A stretch of 64,000 bases of DNA. Source: Caldimonas brevitalea (GTDB lineage Bacteria; Pseudomonadota; Gammaproteobacteria; Burkholderiales; Burkholderiaceae_C). The notes beneath the pieces were generated by a model. That model was not told where the DNA came from, ran no database searches, and worked only from the letters and a program-made list of their open reading frames with translations. Positions 1 through 64,000 of this stretch are shown here, one piece after another (position 1 is the first letter of the stretch; each line of letters begins with the position of its first letter). The stretch is from assembly GCF_001017435.1 (NCBI RefSeq), contig NZ_CP011371.1:5704001-5768000 (forward strand), in the 5' to 3' direction. A program made the position numbers and the translations under genes.

Positions 1-1
1 G

Positions 2-118
2 ATGACGGTGGCGATGTGGTGGCGCGCCTGCTGGCTGACCTGGCGGCGCGGCGGCGTGGTGTGGCGGGGCACCCACTATCCGTTGGACACCTTGCGGCGC
101 GGCCACCGTCCGTTGTGA
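2..118 (+). CDS. C-terminal fragment of a glycosyltransferase-like protein (5' end outside window)
   Basis: An open frame enters from the left edge and stops at TGA 116-118, giving about 38 residues. The fragment is rich in Trp and Arg and ends with [17 protein letters not shown]. That ending resembles the C-terminus of family 2 glycosyltransferases, which often close with a membrane segment followed by a W-R-G-x-x-Y-P motif. The start and the catalytic domain lie outside the window, so the assignment rests only on this tail. The next gene begins about 150 bases downstream. Confidence 0.45.
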
Positions 119-266
119 AGCGCGCGGTCGCCGCCGCTAGGCCGCTGTAGGCGCACGCCGACGCCGCGATGCGCCTCTGCCTGAACGACGCCGCGCCGTG
201 CTGATCGCACGATGTCCTGGAACGCCACGCCCCGCGTGGCGCCGTCAGTCAGTTCAGGAGATCGTG

Positions 267-746
267 ATGGAGAAGAGCAATCCGCCGGAGGCACTCGGCG
301 CCTTCAAGCCCGTCGGACACGTGGTGGTGTCCTTCCCTTCGGAGCGAGACCTGGAAGACGCCGTGCAGGCGCTGGGTCAGGCGGGCTTCAGCCCGGCCGC
401 CCGCTACACGCCGGAACAGATGCGGGCCCAGGTCGACAGCGAGGTGGCCAACGCCAGCGTGCTGGCCAATTTCGGGCAGGAGCTGAACCTGGCCAAAGCC
501 CATGGGGAACTGGCCGACCAGGGCTACAGCTTTTTGGTGGTGGAGGCGCGCCGCGACGAGCAGGCGCGCGAGGTGGCCGCGATCGTGCAGCGTTTCCATG
601 CGGCACGGGCTCAGAAATACGGTCGTTTCCTGATCGAGGAGCTGATCGACGTGGGCTCCAACGACCACCAGGTGTTCGAATCGCCAGACCGGGGGCTGGA
701 CGCACAAACGCGCTCGGGTCGCGAGGGCGCTGCGCCGCCGCGGTGA
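267..746 (+). CDS. Conserved hypothetical protein, 159 aa
   Basis: I do not recognise a named family. ATG 267 is chosen as start because AGGAG lies 6 bases upstream (256-260); an open frame reaches further up to 198 but has no ribosome site there. The protein is soluble, with no signal peptide or membrane segment. It shows two strand-helix-strand-like halves: a GHVVVSFPSERDLEDAVQAL stretch near residues 17-36 and a YSFLVVEARRDEQAREVA stretch near residues 85-110, which recalls the pseudo-symmetric folds of small stress-type proteins. The last 25 residues are low-complexity and polar. Its neighbours (glycosyltransferase tail, infA) give no functional clue. Confidence 0.7.
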   Translation: MEKSNPPEALGAFKPVGHVVVSFPSERDLEDAVQALGQAGFSPAARYTPEQMRAQVDSEVANASVLANFGQELNLAKAHGELADQGYSFLVVEARRDEQAREVAAIVQRFHAARAQKYGRFLIEELIDVGSNDHQVFESPDRGLDAQTRSGREGAAPPR

Positions 747-777
747 GGACCTGCCGGTCGCGTCCCGGCGCCCGTGC

Positions 778-1029
778 TCAGTATGCGCGCCGCGGGGCGG
801 GGCCGCGCTGCTCGAGGTGCCGGAAGGTGATGCGGCCCTTGCTGAGGTCGTAGGGCGAGAGTTCGAGCGACACCTTGTCGCCGGCCAGGATGCGGATGTG
901 GTGCTTGCGCATCTTGCCGGAGGTGTAGGCCACCAGCTGGTGACCGTTGTCCAGCGTGACGCGGTAACGAGAATCGGGCAGCACTTCGTCCACCATGCCG
1001 TGCATCTCGATCAATTCTTCTTTGGCCAT
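778..1029 (-). CDS. infA: Translation initiation factor IF-1, paralog 1
   Basis: Encodes an 83-residue S1/OB-fold protein starting [20 protein letters not shown] and containing the IF-1 hallmark [17 protein letters not shown] near residues 37-53. IF-1 binds the A site of the 30S subunit during initiation. AGGAGAT lies just upstream of the ATG. It carries about 11 extra C-terminal residues (ending APRRAY) relative to the 72-residue form encoded by the second infA at 25785-26003. It stands alone, outside the ribosomal cluster, behind a long untranslated stretch. Several Burkholderiales carry such a second IF-1; whether it serves a special condition such as cold is inference. Confidence 0.95.
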
Positions 1030-1556
1030 AACCTGATCTCCTAAAAACTCGATGGCGCAAAACGGCTCGAGCCCACTGCCGCTTCACCGAGCGAAGCGAT
1101 AGGAGCGAGCAGGCGCAGGCGCGGCCGGCAAAGCGTTCAGACGCTGCCAGACCGCTATGGGCCGCTCGGCTTACAGGGGTCGAACCGCGTCGGCCTCGCC
1201 GCAAGGCGCAACCGACGAACTCGAAGTCAAGACCGGCGCCGCTGGGACGACAACCTGCCAAGACAGACCGGTGGACGGACATCGCGGCACCGCGGACACC
1301 TCGTGCGAGATGCCCCGCGCGGCGCAACTGCCAAGGTGCAGAGCCACCGGATCGGAAGACAAGGTGCGGGACATTGCCAGCACCTCAAGCGAAGGTCGAA
1401 TGTACCACGGCAGGCGTGGCCCTGCAGGCCCACCAGCCCTTGGCCCAGGCGGCTGCGGCGGTGATGCCGGGGTGTTTTGCGCAGGGCGGCGGACGGCGTT
1501 GCAGGACCCTCGGAACCGAAGAGGTGGTGTGCCACGCGCGGTGCGGCAGTGCAGAT
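1030..1556. other. Gene-free stretch, probable long infA leader
   Basis: About 530 bases without a convincing gene on either strand. Short open frames here lack family resemblance and good ribosome sites. Read on the minus strand the segment runs directly into infA, so it may be promoter plus a long 5' leader. The best -10-like string I see is TACATT near 1398-1403 (minus), without a clear -35. A tRNA-like TTCGA string near 1180 did not fold into a tRNA. Confidence 0.35.
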
Positions 1557-1587
1557 GAAAAAAGGAGAGCCGGACCGGCTCTCCTTA
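1557..1587 (-). terminator. Rho-independent terminator of the Gly/Thr-rich protein gene
   Basis: On the minus strand a perfect hairpin (GGAGAGCC, short loop, GGCTCTCC; 1564-1584) is followed by a run of T residues (1558-1563 on the plus strand are A). It lies about 65 bases after the stop codon at 1653. Confidence 0.85.
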
Positions 1588-1652
1588 CCCGTCTGCGCGC
1601 GACGGGGCGCCCGCGGCAGCGACCGTGTCACGGCCGCGCGGCAGCGCGAACG

Positions 1653-2033
1653 TCAGGGCTTGGTGCCACCGGTCGTGCCGCCGGTGCCGCTGCCACCGGT
1701 CCCTCCGGTGGTGCCGCCCGTGGCGCCGCCGGTGCCGCCGCTGCCGGACGACGCGTCGTCCATCTTGTGTTGATCCTTGTGCTGTTGCTTCTTTTTCTTC
1801 TGGTCCTGCTTGCTGTCGCTGGTGGCGCCCGACGTCGTGCCGGTGCCCCCGCCGGAGGCCGTGGTGCCCGTCTGGGAGCCGCCACCTTGCTGACCCGCCG
1901 AGCCCGACGGCGTCGCGCCGGTGCCGGCCCCGGCGCCCGTGCCGGTGCCGGTACCGGTCTGGGCGCCGACAGCGGCGCCGACCAAGGCGGCAAACACGGC
2001 AATGCACAGTTGCCTGATCGTTGGCTTGTTCAT
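1653..2033 (-). CDS. Secreted low-complexity Gly/Thr-rich protein
   Basis: Encodes 126 residues. ATG 2033 is preferred over an ATG nine bases upstream because AGGAG abuts the upstream one but sits 9 bases from this one. Residues 1-25 form a Sec signal peptide (hydrophobic core AVFAALVGAAVGA, likely cleavage near GAQ). The mature part is almost entirely G, T, S and A, with a TGTGTGTGAGAGTG tract, broken by one highly charged block (DSKQDQKKKKQQHKDQHKMDD). No folded domain is visible, so the protein is probably disordered. It has its own terminator and is monocistronic. Function unknown; an extracytoplasmic role follows only from the signal peptide. Confidence 0.75.
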   Translation of the reverse strand: MNKPTIRQLCIAVFAALVGAAVGAQTGTGTGTGAGAGTGATPSGSAGQQGGGSQTGTTASGGGTGTTSGATSDSKQDQKKKKQQHKDQHKMDDASSGSGGTGGATGGTTGGTGGSGTGGTTGGTKP

Positions 2034-2284
2034 GAGATCCATCTCCTAAAAGCGCAAACAGTTTTGGTGAAGTCGACGCCCAGCGGCCGGTGCCGCTCGG
2101 TCTCACCGCGAGGTGCCACGCCGCCCGCGCCGGAGGTGCCGGACGCCGGGTCGTTCGAGGACCGAGTCAGTGCGGGCAAGCAGCGTGCGACGTGCGCCGC
2201 GCGACTTCGGGTACGATGCCGCCGGGCCGCCCCATGGCGGCTCACGTCGCTCGGACGGTTCCGGGCGCTCACGTGAAAGCACAC

Positions 2285-3523
2285 ATGTCCGCTCCTGCAG
2301 GCAAGCGCCGTTTTGCGCGCATCGATCGCCTTCCTCCCTACGTCTTCAACATCACCGCCGAGCTCCGGGCCGCGGCGCGCCGGCGCGGCGAAGACATCAT
2401 CGACATGAGCATGGGCAACCCCGACGGGGCCACGCCGGCGCACATCGTCGCCAAGCTGACCGAGGCCGCACAGCGCCCCGACACGCACGGTTACTCGACG
2501 TCCAAAGGCATTCCGCGCTTGCGCCGTGCCATCTCGCACTGGTACCGGGACCGCTACGCAGTCGACATCGACCCCGACAGCGAAGCCATCGTCACGATCG
2601 GCTCCAAGGAGGGCCTTGCCCACCTGATGCTCGCGACGCTCGACCGCGGCGACACGGTGCTGGTGCCCGACCCGAGCTATCCCATCCACCTGTATGGCGC
2701 GGTGATCGCCGGTGCCGACATCCGTTCGGTGCCCTTGACCCCCGACGTGGACTTTTTCGCCGAGTTGGAGAAGGCCATCCGCGGCAGCTATCCCAAGCCC
2801 AAGATGATGGTGCTGGGCTTCCCGTCCAACCCGACCGCGCAATGTGTCGAGCTCGATTTCTTCGAGCGGGTGGTGGCGCTGGCGCGCAAGCACGAGATCC
2901 TGGTGGTGCACGACCTGGCCTATGCCGACATCGTGTTCGATGGCTGGAAGGCACCGTCCATCCTGCAGGTGCCGGGGGCCAAGGACGTCGCGGTGGAGTT
3001 CTTCACGCTGTCCAAGAGTTACAACATGGCCGGCTGGCGCATCGGCTTCATGGTCGGCAACCCCGACCTGGTGGCGGCGCTGGCGCGCATCAAGAGCTAC
3101 CACGATTACGGCACCTTCACGCCGCTGCAGGTCGCGGCGATTGCGGCACTCGAAGGCGACCAGGGCTGTGTGCGTGAGATCACGGCGCAGTACCAGCGCC
3201 GTCGCGATGTGCTGGTCAAGGGCCTGCACGAGGCCGGCTGGAAGGTCGAGTGCCCGAAGGCGTCGATGTACATCTGGGCCCGCATCCCGGAGCCGTACCG
3301 GGCGCTCGGCTCGCTCGAGTTCGCCAAACAGCTGCTGCAGAAGGCCAAGGTGTCGGTCTCGCCGGGTATCGGTTTTGGCGACCACGGTGACGACCACGTG
3401 CGCTTCGCGCTGATCGAGAACGAGTCCCGCATCCGCCAGGCGGTGCGCGGTATCAAGGCCATGTTCAAGGCCGACGGTCTGTTGCTGCCGTCGAAGCCGG
3501 CCGGCGCTGCCGCGGCCGCTTGA
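2285..3523 (+). CDS. alaC: Alanine-synthesising transaminase AlaC
   Basis: Encodes 412 residues, the same length as E. coli AlaC and closely matching it throughout (for example [43 protein letters not shown]). It is a fold-type I PLP aminotransferase that transfers an amino group to pyruvate to form alanine; the PLP-binding lysine is K244 in the TLSKSYN motif. ATG 2285 is chosen because homology starts there, although the frame is open further upstream. No signal peptide, cytosolic. The gene stands alone between the divergent secreted-protein gene and speD. Confidence 0.95.
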
Positions 3524-3649
3524 GGAGGCCCTGACCGGGTGCACCGGGGCGCGCTGGCGGCAAGCACACCGGCGCCGCCCTCGCCACCCCTCTTCAGTGC
3601 GACAAAGGTCGCACCCGCGGCCCAGGCCCCCCCGGCATAATCGCCGGCC

Positions 3650-4042
3650 ATGCAAGGACTGCACCTCACTGCCGACCTGCAGGGCTGTCCCGCAGGCCTT
3701 GCGCCGATGACCGACCGCCTCGCGCTGCGGGCCTTGTGCGTCGAACTGGTGGTGCAAGCCGGGCTGCAGCCGGTCGGCGAGCTGTTCCATCGCTTCACGC
3801 CCGCGCATCCCGACGAGGCGGCCGGCGTGACCGGCGTGGTGCTGCTGGCCGAATCGCACCTGGCCATCCACACCTGGCCCGAGCTGGGCGGCGTCACGCT
3901 CGACGTCTACGTTTGCAACTTCAGCGACGACAACCGCGGCCGTGCCCAGGCGCTGATGGACAGCCTGGTGCGCGCCTTCAAGCCGCAGCGGGTGCAGCGC
4001 CAGCAGCTGGAGCGGGGTGGCCTGGCGGCGCTGCTACGTTAG
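3650..4042 (+). CDS. speD: S-adenosylmethionine decarboxylase proenzyme, class 1b type
   Basis: Encodes a 130-residue single-domain AdoMet decarboxylase of the short bacterial SpeD/SpeH type. The self-cleavage motif ESHLAIHTWPE is present; Ser69 would become the pyruvoyl cofactor, and Cys89 in YVCNF matches the catalytic acid position. The product, decarboxylated AdoMet, is the aminopropyl donor for spermidine synthase, and a SpeE homolog lies 1.6 kb away. The gene is convergent with the FAD-protein gene, the two stop codons overlapping by four bases (4039-4042). It belongs to the polyamine/membrane cluster running to 10348. Confidence 0.95.
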   Translation: MQGLHLTADLQGCPAGLAPMTDRLALRALCVELVVQAGLQPVGELFHRFTPAHPDEAAGVTGVVLLAESHLAIHTWPELGGVTLDVYVCNFSDDNRGRAQALMDSLVRAFKPQRVQRQQLERGGLAALLR

Positions 4043-5679
4043 CGTCGCAGCTCGTCGGCCAGCCGGCCCCCGACCTGTACCCCCCAGGTGTAGGCCTCTT
4101 CGAATACCGAGTACGCGGACAGGTCGGCATGTGCATATCGGACCCGCCCGCTGGCCTCCCCCAAGGCCGCCAGCGCCGGGCTGCCGCGCAGCCCGGGCAC
4201 CGGGATGCTCATCGCATGTCCATACCGCATCAGGTCGATGCGCCCCAGCTTGCTTCGCAGATCGGGATGCAGCGGCGCCAGGTCGGCCAGCATCGATTCG
4301 GCCCAGGCGGACCAGGGCCGCTCGAGCAGTTCGCGGCGCTGCGCCGCGGGCAAAGTCCAATAGACCGTCAGCACCGTCGGGCCGGGATGGGGCCGGGTGC
4401 TCTGGTGCATCGCATCGACATAGCCGAGCGCCCGCGGATCGCCGCCAAGGCGCACGTTGTCCCATGACGCCGGCGCGCCGTGCGGCCGCTCCACCAGCGC
4501 CTCGTCGAGCTGCAGATTGCCCACCAGCCAGGGCGCGCGGCGCTGCAGGTCGAGCGCGGCGGCCAACGCGTCGGGCGGCCGGGGGCCGAGCAGCCGGGCG
4601 GCGACGAACAACGGTGTCGCGAGCACCACGTGGCCGGCCTGCCAGGCTTCCAGCTGTTGCCGCGTCTCGTCCCAGGCCAGCACGCTCACGTCGTGACGGC
4701 CGGCCTCGACGTGCAACACCGTGCGCCCGGGGTGCAGCCGCGATGCCAAGGGCGCGGCAAGCCGCTCGACGATCCAGGCGTTGCCCTCGGGCCAGGTGAA
4801 GACCGGCTCGCGCTCGGATGCTTCGTCGCCCGGGGCGTGGAAACCATGGCGGCTCGCGAAGTAATGCAAGCCCGCCCAGGCCGACACGACGTCTGCGCCG
4901 GCGCCGTAGTCGTCTCGGCAGCAGTAATCGAGGTACCAGCGCAGCCGCACATCGTCGAGGCCGTGGGGGCGCAACCACTGGTCGAAGGTCAGCGCGTCGA
5001 GGCGGGCATGCGCAGGGGTCCATCCCGCGCGGGAGGTCGGCATCGCAAATCCGGCCTCGCGGCTCGTTTGCGCCACCAGCCGCGAGAAGCTGCGGTACTG
5101 CGCCAGCGTCGTCGACCCCGGTGCCGCGGGCGGCAGCAGGCCGTCGACCCACCCGCCCTCGAAGAACAGCCGCTCCTGCGGGCTGTGGCACAGGTGGCGC
5201 TCGTCGTATTGGGTGCGGCCGTGCACCTGCCGCGACAGCCCCAGCGCTTCGAGCAACTCGGCCACCTCGTGGGCCTGCGCCCCCGGCACCGGCAGGTAAT
5301 GGGCGCCGAGCGGGCAGCGCATGCCGGCGAGGGTGTGCCCGCGGCTGTTGCCGCCGGGCGTGTCCTCCAGCTCCAGCAGCTGCACGTCGTCCACGCCGCG
5401 CGCGCTCAAGGCGCGTGCCACCGCGAGCCCGGCAACACCGGCACCGACGACAACCACCGCGGCACGCCGGCGAACTGCCGGGGCCGGCAATCCGCCCGAC
5501 TTGTTGGCTTCGCGCAAGCGGTGGCCGCGTTGCCAGGCGCTGCCCACCCAACCGCCCTGCAGGGTGGCCGGTGGCGTGGTGGGGCGACAAGCCGGCAGGC
5601 CGGCGCCGAGCGCCGCGGCCGCCCCGGCCACCAGGCAGGCGCGGCGCGACAGCCCCCGCCCGGAAGCCGGCCCGCTCAC
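4039..5679 (-). CDS. FAD-dependent oxidoreductase with Tat/lipobox leader
   Basis: Encodes 546 residues if started at GTG 5679, which overlaps the SpeE stop codon as GTGA; no ATG is available near the N-terminus. The leader has a twin-Arg pair (SRRACL, R12-R13), a hydrophobic core and a lipobox-like GLPAC (Cys31), predicting a Tat-exported lipoprotein or periplasmic enzyme. An FAD-binding Rossmann motif VVVVGAGVAGLAVARAL follows at residues 75-91, then a PGGNSRG segment typical of amine-oxidase/phytoene-desaturase-like flavoproteins. Translational coupling to speE suggests a polyamine- or membrane-related substrate, but the substrate is unknown. Family is fairly sure, role is not. Confidence 0.8.
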   Translation of the reverse strand: MSGPASGRGLSRRACLVAGAAAALGAGLPACRPTTPPATLQGGWVGSAWQRGHRLREANKSGGLPAPAVRRRAAVVVVGAGVAGLAVARALSARGVDDVQLLELEDTPGGNSRGHTLAGMRCPLGAHYLPVPGAQAHEVAELLEALGLSRQVHGRTQYDERHLCHSPQERLFFEGGWVDGLLPPAAPGSTTLAQYRSFSRLVAQTSREAGFAMPTSRAGWTPAHARLDALTFDQWLRPHGLDDVRLRWYLDYCCRDDYGAGADVVSAWAGLHYFASRHGFHAPGDEASEREPVFTWPEGNAWIVERLAAPLASRLHPGRTVLHVEAGRHDVSVLAWDETRQQLEAWQAGHVVLATPLFVAARLLGPRPPDALAAALDLQRRAPWLVGNLQLDEALVERPHGAPASWDNVRLGGDPRALGYVDAMHQSTRPHPGPTVLTVYWTLPAAQRRELLERPWSAWAESMLADLAPLHPDLRSKLGRIDLMRYGHAMSIPVPGLRGSPALAALGEASGRVRYAHADLSAYSVFEEAYTWGVQVGGRLADELRR

Positions 5680-7241
5680 TGCACTTGCCCCCACTCGCGT
5701 TCGAAGGTGTGCACCAGCACCTGGTTGGAGAGCCGGTTCACCTCGGTCGGCACCCGTGCCATGTCGGGCGGGAAGTGCAGCAGCGCGGGCAGCCCATCCA
5801 GGGTCAGGAAGCGCAATCCCGGCGGCAAGGCCGTCGGCAAACGCCAGGGCCGGCGCCCCGCCAGCGTGAAGCCCCATTCGCCGAAGCTGGGCACATGGGC
5901 GTGGTACGCGGTGACGTTGAAGCCGACCGCCTCCAACGTCGTGGTCACGGTCCAGAAGCTGTGCCGCGCGATCAGCGGCGAGGTGGTCTGCACCACCAGG
6001 TAGCCCGCGGCCGCGAGGCGCTGGTCGACGCGCTCGTAGAAACTCGTCGTGTAGAGCTTGCCCAGCGAAAAATTGCTGGGGTCGGGGAAGTCGACCACGA
6101 TCACGTCGAACGGCTCGCCCGGCTGTTCCAGCCACTGGAAGGCGTCGGCATTGACCACCTGCACCTTGGGCGAGCGCAGCGCCTCGCCATTGAGGCGGCG
6201 CAACAGCGGCTGTTCGGTGAACAAGCGCGTGACGTGGGCATCGAGGTCGACCAGCACCACCTGCTCGACGCTCGGGTACTTGAGGATCTCGCGCACTGCC
6301 AGCCCGTCGCCGCCGCCCAGCACCAGCACCCGCCGGGGGGCGCCATGCGCGGCCATGGCCGGGTGCACCAGGGCTTCGTGATAGCGGTACTCGTCGCGCG
6401 AGTGGAACTGCAGGTTGCCGTTGAGGAACAGCCGCACGCCGGCGGGCCCCGACGTCAGCACCACCCGCTGGTAGGCGCTGCTCTCGCGCAGGATGACACG
6501 CTCGCCATAGAAGTGGTCCTCGGCCCAGCTGGTGAAGCGGTCGGCGCCGAGCATCGCGACGCACAAGACCGCGACCACCGCCGCACACGAGAGTGCATAA
6601 CCGCCGGGTCGGCGCAGCTCACCGCGGAACAGCCACAGGGCCCACACCGCCACGGCAGCATTGAGCAGCCCGAAAAACACGCCGGTGCGCACCAGGCCCA
6701 GGTGCGGCACCAGCAGCAACGGAAACGCCAGCGCGACCACCAGGGCGCCCAGGTAGTCGAAGGTCAGCACCTGCGAGACCAGCTCTTTCAGGGCATACCG
6801 TTCGCTGAAGTGCCGCTTGAGGATGCGCATCACCAGCGGGATCTCGAGCCCCACCAGGGCGCCGACCAGCAGCACCAGGGCATACAGGAGCACGCGGAAG
6901 GCGCCGGCCGCGCCTGGCGGCAGCATGCTGTGGGCCGCGAACAAGGCGGCCGGCATCAGCCCGCCGACCAGGCCCACCAGCAGCTCGATGCGCAGGAATT
7001 GCGCGACCAGCTGGCGTTCGACAAACCGCGACAGCCACGAGCCCAGCCCCATCGCGAACAGATAGGTGCCGATGATGGTGGAGAACTGCAACACCGAGTC
7101 GCCCAGCAAATAGCTGGCGAGTGCGCCGGCGGCGAGTTCGTAGACCAGCCCGCAGGCCGCGATCACGAACACCGAGGCCAGCAGGGCCAGCTCGCCCGGG
7201 GCGATACGGCGGGCGGGGCGCGTGTCGGGGGTGGCCGTCAC
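5676..7241 (-). CDS. speE: Membrane-embedded spermidine synthase family protein
   Basis: Encodes 521 residues. Residues 18-235 hold about seven membrane segments. Residues 240-510 form a spermidine/spermine synthase domain with the AdoMet-type loop GGGDG (309-313), VDLD (331-334) and the catalytic-aspartate motif VVDFPDP (D384). The domain would transfer an aminopropyl group from decarboxylated AdoMet, supplied by SpeD, to an amine acceptor, at the membrane. The substrate could differ from putrescine because the membrane fusion form is distinct from soluble SpeE. It lies 32 bases after the DUF350 gene and overlaps the FAD-protein start, so the three are probably one mRNA. Confidence 0.92.
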   Translation of the reverse strand: MTATPDTRPARRIAPGELALLASVFVIAACGLVYELAAGALASYLLGDSVLQFSTIIGTYLFAMGLGSWLSRFVERQLVAQFLRIELLVGLVGGLMPAALFAAHSMLPPGAAGAFRVLLYALVLLVGALVGLEIPLVMRILKRHFSERYALKELVSQVLTFDYLGALVVALAFPLLLVPHLGLVRTGVFFGLLNAAVAVWALWLFRGELRRPGGYALSCAAVVAVLCVAMLGADRFTSWAEDHFYGERVILRESSAYQRVVLTSGPAGVRLFLNGNLQFHSRDEYRYHEALVHPAMAAHGAPRRVLVLGGGDGLAVREILKYPSVEQVVLVDLDAHVTRLFTEQPLLRRLNGEALRSPKVQVVNADAFQWLEQPGEPFDVIVVDFPDPSNFSLGKLYTTSFYERVDQRLAAAGYLVVQTTSPLIARHSFWTVTTTLEAVGFNVTAYHAHVPSFGEWGFTLAGRRPWRLPTALPPGLRFLTLDGLPALLHFPPDMARVPTEVNRLSNQVLVHTFEREWGQVQ

Positions 7242-7273
7242 ATCAGGCCTCGGGGAAGGTCAGCGCGGCGCGC

Positions 7274-7495
7274 TCAATGAATGGCCGCAGCGACGATGAT
7301 CGCGATGCCCAGACACATCGCCCCCACCACGATGGCCAGCGCGTTGTTGCGCTTCTCGACGATTTCGGCCCACAGGTCATAGGGCGTGAGCTTGTCGATC
7401 ACGACGAAGCTGATCCAGAACACCAGCACGCCGATCAGCGCGTAGAGCATGGAGCCGAAGAAAACGGACGGCTTGAGCCATTCGATGCCCATCAT
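7274..7495 (-). CDS. DUF350 small membrane protein
   Basis: Encodes 73 residues with two hydrophobic helices (about residues 10-33 and 50-72) separated by a polar DKLTPYDLWAEIVEKRNNALA stretch, the signature of DUF350 proteins. GGAG is 9 bases before the ATG. DUF350 function is not established, but the family recurs beside SpeD/SpeE and DUF4178 genes, as here. It sits between the DUF4178 gene (49 bases upstream) and speE (32 bases downstream). A partner or channel role in the membrane is inference. Confidence 0.85.
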   Translation of the reverse strand: MMGIEWLKPSVFFGSMLYALIGVLVFWISFVVIDKLTPYDLWAEIVEKRNNALAIVVGAMCLGIAIIVAAAIH

Positions 7496-7544
7496 GTTGA
7501 GTGTCTCCGAGTAGATGAGTGGTCAAAGATCAACAGGTGTTGCG

Positions 7545-9215
7545 TCACTTGTGGCCGCCGCCGCTCGACCAGCCGCCGAAGGAGCCGCCGCTGTAGCCGC
7601 CGCCGCTTCTCGCCGACGCCTGGCATTGGCGGTATTCGTTGCTCGCCTCGCCGAAGGTCTGGCGCACGCTGTCGCAGTTGCTGCGGTCACCGCAGCGCGA
7701 CAGCATGATCACGATGAACACGACCAGCACCAGCAGCAGCAACATCATCACCGCACTGCCCAGGCAACCGCGGCCGCCTCCGGTGGGTTGCACATCGCGT
7801 TCCAGGCTGGCCGCTGCACTGTCGGGCAGTCCGAAGGCCTTGTGGATGACGTTGGACGCGACGGTTTCGCCCCCTGACCAGACCACCTCCTGGCCGGTGC
7901 GCTCGCAGTTCAGACGCTTGCGCGCGTGGGCCGTGCCGACACCTTCGTAGTCGGTGTTGACGCTACGCTGGTCACGCTCCACACGCCAGTAGAACTCGCC
8001 GAGCACATAGGTGGTCGTGGCGGTGTAGGTGTAGCGCTTGCGGTAGGTGGCACCCTGGTAGCTGGCCCGCTGGCCCTCGATGCGCGGTGCACCCGTCAAG
8101 GGCGCGACCCAGCTCCAGCCGTCTTCGGCGTCGACCAGGAACACGAAACCTTCGCGGCGGTGGTAGAGCAGGTATTCACGCCAGAAGGTCTGTTCGTCCT
8201 CGGCGTCCTCGGGCACCTCGCAGCGCTCCAGGTAGCCCACCACCTGCCACGGCAAGGCGCCGGCCTTGCCGAGCGCGAGGGTGCCGACGCTGCCCAGCGG
8301 CAGCAGCGGTTCGAGTCCGCTCTCGCCGCCGTTCTGCTGCCGATAGTGGTCGAGCGCGCTGCCGACCGTGGGGTCGACCTGCACCACGGCGGCACACATC
8401 CCACAGGCGACCGAGCGTGTGGTGGCCAGTGTGATCTGCAGCGACGCGCCGCAGTTCGGGCATTCGATGCTCTTGGCCGCCAGCGACTTGTCGGCGGCGT
8501 CGGCCAGGCCGCTCATCTTCAGCTCGGACAGCGCCACCGAGCGGCCCACGGACCATTGCGGTGCGGCGGGCTCGGCATAGTCGAGCGTGCCGACCTCGCC
8601 CTGCTCGTTGCGCAGGTCGGCCACCCAGTATTCGCTTTGCACGACGGGCGGCTTGGGCAGTTCGCCCTCGGCGGCCAGCAAGCGCGCTTGCACCACCGAG
8701 GCGACGTCCCAGCGGCGCCCGGCCACCAGTTGCGGGCGCCCGGCGCTCAACACCTCGGCCGGCGGCGCCGGGCCGTCCAGCGGCGCGTCGACCGCCAGCA
8801 CATAGCGGCCGTTGTCTTCGCTCAGCCAGGCCGAACGGCCGTTGTCGAACAGCGCATGCCATTCGTTCCAGCTGCCGCCCTCGTAGGCGTACTGCAACCG
8901 GCCCACCAGCGTGAAGCCGGCCCCCTGGTAGCTGCCACCGGCGCCGAGCCGCAGCGGGCTGTGGTCGTCGAACAGGTCGCCGCTGACACCGATGCGGCGC
9001 AGCGCATCACCTTCGCGCAGCAGCGTGCTGCGGCAGAAGCTGCACACCGCGCTGGCGGACGCGGGCGAGCGGAACTCGACCGGTGCGCCGCAGTTCGGGC
9101 ACATCGCGCGGTAGACGCGTTGCGGAGTCGGGGTGGTGGCCAAGGCGGACGGGCTTCGGGTGGGAGGCGACCCGCCGCCGCGCCGCCGGCCTTTCGGGGC
9201 AGCGGCTTCAGCCAC
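7545..9215 (-). CDS. Zinc-ribbon / DUF4178 membrane protein
   Basis: Encodes 556 residues from GTG 9215; the start is uncertain because no ribosome site is visible and MCPNCGAP (Met at about 9104) could be near the true N-terminus. Two CxxC...CxxC zinc ribbons lie at C39/C42/C58/C61 and C252/C255/C271/C274. Each is followed by a DUF4178-like beta-rich domain (about 70-200 and 305-440) with the typical Y/F-x-G-x-x-Y and WxEW patterns. One membrane helix (485-506) follows and then a Gly/Ser-rich tail with three Cys. Apparently a tail-anchored protein with a cytoplasmic or periplasmic sensor-like body. It is in the polyamine cluster, downstream of the SPFH gene. Confidence 0.85.
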   Translation of the reverse strand: MAEAAAPKGRRRGGGSPPTRSPSALATTPTPQRVYRAMCPNCGAPVEFRSPASASAVCSFCRSTLLREGDALRRIGVSGDLFDDHSPLRLGAGGSYQGAGFTLVGRLQYAYEGGSWNEWHALFDNGRSAWLSEDNGRYVLAVDAPLDGPAPPAEVLSAGRPQLVAGRRWDVASVVQARLLAAEGELPKPPVVQSEYWVADLRNEQGEVGTLDYAEPAAPQWSVGRSVALSELKMSGLADAADKSLAAKSIECPNCGASLQITLATTRSVACGMCAAVVQVDPTVGSALDHYRQQNGGESGLEPLLPLGSVGTLALGKAGALPWQVVGYLERCEVPEDAEDEQTFWREYLLYHRREGFVFLVDAEDGWSWVAPLTGAPRIEGQRASYQGATYRKRYTYTATTTYVLGEFYWRVERDQRSVNTDYEGVGTAHARKRLNCERTGQEVVWSGGETVASNVIHKAFGLPDSAAASLERDVQPTGGGRGCLGSAVMMLLLLVLVVFIVIMLSRCGDRSNCDSVRQTFGEASNEYRQCQASARSGGGYSGGSFGGWSSGGGHK

Positions 9216-9298
9216 AGGCGCAGCACGCTGGCTACGCCTGGGTCACGGCAGCATGGGGTCGCTTGGAAAAACCTGGGAAAGCGTGATGTCGGCCGCCG

Positions 9299-10348
9299 TC
9301 AGACGAGCTTCTTCAGCAGTTCGGCCTTCTTGGCCGCGAACTCGTCGTCGGTCAGGATGCCCTTGGCCTTGAGCTCGCCAAGCTTTTCGAGCGTGGCCAT
9401 CACCTCTTCCGGCCGTACACCGGCGGGAGCGGCCGCGGGCGTGGCGGCGGGTGCAGCGACGGGCGGCTGCGCTTGCAGGCCCTGCCCGAGTTGTTGCGCC
9501 ATCACCTGGCCCAGCGCGACGCCGGCCCCCAGGCCCATCGCGTCGCCGGCGATACCGCCACCGGCCCCGCCGCTGCTCGCCAGGGTCGGAATGGCCTGCG
9601 CCGTCTGGTACTGCATGAACTTGCCCATGTCGCCGCCGACCATGCCCATGCCGATCTTCTGGTCGAGGATCTTCTGCAGTTCGTCGGGCAGCGAGACGTT
9701 TTGCACCGTCACACCTTCGAGCTTCAGGCCCAGCGCCTCGAAGGCGGGGGCGGTCGCGTCGCGCAGGCGTCCGGCGAACATCACCTGGTTGGCCGCCAGG
9801 TCGAGGAAGGGCACGCCGCTGCCGGCCACCGCGTCGGAGATGTGCTGCAGCATCAGGCCGCGCAACTGGCCGTCGAGATCTTCGACGGTGTAGACGTCAC
9901 GCGTGCCGGAGATCTCGGTGTGGAAGCGCTTCGGGTCGGCGATGCGGAAGGCGTAGTTGCCGAAGGCGCGCAGCCGCACGGCGCCGAAGTCGCTGTCGCG
10001 GATGGTGACGGGCTGCGTGGTGCCCCAGCGGCGGTCGACCTGCTGGCGCGTGCTGAAGAAATAGACGTCGCTCTTGAACGGCGACTGGAACAGCTTGTCC
10101 CAGTTGCGCAAATAAGTGAGCACCGGCAGCGTCTGGGTGGTCAGCTTGTGCATGCCGGGGCCGAACACGTCGGCCACCTGGCCTTCGTTGACGAACACCG
10201 CCACTTGCGACTCGCGCACCGTCAGCGATGCGCCGTACTGGATTTCACGGTCGGCGATCGGGAACCGCCAGGCGAGCACGCCGTCGCCCTGCTCGGTCCA
10301 TTCGATGATGTCGATGAACTGCTTGCGGATGAAATCCATCAAGGCCAT
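9299..10348 (-). CDS. SPFH-domain protein with C-terminal SHOCT motif (YdjI-like)
   Basis: Encodes 349 residues. Residues 30-245 form an SPFH/virion-core-like domain (band-7 superfamily) without an N-terminal membrane helix, as in B. subtilis YdjI. A Gly/Ala/Gln/Pro-rich linker (about 250-312) leads to a SHOCT motif at the end (LEKLGELKAKGILTDDEF). SPFH proteins assemble on membranes as scaffolds; SHOCT is a short oligomerisation or membrane-association motif. GAGGGG precedes the ATG. It is the first gene of the minus-strand polyamine/membrane cluster. In Bacillus a PspA homolog, a zinc-ribbon protein and a YdjI protein are linked; no PspA gene is seen here. Confidence 0.9.
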   Translation of the reverse strand: MALMDFIRKQFIDIIEWTEQGDGVLAWRFPIADREIQYGASLTVRESQVAVFVNEGQVADVFGPGMHKLTTQTLPVLTYLRNWDKLFQSPFKSDVYFFSTRQQVDRRWGTTQPVTIRDSDFGAVRLRAFGNYAFRIADPKRFHTEISGTRDVYTVEDLDGQLRGLMLQHISDAVAGSGVPFLDLAANQVMFAGRLRDATAPAFEALGLKLEGVTVQNVSLPDELQKILDQKIGMGMVGGDMGKFMQYQTAQAIPTLASSGGAGGGIAGDAMGLGAGVALGQVMAQQLGQGLQAQPPVAAPAATPAAAPAGVRPEEVMATLEKLGELKAKGILTDDEFAAKKAELLKKLV

Positions 10349-10593
10349 GGCGTGTAACCCCTCGTTCTCTGGCTGTTGCTATGTGTGTGCCCCGGATGAT
10401 ACGCCGCCCGTTCCAGCCGGCCGGGCCCCCCGGACGGGTGGTTCGTGAGCTTGTGAACGATCTTGTGCGCCGGTGCATCAGGCAGGCGAGCCCGGTCGAG
10501 GGAAATCGAATGCGGCCCGCGCGCGACACGGCCCGACGCAGTAATCTTGCCGCCCCGCCGCTCCTGGCCGCCCCGCCGGCCACCCGCCCTCCG

Positions 10594-11997
10594 ATGTCCA
10601 CGCGTCCCTGGCCCCGCTTCGTCGCCGAAAGCCGCTCGCTGGTCCGACTGGCCTCGCCCATCATCCTGTCGCAGGTGGCCCATGTGCTGATGGGCCTGGT
10701 CGACACCGTGATGGCCGGGCAGGCCGGCGCCGTGGAGCAGGCGGTGGTGGGGCTGGGGGTAGCACTGTGGATGCCGGTGTTCATCGGCCTGATGAGCGTG
10801 GTGCAGGCGGTGAGCCCGGTGGTGGCGCATCACTTCGGCGCCGGCGACGCCCAAGGGGTCGTGGCCGACACGCGCGAAGGTGTGTGGTTGGCCGGCTGGG
10901 TCAGCGCGATCCCGTTCGCGCTGATGCCGTTCGTGGGCCCCCTGCTCACCGCCGCCGGCATCGAGGCCACGCTCGCACAAAAGACCAGCGTGTTCCTCTG
11001 GGGCATCGCCTTTGGGCTGCCGGCGGCGCTGGTGTTTCGGGCGTTGGCCTTCTACTCGGCCAGCATCAACCACCCGAAGCCGATGATGTTCCTCGCCTTT
11101 CTCGGCCTGGGCATCAACACCTTCTTCAACTGGGTGCTGATCCACGGCCACTTCGGCTTTCCGGCGATGGGCGGGGCCGGCTGCGGGTGGGCCACCGGCA
11201 TCGGCATGTGGTGCGGGCTCATCGGCCTGGTGTGGTGGACCGCGGTGTCGCGAGACTACCGGCCCTATTACCTGTGGCGGGGTTGGACGCGGCCAACCTG
11301 GGCCGGGCAGAAGCGCTTGCTGCGCATCGGCTTGCCGATGGGGGGCGCGGGCCTGGCGGAAGTGGCCGCGTTTTCGAGTGTCGCGGTGCTGGTGGGGCGC
11401 TTCGGCGCGGTGCAGATTGCGGCACACCAGGTCGCGCTCAACTTCGCAGCCTTGATCTTCATGTTGCCGATGGGCCTGTCGTCAGCCCTGTCGATCCGCG
11501 TCGGGCAGGCGCTCGGCGCCGGTGAGGTGCGGCGCGCGCGCTTCGTCGCCTGGACCGGCATCGGTGTCGGCCTGCTGATCGCCACGGTGGCGATCGTCCC
11601 GATGATCCTCGGACGCCACGAGATCGCAGCGGTCTACAGCAACGACGCCTCGGTGCGCCAGCTGGCCGCCACCTTGTTGCTGTTCGCGGCCTTCTGGCAA
11701 TGGTTCGATGCCACGCAGGTGTGTGCGGTGGGCGCGCTGCGCGGCTACAAGGTGACCTTCATGCCGATGCTGCTGATGCTGGTGGCGTTCTGGGGCGTGG
11801 GCATTCCACTCGGCACCTGGCTGGGCTATCGGGGCTGGCCGGGAGGTGAGCCGATGCAGGTGTACGGCTTCTGGGTGGGCCTGGTGGCCGGGCTGGTGCT
11901 GGTGTCGATCGGCCTGGTGGCGGCGCTGCAATCGGTGTCGCGGACCTGGCTCGAGGAGCACCGCCTTGCCAGCGCCGCGCAAGGCGAGCACGCGTGA
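10594..11997 (+). CDS. MATE family efflux transporter
   Basis: Encodes 467 residues with about 12 membrane segments and the MATE pattern (PIILSQVAHVLMGLVDTVMAG near the N-terminus, repeated in the second half as MGGAGLAEVAAFSSVAVLVG). NorM-type members export cationic drugs and dyes in exchange for Na+ or H+. ATG 10594 is chosen because the MATE homology begins with MSTRPWPRF; the frame is open upstream but that part is low-complexity. It is convergent with the kinase-like gene, with only 15 bases between stops. Exact substrates cannot be told from sequence. Confidence 0.92.
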   Translation: MSTRPWPRFVAESRSLVRLASPIILSQVAHVLMGLVDTVMAGQAGAVEQAVVGLGVALWMPVFIGLMSVVQAVSPVVAHHFGAGDAQGVVADTREGVWLAGWVSAIPFALMPFVGPLLTAAGIEATLAQKTSVFLWGIAFGLPAALVFRALAFYSASINHPKPMMFLAFLGLGINTFFNWVLIHGHFGFPAMGGAGCGWATGIGMWCGLIGLVWWTAVSRDYRPYYLWRGWTRPTWAGQKRLLRIGLPMGGAGLAEVAAFSSVAVLVGRFGAVQIAAHQVALNFAALIFMLPMGLSSALSIRVGQALGAGEVRRARFVAWTGIGVGLLIATVAIVPMILGRHEIAAVYSNDASVRQLAATLLLFAAFWQWFDATQVCAVGALRGYKVTFMPMLLMLVAFWGVGIPLGTWLGYRGWPGGEPMQVYGFWVGLVAGLVLVSIGLVAALQSVSRTWLEEHRLASAAQGEHA

Positions 11998-12012
11998 CAC
12001 CGGCGGCGGAGC

Positions 12013-13113
12013 TCAGGGGCTGATCTGGTAGCGCTCGGCTTCGCGTCGCAACGCTTCGTAGCGCTGGCGTCGTTGCGCGCGGGTGAGGTCGCGGTCCTCG
12101 CCGAAGAAGGCACCGACGCGCTGCAGCGTCTCGCCTTCGGCCTGCAGGGCCGCCAGCAACCAGTCGCAGCGCGCCAAGGTGCTGGGCGTACAGGTGCGGC
12201 CTCTCAGGTCGTCGTCGAGGTCGAGCACATGTGAGCGCCAGCCTTCGCGCAAGTACAAGACGCCGAGGTCGCCGCGCAGGGCTTGTTGCCACTCGGCCAC
12301 GATGCCGCTGAGCCAGTCGAGCACGTGCGGCTTGGCCCCGCGAGCCGCCAGTGTGGCGCGCAAGTGTTGATAGGTCTCCACGGCGATCTCCTTCGTGAGC
12401 CTGAAGCGTGCCAGGGCGAGCGGCATCTGCCCGGCGCCCTCCAGCTTCAGCAGCCAGGCGAACAGGTTGCGCGTCTCCAGTCGCTCTGCCAGGTGGAACA
12501 TCGGCTGGTCGTCGCCGTGCCCTGCGGAGTTGAACTGCGTCAGCGGGTCGAAGCGGTACTGGTAGCCGAAGTCGAACAGCCACACCTGCTGCCCGTCGTC
12601 GAGCACATTGCCGGGGCTGTAGTCCCACTCGAAGAATCCGTGCTCCAGCAGCGCCCGGCCGGTCTCGAAGACCTGCAGCAAACGCCGCTCGGTCCAGTCG
12701 TCCACCCGCTCGCCGTCGATCCACGGCGAGACGATCAGCCCCTCGCGCAGTGATCCGTACAGCGGCGCCACCACTCCCGGGAATCGATCGGGTTCGAGGC
12801 GGCGCTGCTCGCGTATCTCGCGGTGGCGGCACAGTTCGTTGATGAACGACGTCTGTCCGTCGGGGTTTTGCACCAGACAGGACTCGCGCGCCTGCTTCAC
12901 CGCGTAGCGGCCGCGTGCGCCTTCCACACAGTAGACGCGGGCGGTGAGACCCTCTTCACAAGACCTGAGGACTTCGGGGGACGTGGGCGTCAACTGCGCG
13001 AGGCGGACTGGCGGCAGCGGGCAATCGGCGGCATCGCCGAACACGAGGTCATGGCCCTCGGCGAGAAAACGCTGGTGAGCGGTCTGGCGTTGCAGGTCGA
13101 GCGAGACGGACAT
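12013..13113 (-). CDS. Kinase-fold protein of unknown function
   Basis: Encodes 366 residues. I do not recognise a named family, but protein-kinase-like landmarks appear in order: a VAIK-like lysine (YAVKQARE, K73), a possible helix-C glutamate (FINELC, E93, or E100), a hinge-like LIVSPWIDGE, a catalytic loop FEWDYSPGNVL with D164 and N169, and a DFG motif (D181). The order resembles aminoglycoside phosphotransferases and small lipopolysaccharide kinases more than eukaryotic kinases. The last 180 residues are helical and Arg-rich. ATG 13113 is chosen over an in-frame TTG at 13131. No signal peptide. Convergent with the MATE gene and divergent from the CoA ligase gene. Confidence 0.75.
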   Translation of the reverse strand: MSVSLDLQRQTAHQRFLAEGHDLVFGDAADCPLPPVRLAQLTPTSPEVLRSCEEGLTARVYCVEGARGRYAVKQARESCLVQNPDGQTSFINELCRHREIREQRRLEPDRFPGVVAPLYGSLREGLIVSPWIDGERVDDWTERRLLQVFETGRALLEHGFFEWDYSPGNVLDDGQQVWLFDFGYQYRFDPLTQFNSAGHGDDQPMFHLAERLETRNLFAWLLKLEGAGQMPLALARFRLTKEIAVETYQHLRATLAARGAKPHVLDWLSGIVAEWQQALRGDLGVLYLREGWRSHVLDLDDDLRGRTCTPSTLARCDWLLAALQAEGETLQRVGAFFGEDRDLTRAQRRQRYEALRREAERYQISP

Positions 13114-13368
13114 GGTGCGGTGCGCGCGCAAGCTGTGAAGGTGGCGGCATTGTGTGAACCGCGACGAGGCGGCGCATCCACCTCAGAGGGTGGAGGTGGC
13201 GGGGTGGAAGACCCCGCCTCGGCCCGCTGCCACACGCCGCGCGCCTGCTCCCCGACACGACAGCGGCAGGTATGCCGTGCTGCACCGTGGAAGGCACCGC
13301 AAGTCCTGGCGGCGTGCGCCCGTACAACCCCTGTGGTCCGCCGGCCCCGCCTCCCCTACGCTGGACAC

Positions 13369-15390
13369 ATGCAACAAGTGCCCAACATCCCCCACATCCG
13401 GATTTACCAGGAATGGCTGCGCGAATCGCGCGGCCTGAGCTTCGACAGCTACGACGCGCTGTGGCGCTGGTCGGTGACCGACCTCGACGCCTTCTGGCAA
13501 AGCATCTGGGACTACGAAGGTATGCAGTCGCCGACGCCGCACACCGCGGTGCTGGCCGACGACCGCATGCCCGGCGCCCGCTGGTTTCCGGGTGCCCAGG
13601 TCAACTACGCGCGTCAGGTGCTGCGCCATGTCGACGCGGCGCATGCCGCGGGCATGCCGGCCATCGTCAGCGAGGACGAACTGGGCCATGTGCGCGAGCT
13701 GTCGTGGCCGGCGCTGCGCCGCCAGGTGGCGTCGCTGGCCCTGACGCTGCGCGCACTCGGCGTCGAGCGCGGCGACCGCGTCGCGGCCTACCTGCCCAAC
13801 GTGCCGGAGACCATCGTCGCCTTCCTCGCCTGCGCCAGCATCGGGGCGATTTGGAGCGTGTGTGCGCCCGACATGGGTGCCCAGGCCGTGACCGACCGGT
13901 TTCGGCAGATCGAGCCCAAGGTGTTGATCGCCGCCGACGGCGTGCACTACAACGGCCGGCCGATGGACCGCAGCGAGGTGGTGGCGGGACTGCGCCAGGC
14001 CCTGCCCAGCGTCGAGCGGCTGGTGCTGCTCGACACACCCTACGCGAGCCGGCGGCTGGACGCCGACACGCGCTTTGCCGACGCGGTGGCGCGCGACGAT
14101 GCCGAAACAGCCGCCTTCGAGCCCGACTGGCTGCCCTTCGAGCATCCGTTGTGGGTGGTGTACTCGAGCGGCACCACCGGCCTGCCCAAGCCCATCGTGC
14201 ACGGACACGGCGGCATCCTGTTGACGCTGATGGGGCTGAAGGGCCTGCACAACGACCTGGGCGCCAGCTACCGCGCCAACAATTTCGGCGAGCGCTTCCA
14301 CTGGTACAGCTCGACCGGCTGGGTGATGTGGAACGCGCAGGTCGGCGGGCTGGTGGCGGGCACGACGATCTGCTTGTTCGACGGCAGCCCGAGCGGCCCG
14401 AAGGACCGACCGGATTGGACCACCTTGTGGCGTTTCGCGGCGCGCCACCGGGTGACCTTCTTCGGCGCCGGCGCCGCCTTCTATGCCAATTGCATGAAGG
14501 CCGGCGTGACCTTGGCGCAGTGCGGCGACCTGTCGCGCATCCGCGCGCTGGGCGCCACCGGGTCGCCGTTGCCGGAAGAGGTGCAGCGATGGGGCAGCGC
14601 ACAGTTCGCAGCGCTCGGCACGCCCGACATCTGGTGGTGCAACATCTCGGGCGGCACCGATTTCTGCGGCGCCTTCATCGGCGGCAACCGCGAGCTGCCC
14701 CAGGTGCCAGGCCAGATGCAGTGCCGCCAGCTGGGCTGTGCGGTGGAGGCATGGAACGAGGCGGGCGAGCCGGTGGTCGGTGAGGTGGGCGAGCTGGTGT
14801 GCACCCGGCCGATCCCGTCGATGCCGCTCTATTTCTGGGGCGACACGGGCAACGCCCGCTACCTGTCGAGCTACTTCGACGTCTACCCCGGCGTCTGGCG
14901 CCACGGCGACTGGCTCAAGATCGGCATGGACGGTGGCTGCGTGATCTACGGACGCAGCGACGCCACGCTCAACCGGCACGGCGTGCGTCTGGGGACCAGC
15001 GAGATCTACGCGGCCGTCGAAGCGCTGCCGGAGGTGCTCGACTCGATGGTGGTCGACCTGGAATACCTGGGCCGCGAGAGCTACATGGCGCTGTTCGTCG
15101 TGTTGCGAGACGGGCTGGTGCTGGACGACACGCTGCGCGAGCGTCTGGCGCAGGCCATCCGCGGGGCGGTGTCGCCACGTTTTCTGCCCGACGAGATCCT
15201 GCAGGCCCCGGCCATCCCACGCACGCTGTCCGGCAAGAAGCAGGAAGTGCCGATCAAGAAGCTGATGCTGGGGCAAGCGGTGGACAAGGTCGTCAACCGC
15301 GACGCGATGGCCAACCCGGAATGCATCGACTGGTATGTGAGCGTGGTCGCGAACCGGCGGCTGCGCACACCGGAGCCGCAGACGACGTGA
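13369..15390 (+). CDS. Acetoacetyl-CoA synthetase
   Basis: Encodes 673 residues of the ANL adenylate-forming superfamily, matching the acetoacetate-CoA ligase subgroup in length and N-terminal region (FDSYDALWRWSVTDLDAFWQSIWDY). The P-loop-like VYSSGTTGLPKPIVHGHGG lies near residues 262-280, the adenylate motif YGRSDATLNRHGVRLGTSE near 527-545, and the catalytic lysine motif TLSGKKQEVPIKKL near 620-633. It activates acetoacetate to acetoacetyl-CoA with ATP, feeding ketone-body use or polyhydroxybutyrate turnover. The frame is open far upstream, but family similarity starts at MQQVPNIPHIRIY. No operon partner is adjacent. Confidence 0.92.
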   Translation: MQQVPNIPHIRIYQEWLRESRGLSFDSYDALWRWSVTDLDAFWQSIWDYEGMQSPTPHTAVLADDRMPGARWFPGAQVNYARQVLRHVDAAHAAGMPAIVSEDELGHVRELSWPALRRQVASLALTLRALGVERGDRVAAYLPNVPETIVAFLACASIGAIWSVCAPDMGAQAVTDRFRQIEPKVLIAADGVHYNGRPMDRSEVVAGLRQALPSVERLVLLDTPYASRRLDADTRFADAVARDDAETAAFEPDWLPFEHPLWVVYSSGTTGLPKPIVHGHGGILLTLMGLKGLHNDLGASYRANNFGERFHWYSSTGWVMWNAQVGGLVAGTTICLFDGSPSGPKDRPDWTTLWRFAARHRVTFFGAGAAFYANCMKAGVTLAQCGDLSRIRALGATGSPLPEEVQRWGSAQFAALGTPDIWWCNISGGTDFCGAFIGGNRELPQVPGQMQCRQLGCAVEAWNEAGEPVVGEVGELVCTRPIPSMPLYFWGDTGNARYLSSYFDVYPGVWRHGDWLKIGMDGGCVIYGRSDATLNRHGVRLGTSEIYAAVEALPEVLDSMVVDLEYLGRESYMALFVVLRDGLVLDDTLRERLAQAIRGAVSPRFLPDEILQAPAIPRTLSGKKQEVPIKKLMLGQAVDKVVNRDAMANPECIDWYVSVVANRRLRTPEPQTT

Positions 15391-15732
15391 GGAGGGCCGG
15401 AGGGGTTAGCCGTGGCCAGCGTGGCTAGCCTGACGAGGGGTGGGGGGTGGTCGGACGGGCGAGATGAGGTCAGCCCTGCCCTCTGGCTGCACGCCGGACC
15501 TGGCCAGCAGACACGGTGATCGTTTTGCCACCGCTTGCACGCCTGGCGGCAAGGTTTATCATAAAAGGGAAATTTTTCCTTTTTCTGTCGATATGGTTCT
15601 GCACCGTCGTGCCCCGCGCGCCTTGCCCCGCGCCACTACGCTCCGTCAAGGCGGGGCGGCCGCGACGTGCAAGGCTGGGAGCGACGTTTGCCTGGTTCCT
15701 ACACCTGTTCTTTACTTTTCCGATCGACGGAC
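15391..15732. other. Intergenic region upstream of receiver-domain gene
   Basis: About 340 bases with no supportable gene. It contains an AT-rich island (15555-15600) unlike its GC-rich surroundings, including a promoter candidate (15535-15562) and a near-palindrome AAAAGGGAAATTTTTCC at 15564-15579 just downstream of the -10, a plausible operator or start-site element. Confidence 0.5.
15535..15562 (+). promoter_or_regulatory. Putative sigma-70 promoter of the receiver-domain gene
   Basis: TTGCAC (15535-15540), 16-base spacer, TATCAT (15557-15562), in a locally AT-rich stretch. The predicted start would leave a leader of about 160 bases before the ATG at 15733. Confidence 0.5.
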
Positions 15733-16143
15733 ATGACACGTGCGTCTACCAAAGCTCTTAGCATCCTGGTGGCCGAGGACGACGCCACCAACGCCGCCCT
15801 AGCCGAGGCGGTGCTGAGCGCCTTTGGTTGCTCCGTGCGCGTGGTGCGAGACGGCGACGCGGCGGCACGCGCGGCGCAGGCGGGCCGCTACGACCTGATC
15901 CTGATGGACTTCCATATGCCGGTGATGAGCGGGCTCGAGGCGACTCGAGCCATCCGGCAGTGGGAAGCCGATCAGGCGACAGCGCCGGTGCCCATCGTGG
16001 CCCTGACCGGCAGTGCGATGGAGCACGAGACCCAGGCCTGCCTCGACGCCGGCATGGACGACGTGCTGGTCAAACCCTTCATGTTCCCGGCGCTGCAGGC
16101 CGTGCTGTCACGCTGGACCGGATGGCAGCCGCCGACGCCCTGA
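15733..16143 (+). CDS. Stand-alone response-regulator receiver protein
   Basis: Encodes 136 residues that consist of one REC domain and no output domain. Conserved residues: acidic pair in VAEDDA (E15-D16-D17), phospho-acceptor Asp59 in LILMDFHMP, Thr92 in VALTGSA, and Lys114 in VLVKPF. The pattern (AEDDATNAALAEAVL, MDFHMPVMSGLEATR) is that of receivers attached to BarA/ArcB-like hybrid kinases, so it may act as a phospho-shuttle or a CheY-like effector. ATG 15733 starts the domain; upstream open frame is not conserved-looking. The convergent neighbour is another receiver protein, which suggests a functional pair. Confidence 0.88.
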   Translation: MTRASTKALSILVAEDDATNAALAEAVLSAFGCSVRVVRDGDAAARAAQAGRYDLILMDFHMPVMSGLEATRAIRQWEADQATAPVPIVALTGSAMEHETQACLDAGMDDVLVKPFMFPALQAVLSRWTGWQPPTP

Positions 16144-16225
16144 GGCAGGCTCGGGCAGGCCGGAGGTCAGCCTCGCATCGCTTTCGCGTCGGTCACCGCT
16201 TGCGGGCCGGTCGGTCATAGCCGCT

Positions 16226-17563
16226 TCACGCCCCGGGCGCGAGCGGCGTGGTCGAAGCGGCGCCGCCCACCCCGCCCGTCACACGCTGCAGTTCGGACAG
16301 CAGCCGCGTCAGGTCGAGTGGTTTGGTGAGGTAGGCGTCCATGCCGGCCGCCAGGCAAGCCTGCTCGTCAGCGCCGCTGGAGTAGGCGGTGGCGGCCAGG
16401 ATGGGAAAGCGAGGCAGCTCACCTTCCGCCTGCAGGGCTCGCAGCCGACGGGTCGCGGCCAGGCCGTCCATCGCCGGCATCTGCACGTCCATCAGCACGG
16501 CACTCGGTGCGCTCTCTTCACAACGCCGCACGGCCTCCGCGCCGTTCACCACCGCGTCGGGTTGGTAGCCCAGGGTGCGCAGCATTTCCGAGGCGAGCAG
16601 CCGGTTGACGGGGTTGTCGTCCACCACCAGCACGCGCGGGCCCGACGTACCGCAGGGCAGCGACTCGGCCGCGGCGCCGCCCATGGCCCGGCTACTCGCG
16701 TGTTGCAGCGCGCGCCGTGTGAGGGCGAACAGGTCGAGCGGGCTCAAGGGCAAGGGCATGGCCTGCAGCCGGTGACCGCTGGGCACCGGGTCGTGCAGGC
16801 CGGTCAGTTCGTAGCCCAGCACGACGTCGGCATCGGGCAGGTGCTGCGCCAACTGCTGCAGGTCGTCCCGCCGCACACCATAGGACTGCATGCCGACCAC
16901 CAGCGCCGGCCGACGTGTGACGGGGATCTCGTCGAGGGCGGCCGCGGCCGCTGCGACCGACGGGAAGCGGCGGGTGCGCCAGCCGAGGCGGTGCAGTTGC
17001 TGCGTCAGCGTGCCGAAGGCCAACGGGTGGTCGGCCACCAGCCAGGCCATGGCGCCTTGGGCGTCCCGCACCCGCTGAGCATCGTCGGGCGCAGGCTCGA
17101 CCGGGTAGTGCACCAGCACCAGGGTGCCTTCGACCGGCTTGGTGGCGACGAAGATAAAGGCGCCGCTCTCAGGGCACAGCGCGCGGGTCGTGACCATTTG
17201 CTCGGGATCGTCCGGCGCCGGCCCCTCGGTCTCGATCGGCGCGCCCTCCGGCAGTGCCGCGGCCAGGTGCGCCGCCGTCAGCTGCAAACCTGTGGCGGCG
17301 ATCTGCGTTTCGGCCACCCAACGCCCGGCCGGACCCTCACGAACCTCGGTCGTGAACAAAAGGCAACCGCTGGGCGTGTGTTGCACTGCAATACGCAACA
17401 GGCGATCGAGCCGGTGGCGCAAGGCAACGGCGTCGCTCTCGAAGCGAGCGGTCGGGCCGAGGTAGTCATTCAGCAGGGCCAGACCCTTGGCCAGCGCGGC
17501 CGGCAGCGCGACCCGAGCGCCGGCGGTGACGGCTTCGCAGACTGTCAGCAGCTTGGAAGGCAT
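16226..17563 (-). CDS. Degenerate hybrid-kinase-like protein with C-terminal receiver
   Basis: Encodes 445 residues from ATG 17563 (no clear ribosome site; an upstream ATG at 17716 is possible). Residues 30-165 resemble a worn-down HATPase region (LRHRLDRLLRIAVQHTPSG in place of the N-box, no G-boxes). Residues 195-310 look like a pseudo-receiver without the acidic pocket. Residues 325-440 form an intact REC domain: VLVVDDNPVN, phospho-acceptor in VLMDVQMPAMDG, AATAYSS and YLTKPLDL. No membrane segment and no phosphorylatable HisKA helix are visible. It appears to be a kinase relic that keeps a working receiver. Convergent with the stand-alone receiver gene. Confidence 0.75.
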   Translation of the reverse strand: MPSKLLTVCEAVTAGARVALPAALAKGLALLNDYLGPTARFESDAVALRHRLDRLLRIAVQHTPSGCLLFTTEVREGPAGRWVAETQIAATGLQLTAAHLAAALPEGAPIETEGPAPDDPEQMVTTRALCPESGAFIFVATKPVEGTLVLVHYPVEPAPDDAQRVRDAQGAMAWLVADHPLAFGTLTQQLHRLGWRTRRFPSVAAAAAALDEIPVTRRPALVVGMQSYGVRRDDLQQLAQHLPDADVVLGYELTGLHDPVPSGHRLQAMPLPLSPLDLFALTRRALQHASSRAMGGAAAESLPCGTSGPRVLVVDDNPVNRLLASEMLRTLGYQPDAVVNGAEAVRRCEESAPSAVLMDVQMPAMDGLAATRRLRALQAEGELPRFPILAATAYSSGADEQACLAAGMDAYLTKPLDLTRLLSELQRVTGGVGGAASTTPLAPGA

Positions 17564-17780
17564 GGGCAAACCCGGGTCAGCAGTGAACCATGAGGTGGTG
17601 CTGAGCAAGGGTTGTTCCCACGGGTTTACCCGTGGCTCAGCCCATCGCGGCGCGTCGACCGGTAGGTCGGGCGACGCGGTTTCACCGGGTCGGGCAGGAA
17701 GGAGTGCTCGGACCATCGCCGAGGAACAGCGCGGCGACGGGGGGCGACGCCTATAGCGGCCCTCGCGGCAGGCGACGCCC

Positions 17781-17812
17781 AAAGCAAAACGCCAACCGAA
17801 GGGTTGGCGTTT
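17781..17812 (-). terminator. Terminator of tRNA-fMet gene
   Basis: Hairpin AAACGCCAACC / GGTTGGCGTTT (17787-17812) followed on the minus strand by TTTTGCTTT. It lies about 14 bases after the tRNA 3' end. Confidence 0.85.
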
Positions 17813-17825
17813 GACTCATTGTATT

Positions 17826-17902
<77 letters not shown>

Positions 17903-17915
17903 GCAGAGAAGTGAG

Positions 17916-17945
17916 ACTATAGCATATGTTCTTCTTTGTGCGCCA
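17916..17945 (-). promoter_or_regulatory. Putative promoter of tRNA-fMet
   Basis: TATAGT (17921-17916) with a weak -35 TGGCGC (17945-17940) at an 18-base spacing. The expected start is about 7 bases before the tRNA 5' end. The strong -10 in a GC-rich context is the main support. Confidence 0.5.
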
Positions 17946-17980
17946 GCCCCTAGTGAAAATGAAACGCAGGCCGGCTGGGA

Positions 17981-20005
17981 TCAAAGCCCTGCCGCGGTGA
18001 GCGACTGCAGGAAGCGATCGGCGGACTGGAAGCCGATCACACGTGCCGCCCTCACCTCCTGTCCTTGTGCATCGAAGAACAGAGTGCCCGGCGGGCCGAA
18101 CAGGCCGAACCGCTTCAGCAGGGCGCGGTCTTCGGCGCTGTTGCGGGTCACGTCGGCCTTGAGCAGCAAGGCCGACGCGAGCTTGTCGCGTACGCGCGGG
18201 TCGGCGAAGGTGTAGCGCTCCATCTCTTTGCAGGAGACACACCAGTCGGCGTAGAAGTCGAGCATCACGGGACGTTGGGCCGTGGCGAGCACCTGGTCGA
18301 GCTCGGCCACGCTGGCCACCTTGCGGAAGGCGGGCAGCGCTGTCGCCGGGTTGGGCCCGTTGTCGTCACCACCTGCCGCCAGGTGCTGGAGCGGTTGCGC
18401 CGGGTCGTTCCCGCCCGAGGCGGCGCCGATCAGCTGCAGCACGCCCAGCACGGCCAGCACCACGCCCAGGCCCTTGAGCAATTTGGCGCTGCCCCTGGCG
18501 CCGCCATGCAGCGGGTCAAAAACCCGCAGATAGACGGCGCTCACCAGCAGCAGCACACCCCACAACCCCATCGCCGCCCAGCCGGGCAGCACGGGCTGCA
18601 GCATCCAGAGCGCGACCGCCAGCAGCAGCGCCCCGAAGAAGTGTTTGACGTGCTCCATCCAGGCCCCGCTGCGCGGCAGCCACCGGCCGGCGGAAGCACC
18701 GATCAACAGCAGCGGCACGCTCATGCCGGCGGCGAGCATGAACAAGGCCAGGCCGCCTAGCACGACGTCACGGGTCTGGCTGATGTAGACCAGCGCGCCG
18801 GCCAGCGGTGCCGCGACGCAGGGGCTGACGATGAGGGCCGACAGGCCGCCCATCAGGAACACTCCGAGCAGTTGGCCACCGCGCAGCCGGCCCGAGGCTC
18901 GTGCGAGGCCCTGGCGCAAGCCGCTCGGCAGCTGCAGGTCGTAGAAGCCGAACATCGACAGCGACAGCAGCACCAGCAGGGTTGCGAAAGCGCCGAGCAC
19001 GGCGGGCGTCTGAAGCGAGGCGGCGAGGCCTTCGCCGGCCAGGCCGGCGGCGATGCCGAAGGCGGTGTAGACGAGTGCCATGCCGAGCGAGTAGCTGGCG
19101 GCCAACACCGCACCGCGGCTGCGGCTGACGCGTTCACCGCCCTCGGCCTGGCCGACGATGATGGACGACAGAATGGGCAACATCGGCAACACGCACGGCG
19201 TCAGCGACAACAGCACGCCGGCCACGAAAAACACCAGCGCCACGGCCGGCAGCCAGCCCGATTGCAACGCGCTTTCGATGCCCTCGGTGGCGGTGGGCGA
19301 CGGGGTGTTGACGAGTTGTTCGGCGGTCGGTGCCGCCAGCACCTTGCCGGGCGCGCCGGCCCCGGGAGGGCTACCGGTGTTGTCGGTGGTGCCGTTGCTG
19401 CTGCTGCTGTTTTCGACAGCGGCCTGCCCGGCGCTGCTGCCCGTCGAGCTGCCGCCACTGCCGGTGCTCCGCCCCAGCACACCCGCCAGCAGTGAGCGCA
19501 CACCGCCTCCAGGGCGGGCCGACGGCTCGTTCACCACGGTCACGCTGTTGCTGCCGCCGCCAAAGCCCGCCAGGCGTACTTCGGCGTGCTGCTCCATCGG
19601 CGGGTAACACAAGCCCTTGTCGGCGCAGCCCTGGCTGGTCACGCTCAGCAGGAACGGGCCTTGTGCCAGTGTCACCGGGATGCGGATCGCGACGCGCCCG
19701 CGGTGTGTCTCGACGTCTTTCTTGAAGGTGTCGTCGTACTTGACCTTGCCGGGAGGGATCTCGGGCGTGCCGAGCGTGACGGCGGGCGCTCCCGCGAACT
19801 TGAACTGCTCGCGGTACATGTAGTAGCCGGGCGCCACCTCGAAGCTGACCTCGACGCTGCGATCGTCGAGCGCACGGGCCGAGAAGCGGAACGCCTGCTC
19901 GGGTTCGAGAAAATCGTCTTCTTCTGCCGCTACCGCCAGCGTCGCCGACAGCAGCACGCCCACCCCGGCCGCGAGTGCGGCCCTCCAACCCCTTGCGCGC
20001 ATCAT
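17981..20005 (-). CDS. dsbD: Thiol:disulfide interchange protein DsbD
   Basis: Encodes 674 residues. A signal peptide (about 1-26) leads to a periplasmic alpha domain with C127 and C133 (GCADKGLCYPP). A Ser/Gly/Thr-rich linker (about 170-225) follows, then the eight-helix beta domain with the redox cysteines in LTPCVLPMLP and SPCVAAP, and a C-terminal thioredoxin domain with WCVSCK (C589, C592). DsbD carries electrons from cytosolic thioredoxin to periplasmic DsbC and to cytochrome c maturation. Its ribosome site (GGAG) overlaps the last codons of cutA, so the two are probably co-translated; cutA-dsbD adjacency is common in proteobacteria. Confidence 0.96.
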   Translation of the reverse strand: MMRARGWRAALAAGVGVLLSATLAVAAEEDDFLEPEQAFRFSARALDDRSVEVSFEVAPGYYMYREQFKFAGAPAVTLGTPEIPPGKVKYDDTFKKDVETHRGRVAIRIPVTLAQGPFLLSVTSQGCADKGLCYPPMEQHAEVRLAGFGGGSNSVTVVNEPSARPGGGVRSLLAGVLGRSTGSGGSSTGSSAGQAAVENSSSSNGTTDNTGSPPGAGAPGKVLAAPTAEQLVNTPSPTATEGIESALQSGWLPAVALVFFVAGVLLSLTPCVLPMLPILSSIIVGQAEGGERVSRSRGAVLAASYSLGMALVYTAFGIAAGLAGEGLAASLQTPAVLGAFATLLVLLSLSMFGFYDLQLPSGLRQGLARASGRLRGGQLLGVFLMGGLSALIVSPCVAAPLAGALVYISQTRDVVLGGLALFMLAAGMSVPLLLIGASAGRWLPRSGAWMEHVKHFFGALLLAVALWMLQPVLPGWAAMGLWGVLLLVSAVYLRVFDPLHGGARGSAKLLKGLGVVLAVLGVLQLIGAASGGNDPAQPLQHLAAGGDDNGPNPATALPAFRKVASVAELDQVLATAQRPVMLDFYADWCVSCKEMERYTFADPRVRDKLASALLLKADVTRNSAEDRALLKRFGLFGPPGTLFFDAQGQEVRAARVIGFQSADRFLQSLTAAGL

Positions 20006-20012
20006 TGTTTGC

Positions 20013-20354
20013 TCACTCCTTCCCTGCTGAGACCAGCCAGCGCAAATAGGGTTCCAGCCCGTCGACGATCTCGGTCGCGATGAGTTCGGGCACGTCGTAG
20101 GGATGCAGCGCGGGCAGGCGTTGCTTGAGCGCCGGCCAGCGTGACGACGAGGTCTTGAGCAGCAGCAGCCATTCGCGGCTTTCTTCGATGCGGCCCTGCC
20201 ACCGGTACATCGAGGTGACGCCCGGCACGAGGTTGACGCAGGTGACGAGTTCGGCGTCGAGCAGTTCGCGAGCGAGCGAGCGGGCGACGGCTTCGTCGTC
20301 GACCGTGCTCAATGCGAGCAAGGGCGTGTCGTCCGAGACGCGGCGGTTCAACAT
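20013..20354 (-). CDS. cutA: Divalent-cation tolerance protein CutA
   Basis: Encodes 113 residues of the CutA1 family, with the typical LARELLDAELVTCVNLVPGVTSMYRWQG core and the C-terminal HPYDVPELIATEI segment. CutA1 forms very stable trimers with a ferredoxin-like fold and was linked genetically to copper tolerance, but its biochemical role is still unclear. GGAGC lies 6 bases before the ATG. Followed at 7 bases by dsbD. Confidence 0.95.
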   Translation of the reverse strand: MLNRRVSDDTPLLALSTVDDEAVARSLARELLDAELVTCVNLVPGVTSMYRWQGRIEESREWLLLLKTSSSRWPALKQRLPALHPYDVPELIATEIVDGLEPYLRWLVSAGKE

Positions 20355-20385
20355 GAGCGTGCTCCTTCGGTCGGTATCGATGACT

Positions 20386-21174
20386 TTAGGACTTGAAGAA
20401 CCGCCGGCGCGTCAGCACCAAGGCAACGTAGTAGCCGACCACAGCGTACGCGAGCAGCACGGCCAAGGGGCGCAGCACGTCGGGCGGCCAGTGGCCGATC
20501 ACGAGCGGGCGCACCAGTTCGACCGCGGCGCTCAGCGGCAGCGCGCGCGACAGCAGTTGGAGCCAGCCGGGCAGTTGGTCGAGCGGGAAATAGATGCCGG
20601 ACATGAAGGTCATCGGCGTCAGCACCAACGTGAAGTAGTAGGTGAAGAAGTCGTAGCCCTTGGCCAGCGCATTGAACACCAGCGCGATCGACGAGAAGGT
20701 GATGCCGACCAGGAACAACACCGGCAGTGCCAACAGCAGCGTCGGCTCCCGGCTGATGCCGAGCACCGCCAGCACCAGCGCGATCGCGATGGCCGAGAAC
20801 AAGGCCTTCAGCGCCGCCCACAGCATCTCGGCCAGCACGATGTCGTCGAGCGCGACCGGCGCGTTCATGATGCCGTCCCAGGTCTTTTGCACGTGCATGC
20901 GCGAGAAGGCGGAATACAGCGCTTCGAACGAGGCGGCGTTCATCGCGCTCATGCAGATGCTGCCCGACGCGAGGAACAGGATGTAGGGCAGGCCCTGCAC
21001 CTCGCCGACCAGCGAGCCGAGGCCGTAGCCGAAGGCCACCAGGATGATCAGCGGCTCGGCGATGTTGCCGATCAGGCTCGGCACCGCGAGCTTCTGCCAG
21101 ACCAGCAGGTTGCGCTTGACCACGGGCCAGATGCGCGGCGACAGGCGCGGCGCGGCATAGAGCGAAATCAGCAT
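20386..21174 (-). CDS. ABC-2 type transporter permease (NodJ-like)
   Basis: Encodes 262 residues with six membrane helices and the ABC-2 export permease pattern, closest to NodJ (VWQKLAVPSLIGNIAEPLIILVAFGYGLG at the N-terminus, TFMSGIYFPLDQLPGW near residue 190). NodJ with NodI exports lipo-chitooligosaccharides in rhizobia; many non-symbiotic Burkholderiales carry homologs of unknown cargo. It follows its ATPase gene by 43 bases and precedes cutA. Confidence 0.92.
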   Translation of the reverse strand: MLISLYAAPRLSPRIWPVVKRNLLVWQKLAVPSLIGNIAEPLIILVAFGYGLGSLVGEVQGLPYILFLASGSICMSAMNAASFEALYSAFSRMHVQKTWDGIMNAPVALDDIVLAEMLWAALKALFSAIAIALVLAVLGISREPTLLLALPVLFLVGITFSSIALVFNALAKGYDFFTYYFTLVLTPMTFMSGIYFPLDQLPGWLQLLSRALPLSAAVELVRPLVIGHWPPDVLRPLAVLLAYAVVGYYVALVLTRRRFFKS

Positions 21175-21217
21175 GGCGGAGGTCCTTCGAGGTAGAGGCC
21201 GGAGGCGGGCGAGGCGC

Positions 21218-22168
<951 letters not shown>

Positions 22169-22230
22169 AGTGCCGCTCCCTTTGGCGTGTCGGGGCTTGC
22201 CTTTCGTCCGGTGGGCGAGAGCCGGCCATG

Positions 22231-22256
22231 AAAAAGGCCAGCACGAGGCTGGCCTT
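22231..22256 (-). terminator. Terminator at the end of the alpha operon
   Basis: Hairpin AAGGCCAGC / GCTGGCCTT followed on the minus strand by TTTTT, 36 bases after the rplQ stop codon. Confidence 0.9.
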
Positions 22257-22291
22257 GATCGGTTGCGGCAGCGGATGCTGCTGCTACTGCC

Positions 22292-22690
22292 TTATTCGGC
22301 GGCGGCTTCAGCGCCTTCGGCTTCGGTCGCCTCGGGACGGTCGACCAGCTCGACGTAGGCCATCGGGGCGTTGTCGCCGACGCGGAAACCCATCTTCAGG
22401 ATGCGCGTGTAGCCGCCCGGGCGAGCGTTGAAACGCGGGCCCAGGACTTCGAACAGCTTCACGACGTTGTCGCGGTTGCGCAGGCGCGAGAACGCCAGGC
22501 GCTTGTTGGCGACGGTCGGCTCCTTGCCGAGGGTGATCAGCGGCTCGACGACGCGACGCAGTTCCTTGGCCTTGGGCACCGTGGTCTTGATGGCCTCGTG
22601 CTCGATCAGCGAGTTGGCCATGTTGCGGAGCATCGCCAGGCGGTGCTCGGAGGTGCGGTTGAGTTTGCGAAGGCCGTGACGGTGACGCAT
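22292..22690 (-). CDS. rplQ: 50S ribosomal protein L17
   Basis: Encodes 132 residues starting [20 protein letters not shown], the invariant L17 N-terminus. Binds 23S rRNA near the exit-tunnel side. Last gene of the rpsM-rpsK-rpsD-rpoA-rplQ series, closed by the hairpin at 22231-22256. The C-terminus has a short acidic/alanine tail (EGAEAAAE). Confidence 0.97.
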
Positions 22691-22805
22691 GGTGCTTTCC
22701 TTTCTTTATTGAACCCCGGCCGGATCAGGTACCGGGGGTTGCACATCACCCCGGCTCGGTGGCCGGGGCGACGGGGTGCCGGCCTGCAGCCGACACCCCG
22801 ATTTT
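22691..22805 (-). other. rpoA-rplQ intergenic stem-loops
   Basis: A 115-base spacer holding two GC-rich inverted repeats: CGGGGTG/CACCCCG (22772-22800) and CCCCGG/CCGGGG (22749-22768). On the minus strand they lack a T tract, so they more likely affect RNA stability or partial attenuation between rpoA and rplQ than full termination. Confidence 0.4.
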
Positions 22806-23792
22806 TTAACGCTTGTCGAGGCCGGACGGCGGCCAGTTCTCGAGCCGCACGCCCAGCGTGAGGCCGCGCGAAGCCAGCACTTCCTTGATTTCATTGAGCG
22901 ACTTGCGACCCAGGTTCGGGGTCTTGAGCAGCTCGGTCTCGGTGCGCTGGATCAAATCGCCGATGTAATAGATGTTCTCGGCCTTCAGGCAGTTGGCCGA
23001 GCGCACCGTCAGTTCGAGCTCGTCGACCGGGCGCAGCAGGATCGGGTCGAACTGCTGGCTGCGTTGCGCCGGCTGGTCGAACGCGGCAATCTCGCTGCCT
23101 TCCAGCTGTGCGAACACGGCCAACTGCTCGACCAGGATCTTGGCCGATGCGCGGATCGCTTCCTCGGGCGAAATGGCGCCGTTGGTTTCGATCTCCATCA
23201 CCAGCTTGTCGAGGTCGGTGCGCTGCTCGACGCGGGCGCTTTCGACGGTGTAGCTGACACGCCTGACCGGCGAGAACGAAGCGTCCAGCACGATGCGGCC
23301 GATCGATTTGGTCGGCTCGTCACCGAAACGGCGCAGGTTGCCGGGGACATAACCACGGCCCTTCTCGACCTTGATCTGCATGTCCAGCTTGCCGCCTTGC
23401 GACAGGTGGGCGATCACGTGGTCCGGGTTGATGATCTCGACGTCGTGCGGCGTCTGGATATCACCGGCGGTGACGGCGCCCTCGCCTTCCTTGCGCAGCA
23501 CCAGCGTGACTTCCTCGCGGTTGTGCAGGCGGAACACCACCCCCTTGAGGTTCAGCATGATGTGCACGACGTCTTCCTGCACGCCGTCGATCGTCGAGTA
23601 CTCGTGGAGCACACCCGCGATCGTCACTTCGGTCGGCGCGTAACCCACCATCGACGACAGCAGCACACGACGCAGCGCATTGCCCAGCGTGTGGCCGTAG
23701 CCGCGCTCGAACGGCTCGAGCGTGACCTTCGCGCGGTGGCCGCCCAGCGGCTCCACGTTGATGGCTTTGGGTTTCAGCAGATTGGTTTGCAT
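22806..23792 (-). CDS. rpoA: RNA polymerase alpha subunit
   Basis: Encodes 328 residues. The N-terminal assembly domain begins [40 protein letters not shown] (shown in part; residues 8-47), and the C-terminal domain (about 245-325) carries [21 protein letters not shown] and [12 protein letters not shown] for UP-element DNA and activator contacts. It dimerises and scaffolds beta and beta' in core polymerase. It sits in its usual place between rpsD and rplQ. Confidence 0.98.
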
Positions 23793-23886
23793 GAGGTCTT
23801 CCTGTCAATACCCTCGGCTCGTTACACCGATAAGGCTGATGGACCACCTGGGGGGCGTACAGCACCCCTCCAGGACCGGAACACGG

Positions 23887-23930
23887 CAAAACCCGCCCAC
23901 GCCCGGCCACTGCCAGGCGTTTGCGGGTTC
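23887..23930 (-). terminator. Possible attenuator between rpsD and rpoA
   Basis: Read on the minus strand, AACCCGC ... GCGGGTT followed by TTGCC encloses an inner GCC-rich stem. The short T run makes it a weak terminator at best; partial attenuation or mRNA protection is plausible. Confidence 0.35.
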
Positions 23931-23946
23931 CGCGAAGGGGAAACGA

Positions 23947-24570
23947 TCAACGCGAGTACAACTCGACGATCAGCGATTCGTTGATCTCGGCGCCGAATTC
24001 GTCGCGGTCCGGAGCCTTCTTGAACACGCCTTCGAGCTTGGTGCCGTCGACCTGCACCCAGGCCGGCAGACCGATCTGCTCGGCCAGTTTGTAGGCGTCC
24101 TGGATGCGCAGCTGCTTCTTGGCTTTTTCACGCACGGCGACCACGTCACCAGCCTTGACCAGGTACGACGGGATGTTCACCACTTCGCCATTGACCGTGA
24201 TGCCCTTGTGCGACACCAGCTGGCGGGCTTCCGCACGGGTCGAGCCGAAGCCCATGCGGTAGACCACGTTGTCCAGGCGCGACTCGAGGATCAGCAGCAG
24301 GTTGGCGCCAGTGTTGCCGCGGCGACGCTCGGCCTCGGCGAAATAGCGGCGGAACTGACGCTCCAGCACGCCATACATGCGCTTGACCTTCTGCTTCTCG
24401 CGCAGCTGCAGACCGAAGTCCGAGGTGCGGGAACCCGAGGTGCGGCCGTGCTGGCCGGGCTTGGAATCGAACTTGGCCTTGTCGCCGATCGCGCGCCGGG
24501 CGCTCTTCAGGTAAAGGTCCGTGCCTTCGCGGCGGGAAAGTTTGGCCTTCGGGCCGAGGTAACGTGCCAC
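23947..24570 (-). CDS. rpsD: 30S ribosomal protein S4
   Basis: Encodes 207 residues starting [21 protein letters not shown], with the S4 RNA-binding domain around residues 95-160 ([24 protein letters not shown]). S4 nucleates 16S 5'-domain assembly and, in E. coli, represses this operon at the mRNA level. No zinc-binding cysteine cluster is present, so this is the zinc-independent form. Confidence 0.98.
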
Positions 24571-24738
24571 TTGAGTGCTTCCTCTGATGTCTGACGTGTC
24601 CGCGGCCTTGGCCGCTGGTCACGCGAGTCTGGCGCTGCAGGTCAAAGAATTCTTCGAAACGCGCAGACGGTGGGCTTCAACGAAACCGCCGGCCCGGCGT
24701 TTTCACACCGGCCGGCGAACGGAAAGCTCGAAATTATA

Positions 24739-25143
24739 TTAGATACGGCGACGCTTCTGGGGGCGGCAGCCGTTGTGCGGGATCGGCGTGACGTCCGAGA
24801 TCATGTTGATCCGGATGCCCAGCGCGGCCAGCGCACGCACCGACGACTCACGACCCGGGCCGGGGCCCTTGATCTCGACGTCGAGATTCTTGATGCCTTG
24901 TTCTTGAGCCGCACGACCCGCCACTTCGGCCGCCACCTGGGCAGCGTACGGCGTGGACTTGCGCGAGCCCTTGAAACCCTGGCCACCGCTGGAAGCCCAG
25001 GACAGCGCGTTGCCCTGGCGGTCGGTGATCGTGATGATGGTGTTGTTGAACGACGCGTGCACGTGAGCAATACCGTCCGCAATGTTCTTGCGGATCTTCT
25101 TGCTCACACGCCGAGCGGCGGTATTCGCAGGTGCTTTAGCCAT
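24739..25143 (-). CDS. rpsK: 30S ribosomal protein S11
   Basis: Encodes 134 residues with the conserved [19 protein letters not shown] and C-terminal [18 protein letters not shown]. Part of the 30S platform near the Shine-Dalgarno cleft. Between rpsM and rpsD; the 168-base spacer to rpsD carries an inverted repeat CGCCGGCC/GGCCGGCG around 24688-24716. Confidence 0.98.
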
Positions 25144-25176
25144 GGTGACCTTCTTTCAATCAGCTCGTTCGGCGGC

Positions 25177-25542
25177 TTATTTCTTCAGCTGCACGCCGGA
25201 CTTGCGCGGGCCCTTGCGGGTCCGGGCGTTCGTGCGGGTGCGCTGGCCGCGCATCGGCAGCCCGCGGCGATGACGGAAACCGCGGTAGCAGCCGAGGTCC
25301 ATCAATCGCTTGATGTTCATCGTCGTTTCGCGGCGCAGGTCGCCTTCGATCGTCAGACGACCCACCTCTTCACGGATCTTTTCCAGATCAGCGTCGGTCA
25401 GGTCCTTGATCTTCTTGCTGTAGGCGATGCCGACGGCGTCGCAGATCTTCTGCGCCGTGGTGCGACCGATCCCGTAGATCGAGGTCAAACCGATTTCCGC
25501 ATGCTTTTGGGGCGGAATATTGATACCAGCAATACGTGCCAT
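25177..25542 (-). CDS. rpsM: 30S ribosomal protein S13
   Basis: Encodes 121 residues starting [21 protein letters not shown], with the helix-two-turn-helix region and the basic tail [17 protein letters not shown] that reaches the P-site tRNA. Located directly after rpmJ, as in most proteobacteria. Confidence 0.98.
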
Positions 25543-25585
25543 GTGGGTCCTCTAATTCGCGTTCATCAGGATGATCGTGTCCCGA

Positions 25586-25699
25586 TCAGCCCTGGCGTTG
25601 CTTGTGACGCGGGTCGGTGCAAATCACGCGAACCACGCCGTTGCGACGGATGATCTTGCAATTGCGGCAGATCTTTTTGACGGATGCCGAAACTTTCAT
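25586..25699 (-). CDS. rpmJ: 50S ribosomal protein L36
   Basis: Encodes 37 residues ([20 protein letters not shown], then [17 protein letters not shown]). C11, C14, C27 and H32 form the zinc-binding set of the zinc-dependent L36. AAGGAGAAG precedes the ATG. It lies between infA and rpsM, its standard place. Confidence 0.97.
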
Positions 25700-25784
25700 G
25701 GTCTTCTCCTTGACCTTTGTTGCTCGCTACGCCGACCAGCGGCCCGATGAACGATCGCGATATTCCGAGTATGAACAGTGCCGC

Positions 25785-26003
25785 TCACTTCGCTCGGAAC
25801 ACGATGCGAGCTCGACTCAAATCGTAGGGCGTCAGCTCCACGGTCACCTTGTCGCCGGGGAGGATGCGGATGTAGTGCATCCGCATCTTTCCGGAGATAT
25901 GACCGAGCACGACATGCCCGTTCTCCAACTTCACGCGAAACGTTGCATTGGGCAAGTTCTCGAGGATCTCGCCCTGCATCTGAATGACGTCGTCTTTCGC
26001 CAT
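25785..26003 (-). CDS. infA: Translation initiation factor IF-1, paralog 2
   Basis: Encodes 72 residues ([37 protein letters not shown]), the canonical IF-1 length. It sits between secY and rpmJ inside the ribosomal cluster, which is the usual place in betaproteobacteria, so this copy is probably the housekeeping one. It differs at many positions from the 83-residue copy at 778-1029. Confidence 0.97.
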
Positions 26004-26037
26004 TGCGTCTTCGTCTGTTCGCGTTCGTTGAACCGGC

Positions 26038-27348
26038 TCAGCCGGCCTTGAAATTTGCCTTCTTCAGCAGCGACTCGTACTGCTGCGACATCACATACGA
26101 CTGCACCTGCGCCCAGAAGTCCATCGTCACGACCACGATGATCAGCAGCGACGTGCCGCCGAAGTAGAACGGGACGTTGTACTTGAGGATCAGGAACTCC
26201 GGCAGCAAGCAGACCAGCGTGATGTAGATCGCACCGGCCAGCGTCAGCCGAGACAGGATGCGGTCAATGTATCGCGCAGTCTGGTCGCCAGGACGGATCC
26301 CAGGGATGAACGCGCCGCTCTTCTTCAGGTTGTCTGCCGTCTCACGGCTGTTGAACACCAGCGCCGTGTAGAAGAAGCAGAAGAAGATGATCGCAGCCGC
26401 ATACAACATCACATACACGGGCTGGCCCGGATGCAGCGCGTCGGCAATGTTCTTCAACCAGCGCAGGCTGTCACCGCTGCTGAACCAGCTCACGACGGTG
26501 GCCGGCAACAGGATGATCGACGACGCGAAGATCGGCGGGATCACGCCAGCCATGTTCAGCTTCAGCGGCAGGTGCGAGGACTGACCCCCGTAAACCTTGT
26601 TGCCGACCTGCCGCTTCGCATAGTTGACGAGGATCTTGCGCTGACCACGCTCGACGAACACCACACCGTAGGTCACCGCGCCGATCACGACGATGATCAA
26701 CAGCGCGACGACTTCGTGCATCGCCCCGGTACGCACCAACTCGAACAGTCCGCCGATCGCGCTGGGCAGGCCCGCCGCGATACCGCCGAAGATCAGGATC
26801 GAGATGCCGTTGCCCAGGCCGCGCTCGGTGATCTGCTCACCCAGCCACATCAAGAACATCGTGCCAGCCGTCAGGCTGATCATCGCGCTGATGCGGAAGC
26901 CGAAACCCGGCGCCAGCACCAACCCCGGCGAGCTTTCGAGCGCGATCGCGATCGACAGCGACTGGAACAACGCCAGGCCCAGCGTCCCGTAGCGGGTGTA
27001 CTGGGTGATCTTGCGTCGACCGCCTTCGCCTTCCTTCTTGAGCTGCTCCAGCGAGGGCACCACGTAGCTCATCAGCTGCATGATGATCGATGCAGAGATG
27101 TACGGCATGATGCCCAACGCGAACACCGTGAAACGCGACAGCGCTCCGCCGGAGAACATGTTGAACAGACTCAGGATGCCGCCTTGCTGGCTCTTGAAGA
27201 GCTGCTGCAGCTGCGTCGGATCAATGCCCGGCACGGGAATGTGCGCGCCGATCCGGTAGACCACGAGCGCCATCACCAGGAAGATCAGCCGGCGACGCAA
27301 GTCGCCGAACTTCCCGGTTTTGGCCAGCTGAGGTGCGTTGGTTGCCAC
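26038..27348 (-). CDS. secY: Protein translocase subunit SecY
   Basis: Encodes 436 residues with ten membrane helices. Hallmarks: [14 protein letters not shown] after helix 1, the plug region with [27 protein letters not shown], and [20 protein letters not shown] in the last third. SecY forms the channel with SecE (encoded at 55769-56149) and SecG. Follows rplO by 38 bases, as in the spc operon. Confidence 0.98.
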
Positions 27349-27386
27349 TGGGTGTGTGTCCTAGAGCCGGTTGCGACGCTGAACCG

Positions 27387-27821
27387 TCACTCGGCCAGGG
27401 AGCCGCCGGCTGCCTCGATGGCGGCCTTGGCACCTGCCGTCGCGCCGATCCCCTTGAGAGCGACCTTCTTCGTCAATTGACCGGCAGCGATCACCTTGAC
27501 GTTCTTGGCCAACTCAGGAACCAGGCCCGCTTGCTTCAGCGCGATCAGATCGACTTCGGCCGCATCCAGGCGCTCGAGGTCCGACAAACGGATCTCGGCG
27601 TTGAACTTCAGCAGTTGCGACTTGAAGCCACGCTTGGGCAGGCGACGCTGCAGCGGCATCTGGCCGCCTTCGAAGCCCACCTTGTGGTAGCCACCGGCGC
27701 GCGACTTCTGACCCTTGTGGCCACGACCCGCCGTCTTGCCCAGACCGGAACCGATACCCCGGCCCACGCGGCGCTTGGCGTGCTTGGCGCCAGCTGCCGG
27801 CTTGATGGTATTGAGTTGCAT
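27387..27821 (-). CDS. rplO: 50S ribosomal protein L15
   Basis: Encodes 144 residues beginning [20 protein letters not shown], with the Gly/Lys-rich extended N-terminal arm ([21 protein letters not shown]) that threads into 23S rRNA. Between rpmD and secY in the spc series. Confidence 0.98.
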
Positions 27822-27837
27822 CTTGTCCTCAGCCGCT

Positions 27838-28023
27838 TCAGAGCACCTTGACCAGGTAGCTCACCTTGTTGATCATGCCGCGCACCGCCGGGGTGTCTTC
27901 CAGCACGGACTCGCTGTTCATGCCGCGCAGACCGAGGCCGCGCACCGTGGCGCGGTGATCGGCACGGGTGCCGATCGGGCTGCGAACCAGCTTGACCTTC
28001 AGAGTTTTCTTGTCATCCGCCAT
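27838..28023 (-). CDS. rpmD: 50S ribosomal protein L30
   Basis: Encodes 61 residues ([22 protein letters not shown] core) of the short bacterial L30 family. Between rpsE and rplO; 16 bases separate it from rplO. Confidence 0.97.
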
Positions 28024-28040
28024 GATGTTGCTCCTGGCTT

Positions 28041-28559
28041 TCAGCTGAAGATTTCTTCAACGGTCTTGCCGCGCTTGGCAGCGATCTCGGACGGCGTGGT
28101 CGAGTTGGTCAGCGCATTCAGCGTCGCGCGCACCATGTTGTAGGGGTTGGTCGAACCATGGCTCTTGGCCACGATGTCGGTCACGCCCATCACCTCGAAC
28201 ACTGCACGCATCGGACCACCGGCGATGATGCCGGCACCGGCGGGAGCCGGCGCCATCAGCACCTTGGCCGCACCGTGCTCGCCGTTCACCTTGTGGTGCA
28301 GCGTGCCGTTCTTCAGGCTCACCTTGATCATGTTGCGGCGGGCCTGCTCCATCGCCTTCTGGACAGCGACCGGCACTTCACGCGCCTTGCCCTTGCCCAT
28401 GCCGATGCGGCCATCGCCGTCGCCGACCACGGTCAGTGCAGCGAAACCGAGGATACGGCCGCCCTTCACCACCTTGGTGACGCGGTTCACGGCGATCATC
28501 TTCTCGCGCAGACCGTCGTCGCGGCCTTCGTCGGCCACCTTCGGTTGAAACTTTGCCAT
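28041..28559 (-). CDS. rpsE: 30S ribosomal protein S5
   Basis: Encodes 172 residues with the N-terminal double-stranded RNA-binding fold ([19 protein letters not shown]) and C-terminal [23 protein letters not shown]5 helps decoding fidelity and mRNA entry. The loop residues VVKGGR, where spectinomycin-resistance changes arise, look wild type. Part of the spc series. Confidence 0.98.
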
Positions 28560-28583
28560 TTCAGATTCCTTGAGGTCTTGCGC

Positions 28584-28949
28584 TTAGAACTGCAGGCCGC
28601 CTTCGCGGGCCGCCTCGGCCAGGGCCTTGACCCGGCCATGGAAGGCGAAACCAGCGCGGTCGAACGCCACTTTCTCGACGCCAGCAGCCTTCGCCTTCTC
28701 GGCGATGCGCTTGCCAACGATCGAGGCTGCGTTCACGTTGCCGCCCTTGCCGGCACCACCCAGCTGCTCGCGAACTTCCTTCTCGGCGGTCGAGGCGGTC
28801 GCGAGGACCTTCTGGCCGTCTTCGGAAATCACGCTGGCATAGATGTGCGTGTTCGAGCGAAACACCGTCAGGCGCGCGACACGCAGTTCCGCAATGCGGA
28901 CACGGGTCTGGCGGGAGCGGCGCAGGCGCTGTTCTTTCTTGGTCAACAT
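28584..28949 (-). CDS. rplR: 50S ribosomal protein L18
   Basis: Encodes 121 residues ([21 protein letters not shown]-terminal [24 protein letters not shown]). Binds 5S rRNA together with L5 and L25. In the spc series between rplF and rpsE. Confidence 0.98.
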
Positions 28950-28960
28950 CTCGCGGCTCC

Positions 28961-29494
28961 TTACTTCTTCTTGGTCTCTTTGATAGAGACCTTCTCGTCG
29001 GAATAGCGGATCCCCTTGCCCTTGTAGGGCTCGGGCGGACGGAAGGCACGCACTTCAGCGGCGATCTGGCCCACCACCTGACGGTCGGAACCCTTGATCA
29101 GGATTTCGGTTTGCGTCGGGGTTTCCACCTTGATACCTGCCGGCATTTCCTTCACCACCGGGTGAGAGTAGCCAACTTGCAGGTTCAGCTTCTGGCCTTG
29201 GGCTTGGGCGCGATAACCCACGCCCACCAAGTTCAGCTTCTTCTCGAAGCCCTTGGTGACACCGTTGACCATGTTCGCGACGAGCGCACGCATCGTGCCG
29301 GACATCGCATTGGCTGCCGCCGAGTCGTTCACCGGGGTGAACGTCAGCTTGCCGCCTTCATTCTTGACCGTGACCAGCTGGTTCGTTTGGCGCACCAGGG
29401 TGCCCAGCGAACCTTTGACGCTGATCTGTTCGGCCGTGATCGCCACATCCACGCCTTGCGGGACGGCGACCGGCATTTTTCCAACGCGGGACAT
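28961..29494 (-). CDS. rplF: 50S ribosomal protein L6
   Basis: Encodes 177 residues starting [19 protein letters not shown] with the two tandem L6 folds and the signature near the end ([17 protein letters not shown]). Located near the factor-binding site of the 50S subunit. rplR starts 11 bases later. Confidence 0.98.
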
Positions 29495-29511
29495 TTCTTA
29501 GCCTCCCTCGA

Positions 29512-29907
29512 TCAGGCGACGTAGCACAGCACTTCGCCGCCGATACCGGCTTGACGTGCTTTGCGGTCGGTCATCACACCCTTGGGCGTCGTCACGATCG
29601 CCACGCCGAGGCCATTCATGACCTGCGGAATGTCGTGGCGGCCCTTGTAGATACGCAAGCCGGGGCGGCTCACGCGCTCCAGGCGCTCGATCACCGGACG
29701 ACCGGCGTAGTACTTCAGCGAAATCTCGAGTTGCGGCTTGGCTTCTTCACCACGCACCGCGAAACCGTCGATATAACCTTCGTCCTTCAGGACTTGGGCG
29801 ATCGCCACTTTCAGCTTCGAAGCAGGCATCGAGACGCTGGCCTTCTCAACGGTCTGAGCGTTGCGAATGCGGGTCAGCATATCGGCGATAGGATCACTCA
29901 TGCTCAT
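29512..29907 (-). CDS. rpsH: 30S ribosomal protein S8
   Basis: Encodes 131 residues starting [23 protein letters not shown] lies 6 bases before this ATG, so the first of two close ATGs is used. The C-terminus [11 protein letters not shown] is the conserved 16S-binding end. In E. coli S8 represses spc by binding the rplE leader; a similar control may exist here but I cannot show the site. Confidence 0.98.
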
Positions 29908-29928
29908 AGGATTCTCCTGTCGGGCCGA

Positions 29929-30234
29929 TTACCAGCTGGCCTTGACGACACCGGGGATGTCGCCTTCGAAAGCCAATTCGCGGATCTTGTTACGGGCGAG
30001 GCCGAACTTGCGGAACGTGCCGCGCGGACGACCGGTCAGGCCGCAACGGTTGCGCTGACGCGTCGGGTTGGCGTTGCGCGGGAGCTTCTGCAGCTCCAGA
30101 CGGGCGAGATAACGCTCTTCGTCCGACTTCTTGGCGTCGTTGGCGATCGCCTTCAGTTCGGCATACTTCTTGGCGAACTTCGCGACCAGGTCGGCGCGCT
30201 TTTGCTCGCGCTGCTTCATCGAAACTTTAGCCAC
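29929..30234 (-). CDS. rpsN: 30S ribosomal protein S14 (zinc-independent form)
   Basis: Encodes 101 residues. The start is GTG 30234 ([21 protein letters not shown]), preceded by GAGGTGG, rather than the open frame reaching 30288. The long form lacks the CxxC-CxxC zinc ribbon; a single Cys remains in [12 protein letters not shown]. Between rplE and rpsH. Confidence 0.96.
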
Positions 30235-30242
30235 GAACCACC

Positions 30243-30782
30243 TCAGTTCTTGAACGGGAAACGGAATTCCGCGAGGAGCGCCTTGCACTCGTCATCGGTC
30301 TTCGCCGTCGTGGTGATGCTGATATTCAGGCCGCGCAGGGCGTCGACCTTGTCGTACTCGATCTCGGGGAAGATGATCTGTTCTTTGACGCCGACGTTGT
30401 AGTTGCCGCGACCATCGAACGAACGACCCGAAATACCGCGGAAGTCACGCACGCGGGGCAGCGCCACGGTCACGAAGCGGTCCAGGAATTCATACATCTG
30501 GACGCCACGCAGCGTGACCATGCAGCCGATGGGCACCCCGTCGCGGATCTTGAAGCCGGCGATTGCCTTGCGGGACTTGGTGACCACAGGCTTCTGGCCG
30601 GCGATCTTGGTGAGGTCGCCGACGGCGTTGTCCATCACCTTCTTGTCCGCCACCGCCTCGCTCACACCCATGTTGAGCGTGATCTTGGTGATACGCGGCA
30701 CTTCCATCACCGACTTGTAGCCGAACTTCTGCACCAGGTTCGGCACCACTTTTTCGCGGTAAAACTCTTGCAAACGAGCCAT
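30243..30782 (-). CDS. rplE: 50S ribosomal protein L5
   Basis: Encodes 179 residues ([20 protein letters not shown] near residue 20, [20 protein letters not shown] near 125). Binds 5S rRNA and contacts P-site tRNA. Eight bases separate its stop from the S14 start, implying coupling. Confidence 0.98.
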
Positions 30783-30793
30783 CTCGAACCCCT

Positions 30794-31111
30794 TTAAGCC
30801 TTGATCTCTTCGCCGCTCGACTTGAAGACGCGAACCTTCTTGCCGTCTTCGAGGAGCTTGATGCCAACGCGATCGGCCTTGCCGGAAGCGGGGTTGAAGA
30901 TGGCGATGTTCGACTGGTGGATGGGCATGGTCTTGTCGACGATGCCACCGGTCGTGCCCTTCATCGGGTTGGGGCGCACGTGCTTCTTGACGACGTTGAC
31001 GCCTTCGACCACCAGATGGTCTTCATCGATGCGCGCGGACACGGTGCCGCGCTTGCCCTTGTCGCGACCGGTCAGAACGATGACCTGGTCGCCTTTACGA
31101 ATTTTGTTCAT
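30794..31111 (-). CDS. rplX: 50S ribosomal protein L24
   Basis: Encodes 105 residues with the KOW motif ([20 protein letters not shown]) near the N-terminus. An early-assembly 23S-binding protein. Between rplN and rplE in the spc series. Confidence 0.98.
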
Positions 31112-31131
31112 GGCCTGTCCTCGCTCGCAGC

Positions 31132-31500
31132 TCAGAGAACTTCCGGAGCCAGCGACACGATCTTCATGAAGCGCTCGGTACGCAGTTCACGCGTCACCGG
31201 GCCGAAGATGCGGGTGCCGATCGGCTCCAGCTTGTTGTTCAGCAGCACCGCAGCGTTGCCGTCGAACTTGATCAGCGAACCATCTTGGCGGCGCACGCCC
31301 TTGGCCGTACGCACGACCACGGCACTGTAGACCTCGCCCTTCTTGACGCGGCCACGCGGCGCTGCTTCCTTGATGCTCACCTTGATGATGTCGCCGATAC
31401 CGGCGTAACGACGCTTGGAACCACCGAGCACCTTGATACACATGACGGACTTCGCGCCAGTGTTGTCGGCGACGTCCAGTCGCGATTGCATTTGAATCAT
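31132..31500 (-). CDS. rplN: 50S ribosomal protein L14
   Basis: Encodes 122 residues starting [23 protein letters not shown] 31500 is preferred to an in-frame upstream codon because L14 proteins begin MIQ and GGGGAC lies just before it. First gene of the spc-type unit: it follows a promoter, terminator and structured leader at 31501-31764. Confidence 0.98.
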
Positions 31501-31714
31501 GTATGTCCCCAACTTTTCCCGCTGAGCCCCCTGTGCCCATCACAGGAAACAACGCGGTCAGTCTTGGGCCCGTTCAGACCGAGCGAGCCCGGCCACTGGG
31601 CGAAGCCGGCTCGTGTTGGAGGCTGTGCCACCCTGCACCACGAGTCAGCAGCGACTAGTTGCTGCTGGACCCATCAATGAGGAAATGGCCGCATCCACCC
31701 GGATTCCGGCGAAG
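31501..31714 (-). ncRNA. Structured 5' leader of the rplN operon (predicted)
   Basis: About 214 bases from the predicted start to the rplN ATG contain no gene. Two hairpins are visible: CAGCAGC/GCTGCTG (31646-31652 with 31661-31667), and CACGAG/CTCGTG (31639-31644 with 31610-31615) that encloses GCAC/GTGC (31635-31638 with 31625-31628). Such a long leader on an r-protein mRNA suggests autogenous control, but no known binding motif is recognised. Confidence 0.45.
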
Positions 31715-31720
31715 CTGCGA

Positions 31721-31749
31721 ATTATGAGGGATGGAAAACCCGATGTCAA
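31721..31749 (-). promoter_or_regulatory. Near-consensus promoter of the rplN (spc) operon
   Basis: Minus-strand TTGACA (31749-31744), exactly 17 bases, CATAAT (31726-31721): consensus -35 and five of six -10 bases. The -35 lies in the 3' arm of the upstream peroxiredoxin terminator hairpin (31739-31764), so terminator and promoter share bases. Confidence 0.85.
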
Positions 31750-31764
31750 CACGCTGACATCGGG
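31734..31764 (-). terminator. Terminator after the peroxiredoxin gene
   Basis: Ten-base-pair hairpin CCCGATGTCA / TGACATCGGG with TTTT following on the minus strand, 40 bases after the peroxiredoxin stop at 31804. It ends the S10-type unit and overlaps the next promoter. Confidence 0.88.
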
Positions 31765-31803
31765 CAGCAGGAGTGCGCGGCCCAGGGTCGGCCGATCACC
31801 GCC

Positions 31804-32319
31804 TCAGGCGCGCAGTTGCCGGGCCTGCTCCAACAACTTGTCGGCACCGCTGACTTCGAACTTGCCCGGCGCCTCGACATTGAGCGACTTCACGACGCCG
31901 TCCACGACCAGCATCGAGTACCGCTGCGAGCGCACCCCCATGCCGCGGGCGGTGAGGTCGAGCGTCAGGCCGGTCGCCTTGGCGAATTCGCCGCTACCGT
32001 CGGCCATCATGCGCACCTTGCCGGAGGTCTTCTGGTCACGGCCCCAGGCGCCCATCACGAAGGCATCGTTGACCGACACGCACCAGATCTCGTCCACACC
32101 GGCCGCCTTGAAGGCGTCCGCCTGTTCGACATACCCCGGCACGTGCTGCGCCGAGCAGGTCGGCGTGAAGGCGCCGGGCAACGCGAAGATCGCGATGGTC
32201 TTGCCGGCGGTGGCCTGCTGGATGTCGAAGCTGTTGGGGCCGAGCGAGCAGCCGTCGCCTTCGACTTCGATGAACTCCTGCAGCGTGCCGGCGGGCAGCT
32301 TGTCTCCGACTTTCAACAT
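31804..32319 (-). CDS. Peroxiredoxin (Prx5 / thiol peroxidase type)
   Basis: Encodes 171 residues of the Prx5/AhpE-like group (MLKVGDKLPAGTLQEFIE). The peroxidatic cysteine is C55 in PGAFTPTCS, with T52 of the active-site triad; a second Cys in EIWCVSVND (C80) and C24 could resolve. It reduces H2O2 or organic peroxides with thiols. It sits between rpsQ and rplN, closing the rplC-rpsQ run, with its own ribosome site and terminator. An antioxidant gene in this place is not part of the standard E. coli order. Confidence 0.93.
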   Translation of the reverse strand: MLKVGDKLPAGTLQEFIEVEGDGCSLGPNSFDIQQATAGKTIAIFALPGAFTPTCSAQHVPGYVEQADAFKAAGVDEIWCVSVNDAFVMGAWGRDQKTSGKVRMMADGSGEFAKATGLTLDLTARGMGVRSQRYSMLVVDGVVKSLNVEAPGKFEVSGADKLLEQARQLRA

Positions 32320-32449
32320 GATGAACCTCTCCTCCTGGGTAGCAAAAAAAACCGACCGGAAATGAAAAACGGCCGGGCGCCAGTATGGCGCACGACCGCT
32401 TTCGGGGTGCGGCGTCCAGGGCTTGCCCCGGAGCGCCGACGGGTGTCAA

Positions 32450-32725
32450 TCAGACGACGCGAGCTTTCTCGATCAGGCGCGTGACGACCCAAGACTTGGT
32501 CTTGGAGATCGGACGACCTTCGGCGATCTCGACCATGTCACCCATCTTGTACTCGCCCTTTTCGTCATGGGCATGGTACTTGCGGGAACGGGCCACGATC
32601 TTGCCGTACAGCTCGTGCTTCACGCGGTTTTCGACCAGGACCGTGACAGTCTTGGCGCGCTTGTCGCTCACCACGCGACCCACGAAGGTGCGGGTGTTCT
32701 TCTCGCCGGCTTGAGCGTCCGTCAT
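32450..32725 (-). CDS. rpsQ: 30S ribosomal protein S17
   Basis: Encodes 91 residues ([40 protein letters not shown]). OB-fold protein binding the 16S 5' domain. Its ATG overlaps the rpmC stop as ATGA, implying translational coupling. Confidence 0.98.
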
Positions 32726-32928
32726 TTGGCGGCTCCTTGTTTCTTCTTCTCGGCCAGGATGGTCTTGGCACGAGCGATGTCGCGGCGGGTCTTGCTCAGC
32801 TGGGAGTGGTTGCCCAGCTGCTGGGTCGCCTTTTGCATGCGCAGGCCGAAGTGGGCCTTGAGCAGGTCTTTGACTTCCTTCTCGAGACCTTCGACGTCCT
32901 TGTTGCGCAGTTCAGATGCTTTCATCAC
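32722..32928 (-). CDS. rpmC: 50S ribosomal protein L29
   Basis: Encodes 68 residues, a two-helix protein ([20 protein letters not shown]) near the tunnel exit and the SRP docking site. Overlaps rpsQ by four bases. Confidence 0.97.
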
Positions 32929-32946
32929 GTTCTCCGAATGCGTCGA

Positions 32947-33363
32947 TCAGGTACCGATCTGGCGTGCGACGAAGATCGTGCGCAGCGGCAGCTTGGCGGA
33001 CGCCAGTTGGAAGGCTTCACGAGCCAGCGCCTCGGGGACGCCGTTGATCTCGTAGAGCACCTTGCCCGGCTGGATCTCCGCTACGTAGTACTCGGGGTTG
33101 CCCTTGCCGTTACCCATACGGACTTCAGCCGGCTTCTGCGAAATCGGCTTGTCCGGGAAGATGCGGATCCAGATGCGGCCGCCACGCTTCACGTGACGGG
33201 AGATCGCACGACGGGCCGCTTCGATCTGGCGAGCGGTGAGACGACCACGTTCGGTGGCCTTCAGGCCGAAATCGCCAAACGACACACTGGCGCCGCGGGT
33301 GGCGATGCCGGTGTTACGGCCCTTCTGTTCCTTGCGGAACTTGCGACGAGCGGGTTGCAACAT
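32947..33363 (-). CDS. rplP: 50S ribosomal protein L16
   Basis: Encodes 138 residues starting [19 protein letters not shown] with the conserved [25 protein letters not shown]. Close to the A site of the 50S subunit. In the S10 series between rpsC and rpmC. Confidence 0.98.
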
Positions 33364-33375
33364 GTTTTATTCTCC

Positions 33376-34278
33376 TTACGCCTCGCCCGTGCCGGAGCCC
33401 GGGGTGGCGGCTTTGCGCACGCGCTTGACGGCGGGAGCGCCCTTCGCGGCGTCAGCGGTCGCCTCGGCAGGCTTGTCGCTGCCATCGGCCGGGGCTTCGT
33501 TGCGGCCTGCGCCAGCACGAGCACCAGGGCCACCACGCGGGGGACGACGATCGCCGGACGGGCGGTCGCCGCGGTCACCACGCGGGCCACGACGGTTGCG
33601 ACGGTCGTCTTCGGGACGCTCGTCGGTCTTGGCAGCCGGCGCTTCGCCGCGGCCCAGACGGTCGCCCTTGTAGACCCACACCTTGACGCCGATGACGCCG
33701 TAGGTGGTCTTCGCTTCCGAGAAGCCGTAGTCGATGTCGGCACGCAGGGTGTGCAGGGGCACACGGCCTTCGCGATACCACTCGGTACGTGCGATTTCGA
33801 TACCGTTCAGACGGCCGGCGGACATGATCTTGATGCCCTGGGCGCCGAGACGCATCGCGTTCTGCATCGCGCGCTTCATCGCGCGGCGGAACATGATGCG
33901 CTTTTCGAGCTGCTGGGTGATCGAGTCGGCGATCAGCTGGGCATCGATTTCGGGCTTGCGCACTTCTTCGATGTTCACTGCCACCGGCACGCCCAAGCGG
34001 CGCGTCAGTTCGGCCTTCAGGTTCTCGATGTCCTCGCCCTTCTTGCCGATCACCACACCCGGACGCGCCGAGTAGATGGTGATGCGGGCGTTCTTGGCCG
34101 GACGCTCGATCAGGATGCGCGACACCGCGGCATTCTTGAGGCGAGCCTTCAGGAACTCACGCACCTGCAGGTCTTCAGCCAGCATGGTGCTGAAGTTGCG
34201 GTTCGACGCGTACCAGCGCGACGCCCAGGCACGGGTGACGGGCAGCCGGAAGCCGGTCGGATGGATTTTCTGTCCCAT
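33376..34278 (-). CDS. rpsC: 30S ribosomal protein S3 with extended C-terminus
   Basis: Encodes 300 residues. The first about 215 match S3 ([20 protein letters not shown] start, KH domain with [12 protein letters not shown]-terminal domain ending [13 protein letters not shown]). S3 lies at the mRNA entry and has helicase activity. The last about 85 residues are low-complexity, first Arg/Gly/Asp/Pro-rich and then Ala/Lys-rich, and lengthen the protein well past the 233 residues of E. coli; similar tails occur in other Burkholderiales. Confidence 0.97.
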
Positions 34279-34296
34279 AGTCTTCCTGTCTGCCTA

Positions 34297-34626
34297 TCAG
34301 TTGCCGACGGTCACGAAGATGTGGCAGGTGGGCTTGCTGATGCGGTTGCCGCGGCCCTTGGCGCGTGCGGTGAAACGCTTCAGCGTGGCGCCTTGCTCCA
34401 CATAGATCGTCTTGACCTTCAATTCGTCGATGTCGGCACCGTCGTTGTGCTCGGCATTGGCGATCGCGGACTCGAGCGCCTTCTTGATGATCACGGCAGC
34501 TTTTTTCTGCGTGAACTCCAGGATGTTGAGTGCCTGGTCCACCTTTTTGCCGCGGATCAGGTCTGCCACCAGTCGACCTTTGTCGACCGACAGACGCACG
34601 CCGCGAACGCTTGCACGGGTTTCCAT
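34297..34626 (-). CDS. rplV: 50S ribosomal protein L22
   Basis: Encodes 109 residues. ATG 34626 ([20 protein letters not shown]) is preferred because GGAG sits 5 bases upstream, whereas the in-frame GTG 34632 overlaps that site. The long beta-hairpin ([21 protein letters not shown]) lines the exit tunnel, where macrolide-resistance changes occur; none is evident. Confidence 0.97.
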
Positions 34627-34635
34627 GGCCACTCC

Positions 34636-34911
34636 TTAACGCTTTGCTTTCTTGTCCGCCGGGTGACCCTTGAACGTACGGGTCAGGGCGAACTCGCCGA
34701 GCTTGTGGCCGACCATCTGGTCGGTCACGTACACCGGCACGTGCTGCTTGCCGTTGTGCACGGCAATCGTCAGGCCGATGAACTCGGGCAGGATGGTGGA
34801 ACGGCGCGACCAGGTCTTGATCGGCTTCTTGTCCTTGGTCTCGACCGCCTTCTCAACCTTGCCTTGCAGGTGATGGTCGACGAACGGACCCTTTTTGAGT
34901 GAACGAGCCAT
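34636..34911 (-). CDS. rpsS: 30S ribosomal protein S19
   Basis: Encodes 91 residues starting [20 protein letters not shown], with the conserved [22 protein letters not shown]. Forms the 30S head complex with S13. Starts 10 bases after rplB and precedes rplV. Confidence 0.98.
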
Positions 34912-34921
34912 AACCTACCTC

Positions 34922-35746
34922 TTACTTCTTGCGACGCGACACGATCATGCTCTGCGTGCGCTTGTTGTTGCGGGTGCGGTAGCCCTTGGTGAGCGTGTTC
35001 CACGGAGACACCGGAGCACGCGCCTCGCCGGTGCGGCCTTCGCCACCACCGTGCGGGTGATCCACCGGGTTCATCGCGACACCGCGAACGGTCGGACGGA
35101 TGCCCTTCCAGCGGATCGCGCCGGCCTTGCCGTACTGGCGCAGGCTGTGCTCTTCGTTCGACACTTCACCGATGGTCGCGCGGCAGTCGATGTGGATACG
35201 ACGCACTTCACCCGAGCGCAAACGGACCTGAGCGTAGGTGCCTTCGCGGGCCATCAGCACCGCCGAGGCGCCAGCCGAACGCGCGATCTGCGCGCCCTTG
35301 CCGGGCAGCATCTCGATGCAATGGATAGTTGAGCCCACCGGAATGTTGCGGATCGGCAGCGTGTTACCCGCCTTGATCGGCGCTTCGGCGCCGCTCAGCA
35401 CGGTTGCACCAGCTTCCAAGCCACGCGGCGCGATGATGTAGCGACGCTCGCCGTCGGCATAGCACACCAGCGCGATGTGGGCCGTGCGGTTCGGATCGTA
35501 TTCAATACGCTCCACTTTCGCGGGGATGCCGTCCTTGTTGCGACGGAAGTCGACCACGCGGTAGTGATGCTTGTGGCCACCGCCCTTGTGACGGGTGGTG
35601 ATGTGGCCGTTGTTGTTGCGGCCCGCATTCTGCTTCTGCGGCTCGAGCAGCGACTTCTCGGGCGCGCCCTTGTGCAGGTGCGAATGCACCACTTTCACCA
35701 CGGCGCGACGGCCGGGCGAGGTGGGCTTGAGTTTGACGACGGCCAT
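34922..35746 (-). CDS. rplB: 50S ribosomal protein L2
   Basis: Encodes 274 residues with the peptidyl-transferase-associated histidine loop [14 protein letters not shown] (near residue 226) and central [20 protein letters not shown]. Essential for subunit association. Its ATG overlaps the rplW stop by one base (TAATG). Confidence 0.98.
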
Positions 35747-36060
35747 TACGCAGCCTCCCCGGAGAAGTTGAGCTCTTGGCCTTCCTTCAGCGACACGTAG
35801 GCTTTCTTGACATTGTCACGACGCCCGATCGTGCGGCCAAAACGCTTGACCTTGCCCTTCTGGTTCACCACCTGAACGGCATCCACCTCGACCTTGAACA
35901 TCAGTTCAACGGCAGCCTTGATCTCGGGCTTGGTGGCGTCGCGCAGGACCTTGAACAGCACCTGGTTGTGCTTTTCGGCAACCGCCGTGGCCTTTTCGGA
36001 CACGATCGGCTGGACCAGCACCTGCATCAGGCGGCCTTCATCGAATTTCAGAGTGCTCAT
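35746..36060 (-). CDS. rplW: 50S ribosomal protein L23
   Basis: Encodes 104 residues ([41 protein letters not shown]). The trigger-factor and SRP docking protein at the tunnel exit. Overlaps rplD by four bases and rplB by one, so the three are translationally coupled. Confidence 0.98.
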
Positions 36061-36677
36061 GCGAACATCTCCTTGAGCTGCTCCATCGCGGCCTTCGTCA
36101 CCAGGACCTTCTTGTAGAAGACCAGCGACAGCGGATCGGCGTAGCGCGGCTCGACGACGAGCACGTTGGCCAGATTGCGCGAAGCGAGGTAGAGGTTTTC
36201 GTCGACCTGGTCGGCGATCACCATGACAGAGTCGAGGCCCATGGCCTTGAACTTCTGTGCCAGAGCCTTGGTCTTGGGCGACTCGACCGTGAGGGAGTCG
36301 ACCACGGCCAGGCGGCCGTCACGGGCCAGCTGCGAGAAGATGGCGGCCATGCCGGCGCGGTACATCTTCTTGTTGACCTTCTGGCTGAAGTTCTCGTCGG
36401 GGCTGTTCGGGAAAATCCGACCGCCTCCACGCCACAGCGGCGACGACGTCATACCGGCACGGGCGCGGCCGGTGCCCTTTTGGCGCCACGGCTTCTTCGT
36501 CGAGTGCTTGACGGTCGCACGGTCCTTCTGGGCACGGGTGCCGAGACGGGCGTTCGCCTGGTAAGCCACCACCACCTGGTGCACGAGCGCTTCGTTGTAG
36601 TCGCGGCCGAACACGGTGTCAGGAGCGTCCACCTTCGAGGCGGCCTGACCTTGTTCGTTCAGGAGCTCGAGCTGCAT
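36057..36677 (-). CDS. rplD: 50S ribosomal protein L4
   Basis: Encodes 206 residues with the Gly/Arg-rich tunnel loop [20 protein letters not shown] near residues 62-81. In E. coli L4 also represses the S10 operon at its leader; the rplC leader hairpin at 37454-37485 is a candidate target here. Overlaps rplC by one base (TAATG). Confidence 0.98.
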
Positions 36678-37351
36678 TACTGGGCCCCTTTCTTGACCTT
36701 GACCTTCACGGCCGGGCGAACGACCACATGGCCGCCCTTCGAGCCGGGCACCGCGCCCTTGACCAGCAGCAGCTGGCGGGCTTCGTCGATGCGGATGATG
36801 TCGAGGTTCTGGGTGGTGACGGTTTCGTCGCCAAGGTGGCCCGACATCTTCTTGCCGGGGAACACGCGGCCCGGGTCCTGCGCCATCGAGATCGAGCCGG
36901 GCACGTTGTGCGAGCGGCTGTTACCGTGGGAGGCGCGCTGCGAACCGAAGTTGTGGCGCTTGATGGTGCCCGTGAAGCCCTTGCCGATAGACGTGCCCTG
37001 CACGTCGACCATCTGGCCGACCGCGAACAGCGTCGTCACCGGCACCTGGGCGCCGGCCTTGTATTCGGCGGCGATTTCAGGGGTCACGCGGAATTCTTTG
37101 AGCAGTTCACCGGCTTCGACGCCCGCTTTCGCGAGGTGGCCAGCTTCCGGCTTGGTGACGCGCGAAGCTTTGCGCGTTCCGTACGCCACCTGGATGGCGC
37201 TGTAGCCGTCGGTCTCAACGGTTTTCACCTGGGTCACGCGGTTGTTCGACACGTCGAGCACCGTCACGGGCACGGCGTCGCCGTCGTCCGTGAAGATGCG
37301 CATCATGCCCACCTTGCGGCCCAGCAATCCGAGGCGATTGCTAAGACTCAT
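36677..37351 (-). CDS. rplC: 50S ribosomal protein L3
   Basis: Encodes 224 residues starting [23 protein letters not shown] 37351 is chosen because L3 homology begins there. The central extension [20 protein letters not shown] reaches the peptidyl-transferase centre and carries the glutamine methylated by PrmB in E. coli. First gene of a unit with its own promoter (37497-37524). Confidence 0.98.
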
Positions 37352-37453
37352 TGTTTTCTCCAATGCCCGACATCGATTGGCCGGGCTGACTGATGTGCGA
37401 TGGGCCGGGGCCCACCACGAGTGCGACACCCTCTGGGAGTGCCTGCTTACAAA

Positions 37454-37485
37454 CCACAAAGGCCCACCGAAGTGGGCACTTGTGG
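37454..37485 (-). promoter_or_regulatory. Stem-loop at the 5' end of the rplC transcript
   Basis: Minus-strand CCACAA-GT-GCCCAC-UUCG-GTGGGC-CT-TTGTGG: a 12-base-pair stem with a small internal loop and a UUCG tetraloop, starting about five bases after the predicted start site. It may protect the 5' end, or serve as attenuator or L4 target. Confidence 0.6.
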
Positions 37486-37496
37486 AAAAGCCGAGG

Positions 37497-37524
37497 ATTA
37501 TAGCAACTGCGGCGGCAACCGCAA
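37497..37524 (-). promoter_or_regulatory. Putative promoter before rplC
   Basis: Perfect -10 TATAAT (37502-37497) with TTGCGG (37524-37519) at 16 bases. A consensus TTGACA also lies at 37530-37525, but 22 bases away, too far to pair with this -10. It would separate rplC-rpsQ transcription from rpsJ. Confidence 0.7.
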
Positions 37525-37557
37525 TGTCAATAGCCCCAAGCTGTCAAGTCCTGCGTG

Positions 37558-37869
37558 TTACTGCAGCTTGATCTCGACGTCGACGCCAGCGGGCAGGTCC
37601 AGCTTCATCAGCGCGTCGACGGTCTTGTCGGTCGGGTCGACGATGTCCATCAGGCGCTGGTGGGTGCGGATCTCGAACTCGTCGCGCGAGGTCTTGTTGA
37701 CGTGCGGCGAACGCAGGATGTCGAAACGCTGCTGGCGGGTGGGCAGGGGCACGGGGCCCTTGACGATCGCGCCGGTGCGCTTGGCGGTGTCGACGATTTC
37801 CAGAGCCGACTGGTCGATCAGCTTGTAGTCGAACGCTTTGAGGCGGATGCGGATCTTTTGCTTTTGCAT
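37558..37869 (-). CDS. rpsJ: 30S ribosomal protein S10 (NusE)
   Basis: Encodes 103 residues ([40 protein letters not shown]). S10 also acts as NusE in transcription antitermination with NusB. It is the last gene of the str unit here (rpsL-rpsG-fusA-tuf-rpsJ), with a 206-base gap before rplC instead of the usual tight spacing. Confidence 0.98.
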
Positions 37870-37923
37870 GACGGTGTCCTAAAGAGCGGTGCCGCTGGAT
37901 GTGCGGCTGGTGTTTGAGACTGC

Positions 37924-37949
37924 GCGCAGGGAGCCGAAGCTCCCTGCGC
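37924..37949 (-). promoter_or_regulatory. Stem-loop between tuf and rpsJ
   Basis: Eleven-base-pair stem GCGCAGGGAGC / GCTCCCTGCGC capped by UUCG on the minus strand, 17 bases after the tuf stop. No T run follows, so it is more likely a stability or processing element than a terminator. Confidence 0.6.
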
Positions 37950-37966
37950 TGAAGTCACGCAGTGGC

Positions 37967-39157
<1,191 letters not shown>

Positions 39158-39276
39158 TGCTATCTCTCCTGAATAAAGAGCAAAACCAGTGCACTTGTTT
39201 TAGGTCTCCGCTGACTCGCGAACTCGCACGCCACTGGCAGCGTGCGGCGGATCAGCGAAGACCGATGCTGTGTTGC

Positions 39277-41379
39277 TTACTTGCCGCGAGCGGTGATGAT
39301 CGCGTCGGCCACGTTCTTCGGAGCTTCAGCGTAGTGCTTGAACTCCATCGTGTACGTGGCACGGCCTTGCGACATCGAACGCAGCGTGGTCGAGTAGCCG
39401 AACATTTCCGACAGCGGGACTTCGGCCTTGATGACCTTGCCGCCGCCAGGCATGTCGTCCATGCCCTGCACCATGCCGCGACGGGACGACAAATCGCCCA
39501 TCACGTTGCCGGCGTAGTCTTCCGGGGTCTCGACTTCGACGGCCATCATCGGCTCGAGGATCACGGGGCTGGCCTTGCGGCAACCGTCCTTGAAACCGAT
39601 CGACGCGGCCATCTTGAACGCGTTTTCGTTCGAGTCCACCTCGTGGTAGGAACCGAAGGTCAGCGTGACCTTGACGTCCACCACCGGGAAGCCGGCCAGC
39701 ACGCCGTTCGGCAGCGTGTCGATCAGGCCCTTTTCCACTGCGGGGATGAACTCGCGCGGCACCACGCCGCCCTTGATGGCGTCGACGAACTCGAAGCCCT
39801 TGCCCGGTTCCTGCGGCTCGACCTTCAGCACGACGTGGCCGTACTGACCCTTACCACCGGACTGACGCACGAACTTGCCTTCGACATCGGAAACCGCCTT
39901 GCGGATGGTTTCGCGATAGGCCACCTGCGGCTTGCCGACGTTGGCCTCGACACCGAACTCGCGCTTCATGCGGTCGACGATGATTTCGAGGTGCAACTCG
40001 CCCATGCCGGAGATGATGGTCTGGCCAGACTCTTCGTCCGTACGCACGCGGAACGACGGATCTTCCTGAGCCAGACGACCCAGCGCGATACCCATCTTCT
40101 CCTGGTCGGCCTTGGTCTTCGGCTCGACCGCCTGGGAGATCACGGGCTCGGGGAACACCATCTTCTCGAGGGTGATCACGGCATCCGGATCGCACAGCGT
40201 TTCGCCGGTCGTCACTTCCTTCAGGCCCACGCAAGCGGCGATGTCGCCCGCCAGAATCTCCTTGATTTCTTCACGCTGGTTGGCGTGCATCTGGAGAATC
40301 CGGCCGATACGCTCTTTCTTGCCCTTGATGGGGTTGTAGACGGAGTCGCCCGACTTCAGCACGCCGGAGTAGACGCGCACGAAGGTCAACTGGCCGACAT
40401 ACGGGTCGGTCATCAGCTTGAACGCCAGCGCCGAGAACTTCTCGCTGTCGTCGGCACGGCGGGTGGCTTCCTTGTCGTCCTCGTCGGTGCCGGCCACCGG
40501 GGGGATGTCCACCGGCGACGGCAGGAAGTCGATCACCGCGTCGAGCATGCGCTGCACGCCCTTGTTCTTGAAGGCGGTGCCGCACAGCATCGGCTGGATC
40601 TCGGTCGCGATGGTGCGCGAACGCAGGCCCTTCTTGATCTCTTCCTCGGTCAGCTCGCCGGTCTCGAGATACTTGTTCATCAGCTCTTCGCTGGACTCAG
40701 CGGCGGCTTCGATCATGTTCTCGCGCCACTTCTGGCACTCGGCTTCCAGATCGGAGGGGATGGGACCGTAGTCGAACTTCATGCCCTGGCTGGCCTCGTC
40801 CCAGATGATCGCTTTCATCTTGAACAGGTCGACCACGCCCTTGAAGTTGTCTTCGGCACCAATGGGCACGACGATGGGCACCGGGTTGGCCTTCAGGCGC
40901 GTCTTCATCTGGTCGTAGACCTTGAAGAAGTTCGCGCCGGTGCGGTCCATCTTGTTGACGAACGCCAGACGCGGCACCTTGTACTTGTTGGCCTGGCGCC
41001 AGACGGTTTCCGACTGGGGCTGCACGCCACCCACGGCGCAGTACACCATGCAGGCGCCGTCGAGCACGCGCATCGAGCGCTCCACCTCGATGGTGAAGTC
41101 GACGTGCCCCGGGGTGTCGATGATGTTGAAGCGGTGCTCCGGATAGGACAGGTCCATGCCCTTCCAGAAGCAGGTGGTCGCCGCGGAGGTGATCGTGATG
41201 CCCCGCTCCTGCTCCTGCTCCATCCAGTCCATCGTGGCAGCGCCGTCGTGCACTTCACCGATCTTGTGGTTCACACCGGTGTAGAACAGGATGCGCTCGG
41301 TGGTGGTCGTCTTACCAGCGTCGATGTGAGCCGAGATACCAATGTTGCGGTAACGCTCAATCGGGGTCTTGCGGGACAT
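39277..41379 (-). CDS. fusA: Elongation factor G
   Basis: Encodes 700 residues starting [20 protein letters not shown], with P-loop [32 protein letters not shown] and [10 protein letters not shown], and EF-G domains II-V ending with [24 protein letters not shown] sequence. It drives translocation and, with RRF, ribosome recycling. In the str unit between rpsG and tuf. Confidence 0.99.
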
Positions 41380-41457
41380 GATGTCACTCCAAATACAAAG
41401 GCCGCCCCGCGTGTCTCGTGGACCGAACGGGGCAGCCGAGGGGCTTGCTGAGGGTGC

Positions 41458-41928
41458 TTAGAAGCGGAAGTGCGAGAAGGCCTTGTTGGCTTCGGCCATG
41501 CGGTGCACTTCGTCGCGCTTTTTCATCGCGCCGCCGCGGCCCTCGGAGGCCTCCAGCAGCTCGTTGGCCAGACGCTGGGTCATCGACTTCTCACCGCGCT
41601 TGCGAGCGGAGTCCTTGAGCCAGCGCATCGCCAGCGCCATCCGGCGAACGGGGCGAACTTCCACGGGAACTTGGTAGTTCGCACCGCCCACGCGGCGGGA
41701 CTTCACTTCGACCATCGGCTTCACGTTGTTCAGCGCGGTCAGGAACACGTCGAGGGGATCCTTGCCCGACTTCTTTTCGACCTGCTCCAGTGCACCGTAG
41801 ATGATGCGCTCAGCCACGGCCTTCTTGCCGGACTCCATCACCACGTTCATGAACTTGGACAGATCGACGTTGCCGAACTTCGGGTCCGGCAGGATCTCGC
41901 GCTTAGGTACTTCGCGACGACGAGGCAT
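41458..41928 (-). CDS. rpsG: 30S ribosomal protein S7
   Basis: Encodes 156 residues starting [20 protein letters not shown], the typical S7 N-terminus. Nucleates assembly of the 30S head; in E. coli it also represses str operon translation at the rpsL-rpsG spacer. Here that spacer is 162 bases long. Confidence 0.98.
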
Positions 41929-42090
41929 GATTCACCTTCCTTTTGCTTCAGTTGGCGCGGGCTGTTCTGTTTGCCCACACCTTGGGCGCCACCGACATCT
42001 GGGGCCACCCACTTACTCGGCAAGCCTGAGGCCCACCGCAACACGCCCGACCGCGCCCAGCATAGGAGCCGATCGTGACAACTCGACCGA

Positions 42091-42468
42091 TCAGGCCTTC
42101 TTCGGACGCTTCGCGCCGTACTTGGAACGCGACTGCTTGCGGTCTTTCACGCCCTGCAGATCCAGCGAACCGCGCACGATGTGATAACGCACACCCGGCA
42201 GATCCTTCACCCGGCCACCGCGCACCAGCACCACGCTGTGCTCTTGCAGGTTGTGGCCTTCACCGCCGATGTAGGAGATGATCTCGAAGCCGTTGGTCAG
42301 GCGCACCTTGGCGACCTTCCGCAGCGCCGAGTTCGGCTTCTTCGGGGTGGTGGTGTACACGCGGGTGCACACACCGCGGCGCTGGGGAGACCCCTCCATC
42401 GCCGGCGACTTGGACTTCGTGACCTCGGTCTGACGACCGTGGCGCACGAGTTGATTGATGGTTGGCAT
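42091..42468 (-). CDS. rpsL: 30S ribosomal protein S12
   Basis: Encodes 125 residues starting [23 protein letters not shown] 42468 is chosen on homology although the frame is open upstream. The two lysines whose change gives streptomycin resistance are wild type (K44 in [10 protein letters not shown]88 in GGRVKDLPG), as is the conserved Asp89 that is methylthiolated in E. coli. First gene of the str unit, with a clear promoter 210 bases upstream. Confidence 0.98.
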
Positions 42469-42677
42469 GGGTAACTTGTTCCCGTTTGAAGTTACGTTAC
42501 AGAACTTTTTTCGGCGGCAGCCGAACACCCCAGACGCAGCACCAGCCCGAGGCCGGGAGTCTGTTCGCCAAGAGCCCCGAGGGCGAGAGCGTTCCGTGAA
42601 CCCCTCGCAACGAGCATCCTGCGATCCCGGTGAGCCGCCCAGCAAAGAGCGCAGCAAAATCTGCCGAAAAGCCCGCG

Positions 42678-42706
42678 ATTATATTCAGCGCTCCTCCCCG
42701 TCGCAA
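42678..42706 (-). promoter_or_regulatory. Promoter of the str operon (rpsL)
   Basis: TTGCGA (42706-42701), exactly 17 bases, TATAAT (42683-42678) on the minus strand. The predicted leader to the rpsL ATG is about 200 bases. The divergent PIN gene starts 48 bases beyond the -35. Confidence 0.8.
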
Positions 42707-42753
42707 GCATGGGTTTTGCTGCGCTGGTTCCGAGCTCCTTTTTCGGCCTGTTC

Positions 42754-43215
42754 ATGACACGCTCCTCAACGCCCAAGGTGGTGATCGACACCAATGTTCT
42801 GCTCGATTGGCTTGTGTTCGATGACCCCGATGCACGGCTGGTGGCCAAGGCCGTCCTCACGAGCCAGGTGGAATGGGTGGCCACCGCAGCAATGCGAGAA
42901 GAGATGGAGCGGGTGCTCACTTATCAATGGATTGCACTGAGGCAGCCGGACCACCCCGGAATCGCCGCTGCCTGGGCCGACTGGGCGCAGCTACACCCGG
43001 CCCCGCCCCCACGCGCGCCGATGCGCTGCGGCGACTCCGACGACCAGAAATTCATTGACCTGGCCGTTGCGGTGCAGGCGCAATGGCTGCTGACGAAGGA
43101 TCGTGAACTGTTGAAGCTGGCCAAGCGGGCGTCGCGCCAAGGCGTCCAGGTTCTCCGTCCGGCGGAGTGGACGGCCTCGTTCGCCGAGGCGACCGCGCCT
43201 CAACCGAGCAACTGA
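42754..43215 (+). CDS. PIN-domain putative ribonuclease (COG1569-type toxin family)
   Basis: Encodes 153 residues with the PIN metal-binding acids: [10 protein letters not shown] (first Asp), MREEMERV (Glu), and [15 protein letters not shown] (Asp cluster), then [11 protein letters not shown]. Members are annotated as toxins of toxin-antitoxin pairs, though many are orphans. ATG 42754 is chosen because the PIN fold begins right after; 45 bases of upstream frame are hydrophobic and unlikely. No antitoxin gene lies on either side: upstream is the str promoter, downstream the convergent mgsA, whose end it overlaps by 16 bases. Confidence 0.88.
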
Positions 43216-43574
43216 CCGAGCAGCAACCGCGCGCTCGCGACGTTGGTGGCGCACGGAATGTCGTGAACATCGCAGGCGCGCACCAGGGCGTTGATGTCGG
43301 GCTCATGAGGCTGCGGGGTCATGGGATCGCGCAGGAAGATCACCGCATCGACACCGCCGACGGCCAGGCGCGCGCCGATCTGAAGGTCGCCGCCCAACGG
43401 TCCGCTGAGCATGCACTCGACGGACAGCCCGACCTCATCCTGTAAGCGGCGTCCCGTGGTGCCGGTGGCGCACAGTTCACAGCCGGCCAGCTGATCGCGA
43501 AACTCCCGCGCCAACGCCACCATGGCGTCCTTTTTCTTGTCATGTGAAATCAAGGCGATGCGGCGGCGGGGCAT
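43200..43574 (-). CDS. mgsA: Methylglyoxal synthase
   Basis: Encodes 124 residues ([20 protein letters not shown]). Active-site residues match E. coli MgsA: H11, D63 in [11 protein letters not shown]83 in FLRDPM, H90 and D93 in HEPD. It converts dihydroxyacetone phosphate to methylglyoxal and phosphate, an overflow from glycolysis when phosphate is short. It lacks the C-terminal 25-30 residues of the E. coli enzyme, a common short form. Convergent with the PIN gene, overlapping by 16 bases. Confidence 0.95.
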
Positions 43575-43950
43575 GGGACGACTCCTGAGCAGACACCGAT
43601 GATAGGCGTCAGCAGTTACCGAGGCGGCTCAACCGGGCTGGGGCGGGCGCTCGCCAGAGCCGCGCAGCGACGACTGCCAGAGCGGCGCCGCGGTACGGCT
43701 ACGGCTGGAGGGCGGATCGGGGTTGGGTTGTCATGTTCCCTGGCAGCGGCACGGACCGAATCTCCGACTGCGTAAGCACCCGGTGCAGCAGCTCTCCTCG
43801 CACCCAACGGTGGGCCGGATCAACTTCGTCGCGTGGATGCCCGGCGACGACCAGCGAGTCCTGCGGCCCATCCGGTAAAGCCTCGTCTTCCCACCACAAG
43901 ATCTACCGGGGCCCGGACGGACAGTGGTGGTGGGCGTGATGAGACCAAAA
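43575..43950. other. Intergenic region between mgsA and rpoC
   Basis: About 375 bases with no gene I can support. Short frames exist on both strands; the plus-strand one ending near 43939 finishes with YRGPDGQWWW, faintly like a DUF1508 strand, and could be a decayed remnant. None has a good ribosome site. Confidence 0.35.
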
Positions 43951-43977
43951 GAAAAGGCGGCCGAGGCCGCCTTTTTG
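43951..43977. terminator. Bidirectional terminator downstream of rpoC
   Basis: GGCGGCC/GGCCGCC hairpin flanked by AAAA on the left and TTTTT on the right, so it can end transcription from either side. It lies 35 bases after the rpoC stop. Confidence 0.9.
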
Positions 43978-44011
43978 CTTCAGACGTGAGCTCGCGCTCA
44001 CAGCCTCAGAC

Positions 44012-48241
<4,230 letters not shown>

Positions 48242-48253
48242 GCATTGACTCCT

Positions 48254-52363
<4,110 letters not shown>

Positions 52364-52642
52364 AAACACTCCGTACGTTGAAGCGACCTGCTTGGCCTGA
52401 ACAGGTGCTCAATCGGGCGACTGGCGATCAGATCGAGGCGCGCCCTGCACGGCGAGGGCGGATCTGAAGCTTGGTGGCTGGCCACTACCAGCCGCTGGCG
52501 GACGACCGCGGCATTGCACCGCGACCCGACCAAACCGGTTCTCTGCAGTCGGATCAGAGAACACTCGGAAAGGGTCTCAAGGCGTGAAGATTGCCTTGAA
52601 ATTCCTTTTCGGGTGTGCTCCAGCACTCAAACCCATGAAGCA
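52364..52642 (-). other. rpoB leader region
   Basis: About 280 bases between the rplL attenuator and rpoB with no gene. In enterobacteria this spacer carries an RNase III site; I see no extended perfect duplex here, only short GC-rich inverted repeats. Confidence 0.35.
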
Positions 52643-52676
52643 CAAAAGGCTGGGGGCCTCGAAGAGCCCCCAGCCC
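52643..52676 (-). terminator. Attenuator between rplL and rpoB
   Basis: Strong hairpin GGCTGGGGGC / GCCCCCAGCC with short loop, followed by TTTTGTG on the minus strand, 17 bases after the rplL stop. The same position holds the partial terminator in E. coli that makes L7/L12 more abundant than RNA polymerase. Confidence 0.85.
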
Positions 52677-52692
52677 CATGTGGGAAACCCAA

Positions 52693-53070
<378 letters not shown>

Positions 53071-53108
53071 TTTGGGTTCCTAAACGTATGGGTTCGTATT
53101 GAATGAAA

Positions 53109-53645
53109 TCAAGCAGCGGGGGCGGCTTCGGCAGCCGGAGCGGCCTCGGCGGGCGCGCCTTCACCACGCTTTTCGGACAGGGCGGCGAGCACGCGAGCCA
53201 TGCGAGACACGGGCGACTGCATCAGGCCCAGCAACTGGGACAGCAGCACTTCCTTGCTCGGGATCGCGGCCAGGGCCTTCACGCCAGCGGCGTCGAGGGC
53301 TTTGCCGCTGTACGCGCCGGCCTTGATGACCAGCTTGTCGTTGCCTTTGGCGAAGTCGGCGAGGACTTTCGCGGCGGCAACGGCGTCTTCCGAAAAGCCG
53401 TAGATCAGCGGACCGGCCATGGACTCGGACGCCACTTCAAACGAAGTACCGGCCACGGCACGGCGAGCGAGCGTGTTCTTCAGGACGTGCAGATACACAC
53501 CCTGAGCACGCGCCTGCCGGCGCAGCTGGTCCAGTTGAGCGACGGTGAGGCCACGGTACTCCGCCAACGCGAGCGTCTGTGCGCGGGCCGCTTGGGCCGC
53601 CACTTCCGTCACGACAGCTTGTTTCTCGTTGCGATTCAGACTCAA
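53109..53645 (-). CDS. rplJ: 50S ribosomal protein L10
   Basis: Encodes 178 residues starting [20 protein letters not shown] from a TTG codon (53645-53643) with GGAG six bases upstream. L10 anchors L7/L12 dimers to the stalk base through its C-terminal helix. The last 20 residues are Ala/Glu/Pro-rich. In E. coli the L10-L12 complex represses this mRNA through its leader; the rare start codon and the 277-base leader fit tight translational control. Confidence 0.96.
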
Positions 53646-53922
53646 GGTCTACTCCTCACATTCACACCCGGGTCACCCCGGGTGCACCAGTTAACAGCGA
53701 CCTCTGTTCAGGAAACCAGGCCGGTCTTGCGACCGACCTCACTCCATTCCAGCGGGTGCGCCATCTGCGTTGGCTGCGATCGAGGGCTTGCGCCACCGAC
53801 CTGGATTAAGCGACCTGCAGCCGCACCAACGGTCTTTGATAGCCCACGGCTCTCTTGCGACAGCCGCGGCCCACCAATTCATGCGCGCCGCACCCACAGG
53901 GAGCGGCGCTTCAACACTTCTA
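53646..53922 (-). promoter_or_regulatory. rplA-rplJ spacer, probable L10 leader
   Basis: 277 bases without a gene. A strong hairpin CACCCGGG/CCCGGGTG (53665-53684) lies about 20 bases before the rplJ start, close to the ribosome site GGAG. Position and structure match the L10(L12)4 autoregulatory leader known in other bacteria; the exact kink-turn is not identified. No convincing promoter was found. Confidence 0.5.
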
Positions 53923-54630
53923 TCAGGCGCCCGGGGCCGCGTTGATCGACGCAGCGTCGACGCGCACGCCGATGCCCATCGTCGACGACACGGCGACCTT
54001 GCGCAGGTACACGCCCTTGCTCGAAGCCGGCTTGGCCTTGTTCAGTGCGTCGAGCAGCGCTGCCAGGTTGCCACGCAGCTTCTCGGCGTCGAACGAGCGA
54101 CGGCCGATGGTGCCGTGGATGATGCCGGCCTTGTCGACACGGAACTGCACCTGACCGGCCTTGGCGTTCTTGACGGCGGTGGCCACGTCCGGGGTCACGG
54201 TGCCGACCTTCGGGTTCGGCATCAGGCCGCGCGGGCCGAGGATCTGACCGAGCGTACCGACCACGCGCATCGTGTCCGGCGACGCGATCACGACGTCGAA
54301 GTTGATGTTGCCGGCCTTGACCTGTTCGGCCAGGTCTTCCATGCCGACCACGTCGGCACCGGCGGCGCGGGCTTCTTCAGCCTTGGCGCCTTGCGCGAAC
54401 ACGGCGACACGCTTGGTCTTGCCAGTGCCGTTGGGCAGCACGACGGCGCCACGCACGACCTGGTCGGACTTCTTGGCGTCGATGCCCAGCTGGACGGCGA
54501 CGTCGATCGACTCGTCGAACTTGGCGACGGCCGCTTCCTTGACGAGAGCCAGGGCCTGGTCGATCGGGTACAGCTTGGTGCTTTCGACCTTGCCTTGGTT
54601 AGCCTTTTGGCGCTTGGTGAGCTTGGCCAT
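53923..54630 (-). CDS. rplA: 50S ribosomal protein L1
   Basis: Encodes 235 residues starting [20 protein letters not shown], with the conserved [21 protein letters not shown] loop (part) near residues 120-140 and [16 protein letters not shown] near 170. Forms the mobile L1 stalk that moves E-site tRNA; in E. coli it represses the L11 operon. Starts 2 bases after rplK. Confidence 0.98.
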
Positions 54631-54632
54631 GA

Positions 54633-55064
54633 TCAAACACCTTCCACGATGACGCCCATCGAACGGGCAGAACCAGCGATGGTCTTGACGGCGGCGTCGA
54701 GGTCGGCGGCCGTCAGGTCCTTCATCTTGGTCTTGGCGATCTCTTCGAGCTGGGCGCGCGTGATCTTGCCGACCTTGTCGAGGTGTGCACGGCTGGAGCC
54801 CTTGTCCAGCTTGATGGCCTTCTTGATCAGGACCGTCGCGGGCGGGGTCTTGATCTGGAAAGTGAAGGACTTGTCTGCAAACGCGGTGATCACCACCGGC
54901 AACATCAGACCGGGCTCGACGCCTTGGGTCTGGGCGTTGAACGCCTTGCAGAATTCCATGATGTTCAGGCCGCGCTGACCCAGCGCAGGACCCACCGGGG
55001 GCGAAGGATTGGCCTTGCCTGCCGGGATTTGCAGCTTGATGAAGCCGACAATCTTCTTGGCCAT
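54633..55064 (-). CDS. rplK: 50S ribosomal protein L11
   Basis: Encodes 143 residues starting [20 protein letters not shown], with the Pro-rich [20 protein letters not shown] and the C-terminal RNA-binding domain ending [11 protein letters not shown]. It forms the GTPase-centre stalk base needed for RelA activation. TAGGAG lies 5 bases before the ATG. Confidence 0.98.
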
Positions 55065-55197
55065 ATTGGCTCCTAACCGAGTTCAAACGCCGGCGTGTTG
55101 GCCGGCTCCTCGTCGACACAGCCCTTTGCTAGCACTGCAACGAACCCCGGGCTGGGCGGGCTCGCCACTGAATTTCTGGTCTCGACCGGAAGATCGA

Positions 55198-55755
55198 TCA
55201 GATCTTCTCGACCTGGTGGAAGTCCAGTTCGACCGGCGTCGCACGACCGAAGATCGTGACCGAGACACGCAGCTTGGACTTGTCGTAGTTGACTTCCTCG
55301 ATCGCGCCATTGAAGTCGGTGAACGGGCCTTCCTTGACGCGAACCACCTCGCCGACTTCCCATTCGACCTTGGGACGCGGCTTCTCGATGCCCTCTTGCA
55401 TCTGGTTGACGATCTTCATGACCTCGTCTTCCGAGATGGGCACCGGACGGTTCTTGGCGCCGCCGACGAAGCCGGTCACCTTGGAGGTGTGCTTCACCAG
55501 GTGCCAGGTGTCGTCGTCCATCACCATTTCGACCAGCACGTAACCGGGGAAGAAGCGACGCTCGGTGACGGCCTTCTTGCCGTTCTTGACCTCGATCACT
55601 TCCTCGGTCGGCACCAGGATGCGGCCGAACTTGTCTTGCATGCCGGCGCGGTCGATACGCTCACGCAGGTTGCGCTCGACGGCCTTTTCCATGCCGGAAT
55701 AGGCATGCACCACATACCAGCGCTTTGCGGAGACTCCGCTTTCGTTTTCGCTCAC
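55198..55755 (-). CDS. nusG: Transcription termination/antitermination protein NusG
   Basis: Encodes 185 residues: NGN domain ([20 protein letters not shown]) and C-terminal KOW domain ([20 protein letters not shown]). It binds the RNA polymerase clamp, and links to Rho and S10. secE lies 13 bases upstream, rplK 133 bases downstream. Confidence 0.98.
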
Positions 55756-55768
55756 GTCGTCGGCTCCT

Positions 55769-56149
55769 TCAGCGCCAGTTGAGGATCAGGTCGTACAGCA
55801 CCCATTCCAGCGTCTTGTCGGTGAGCCAAAGGAACAAGGCCATCACGACGACGAAGGCGAACACATAGCCCGTCATCTGGCCGGCTTCCTTCGGGGTGGG
55901 CCACACGACCTTTTTGACTTCGCGCCACGACTCGTTCGCAAAACCGATCAGTTGCTTGCCCTGCTCGGCGGTGAAGAACACCGCCACTGCGGCGATCAGC
56001 GCGGCGATCAACGCCGCCACACGGATCCAGGTGTCTTGCTGACCGAGCAGATAGAACGCCGCCACAGCCCCGACGACCAGCAGGCCAGCGACGGCCAGCT
56101 TGGCTTTGTCCGCGCCGGTGGAAACGGTTTCGACTTGTGGTTGGCTCAT
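55769..56149 (-). CDS. secE: Protein translocase subunit SecE
   Basis: Encodes 126 residues with three membrane helices (about 18-35, 40-60 and 95-115), the long proteobacterial form. The conserved [20 protein letters not shown] precedes the third helix and clamps SecY. Co-located with nusG as usual. Confidence 0.97.
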
Positions 56150-56299
56150 TTAGTTCACTCAGGACGTGGCAGACATGCCGCCACCATCAGCAGCAAAGCC
56201 CGCCGGGCTTGTCGGACCCTAACGGGCCCTGCCTGCGGGCTGCTGGACGGGTCAGACCCGGAACCAGGGAGGTGATCGACAACCCTGGTCAACGGTATC

Positions 56300-56375
56300 T
56301 GGCAGGGGCAGAGGGAATCGAACCCCCAACCTTCGGTTTTGGAGACCGACGCTCTGCCAATTGAGCTATACCCCT
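56300..56375 (-). tRNA. tRNA-Trp (CCA)
   Basis: 76-base cloverleaf AGGGGTATAGCTCAATTGGC... with anticodon CCA in GGTCTCCAAAACC, T-loop GGTTCGATTCC and encoded 3' CCA. It lies between tuf and secE, as in E. coli. Confidence 0.97.
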
Positions 56376-56390
56376 AAACCTCTCTCTTAC

Positions 56391-57581
<1,191 letters not shown>

Positions 57582-57641
57582 TTTTCCGATCTCCTGACGG
57601 CCGAATGTCGGTGTTGGACGGTAAGTAAGTACCTGAGAGGG

Positions 57642-57716
<75 letters not shown>

Positions 57717-57812
57717 ATCGACACGGGTTTGTGCGCTCATTGAACACCCAAACCGCTGTCGACCCTGACAAAAACCACTCAAATGCCCATGCCCAGATCA
57801 GGGCGCGCGCAT

Positions 57813-57886
57813 TGGAGCGGGAGACGGGAATCGAACCCGCGTCATTAGCTTGGAAGGCTAAGGTTCTACCATTGAACTACTCCCGC
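57813..57886 (-). tRNA. tRNA-Gly (TCC)
   Basis: 74-base cloverleaf GCGGGAGTAGTTCAATGG..., anticodon TCC in TAGCCTTCCAAGCTA, acceptor GCGGGAG/CTCCCGC, encoded CCA. Second gene of the tRNA-tuf operon. Confidence 0.97.
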
Positions 57887-57989
57887 CCGGGAGCCCTTCG
57901 GAACACCCCACACGGCACGCCGTGCGAGGCACCCTTCTGGTCAGGCATCACTTCAACCGCAGCCCAAGCCAAACAAATATGTTTCGCCT

Positions 57990-58075
57990 TGGTGGAGGAG
58001 GCTGGATTCGAACCAGCGTAGGCGTAAGCCAACAGATTTACAGTCTGCCCCCTTTAGCCACTCGGGCACCCCTCC
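57990..58075 (-). tRNA. tRNA-Tyr (GTA)
   Basis: 86-base class II tRNA beginning GGAGGGGTGCCCGAGTGG, anticodon GTA in CAGACTGTAAATCTG, with a long variable arm (GTTGGCTTACGCCTAC region) and encoded CCA. First gene of the tRNA-tuf operon. Confidence 0.97.
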
Positions 58076-58089
58076 GCGGCGAACCATGG

Positions 58090-58119
58090 ATTCTAGCAGC
58101 GTCTTTTTGGGATTGCCAA
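58090..58119 (-). promoter_or_regulatory. Promoter of the tRNA-Tyr / tuf operon
   Basis: TTGGCA (58119-58114), 18 bases, TAGAAT (58095-58090) on the minus strand. The start site would fall about 8 bases before the tRNA-Tyr 5' end. Confidence 0.75.
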
Positions 58120-58168
58120 GTCTTTCCAGAAAATCGCGTCAAGACTGGCGCACCGCTGCCGGCAGGGC

Positions 58169-58194
58169 AAAAAAAAGAGCGCCGGCGGCGCTCT
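58169..58194 (-). terminator. Terminator after the porin gene
   Basis: GAGCGCC/GGCGCTC hairpin followed by eight T residues on the minus strand (58169-58176), 64 bases after the porin stop. It separates the sugar locus from the tRNA-tuf promoter. Confidence 0.92.
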
Positions 58195-58256
58195 CAAGCT
58201 AACGGCTCCCCGCTCTTGATAGGGGCCGTAGAGGAGGTACTCGGACAGGCAGCGGC

Positions 58257-59309
58257 TCAGAAGGCGTATTCCAGGCCCAGCAGGATGCGCGACTTGTTCC
58301 ACCAGCCGGCCGTGGTGGCCGGGTTGGACGCCTTGACATAGCGCGCATAGACCACCAGGGCCGGATCGACGATGTACAGGGCCTGCGCCGCGCTGATGTG
58401 GCCGCCGTTGTCGGTCACCGGGCCGTCGAGGTCGTCGTTGCGCGCGTGGCTGACCTTGATCACCCAGTCGTCATTCGCGTATTGCAGGGCCAGCTGGTAG
58501 GTCGCCCGGTCGTAGTCGCCCACCGGGTAGACGGTCGACCCGGCGGTGATTGGCGCCTTGACGTCGGACGCGCCATGCAAATACGCACCATAGGCCGAGA
58601 AGCCGCCGAAGCTCGGGCTCTGGAACGCCACCAGCCAGTTGTCGTTGTCGCTGTTCTGGCTGCGGTGGCTGTTGCGCTCGTAGCCGGCGTGCAGCGTCCC
58701 GCCGGCGATCGTGTAGTGGCCGACGATGGACGTGGAATTCGAGTTCCTGGCAATGAAACCGTTGTCGACCGAGGCGTCACGGTCGCCGCGCCCATATGAC
58801 GCCGACACGGTGAAACCGCCGAACTTCGGAGAGTCCCAGCGAATCTGGTCGGACACCCGGACATAAGAGCCGCCGCCCGGCACGTTGGTGGCCTCCACCA
58901 GCGGGTTGACGCCGCCGTTGGCGAACGGCCAGTCCAGCGTCTCGCCGTACGGCGTCAGCAGCCGGCCGATGCGCAGCTTGCCGTAGCCGCCCGTCACCCC
59001 CGCCCAGGTGTCCCGGGTGCCGAGCGTGCCCGACTCATAAGGCTGCGAGGTCAGGCCGTTGGGGCCGAGGAAACCCGACTCGATCTGCCAGATGAAGGTG
59101 TTGCCGGGGAACTTGGCCAACTCCTTGGTGCCGCGGAAACCGATGCGCGTTTCGTTCAGCACTTCGTTGTTGTGGTGGCCGTCGGCACCCTCGGTGGACA
59201 TCAGGCCGAAGGCGACGACACCGTAGATGTCGACGTTCTTGATGTCGGCCAGCGCCGAGGTGGAGCAGACGACGGCCGCGGCGGCGGCCAGGAGTCGGAT
59301 GCGGGACAT
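58257..59309 (-). CDS. Outer-membrane porin (Gram-negative porin family)
   Basis: Encodes 350 residues. Signal peptide MSRIRLLAAAAAVVCSTSALA, then a beta-barrel porin of the betaproteobacterial general type: start DIKNVDIYGVVAFGLM, GFRGTKELAKFPGNTFIWQIE, repeated alternating strands, and a C-terminal aromatic strand LLGLEYAF ending in Phe, the BAM signal. GGAGAG lies 6 bases before ATG 59309. Seventy bases after the sugar ATPase gene, so probably co-transcribed; this suggests passage of the same sugar through the outer membrane. Confidence 0.92.
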   Translation of the reverse strand: MSRIRLLAAAAAVVCSTSALADIKNVDIYGVVAFGLMSTEGADGHHNNEVLNETRIGFRGTKELAKFPGNTFIWQIESGFLGPNGLTSQPYESGTLGTRDTWAGVTGGYGKLRIGRLLTPYGETLDWPFANGGVNPLVEATNVPGGGSYVRVSDQIRWDSPKFGGFTVSASYGRGDRDASVDNGFIARNSNSTSIVGHYTIAGGTLHAGYERNSHRSQNSDNDNWLVAFQSPSFGGFSAYGAYLHGASDVKAPITAGSTVYPVGDYDRATYQLALQYANDDWVIKVSHARNDDLDGPVTDNGGHISAAQALYIVDPALVVYARYVKASNPATTAGWWNKSRILLGLEYAF

Positions 59310-59379
59310 GGTGAACTCTCCGTCGAAAGGTTGGTTGGTTTGGAATGGAGTCGTGGGAACAACACGCGGTGGCGTGGCC

Positions 59380-60495
<1,116 letters not shown>

Positions 60496-60512
60496 CGCGG
60501 GCTCCGTTGTGG

Positions 60513-62033
60513 TCAGTGCGGGAAAGTGGGGGGAACGAGGTCGACGGGCAGGCGACCGGGTGCATCGACACGCCCGGCCAGCCACTGGCTCAGCGCGTCC
60601 AGCGCGCCGTCCGCATAACCCCAGGTGACGACGGCGGGCGCCGCGACGTCGAGCACCTGAAACGGGTTCCACAGCACCAGGTGCAGGTCGGGACGCCAGC
60701 TGCCGCGCACGGCTTCGGGATAACGTGCCCGGTGGTTGGAGGCGAGCACGGTGTAGCGGCCGTCGTAGGGCAGCTCGGACCAGCGCAGCTGGCCCAGGTC
60801 CTTGACCAGCAAGGCCTCGACGTCGTAGTGCTGCGCCAGCAGCTCGACCACACGCTCACCGTCCAGTCCGGCCTCCGAGACACCGTCGCACGGCACGCGC
60901 CGCTGCGCCACCACCCGCACGCGACTGCCGAGTGCCGGCGGACGAGCGCCACCGCACAACGTCAGGCCGCGGGCCCAGGCGCCGCGCATCAAGGCGTCGT
61001 CGTCGAGGCGGCGGGCGCCCGGATAGTCGGTAGCGCCGGCCGGGTAACGCTCGGCCAGCTGGTCGAGCCGTTGCACGGCGCGGGCACACAGCCCCCGGTC
61101 GAGCCGGCCGTCGGCCAGCGCATCCTCGATGGCCAGCACGGCCGCTTCCTGCTCTTCGAAGCTGCCGAGCGCCATCACCATGTCGGCCCCGGCGTCGAGC
61201 GCCATCACGGCGGCGCGGTGGTGCCCATAACGCTCGTGGATGGCCTTCATCACCAGCGAGTCGGTGATGACCACGCCGTCGTAGCCCCAGCGGCGGCGCA
61301 ACAGGTCGCCGAGGATCACGCGCGACAGCGTGGCCGGATGTTCGCGGTCGAGTTGCGGGTAGACGATGTGGGCCGTCATCATGGCCGGCGCCTCGTCCTT
61401 CAGGATGCGGAACGGCAGCAGCTCGAGCGCCTCGAGCGCGGCATAGGGCTTGTCGACCACCGGCAGGTCCAGATGGGAATCGACATGCGTGTCGCCATGC
61501 CCGGGAAAGTGCTTGACGCAGCACGCCACACCTTCGCGCAAGGCGCCTCGCATCCACGCGCCGGCCAGCCGCGCGGCCTGCTGCGCGTCGGCCGAAAAGC
61601 TGCGCTCGGCGATCACCGGGTTGGCCGGGTTGTTGTTGACGTCGAGCACCGGCGCGAAGTCCCAGTTGATGCCGAGCGATCGCACACCGCGCGCCACGGC
61701 CGCACCCACGTCCTCGCACAGCCGCTCGTCGTCGGCGGCGCCGAGCGCCATCGCTGCGGGCGCTTGCGGCAAGAAGGTGGCGCGCACCACCGAGCCGCCC
61801 TCCTGGTCGAGGCCGATCAGCGCATGCGGCCCCATCACCTCGCGCAAATCGGCCGTGAGCCGGCGCACCTCGGCTTCGGTGCCCAGGTTGGCGCGGAACA
61901 AACACACCGCGCGGATGTGGTGGCGGCGCAGAAACTCCGCCTGGCGGACGCTGAGCGAGGTGCCGTCGATGTTGACCATCACGAGCGAGCCCGCCCACGG
62001 GTCGCCGTGCGGTGAGAAGGAGGAGGATGTCAT
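60513..62033 (-). CDS. Glycoside hydrolase family 3, NagZ-like beta-N-acetylhexosaminidase
   Basis: Encodes 506 residues. The TIM-barrel domain (about 12-330) has the NagZ loop [14 protein letters not shown] (K164-H177), whose Asp175-His177 pair is the unusual acid/base of the NagZ group, and a nucleophile Asp258 in [11 protein letters not shown]-terminal domain (about 370-500) is present, longer than the 340-residue E. coli NagZ. No signal peptide, so cytosolic. It would cleave beta-N-acetylglucosaminides after import by the ABC transporter encoded around it. Linkage and substrate are inferred from motif and neighbours. Confidence 0.9.
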
Positions 62034-62064
62034 CGTGGTGTCCGGAAAGGTTTGAGCCCCGCGG

Positions 62065-62910
62065 TCACTTGACCGCGCCGTCGAAGCCGCGCATGAAGAA
62101 GCGCTGCGTGAAGAAGAAGACGATCAGGGCCGGCGCGATGGTCATCACGGCACCGGCCGCGATGACGCGGGTGGCGCTGCCGAAAGTGCCGGAGAGTTCG
62201 AGGATGCCCACCGCCAGCGGCATCAGCTCCGACTTGGTCAGCACGACCCCGGGCCACAGGAAGTTGTTCCAGCTGGTCACCGTCGTGAAGATCACCAGGG
62301 TGGCGATCTGCGGCAGCGCGAGCGGCAGCATGATCTGCCAGAACACGCGCAGCTCGGAGGCGCCGTCCACACGCGCCGCGTCGATCAAATCCTGCGGCAC
62401 TTCCTCGAAGGCGCTCTTCATCATGAAGATGCCGATCGCGCCGGCGATGGTCGGCAAGATCACGCCCAGGTGGGTGTTGACCAGCCCCAGCTTGGTCATC
62501 GTGATGAAGTTGACCAGGAAGTTCACCTCGGTCGGCAGCATCAGCGTGACCAGGATCACCGAGAACACCAGCTGGCGGCCCTTGAACTTCAAACGCGCCA
62601 GCGGGTAGGCGGCGAGCGAGCACACCACCACGGTCCACAGCACGGTCCAGAAGGTGATCCAGATCGAGTTCCAGTAGTACTTGCCGATCTCGATCACGCG
62701 GAACACCTCGGCGAAGTTCTCGAGCGACGGCTTCTCGGGAATCAGCGTGGGCGGAAAGGCGAACACATTGCCCTCGGTGCCGATTGCGGTGGCCAGGGTC
62801 CACAGCATCGGGAAGGCGCAGAACAGCGCGATCGCGACCAGCGCCGCGTAGTGCAGCAGCGTGGTCAGGCGGCGGGCGTTGCGCTGCGAGGAACGAAGCT
62901 TGAACGGCAT
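62065..62910 (-). CDS. Sugar ABC transporter permease (MalG family)
   Basis: Encodes 281 residues with six membrane helices and the EAA loop VPQDLIDAARVDGASELRVF (about residue 185) that docks on the ATPase. The MalG-type partner of the next permease. Starts 18 bases after it. Confidence 0.94.
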   Translation of the reverse strand: MPFKLRSSQRNARRLTTLLHYAALVAIALFCAFPMLWTLATAIGTEGNVFAFPPTLIPEKPSLENFAEVFRVIEIGKYYWNSIWITFWTVLWTVVVCSLAAYPLARLKFKGRQLVFSVILVTLMLPTEVNFLVNFITMTKLGLVNTHLGVILPTIAGAIGIFMMKSAFEEVPQDLIDAARVDGASELRVFWQIMLPLALPQIATLVIFTTVTSWNNFLWPGVVLTKSELMPLAVGILELSGTFGSATRVIAAGAVMTIAPALIVFFFTQRFFMRGFDGAVK

Positions 62911-62928
62911 GGCGTGGCTCCTTCTTCT

Positions 62929-63858
62929 TCAGCGATGGCGCGGCTGGATGAACTTGAAGTTCAGCCACGCGACGAAGATGCAGAACACCGAAACGACCAG
63001 GCTGGCCGCCAGGGCACGCGGGAAGTTGAACGAGCGGATGCCCATGTCGTAGGCGTAGTAGAGGCCCGTGAAGGTCGAGCTCATCGGCCCGCCGCGCGTG
63101 AGGATCAGCACCTCTTCGAGCACCTTCATCGCGGCCAGCGTCGACAACACGCTGCACAGCAGAATGGTCGGCGCGAGCATCGGCACGGTGATGCGCCAGA
63201 AGCGCTGCCAGCGGTTGGCACCGTCGAGCACCGCCGCTTCCTCGATGTCTTTGGGGATCGCCTGCAGGCCGGCCAGGTAGAGCACCATGTACCAGCCCAG
63301 GCCGCGCCACATCGTCACGAACATCACCGCGAACAGCGCGATGCGGTCGTCGGTGAGCCAGCCGATCGGCTCGTTGATCACCCGCAGCCATTGCAGCGCG
63401 GCGTTGATCAGCCCCTGCTCGTTGTACATCCAGCCCCACATGATCCCGACCACCGAGACCGACGTGACCACCGGCACATAAAACGCCGCACGGAAGAACT
63501 TGATGCCCGGCAGGCTGTTGTTGACCAGCACCGCCAGCAGCAGCGCGCCGAGCTGGATGAAGGGCACGATCAGCAGATACAGCAGCGAGTTCTTCAAGCT
63601 GGTGATGAAGACCTCGTCCTCGAACAACTCCTCGAAGTTCTTCAAGCCCACCCACTCGGGCGGCGTGATCACCTTGTATTCGGTGAAGGCCAGATAGCTG
63701 CCCCACAACACCGGCCAGAAGGTGAAACCGAGCAGGAGCAACAGCGCCGGCGCGAGGAACAACCAGGCCTGGGCGGTGGTGGTGAGGGGCGCTCGCGTCG
63801 CCCGGCGGCGGTGCTTGTTCACGGCGGGCGGATGCAGTGGGTCGGCGGTGGTGTCCAT
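62929..63858 (-). CDS. Sugar ABC transporter permease (MalF family)
   Basis: Encodes 309 residues from ATG 63858 (MDTTADPLHPPAVNKHRRRA), preceded by AAGGAAG. Six membrane helices and the EAA loop IPKDIEEAAVLDGANRWQRF near residue 215. Heterodimer partner of the MalG-type permease. First gene of the locus inside the window; the binding protein is expected to the right. Confidence 0.93.
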   Translation of the reverse strand: MDTTADPLHPPAVNKHRRRATRAPLTTTAQAWLFLAPALLLLLGFTFWPVLWGSYLAFTEYKVITPPEWVGLKNFEELFEDEVFITSLKNSLLYLLIVPFIQLGALLLAVLVNNSLPGIKFFRAAFYVPVVTSVSVVGIMWGWMYNEQGLINAALQWLRVINEPIGWLTDDRIALFAVMFVTMWRGLGWYMVLYLAGLQAIPKDIEEAAVLDGANRWQRFWRITVPMLAPTILLCSVLSTLAAMKVLEEVLILTRGGPMSSTFTGLYYAYDMGIRSFNFPRALAASLVVSVFCIFVAWLNFKFIQPRHR

Positions 63859-63957
63859 GGCAGAAGACTTCCTTCTCGTCTTGTCCGGGCAAGGCTTCGC
63901 CCAACCCGCGCACCTCGCGCTTTTTTGCGAGGGCGGGCTCGGAGAAAACTTCACGGA

Positions 63958-63984
63958 GCGCCGCGGACAGGCCGTCCGCGGCGC
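63958..63984 (-). promoter_or_regulatory. Stem-loop upstream of the permease genes
   Basis: Eleven-base-pair stem GCGCCGCGGAC / GTCCGCGGCGC without a T run. In sugar ABC operons such hairpins often lie just after the binding-protein gene and stabilise its mRNA; an upstream gene at the edge fits that picture but is not visible. Confidence 0.55.
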
Positions 63985-64000
63985 AGGGTCAGTGGCTTAT

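Follow-up and report, generated by a model that had tools for sequence, protein, structure and literature searches.

What does a spermidine-synthase-like protein fused to a membrane domain do beside an AdoMet decarboxylase and a flavoprotein with a Tat signal, and are the first two merely an ordinary route to spermidine? The question is raised by a six-gene locus of Caldimonas brevitalea, at 3650..10348 of the window (the whole stretch of DNA that was analysed, 64,000 nucleotides). A sequence-only reading had described six adjacent genes joining decarboxylated-AdoMet chemistry to a set of membrane proteins. In profile searches all six ORFs were found there, each matching its named family, with SpeD and the membrane-fused SpeE both over their cut-offs:

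3650..4042, plus strand: speD, AdoMet decarboxylase of the TIGR03330 type (PF02675, 93 bits; TIGR03330, 82.9 against a cut-off of 75.65), convergent with the FAD gene
4039..5679, minus strand: FAD (probably also haem b) amine dehydrogenase, SpdH-like, with a Tat signal (PF01593, 62 bits; GTG start)
5676..7241, minus strand: membrane-fused speE-like aminopropyltransferase, N-terminal domain with seven hydrophobic segments (NF002956, 685 bits, cut-off 472)
7274..7495, minus strand: DUF350 membrane protein, short two-helix form (PF03994, 54.8 bits)
7545..9215, minus strand: double zinc ribbon/double DUF4178 protein with a C-terminal TM helix and tail (PF13785)
9299..10348, minus strand: scaffold protein with SPFH (Band_7_1) and SHOCT domains; the minus-strand run begins with this gene (PF13421, 257.8 bits; SHOCT, 36.7 bits)

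One correction concerns speD, which lies on the opposite strand, convergent with the rest, and is therefore no member of the operon here. The GTGA overlap reported between speE and the FAD gene is seen in the sequence at 5676-5679. The zinc-ribbon/DUF4178 membrane protein had been placed in the right family, with the correction that it contains two DUF4178 matches; eight of its cysteines are invariant among 51 aligned sequences.

Profile searches of 120 genomes of the Burkholderiales found DUF4178, the membrane-fused SpeE and the FAD protein together in the identical 18 genomes, spread over 13 of 79 genera (Fisher p 9e-22, kinship not corrected and counts over related genomes not independent; three weak FAD matches were left out of this statistic). 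The FAD profile was scored on at most 11 candidates per genome, so absences are not strict. The association of the three is far beyond chance, and the possibility that the families rarely co-occur was thus not borne out. Of the 80 loci retrieved with the FAD family, 54 have the five minus-strand families on a single strand and in the same order, in some cases with extra genes between them; many of the remaining 26 are truncated at a contig end or by the limits of the fetch. PspA, the mark of a phage-shock (PSP) system, is absent as had been noted, PF04012 having no match across the whole genome, and the FAD enzyme with its Tat signal is present. This combination is not special to the locus, since the FAD protein occurs in 18/18 cluster genomes of the order sample, PspA adjoins the cluster in 0/18, and a similar variant has been published (PMC11237479). 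Among 39 fused-SpeE genomes of the phylum, 29 gave no match to the FAD profile at E 1e-30 (up to four candidates scored per genome, absences again not strict), so oxidation is not essential across the whole family.

The cluster as such is not new, because its architecture is largely published: a band-7/SHOCT operon variant that includes an AdoMet decarboxylase and a polyamine oxidase has been described (Ravi et al. 2024, PMC11237479, section 19). The locus has the same components, namely a Band-7-SHOCT protein replacing the CesT/Tir-PspA dyad, DUF350, AdoMet decarboxylase and a polyamine-oxidase-type flavoprotein. The published variant, however, is placed in an ATP-grasp group and its band-7 protein has two C-terminal TMs, whereas no ATP-grasp protein is found among the six genes here and the partner is a 7TM-spermidine synthase fusion with DUF4178. 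The main text of PMC11237479 makes no mention of heme, twin-arginine or Gly. As excerpted from the same source, the PspA-type operon, represented here by loci L059-L062, shares fused SpeE, DUF4178, DUF350 and AdoMet decarboxylase with the locus. These four loci also carry a Gly-rich, K-ended small membrane protein; they differ in having PspA nearby in place of SPFH and a DUF350 protein of ~280-310 aa. No FAD match was found within them as fetched, and CesT/Tir was matched by Pfam in L061 only. The locus is best read as the SPFH/FAD variant of a widespread membrane operon family.

The flavoprotein carries three features that bear on its function:

5587..5679, minus strand: twin-arginine signal with a lipobox-like cysteine (R12, R13, C31), from residue conservation in the family
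5521..5523, minus strand: codon of H53, in a GHxLR motif; its counterpart in the alignment with PaSpdH is His54, which binds haem b
4216..4218, minus strand: codon of H488, in a GHAM motif; its counterpart in PaSpdH is His562, the other haem b ligand

Conservation of the signal (over the 222 rows of the alignment, gaps excluded: R12 in 208/208, R13 in 207/208 and C31 in 207/213), together with the amine-oxidase superfamily match (PF01593), bears out the twin-arginine/lipobox flavoprotein of the sequence-only reading. H53 is kept in 216/216 non-gap residues of the family and H488 in 222/222. Comparison with five SpdH homologues by hhalign gave 99.2% probability (E 1.1e-19, 471 columns, 18% identity), and Foldseek matched the SpdH structure 7d9j at E 1.6e-20 (rank 45). 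Judged from these alignments, the FAD protein, with its Tat signal, is related to the spermidine dehydrogenase SpdH and probably binds a bis-histidine haem b besides FAD; SpdH (PDB 7d9f-7d9j) has the same FAD amine-oxidase fold, an RR near the N-terminus and both haem b histidines. The two differ in that the FAD protein has its own operon, a lipobox-like Cys in most family members and, in our reading of the hhalign output, V386 opposite SpdH Tyr443. We infer from the title of 7d9j (Y443A) that Tyr443 is an active-site residue; its loss makes it probable that the substrate differs from that of SpdH, and we therefore call the protein SpdH-like rather than SpdH. H517 was rejected as the second haem ligand (His in 221/222 rows of the family alignment; Asn in the five SpdH homologues and in Gemmatirosa). 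A carotenoid desaturase or HpnE was rejected as the main reading, since the NCBIfam matches span little beyond the FAD-binding start and fall far below cut-off.

A further element lies at the end of the DUF4178 protein:

7548..7757, minus strand: TM helix and Ser/Gly-rich tail ending GGGHK-COOH; what is fused here corresponds to a separate -HK micro-ORF in other genomes

Such a membrane-tethered tail ending in -His-Lys occurs in 18/18 cluster genomes of the order sample. It is fused to DUF4178 in the window and forms a separate ORF of 45-83 aa in most of the others, where it often adjoins or overlaps speD; in five loci its stop overlaps a possible speD start. When the tail ORF was picked blind to its last residue, 20 of 22 ended in K, 15 of them in HK; the two non-K picks (L044, L045) were wrong ORFs, the HK-ended ones there being others. 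The HK rule was set after these loci had been seen. Fused-SpeE loci without DUF4178 had a K-ended tail in only 2 of the 17 fetched (L164, L168; the filter demands K), and none was found for genomes G126 and G155. All 15 N-termini examined have one basic residue within the first 8, and the tail proteins of L041 and L043 contain a lipobox-like LSSC. Given its recurrence in these sequences, we count the -HK tail among the fixed components of the machinery in this order. Both the tail and the SpdH-type haem histidines were missed in the sequence-only reading.

Could the locus nevertheless be an ordinary spermidine route, in which SpeD and the fused SpeE convert putrescine to spermidine, the FAD protein degrades the surplus and the rest are neighbours? 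The NCBIfam equivalog that the fused protein matches (NF002956/PRK03612) is named polyamine aminopropyltransferase. The dcAdoMet and catalytic motifs (GGGDG, DxPDP, Q418) are invariant among 21 aligned members, as are the acceptor-site motifs, the acceptor-site residues are largely kept, and the 25 PDB matches are polyamine synthases. This reading has to contend with the membrane fusion of SpeE, with the fact that in the order sample it occurs without exception together with DUF4178 and a flavoprotein bearing a Tat signal, and with an excerpt of PMC12803844 that cites bacterial homologues as having no part in making spermidine or spermine. As for gene content, PF02675 matches one gene in the whole genome, the speD of the locus; besides the fused SpeE, the sole PF01564 match is one of 31 bits in a 253-aa ORF; and across the 18 cluster genomes SpeD is present in all, with a canonical SpeE match besides in only two. 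Gene content thus suggests something other than the ordinary spermidine route, so that SpeD and SpeE as merely the strain's standard pathway is not borne out, and we regard that explanation as very unlikely. Li et al. in 2019 reportedly found AdoMetDC with a membrane-fused SpdSyn-like protein and DUF350, independent of spermidine, and are said to have proposed a polyamine-independent role for AdoMetDC. These three components are common to that set and the locus; an FAD/haem enzyme or a lysine tail is not known to be part of that report.

We favour, as rather probable, aminopropylation at the membrane of an acceptor other than putrescine, together with oxidation in the periplasm by a flavo-haem dehydrogenase, an SPFH protein serving as scaffold. 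SpeD would supply decarboxylated AdoMet, and the membrane-fused aminopropyltransferase (APT) would transfer the aminopropyl group to this acceptor, probably a membrane-bound one. The N-terminal domain of the APT has seven hydrophobic segments by hydropathy, the second one weak. On the periplasmic side the SpdH-type flavoprotein may oxidise an amine of the product, or of its acceptor, its haem handing electrons onward. The SPFH-SHOCT protein would stand where the sister variant has PspA; together with DUF350 and the zinc-ribbon/DUF4178 protein it could organise the complex at the inner membrane. By analogy with the PspA-bearing relatives, the role is probably in envelope maintenance or stress.

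As to the acceptor, the head group of a phospholipid, or some other small amine, is possible, though we lean against it; the -HK tail would then be structural only, serving assembly or localisation. The membrane fusion of the APT, the SPFH and DUF350 partners and the scarcity of K-ended tails in fused-SpeE loci without DUF4178 all fit such an acceptor, which leaves unexplained the HK-ended tail of all 18 order genomes and its overlap with possible speD starts. Alternatively, the tail's terminal lysine could itself be the acceptor: the fused protein would carry dcAdoMet chemistry to the periplasm, the side on which loop charges, the one basis for this topology, would put its catalytic domain, and the flavo-haem dehydrogenase would then oxidise aminopropyl-lysine, so that the envelope gains a reactive or signalling group. 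We hold this vectorial protein-lysine aminopropylation to be speculative and on balance unlikely. In Braun lipoprotein the terminal lysine is joined to peptidoglycan, and the lysine here might likewise anchor the tail to peptidoglycan or another envelope polymer, with the SpeD/SpeE chemistry separate. A flexible Ser/Gly-rich tail that ends in lysine, the one basic residue near each N-terminus and the two LSSC motifs agree with an anchor; the genetic coupling to speD and DUF4178 and the absence of a transpeptidase from the six genes speak against it, and we consider it improbable.

Beyond the sequence-only reading, then, the locus yields a gene content at odds with the ordinary spermidine route, SpdH-type haem histidines without Tyr443, and the -HK tail. 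Because of the histidines, what was only loosely annotated as an 'FAD-dependent oxidoreductase' becomes a candidate periplasmic flavo-haem enzyme. For the membrane-fused spermidine-synthase-like proteins, the constant tail with its final lysine, which in several genomes adjoins or overlaps speD, offers a concrete candidate acceptor. If it is the acceptor, this would be a new kind of bacterial post-translational modification tied to the envelope, and such lysine aminopropylation would parallel, in bacteria, the chemistry of hypusine, silaffins and lysyl oxidase. In the silaffin-type modification of diatoms, as given in an excerpt of PMC3820600, peptidyl lysine bears propylamine units, with AdoMetDC and an aminopropyltransferase named as likely enzymes; that system differs in being eukaryotic and serving extracellular silica, and we claim no homology. 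The donor of the fused protein may also vary between lineages, since Corynebacterium glutamicum, used as a control, matches DUF4178 and NF002956 and neither AdoMetDC family. The SpeE domain was also matched by the PADLOC model mads_2 (E 7e-18), which we take as a shared methyltransferase-type fold.

All six ORFs that the sequence-only reading grouped into one cluster are present in the window, with the family content it stated. Five lie on the minus strand (SPFH-SHOCT, DUF4178, DUF350, membrane-fused SpeE and the FAD protein), while speD lies on the plus strand and is convergent with the FAD gene. That reading also noted that related mixtures appear in genomic surveys, and PMC11237479 (section 19) describes such operons. 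One form joins PspA to DUF350, DUF4178 and a fusion of a 7TM region with spermidine synthase; in a variant of it, which has AdoMet decarboxylase and polyamine oxidase, the CesT/Tir-PspA dyad gives way to a band-7/SHOCT protein. The cluster belongs to this known operon family, whose function is putative. A full-text search for DUF4178 returned no other paper, and one for DUF350 together with spermidine returned three. The words 'heme', 'twin-arginine' and 'Gly' do not occur in the main text of PMC11237479.

We surveyed co-occurrence in Burkholderiales, as had been proposed, and found DUF4178 (PF13785), fused SpeE (NF002956, above its cut-off) and the FAD protein (E 1e-20) each in 18 of 120 genomes, the identical 18, which represent 13 of 79 genera (Fisher p 9e-22, kinship not corrected). 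speE and the FAD gene adjoin in 15 of these; in G111 they lie ~18 kb apart and in G032 and G077 on separate contigs. The locus holds SPFH in 14/18 and SpeD in 11/18. In the phylum sample (349 genomes), fused SpeE was found in 39, including all 23 with DUF4178 (one of them below cut-off), and the FAD profile, with four candidates per genome scored, matched 10 at E 1e-30, each with DUF4178 and fused SpeE. As far as these searches go, and within the literature searched, this strict three-way co-occurrence is new.

SpeD was detected in 30 of the 80 loci retrieved through the FAD family; it and the FAD gene were always on opposite strands, in some loci several kb apart. Copies on large plasmids, and genes found inside the cluster elsewhere, are as follows.

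Plasmid copies and intervening genes in fetched loci
L153, 2875-9724, Novosphingobium sp. ES2-1 plasmid p1 (Alphaproteobacteria): cluster copy
L152, 2167-9287, Gemmatirosa kalamazoonensis plasmid 1 (Gemmatimonadota): cluster copy
L075, 5135-6496, and L085, 5359-6693, two Pelomonas genomes: M48-type membrane peptidase gene (CAAX protease N-terminal domain) between DUF350 and speE
L131, 2000-8244, Acidovorax soli: three long ORFs between DUF350 and speE, type III restriction-modification-like by sequence impression
L119, 5196-9964, and L125, 5004-9901, Acidovorax: long membrane signalling-like ORF (1259 and 1301 aa, respectively) and response-regulator-like ORF between speE and the FAD gene

The annotation of the Novosphingobium copy gives one colinear run of SPFH, DUF4178, DUF4178, hypothetical, DUF350, polyamine aminopropyltransferase, FAD-dependent oxidoreductase and, last, speD. 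The Gemmatirosa copy groups SPFH, two DUF4178 ORFs, DUF350, SpeE and the FAD protein, with a SpeD match among them. Since plasmid copies occur in both Alphaproteobacteria and Gemmatimonadota, the genes of the set may move together. The Acidovorax signalling-like and response-regulator-like ORFs could have a regulatory role in the system. In its model (pLDDT 79.9), the double-DUF4178 protein has two beta-rich regions (window 7860-8252 and 8535-8948), which gave no clear match when compared with solved structures.

The window genome has a single AdoMet decarboxylase of the PF02675 family, that of the cluster. PF01564 matches twice in this genome, once in the fused SpeE and once, at 31 bits, in a 253-aa ORF. 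SpeD occurs in 42 of the 120 order genomes, 18 with the cluster and 24 without. With canonical SpeE defined as an NF002956 match of 139-175 bits that stays below cut-off and covers the aminopropyltransferase (APT) domain only, all 24 without the cluster have it, against only two of the 18 with the cluster (G093, 162 bits; G105, 178 bits). Judged by this gene content, the cluster is unlikely to be the ordinary spermidine route. A 2025 paper (PMC12803844), citing Li et al. 2019, states that experiments showed the bacterial homologues to have no part in spermidine or spermine biosynthesis. PF02675 is present in 29 of the 39 fused-SpeE genomes of the phylum sample and the class-2 decarboxylase PF01536 in seven of the remaining ten, neither being found in G283 (71% complete), G155 and G175; therefore a source of decarboxylated AdoMet (dcAdoMet) accompanies the fused APT nearly always. 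The control Corynebacterium glutamicum was positive for DUF4178 and NF002956, and a search for AdoMet decarboxylase of either class gave no match, so the fused protein may use another donor there. In several order genomes (G093, G015, G020, G050 and others) the SpeD match and the canonical SpeE match fall in open frames of equal length (about 410-450 aa), suggesting fused SpeD-SpeE proteins.

The AF2 model of the FAD protein (pLDDT 90.5) is nearest, by Foldseek and VIA, to putrescine oxidases and monoamine oxidases, with spermidine dehydrogenase (SpdH) at Foldseek rank 45. In an alignment of 222 family members, redundant ones included, non-gap residues retain R12 in 208/208, R13 in 207/208 and the lipobox-position Cys in 207/213, as well as H53 in 216/216 and H488 in 222/222. 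The best PDB match of the C-terminal profile was SpdH, although weak (E 0.14), aligning H488 with residue 562 (as counted from the printed alignment start). Profile comparison with five SpdH homologues, drawn from plasmids, gave a probability of 99.2% (E 1.1e-19, 471 columns), and in three MAFFT modes H53 and H488 aligned with the equivalents of PaSpdH His54 and His562, which an excerpt of PMC12564564 describes as haem b ligands, electrons passing from FAD to haem. Both haem histidines are thus common to SpdH and the FAD protein, whereas SpdH Tyr443 (the residue mutated in 7d9j) is not conserved, hence suggesting the same electron-transfer layout, with haem binding, and probably a different substrate. 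A partner protein that combines a Tat signal with haem histidines of the SpdH type is new as far as these searches go. In Duffyella gerundensis (L155, 938-4040) a c-type cytochrome gene directly follows an SpdH homologue, in keeping with haem-mediated electron output.

At its C-terminus the window DUF4178 protein has a TM helix followed by a tail rich in Ser and Gly, with final residues GGGHK. All 60 DUF4178 ORFs from the 80 loci end in HK, and none of 51 aligned sequences deviates at H555 or K556. DUF4178 genes without the tail are followed by a small separate ORF that encodes a hydrophobic segment, a region rich in Ser and Gly, and HK as the last residues; one form or the other is present in 18/18 cluster genomes of the order.

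Lysine-ended tails in the two samples
Order, fused: window, L042
Order, separate ORF: L034-L041, L043-L047, L049, L050
Order, separate ORF in G077: L182, beside SpeD, which in this genome lies away from the cluster locus
Phylum (n=21): 7 fused, 4 separate HK, 5 IK or VK, 5 GGK

A rule combining TM, Ser/Gly and HK, devised after the loci had been viewed, retrieved 16 ORFs from 17 loci (340 kb), all within clusters and never more than one in a locus; after triplet shuffling of the loci the yield was 0-2 per set (mean 0.4). Terminal Lys is seldom seen among other cluster proteins (SPFH 0/21, SpeE 1/35, FAD 1/20, SpeD 0/21, DUF350 0/37). The small-ORF stop overlaps a possible SpeD start as ATGA in L041, L045, L046, L049 and L050, and in L043, L056 and L182 the SpeD ORF starts within about 20 bases. 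In the phylum sample a K-ended tail occurs in 21 of the 23 DUF4178 genomes, none being found in G126 and G155; two GGK cases (L062, L179) turned up only under a filter requiring terminal K. It occurs in 2/17 fused-SpeE loci without DUF4178. The tail ORF of Novosphingobium bears the annotation 'hypothetical protein'. We found no description of the tail in literature searches that took in few subscription papers and no supplements, and within that scope a tail that ends in lysine, whether coupled to speD or fused to DUF4178, is new. According to PMC3820600, silaffins are a precedent for peptidyl-lysine bearing propylamine units.

Family hydropathy gives the N-terminal part of fused SpeE seven hydrophobic segments, the second weak, and mean K+R for loops 1-6 of 0.03, 2.82, 0.01, 4.69, 0.97 and 3.04 (78 members). 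By the positive-inside rule these charges would place the catalytic domain, after segment 7, in the periplasm, on the same side as the Tat-signal FAD protein. The micro-protein tail would be periplasmic too, judging from the one basic residue near the N-terminus in 15/15 pieces compared. A periplasmic APT would need dcAdoMet outside.

The absence of PspA noted from the sequence extends to the whole window genome, which has no PF04012 match. In nine of 45 genomes searched (G125, G129, G133, G140, G126, G328, G424, G448, G175) PspA is no more than about 10 kb from fused SpeE or DUF4178, and in G170, G276 and G278 it is on other contigs, which may reflect assembly breaks; the three order cluster genomes of 18 that have it (G032, G077, G112) carry it away from the cluster. 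Loci L059-L062, where PspA is adjacent, hold SpeD, a DUF350 protein of about 280-310 aa and SpeE, and searches of them for SPFH and the FAD protein gave no match; in L061 PspA is flanked by a CesT/Tir protein and by a DUF4178 protein with one domain. Among the genomes searched for the two, none has SPFH and PspA together beside fused SpeE, and thus SPFH stands at the position of PspA in the sister variant. In Burkholderiales the SPFH/FAD form prevails.
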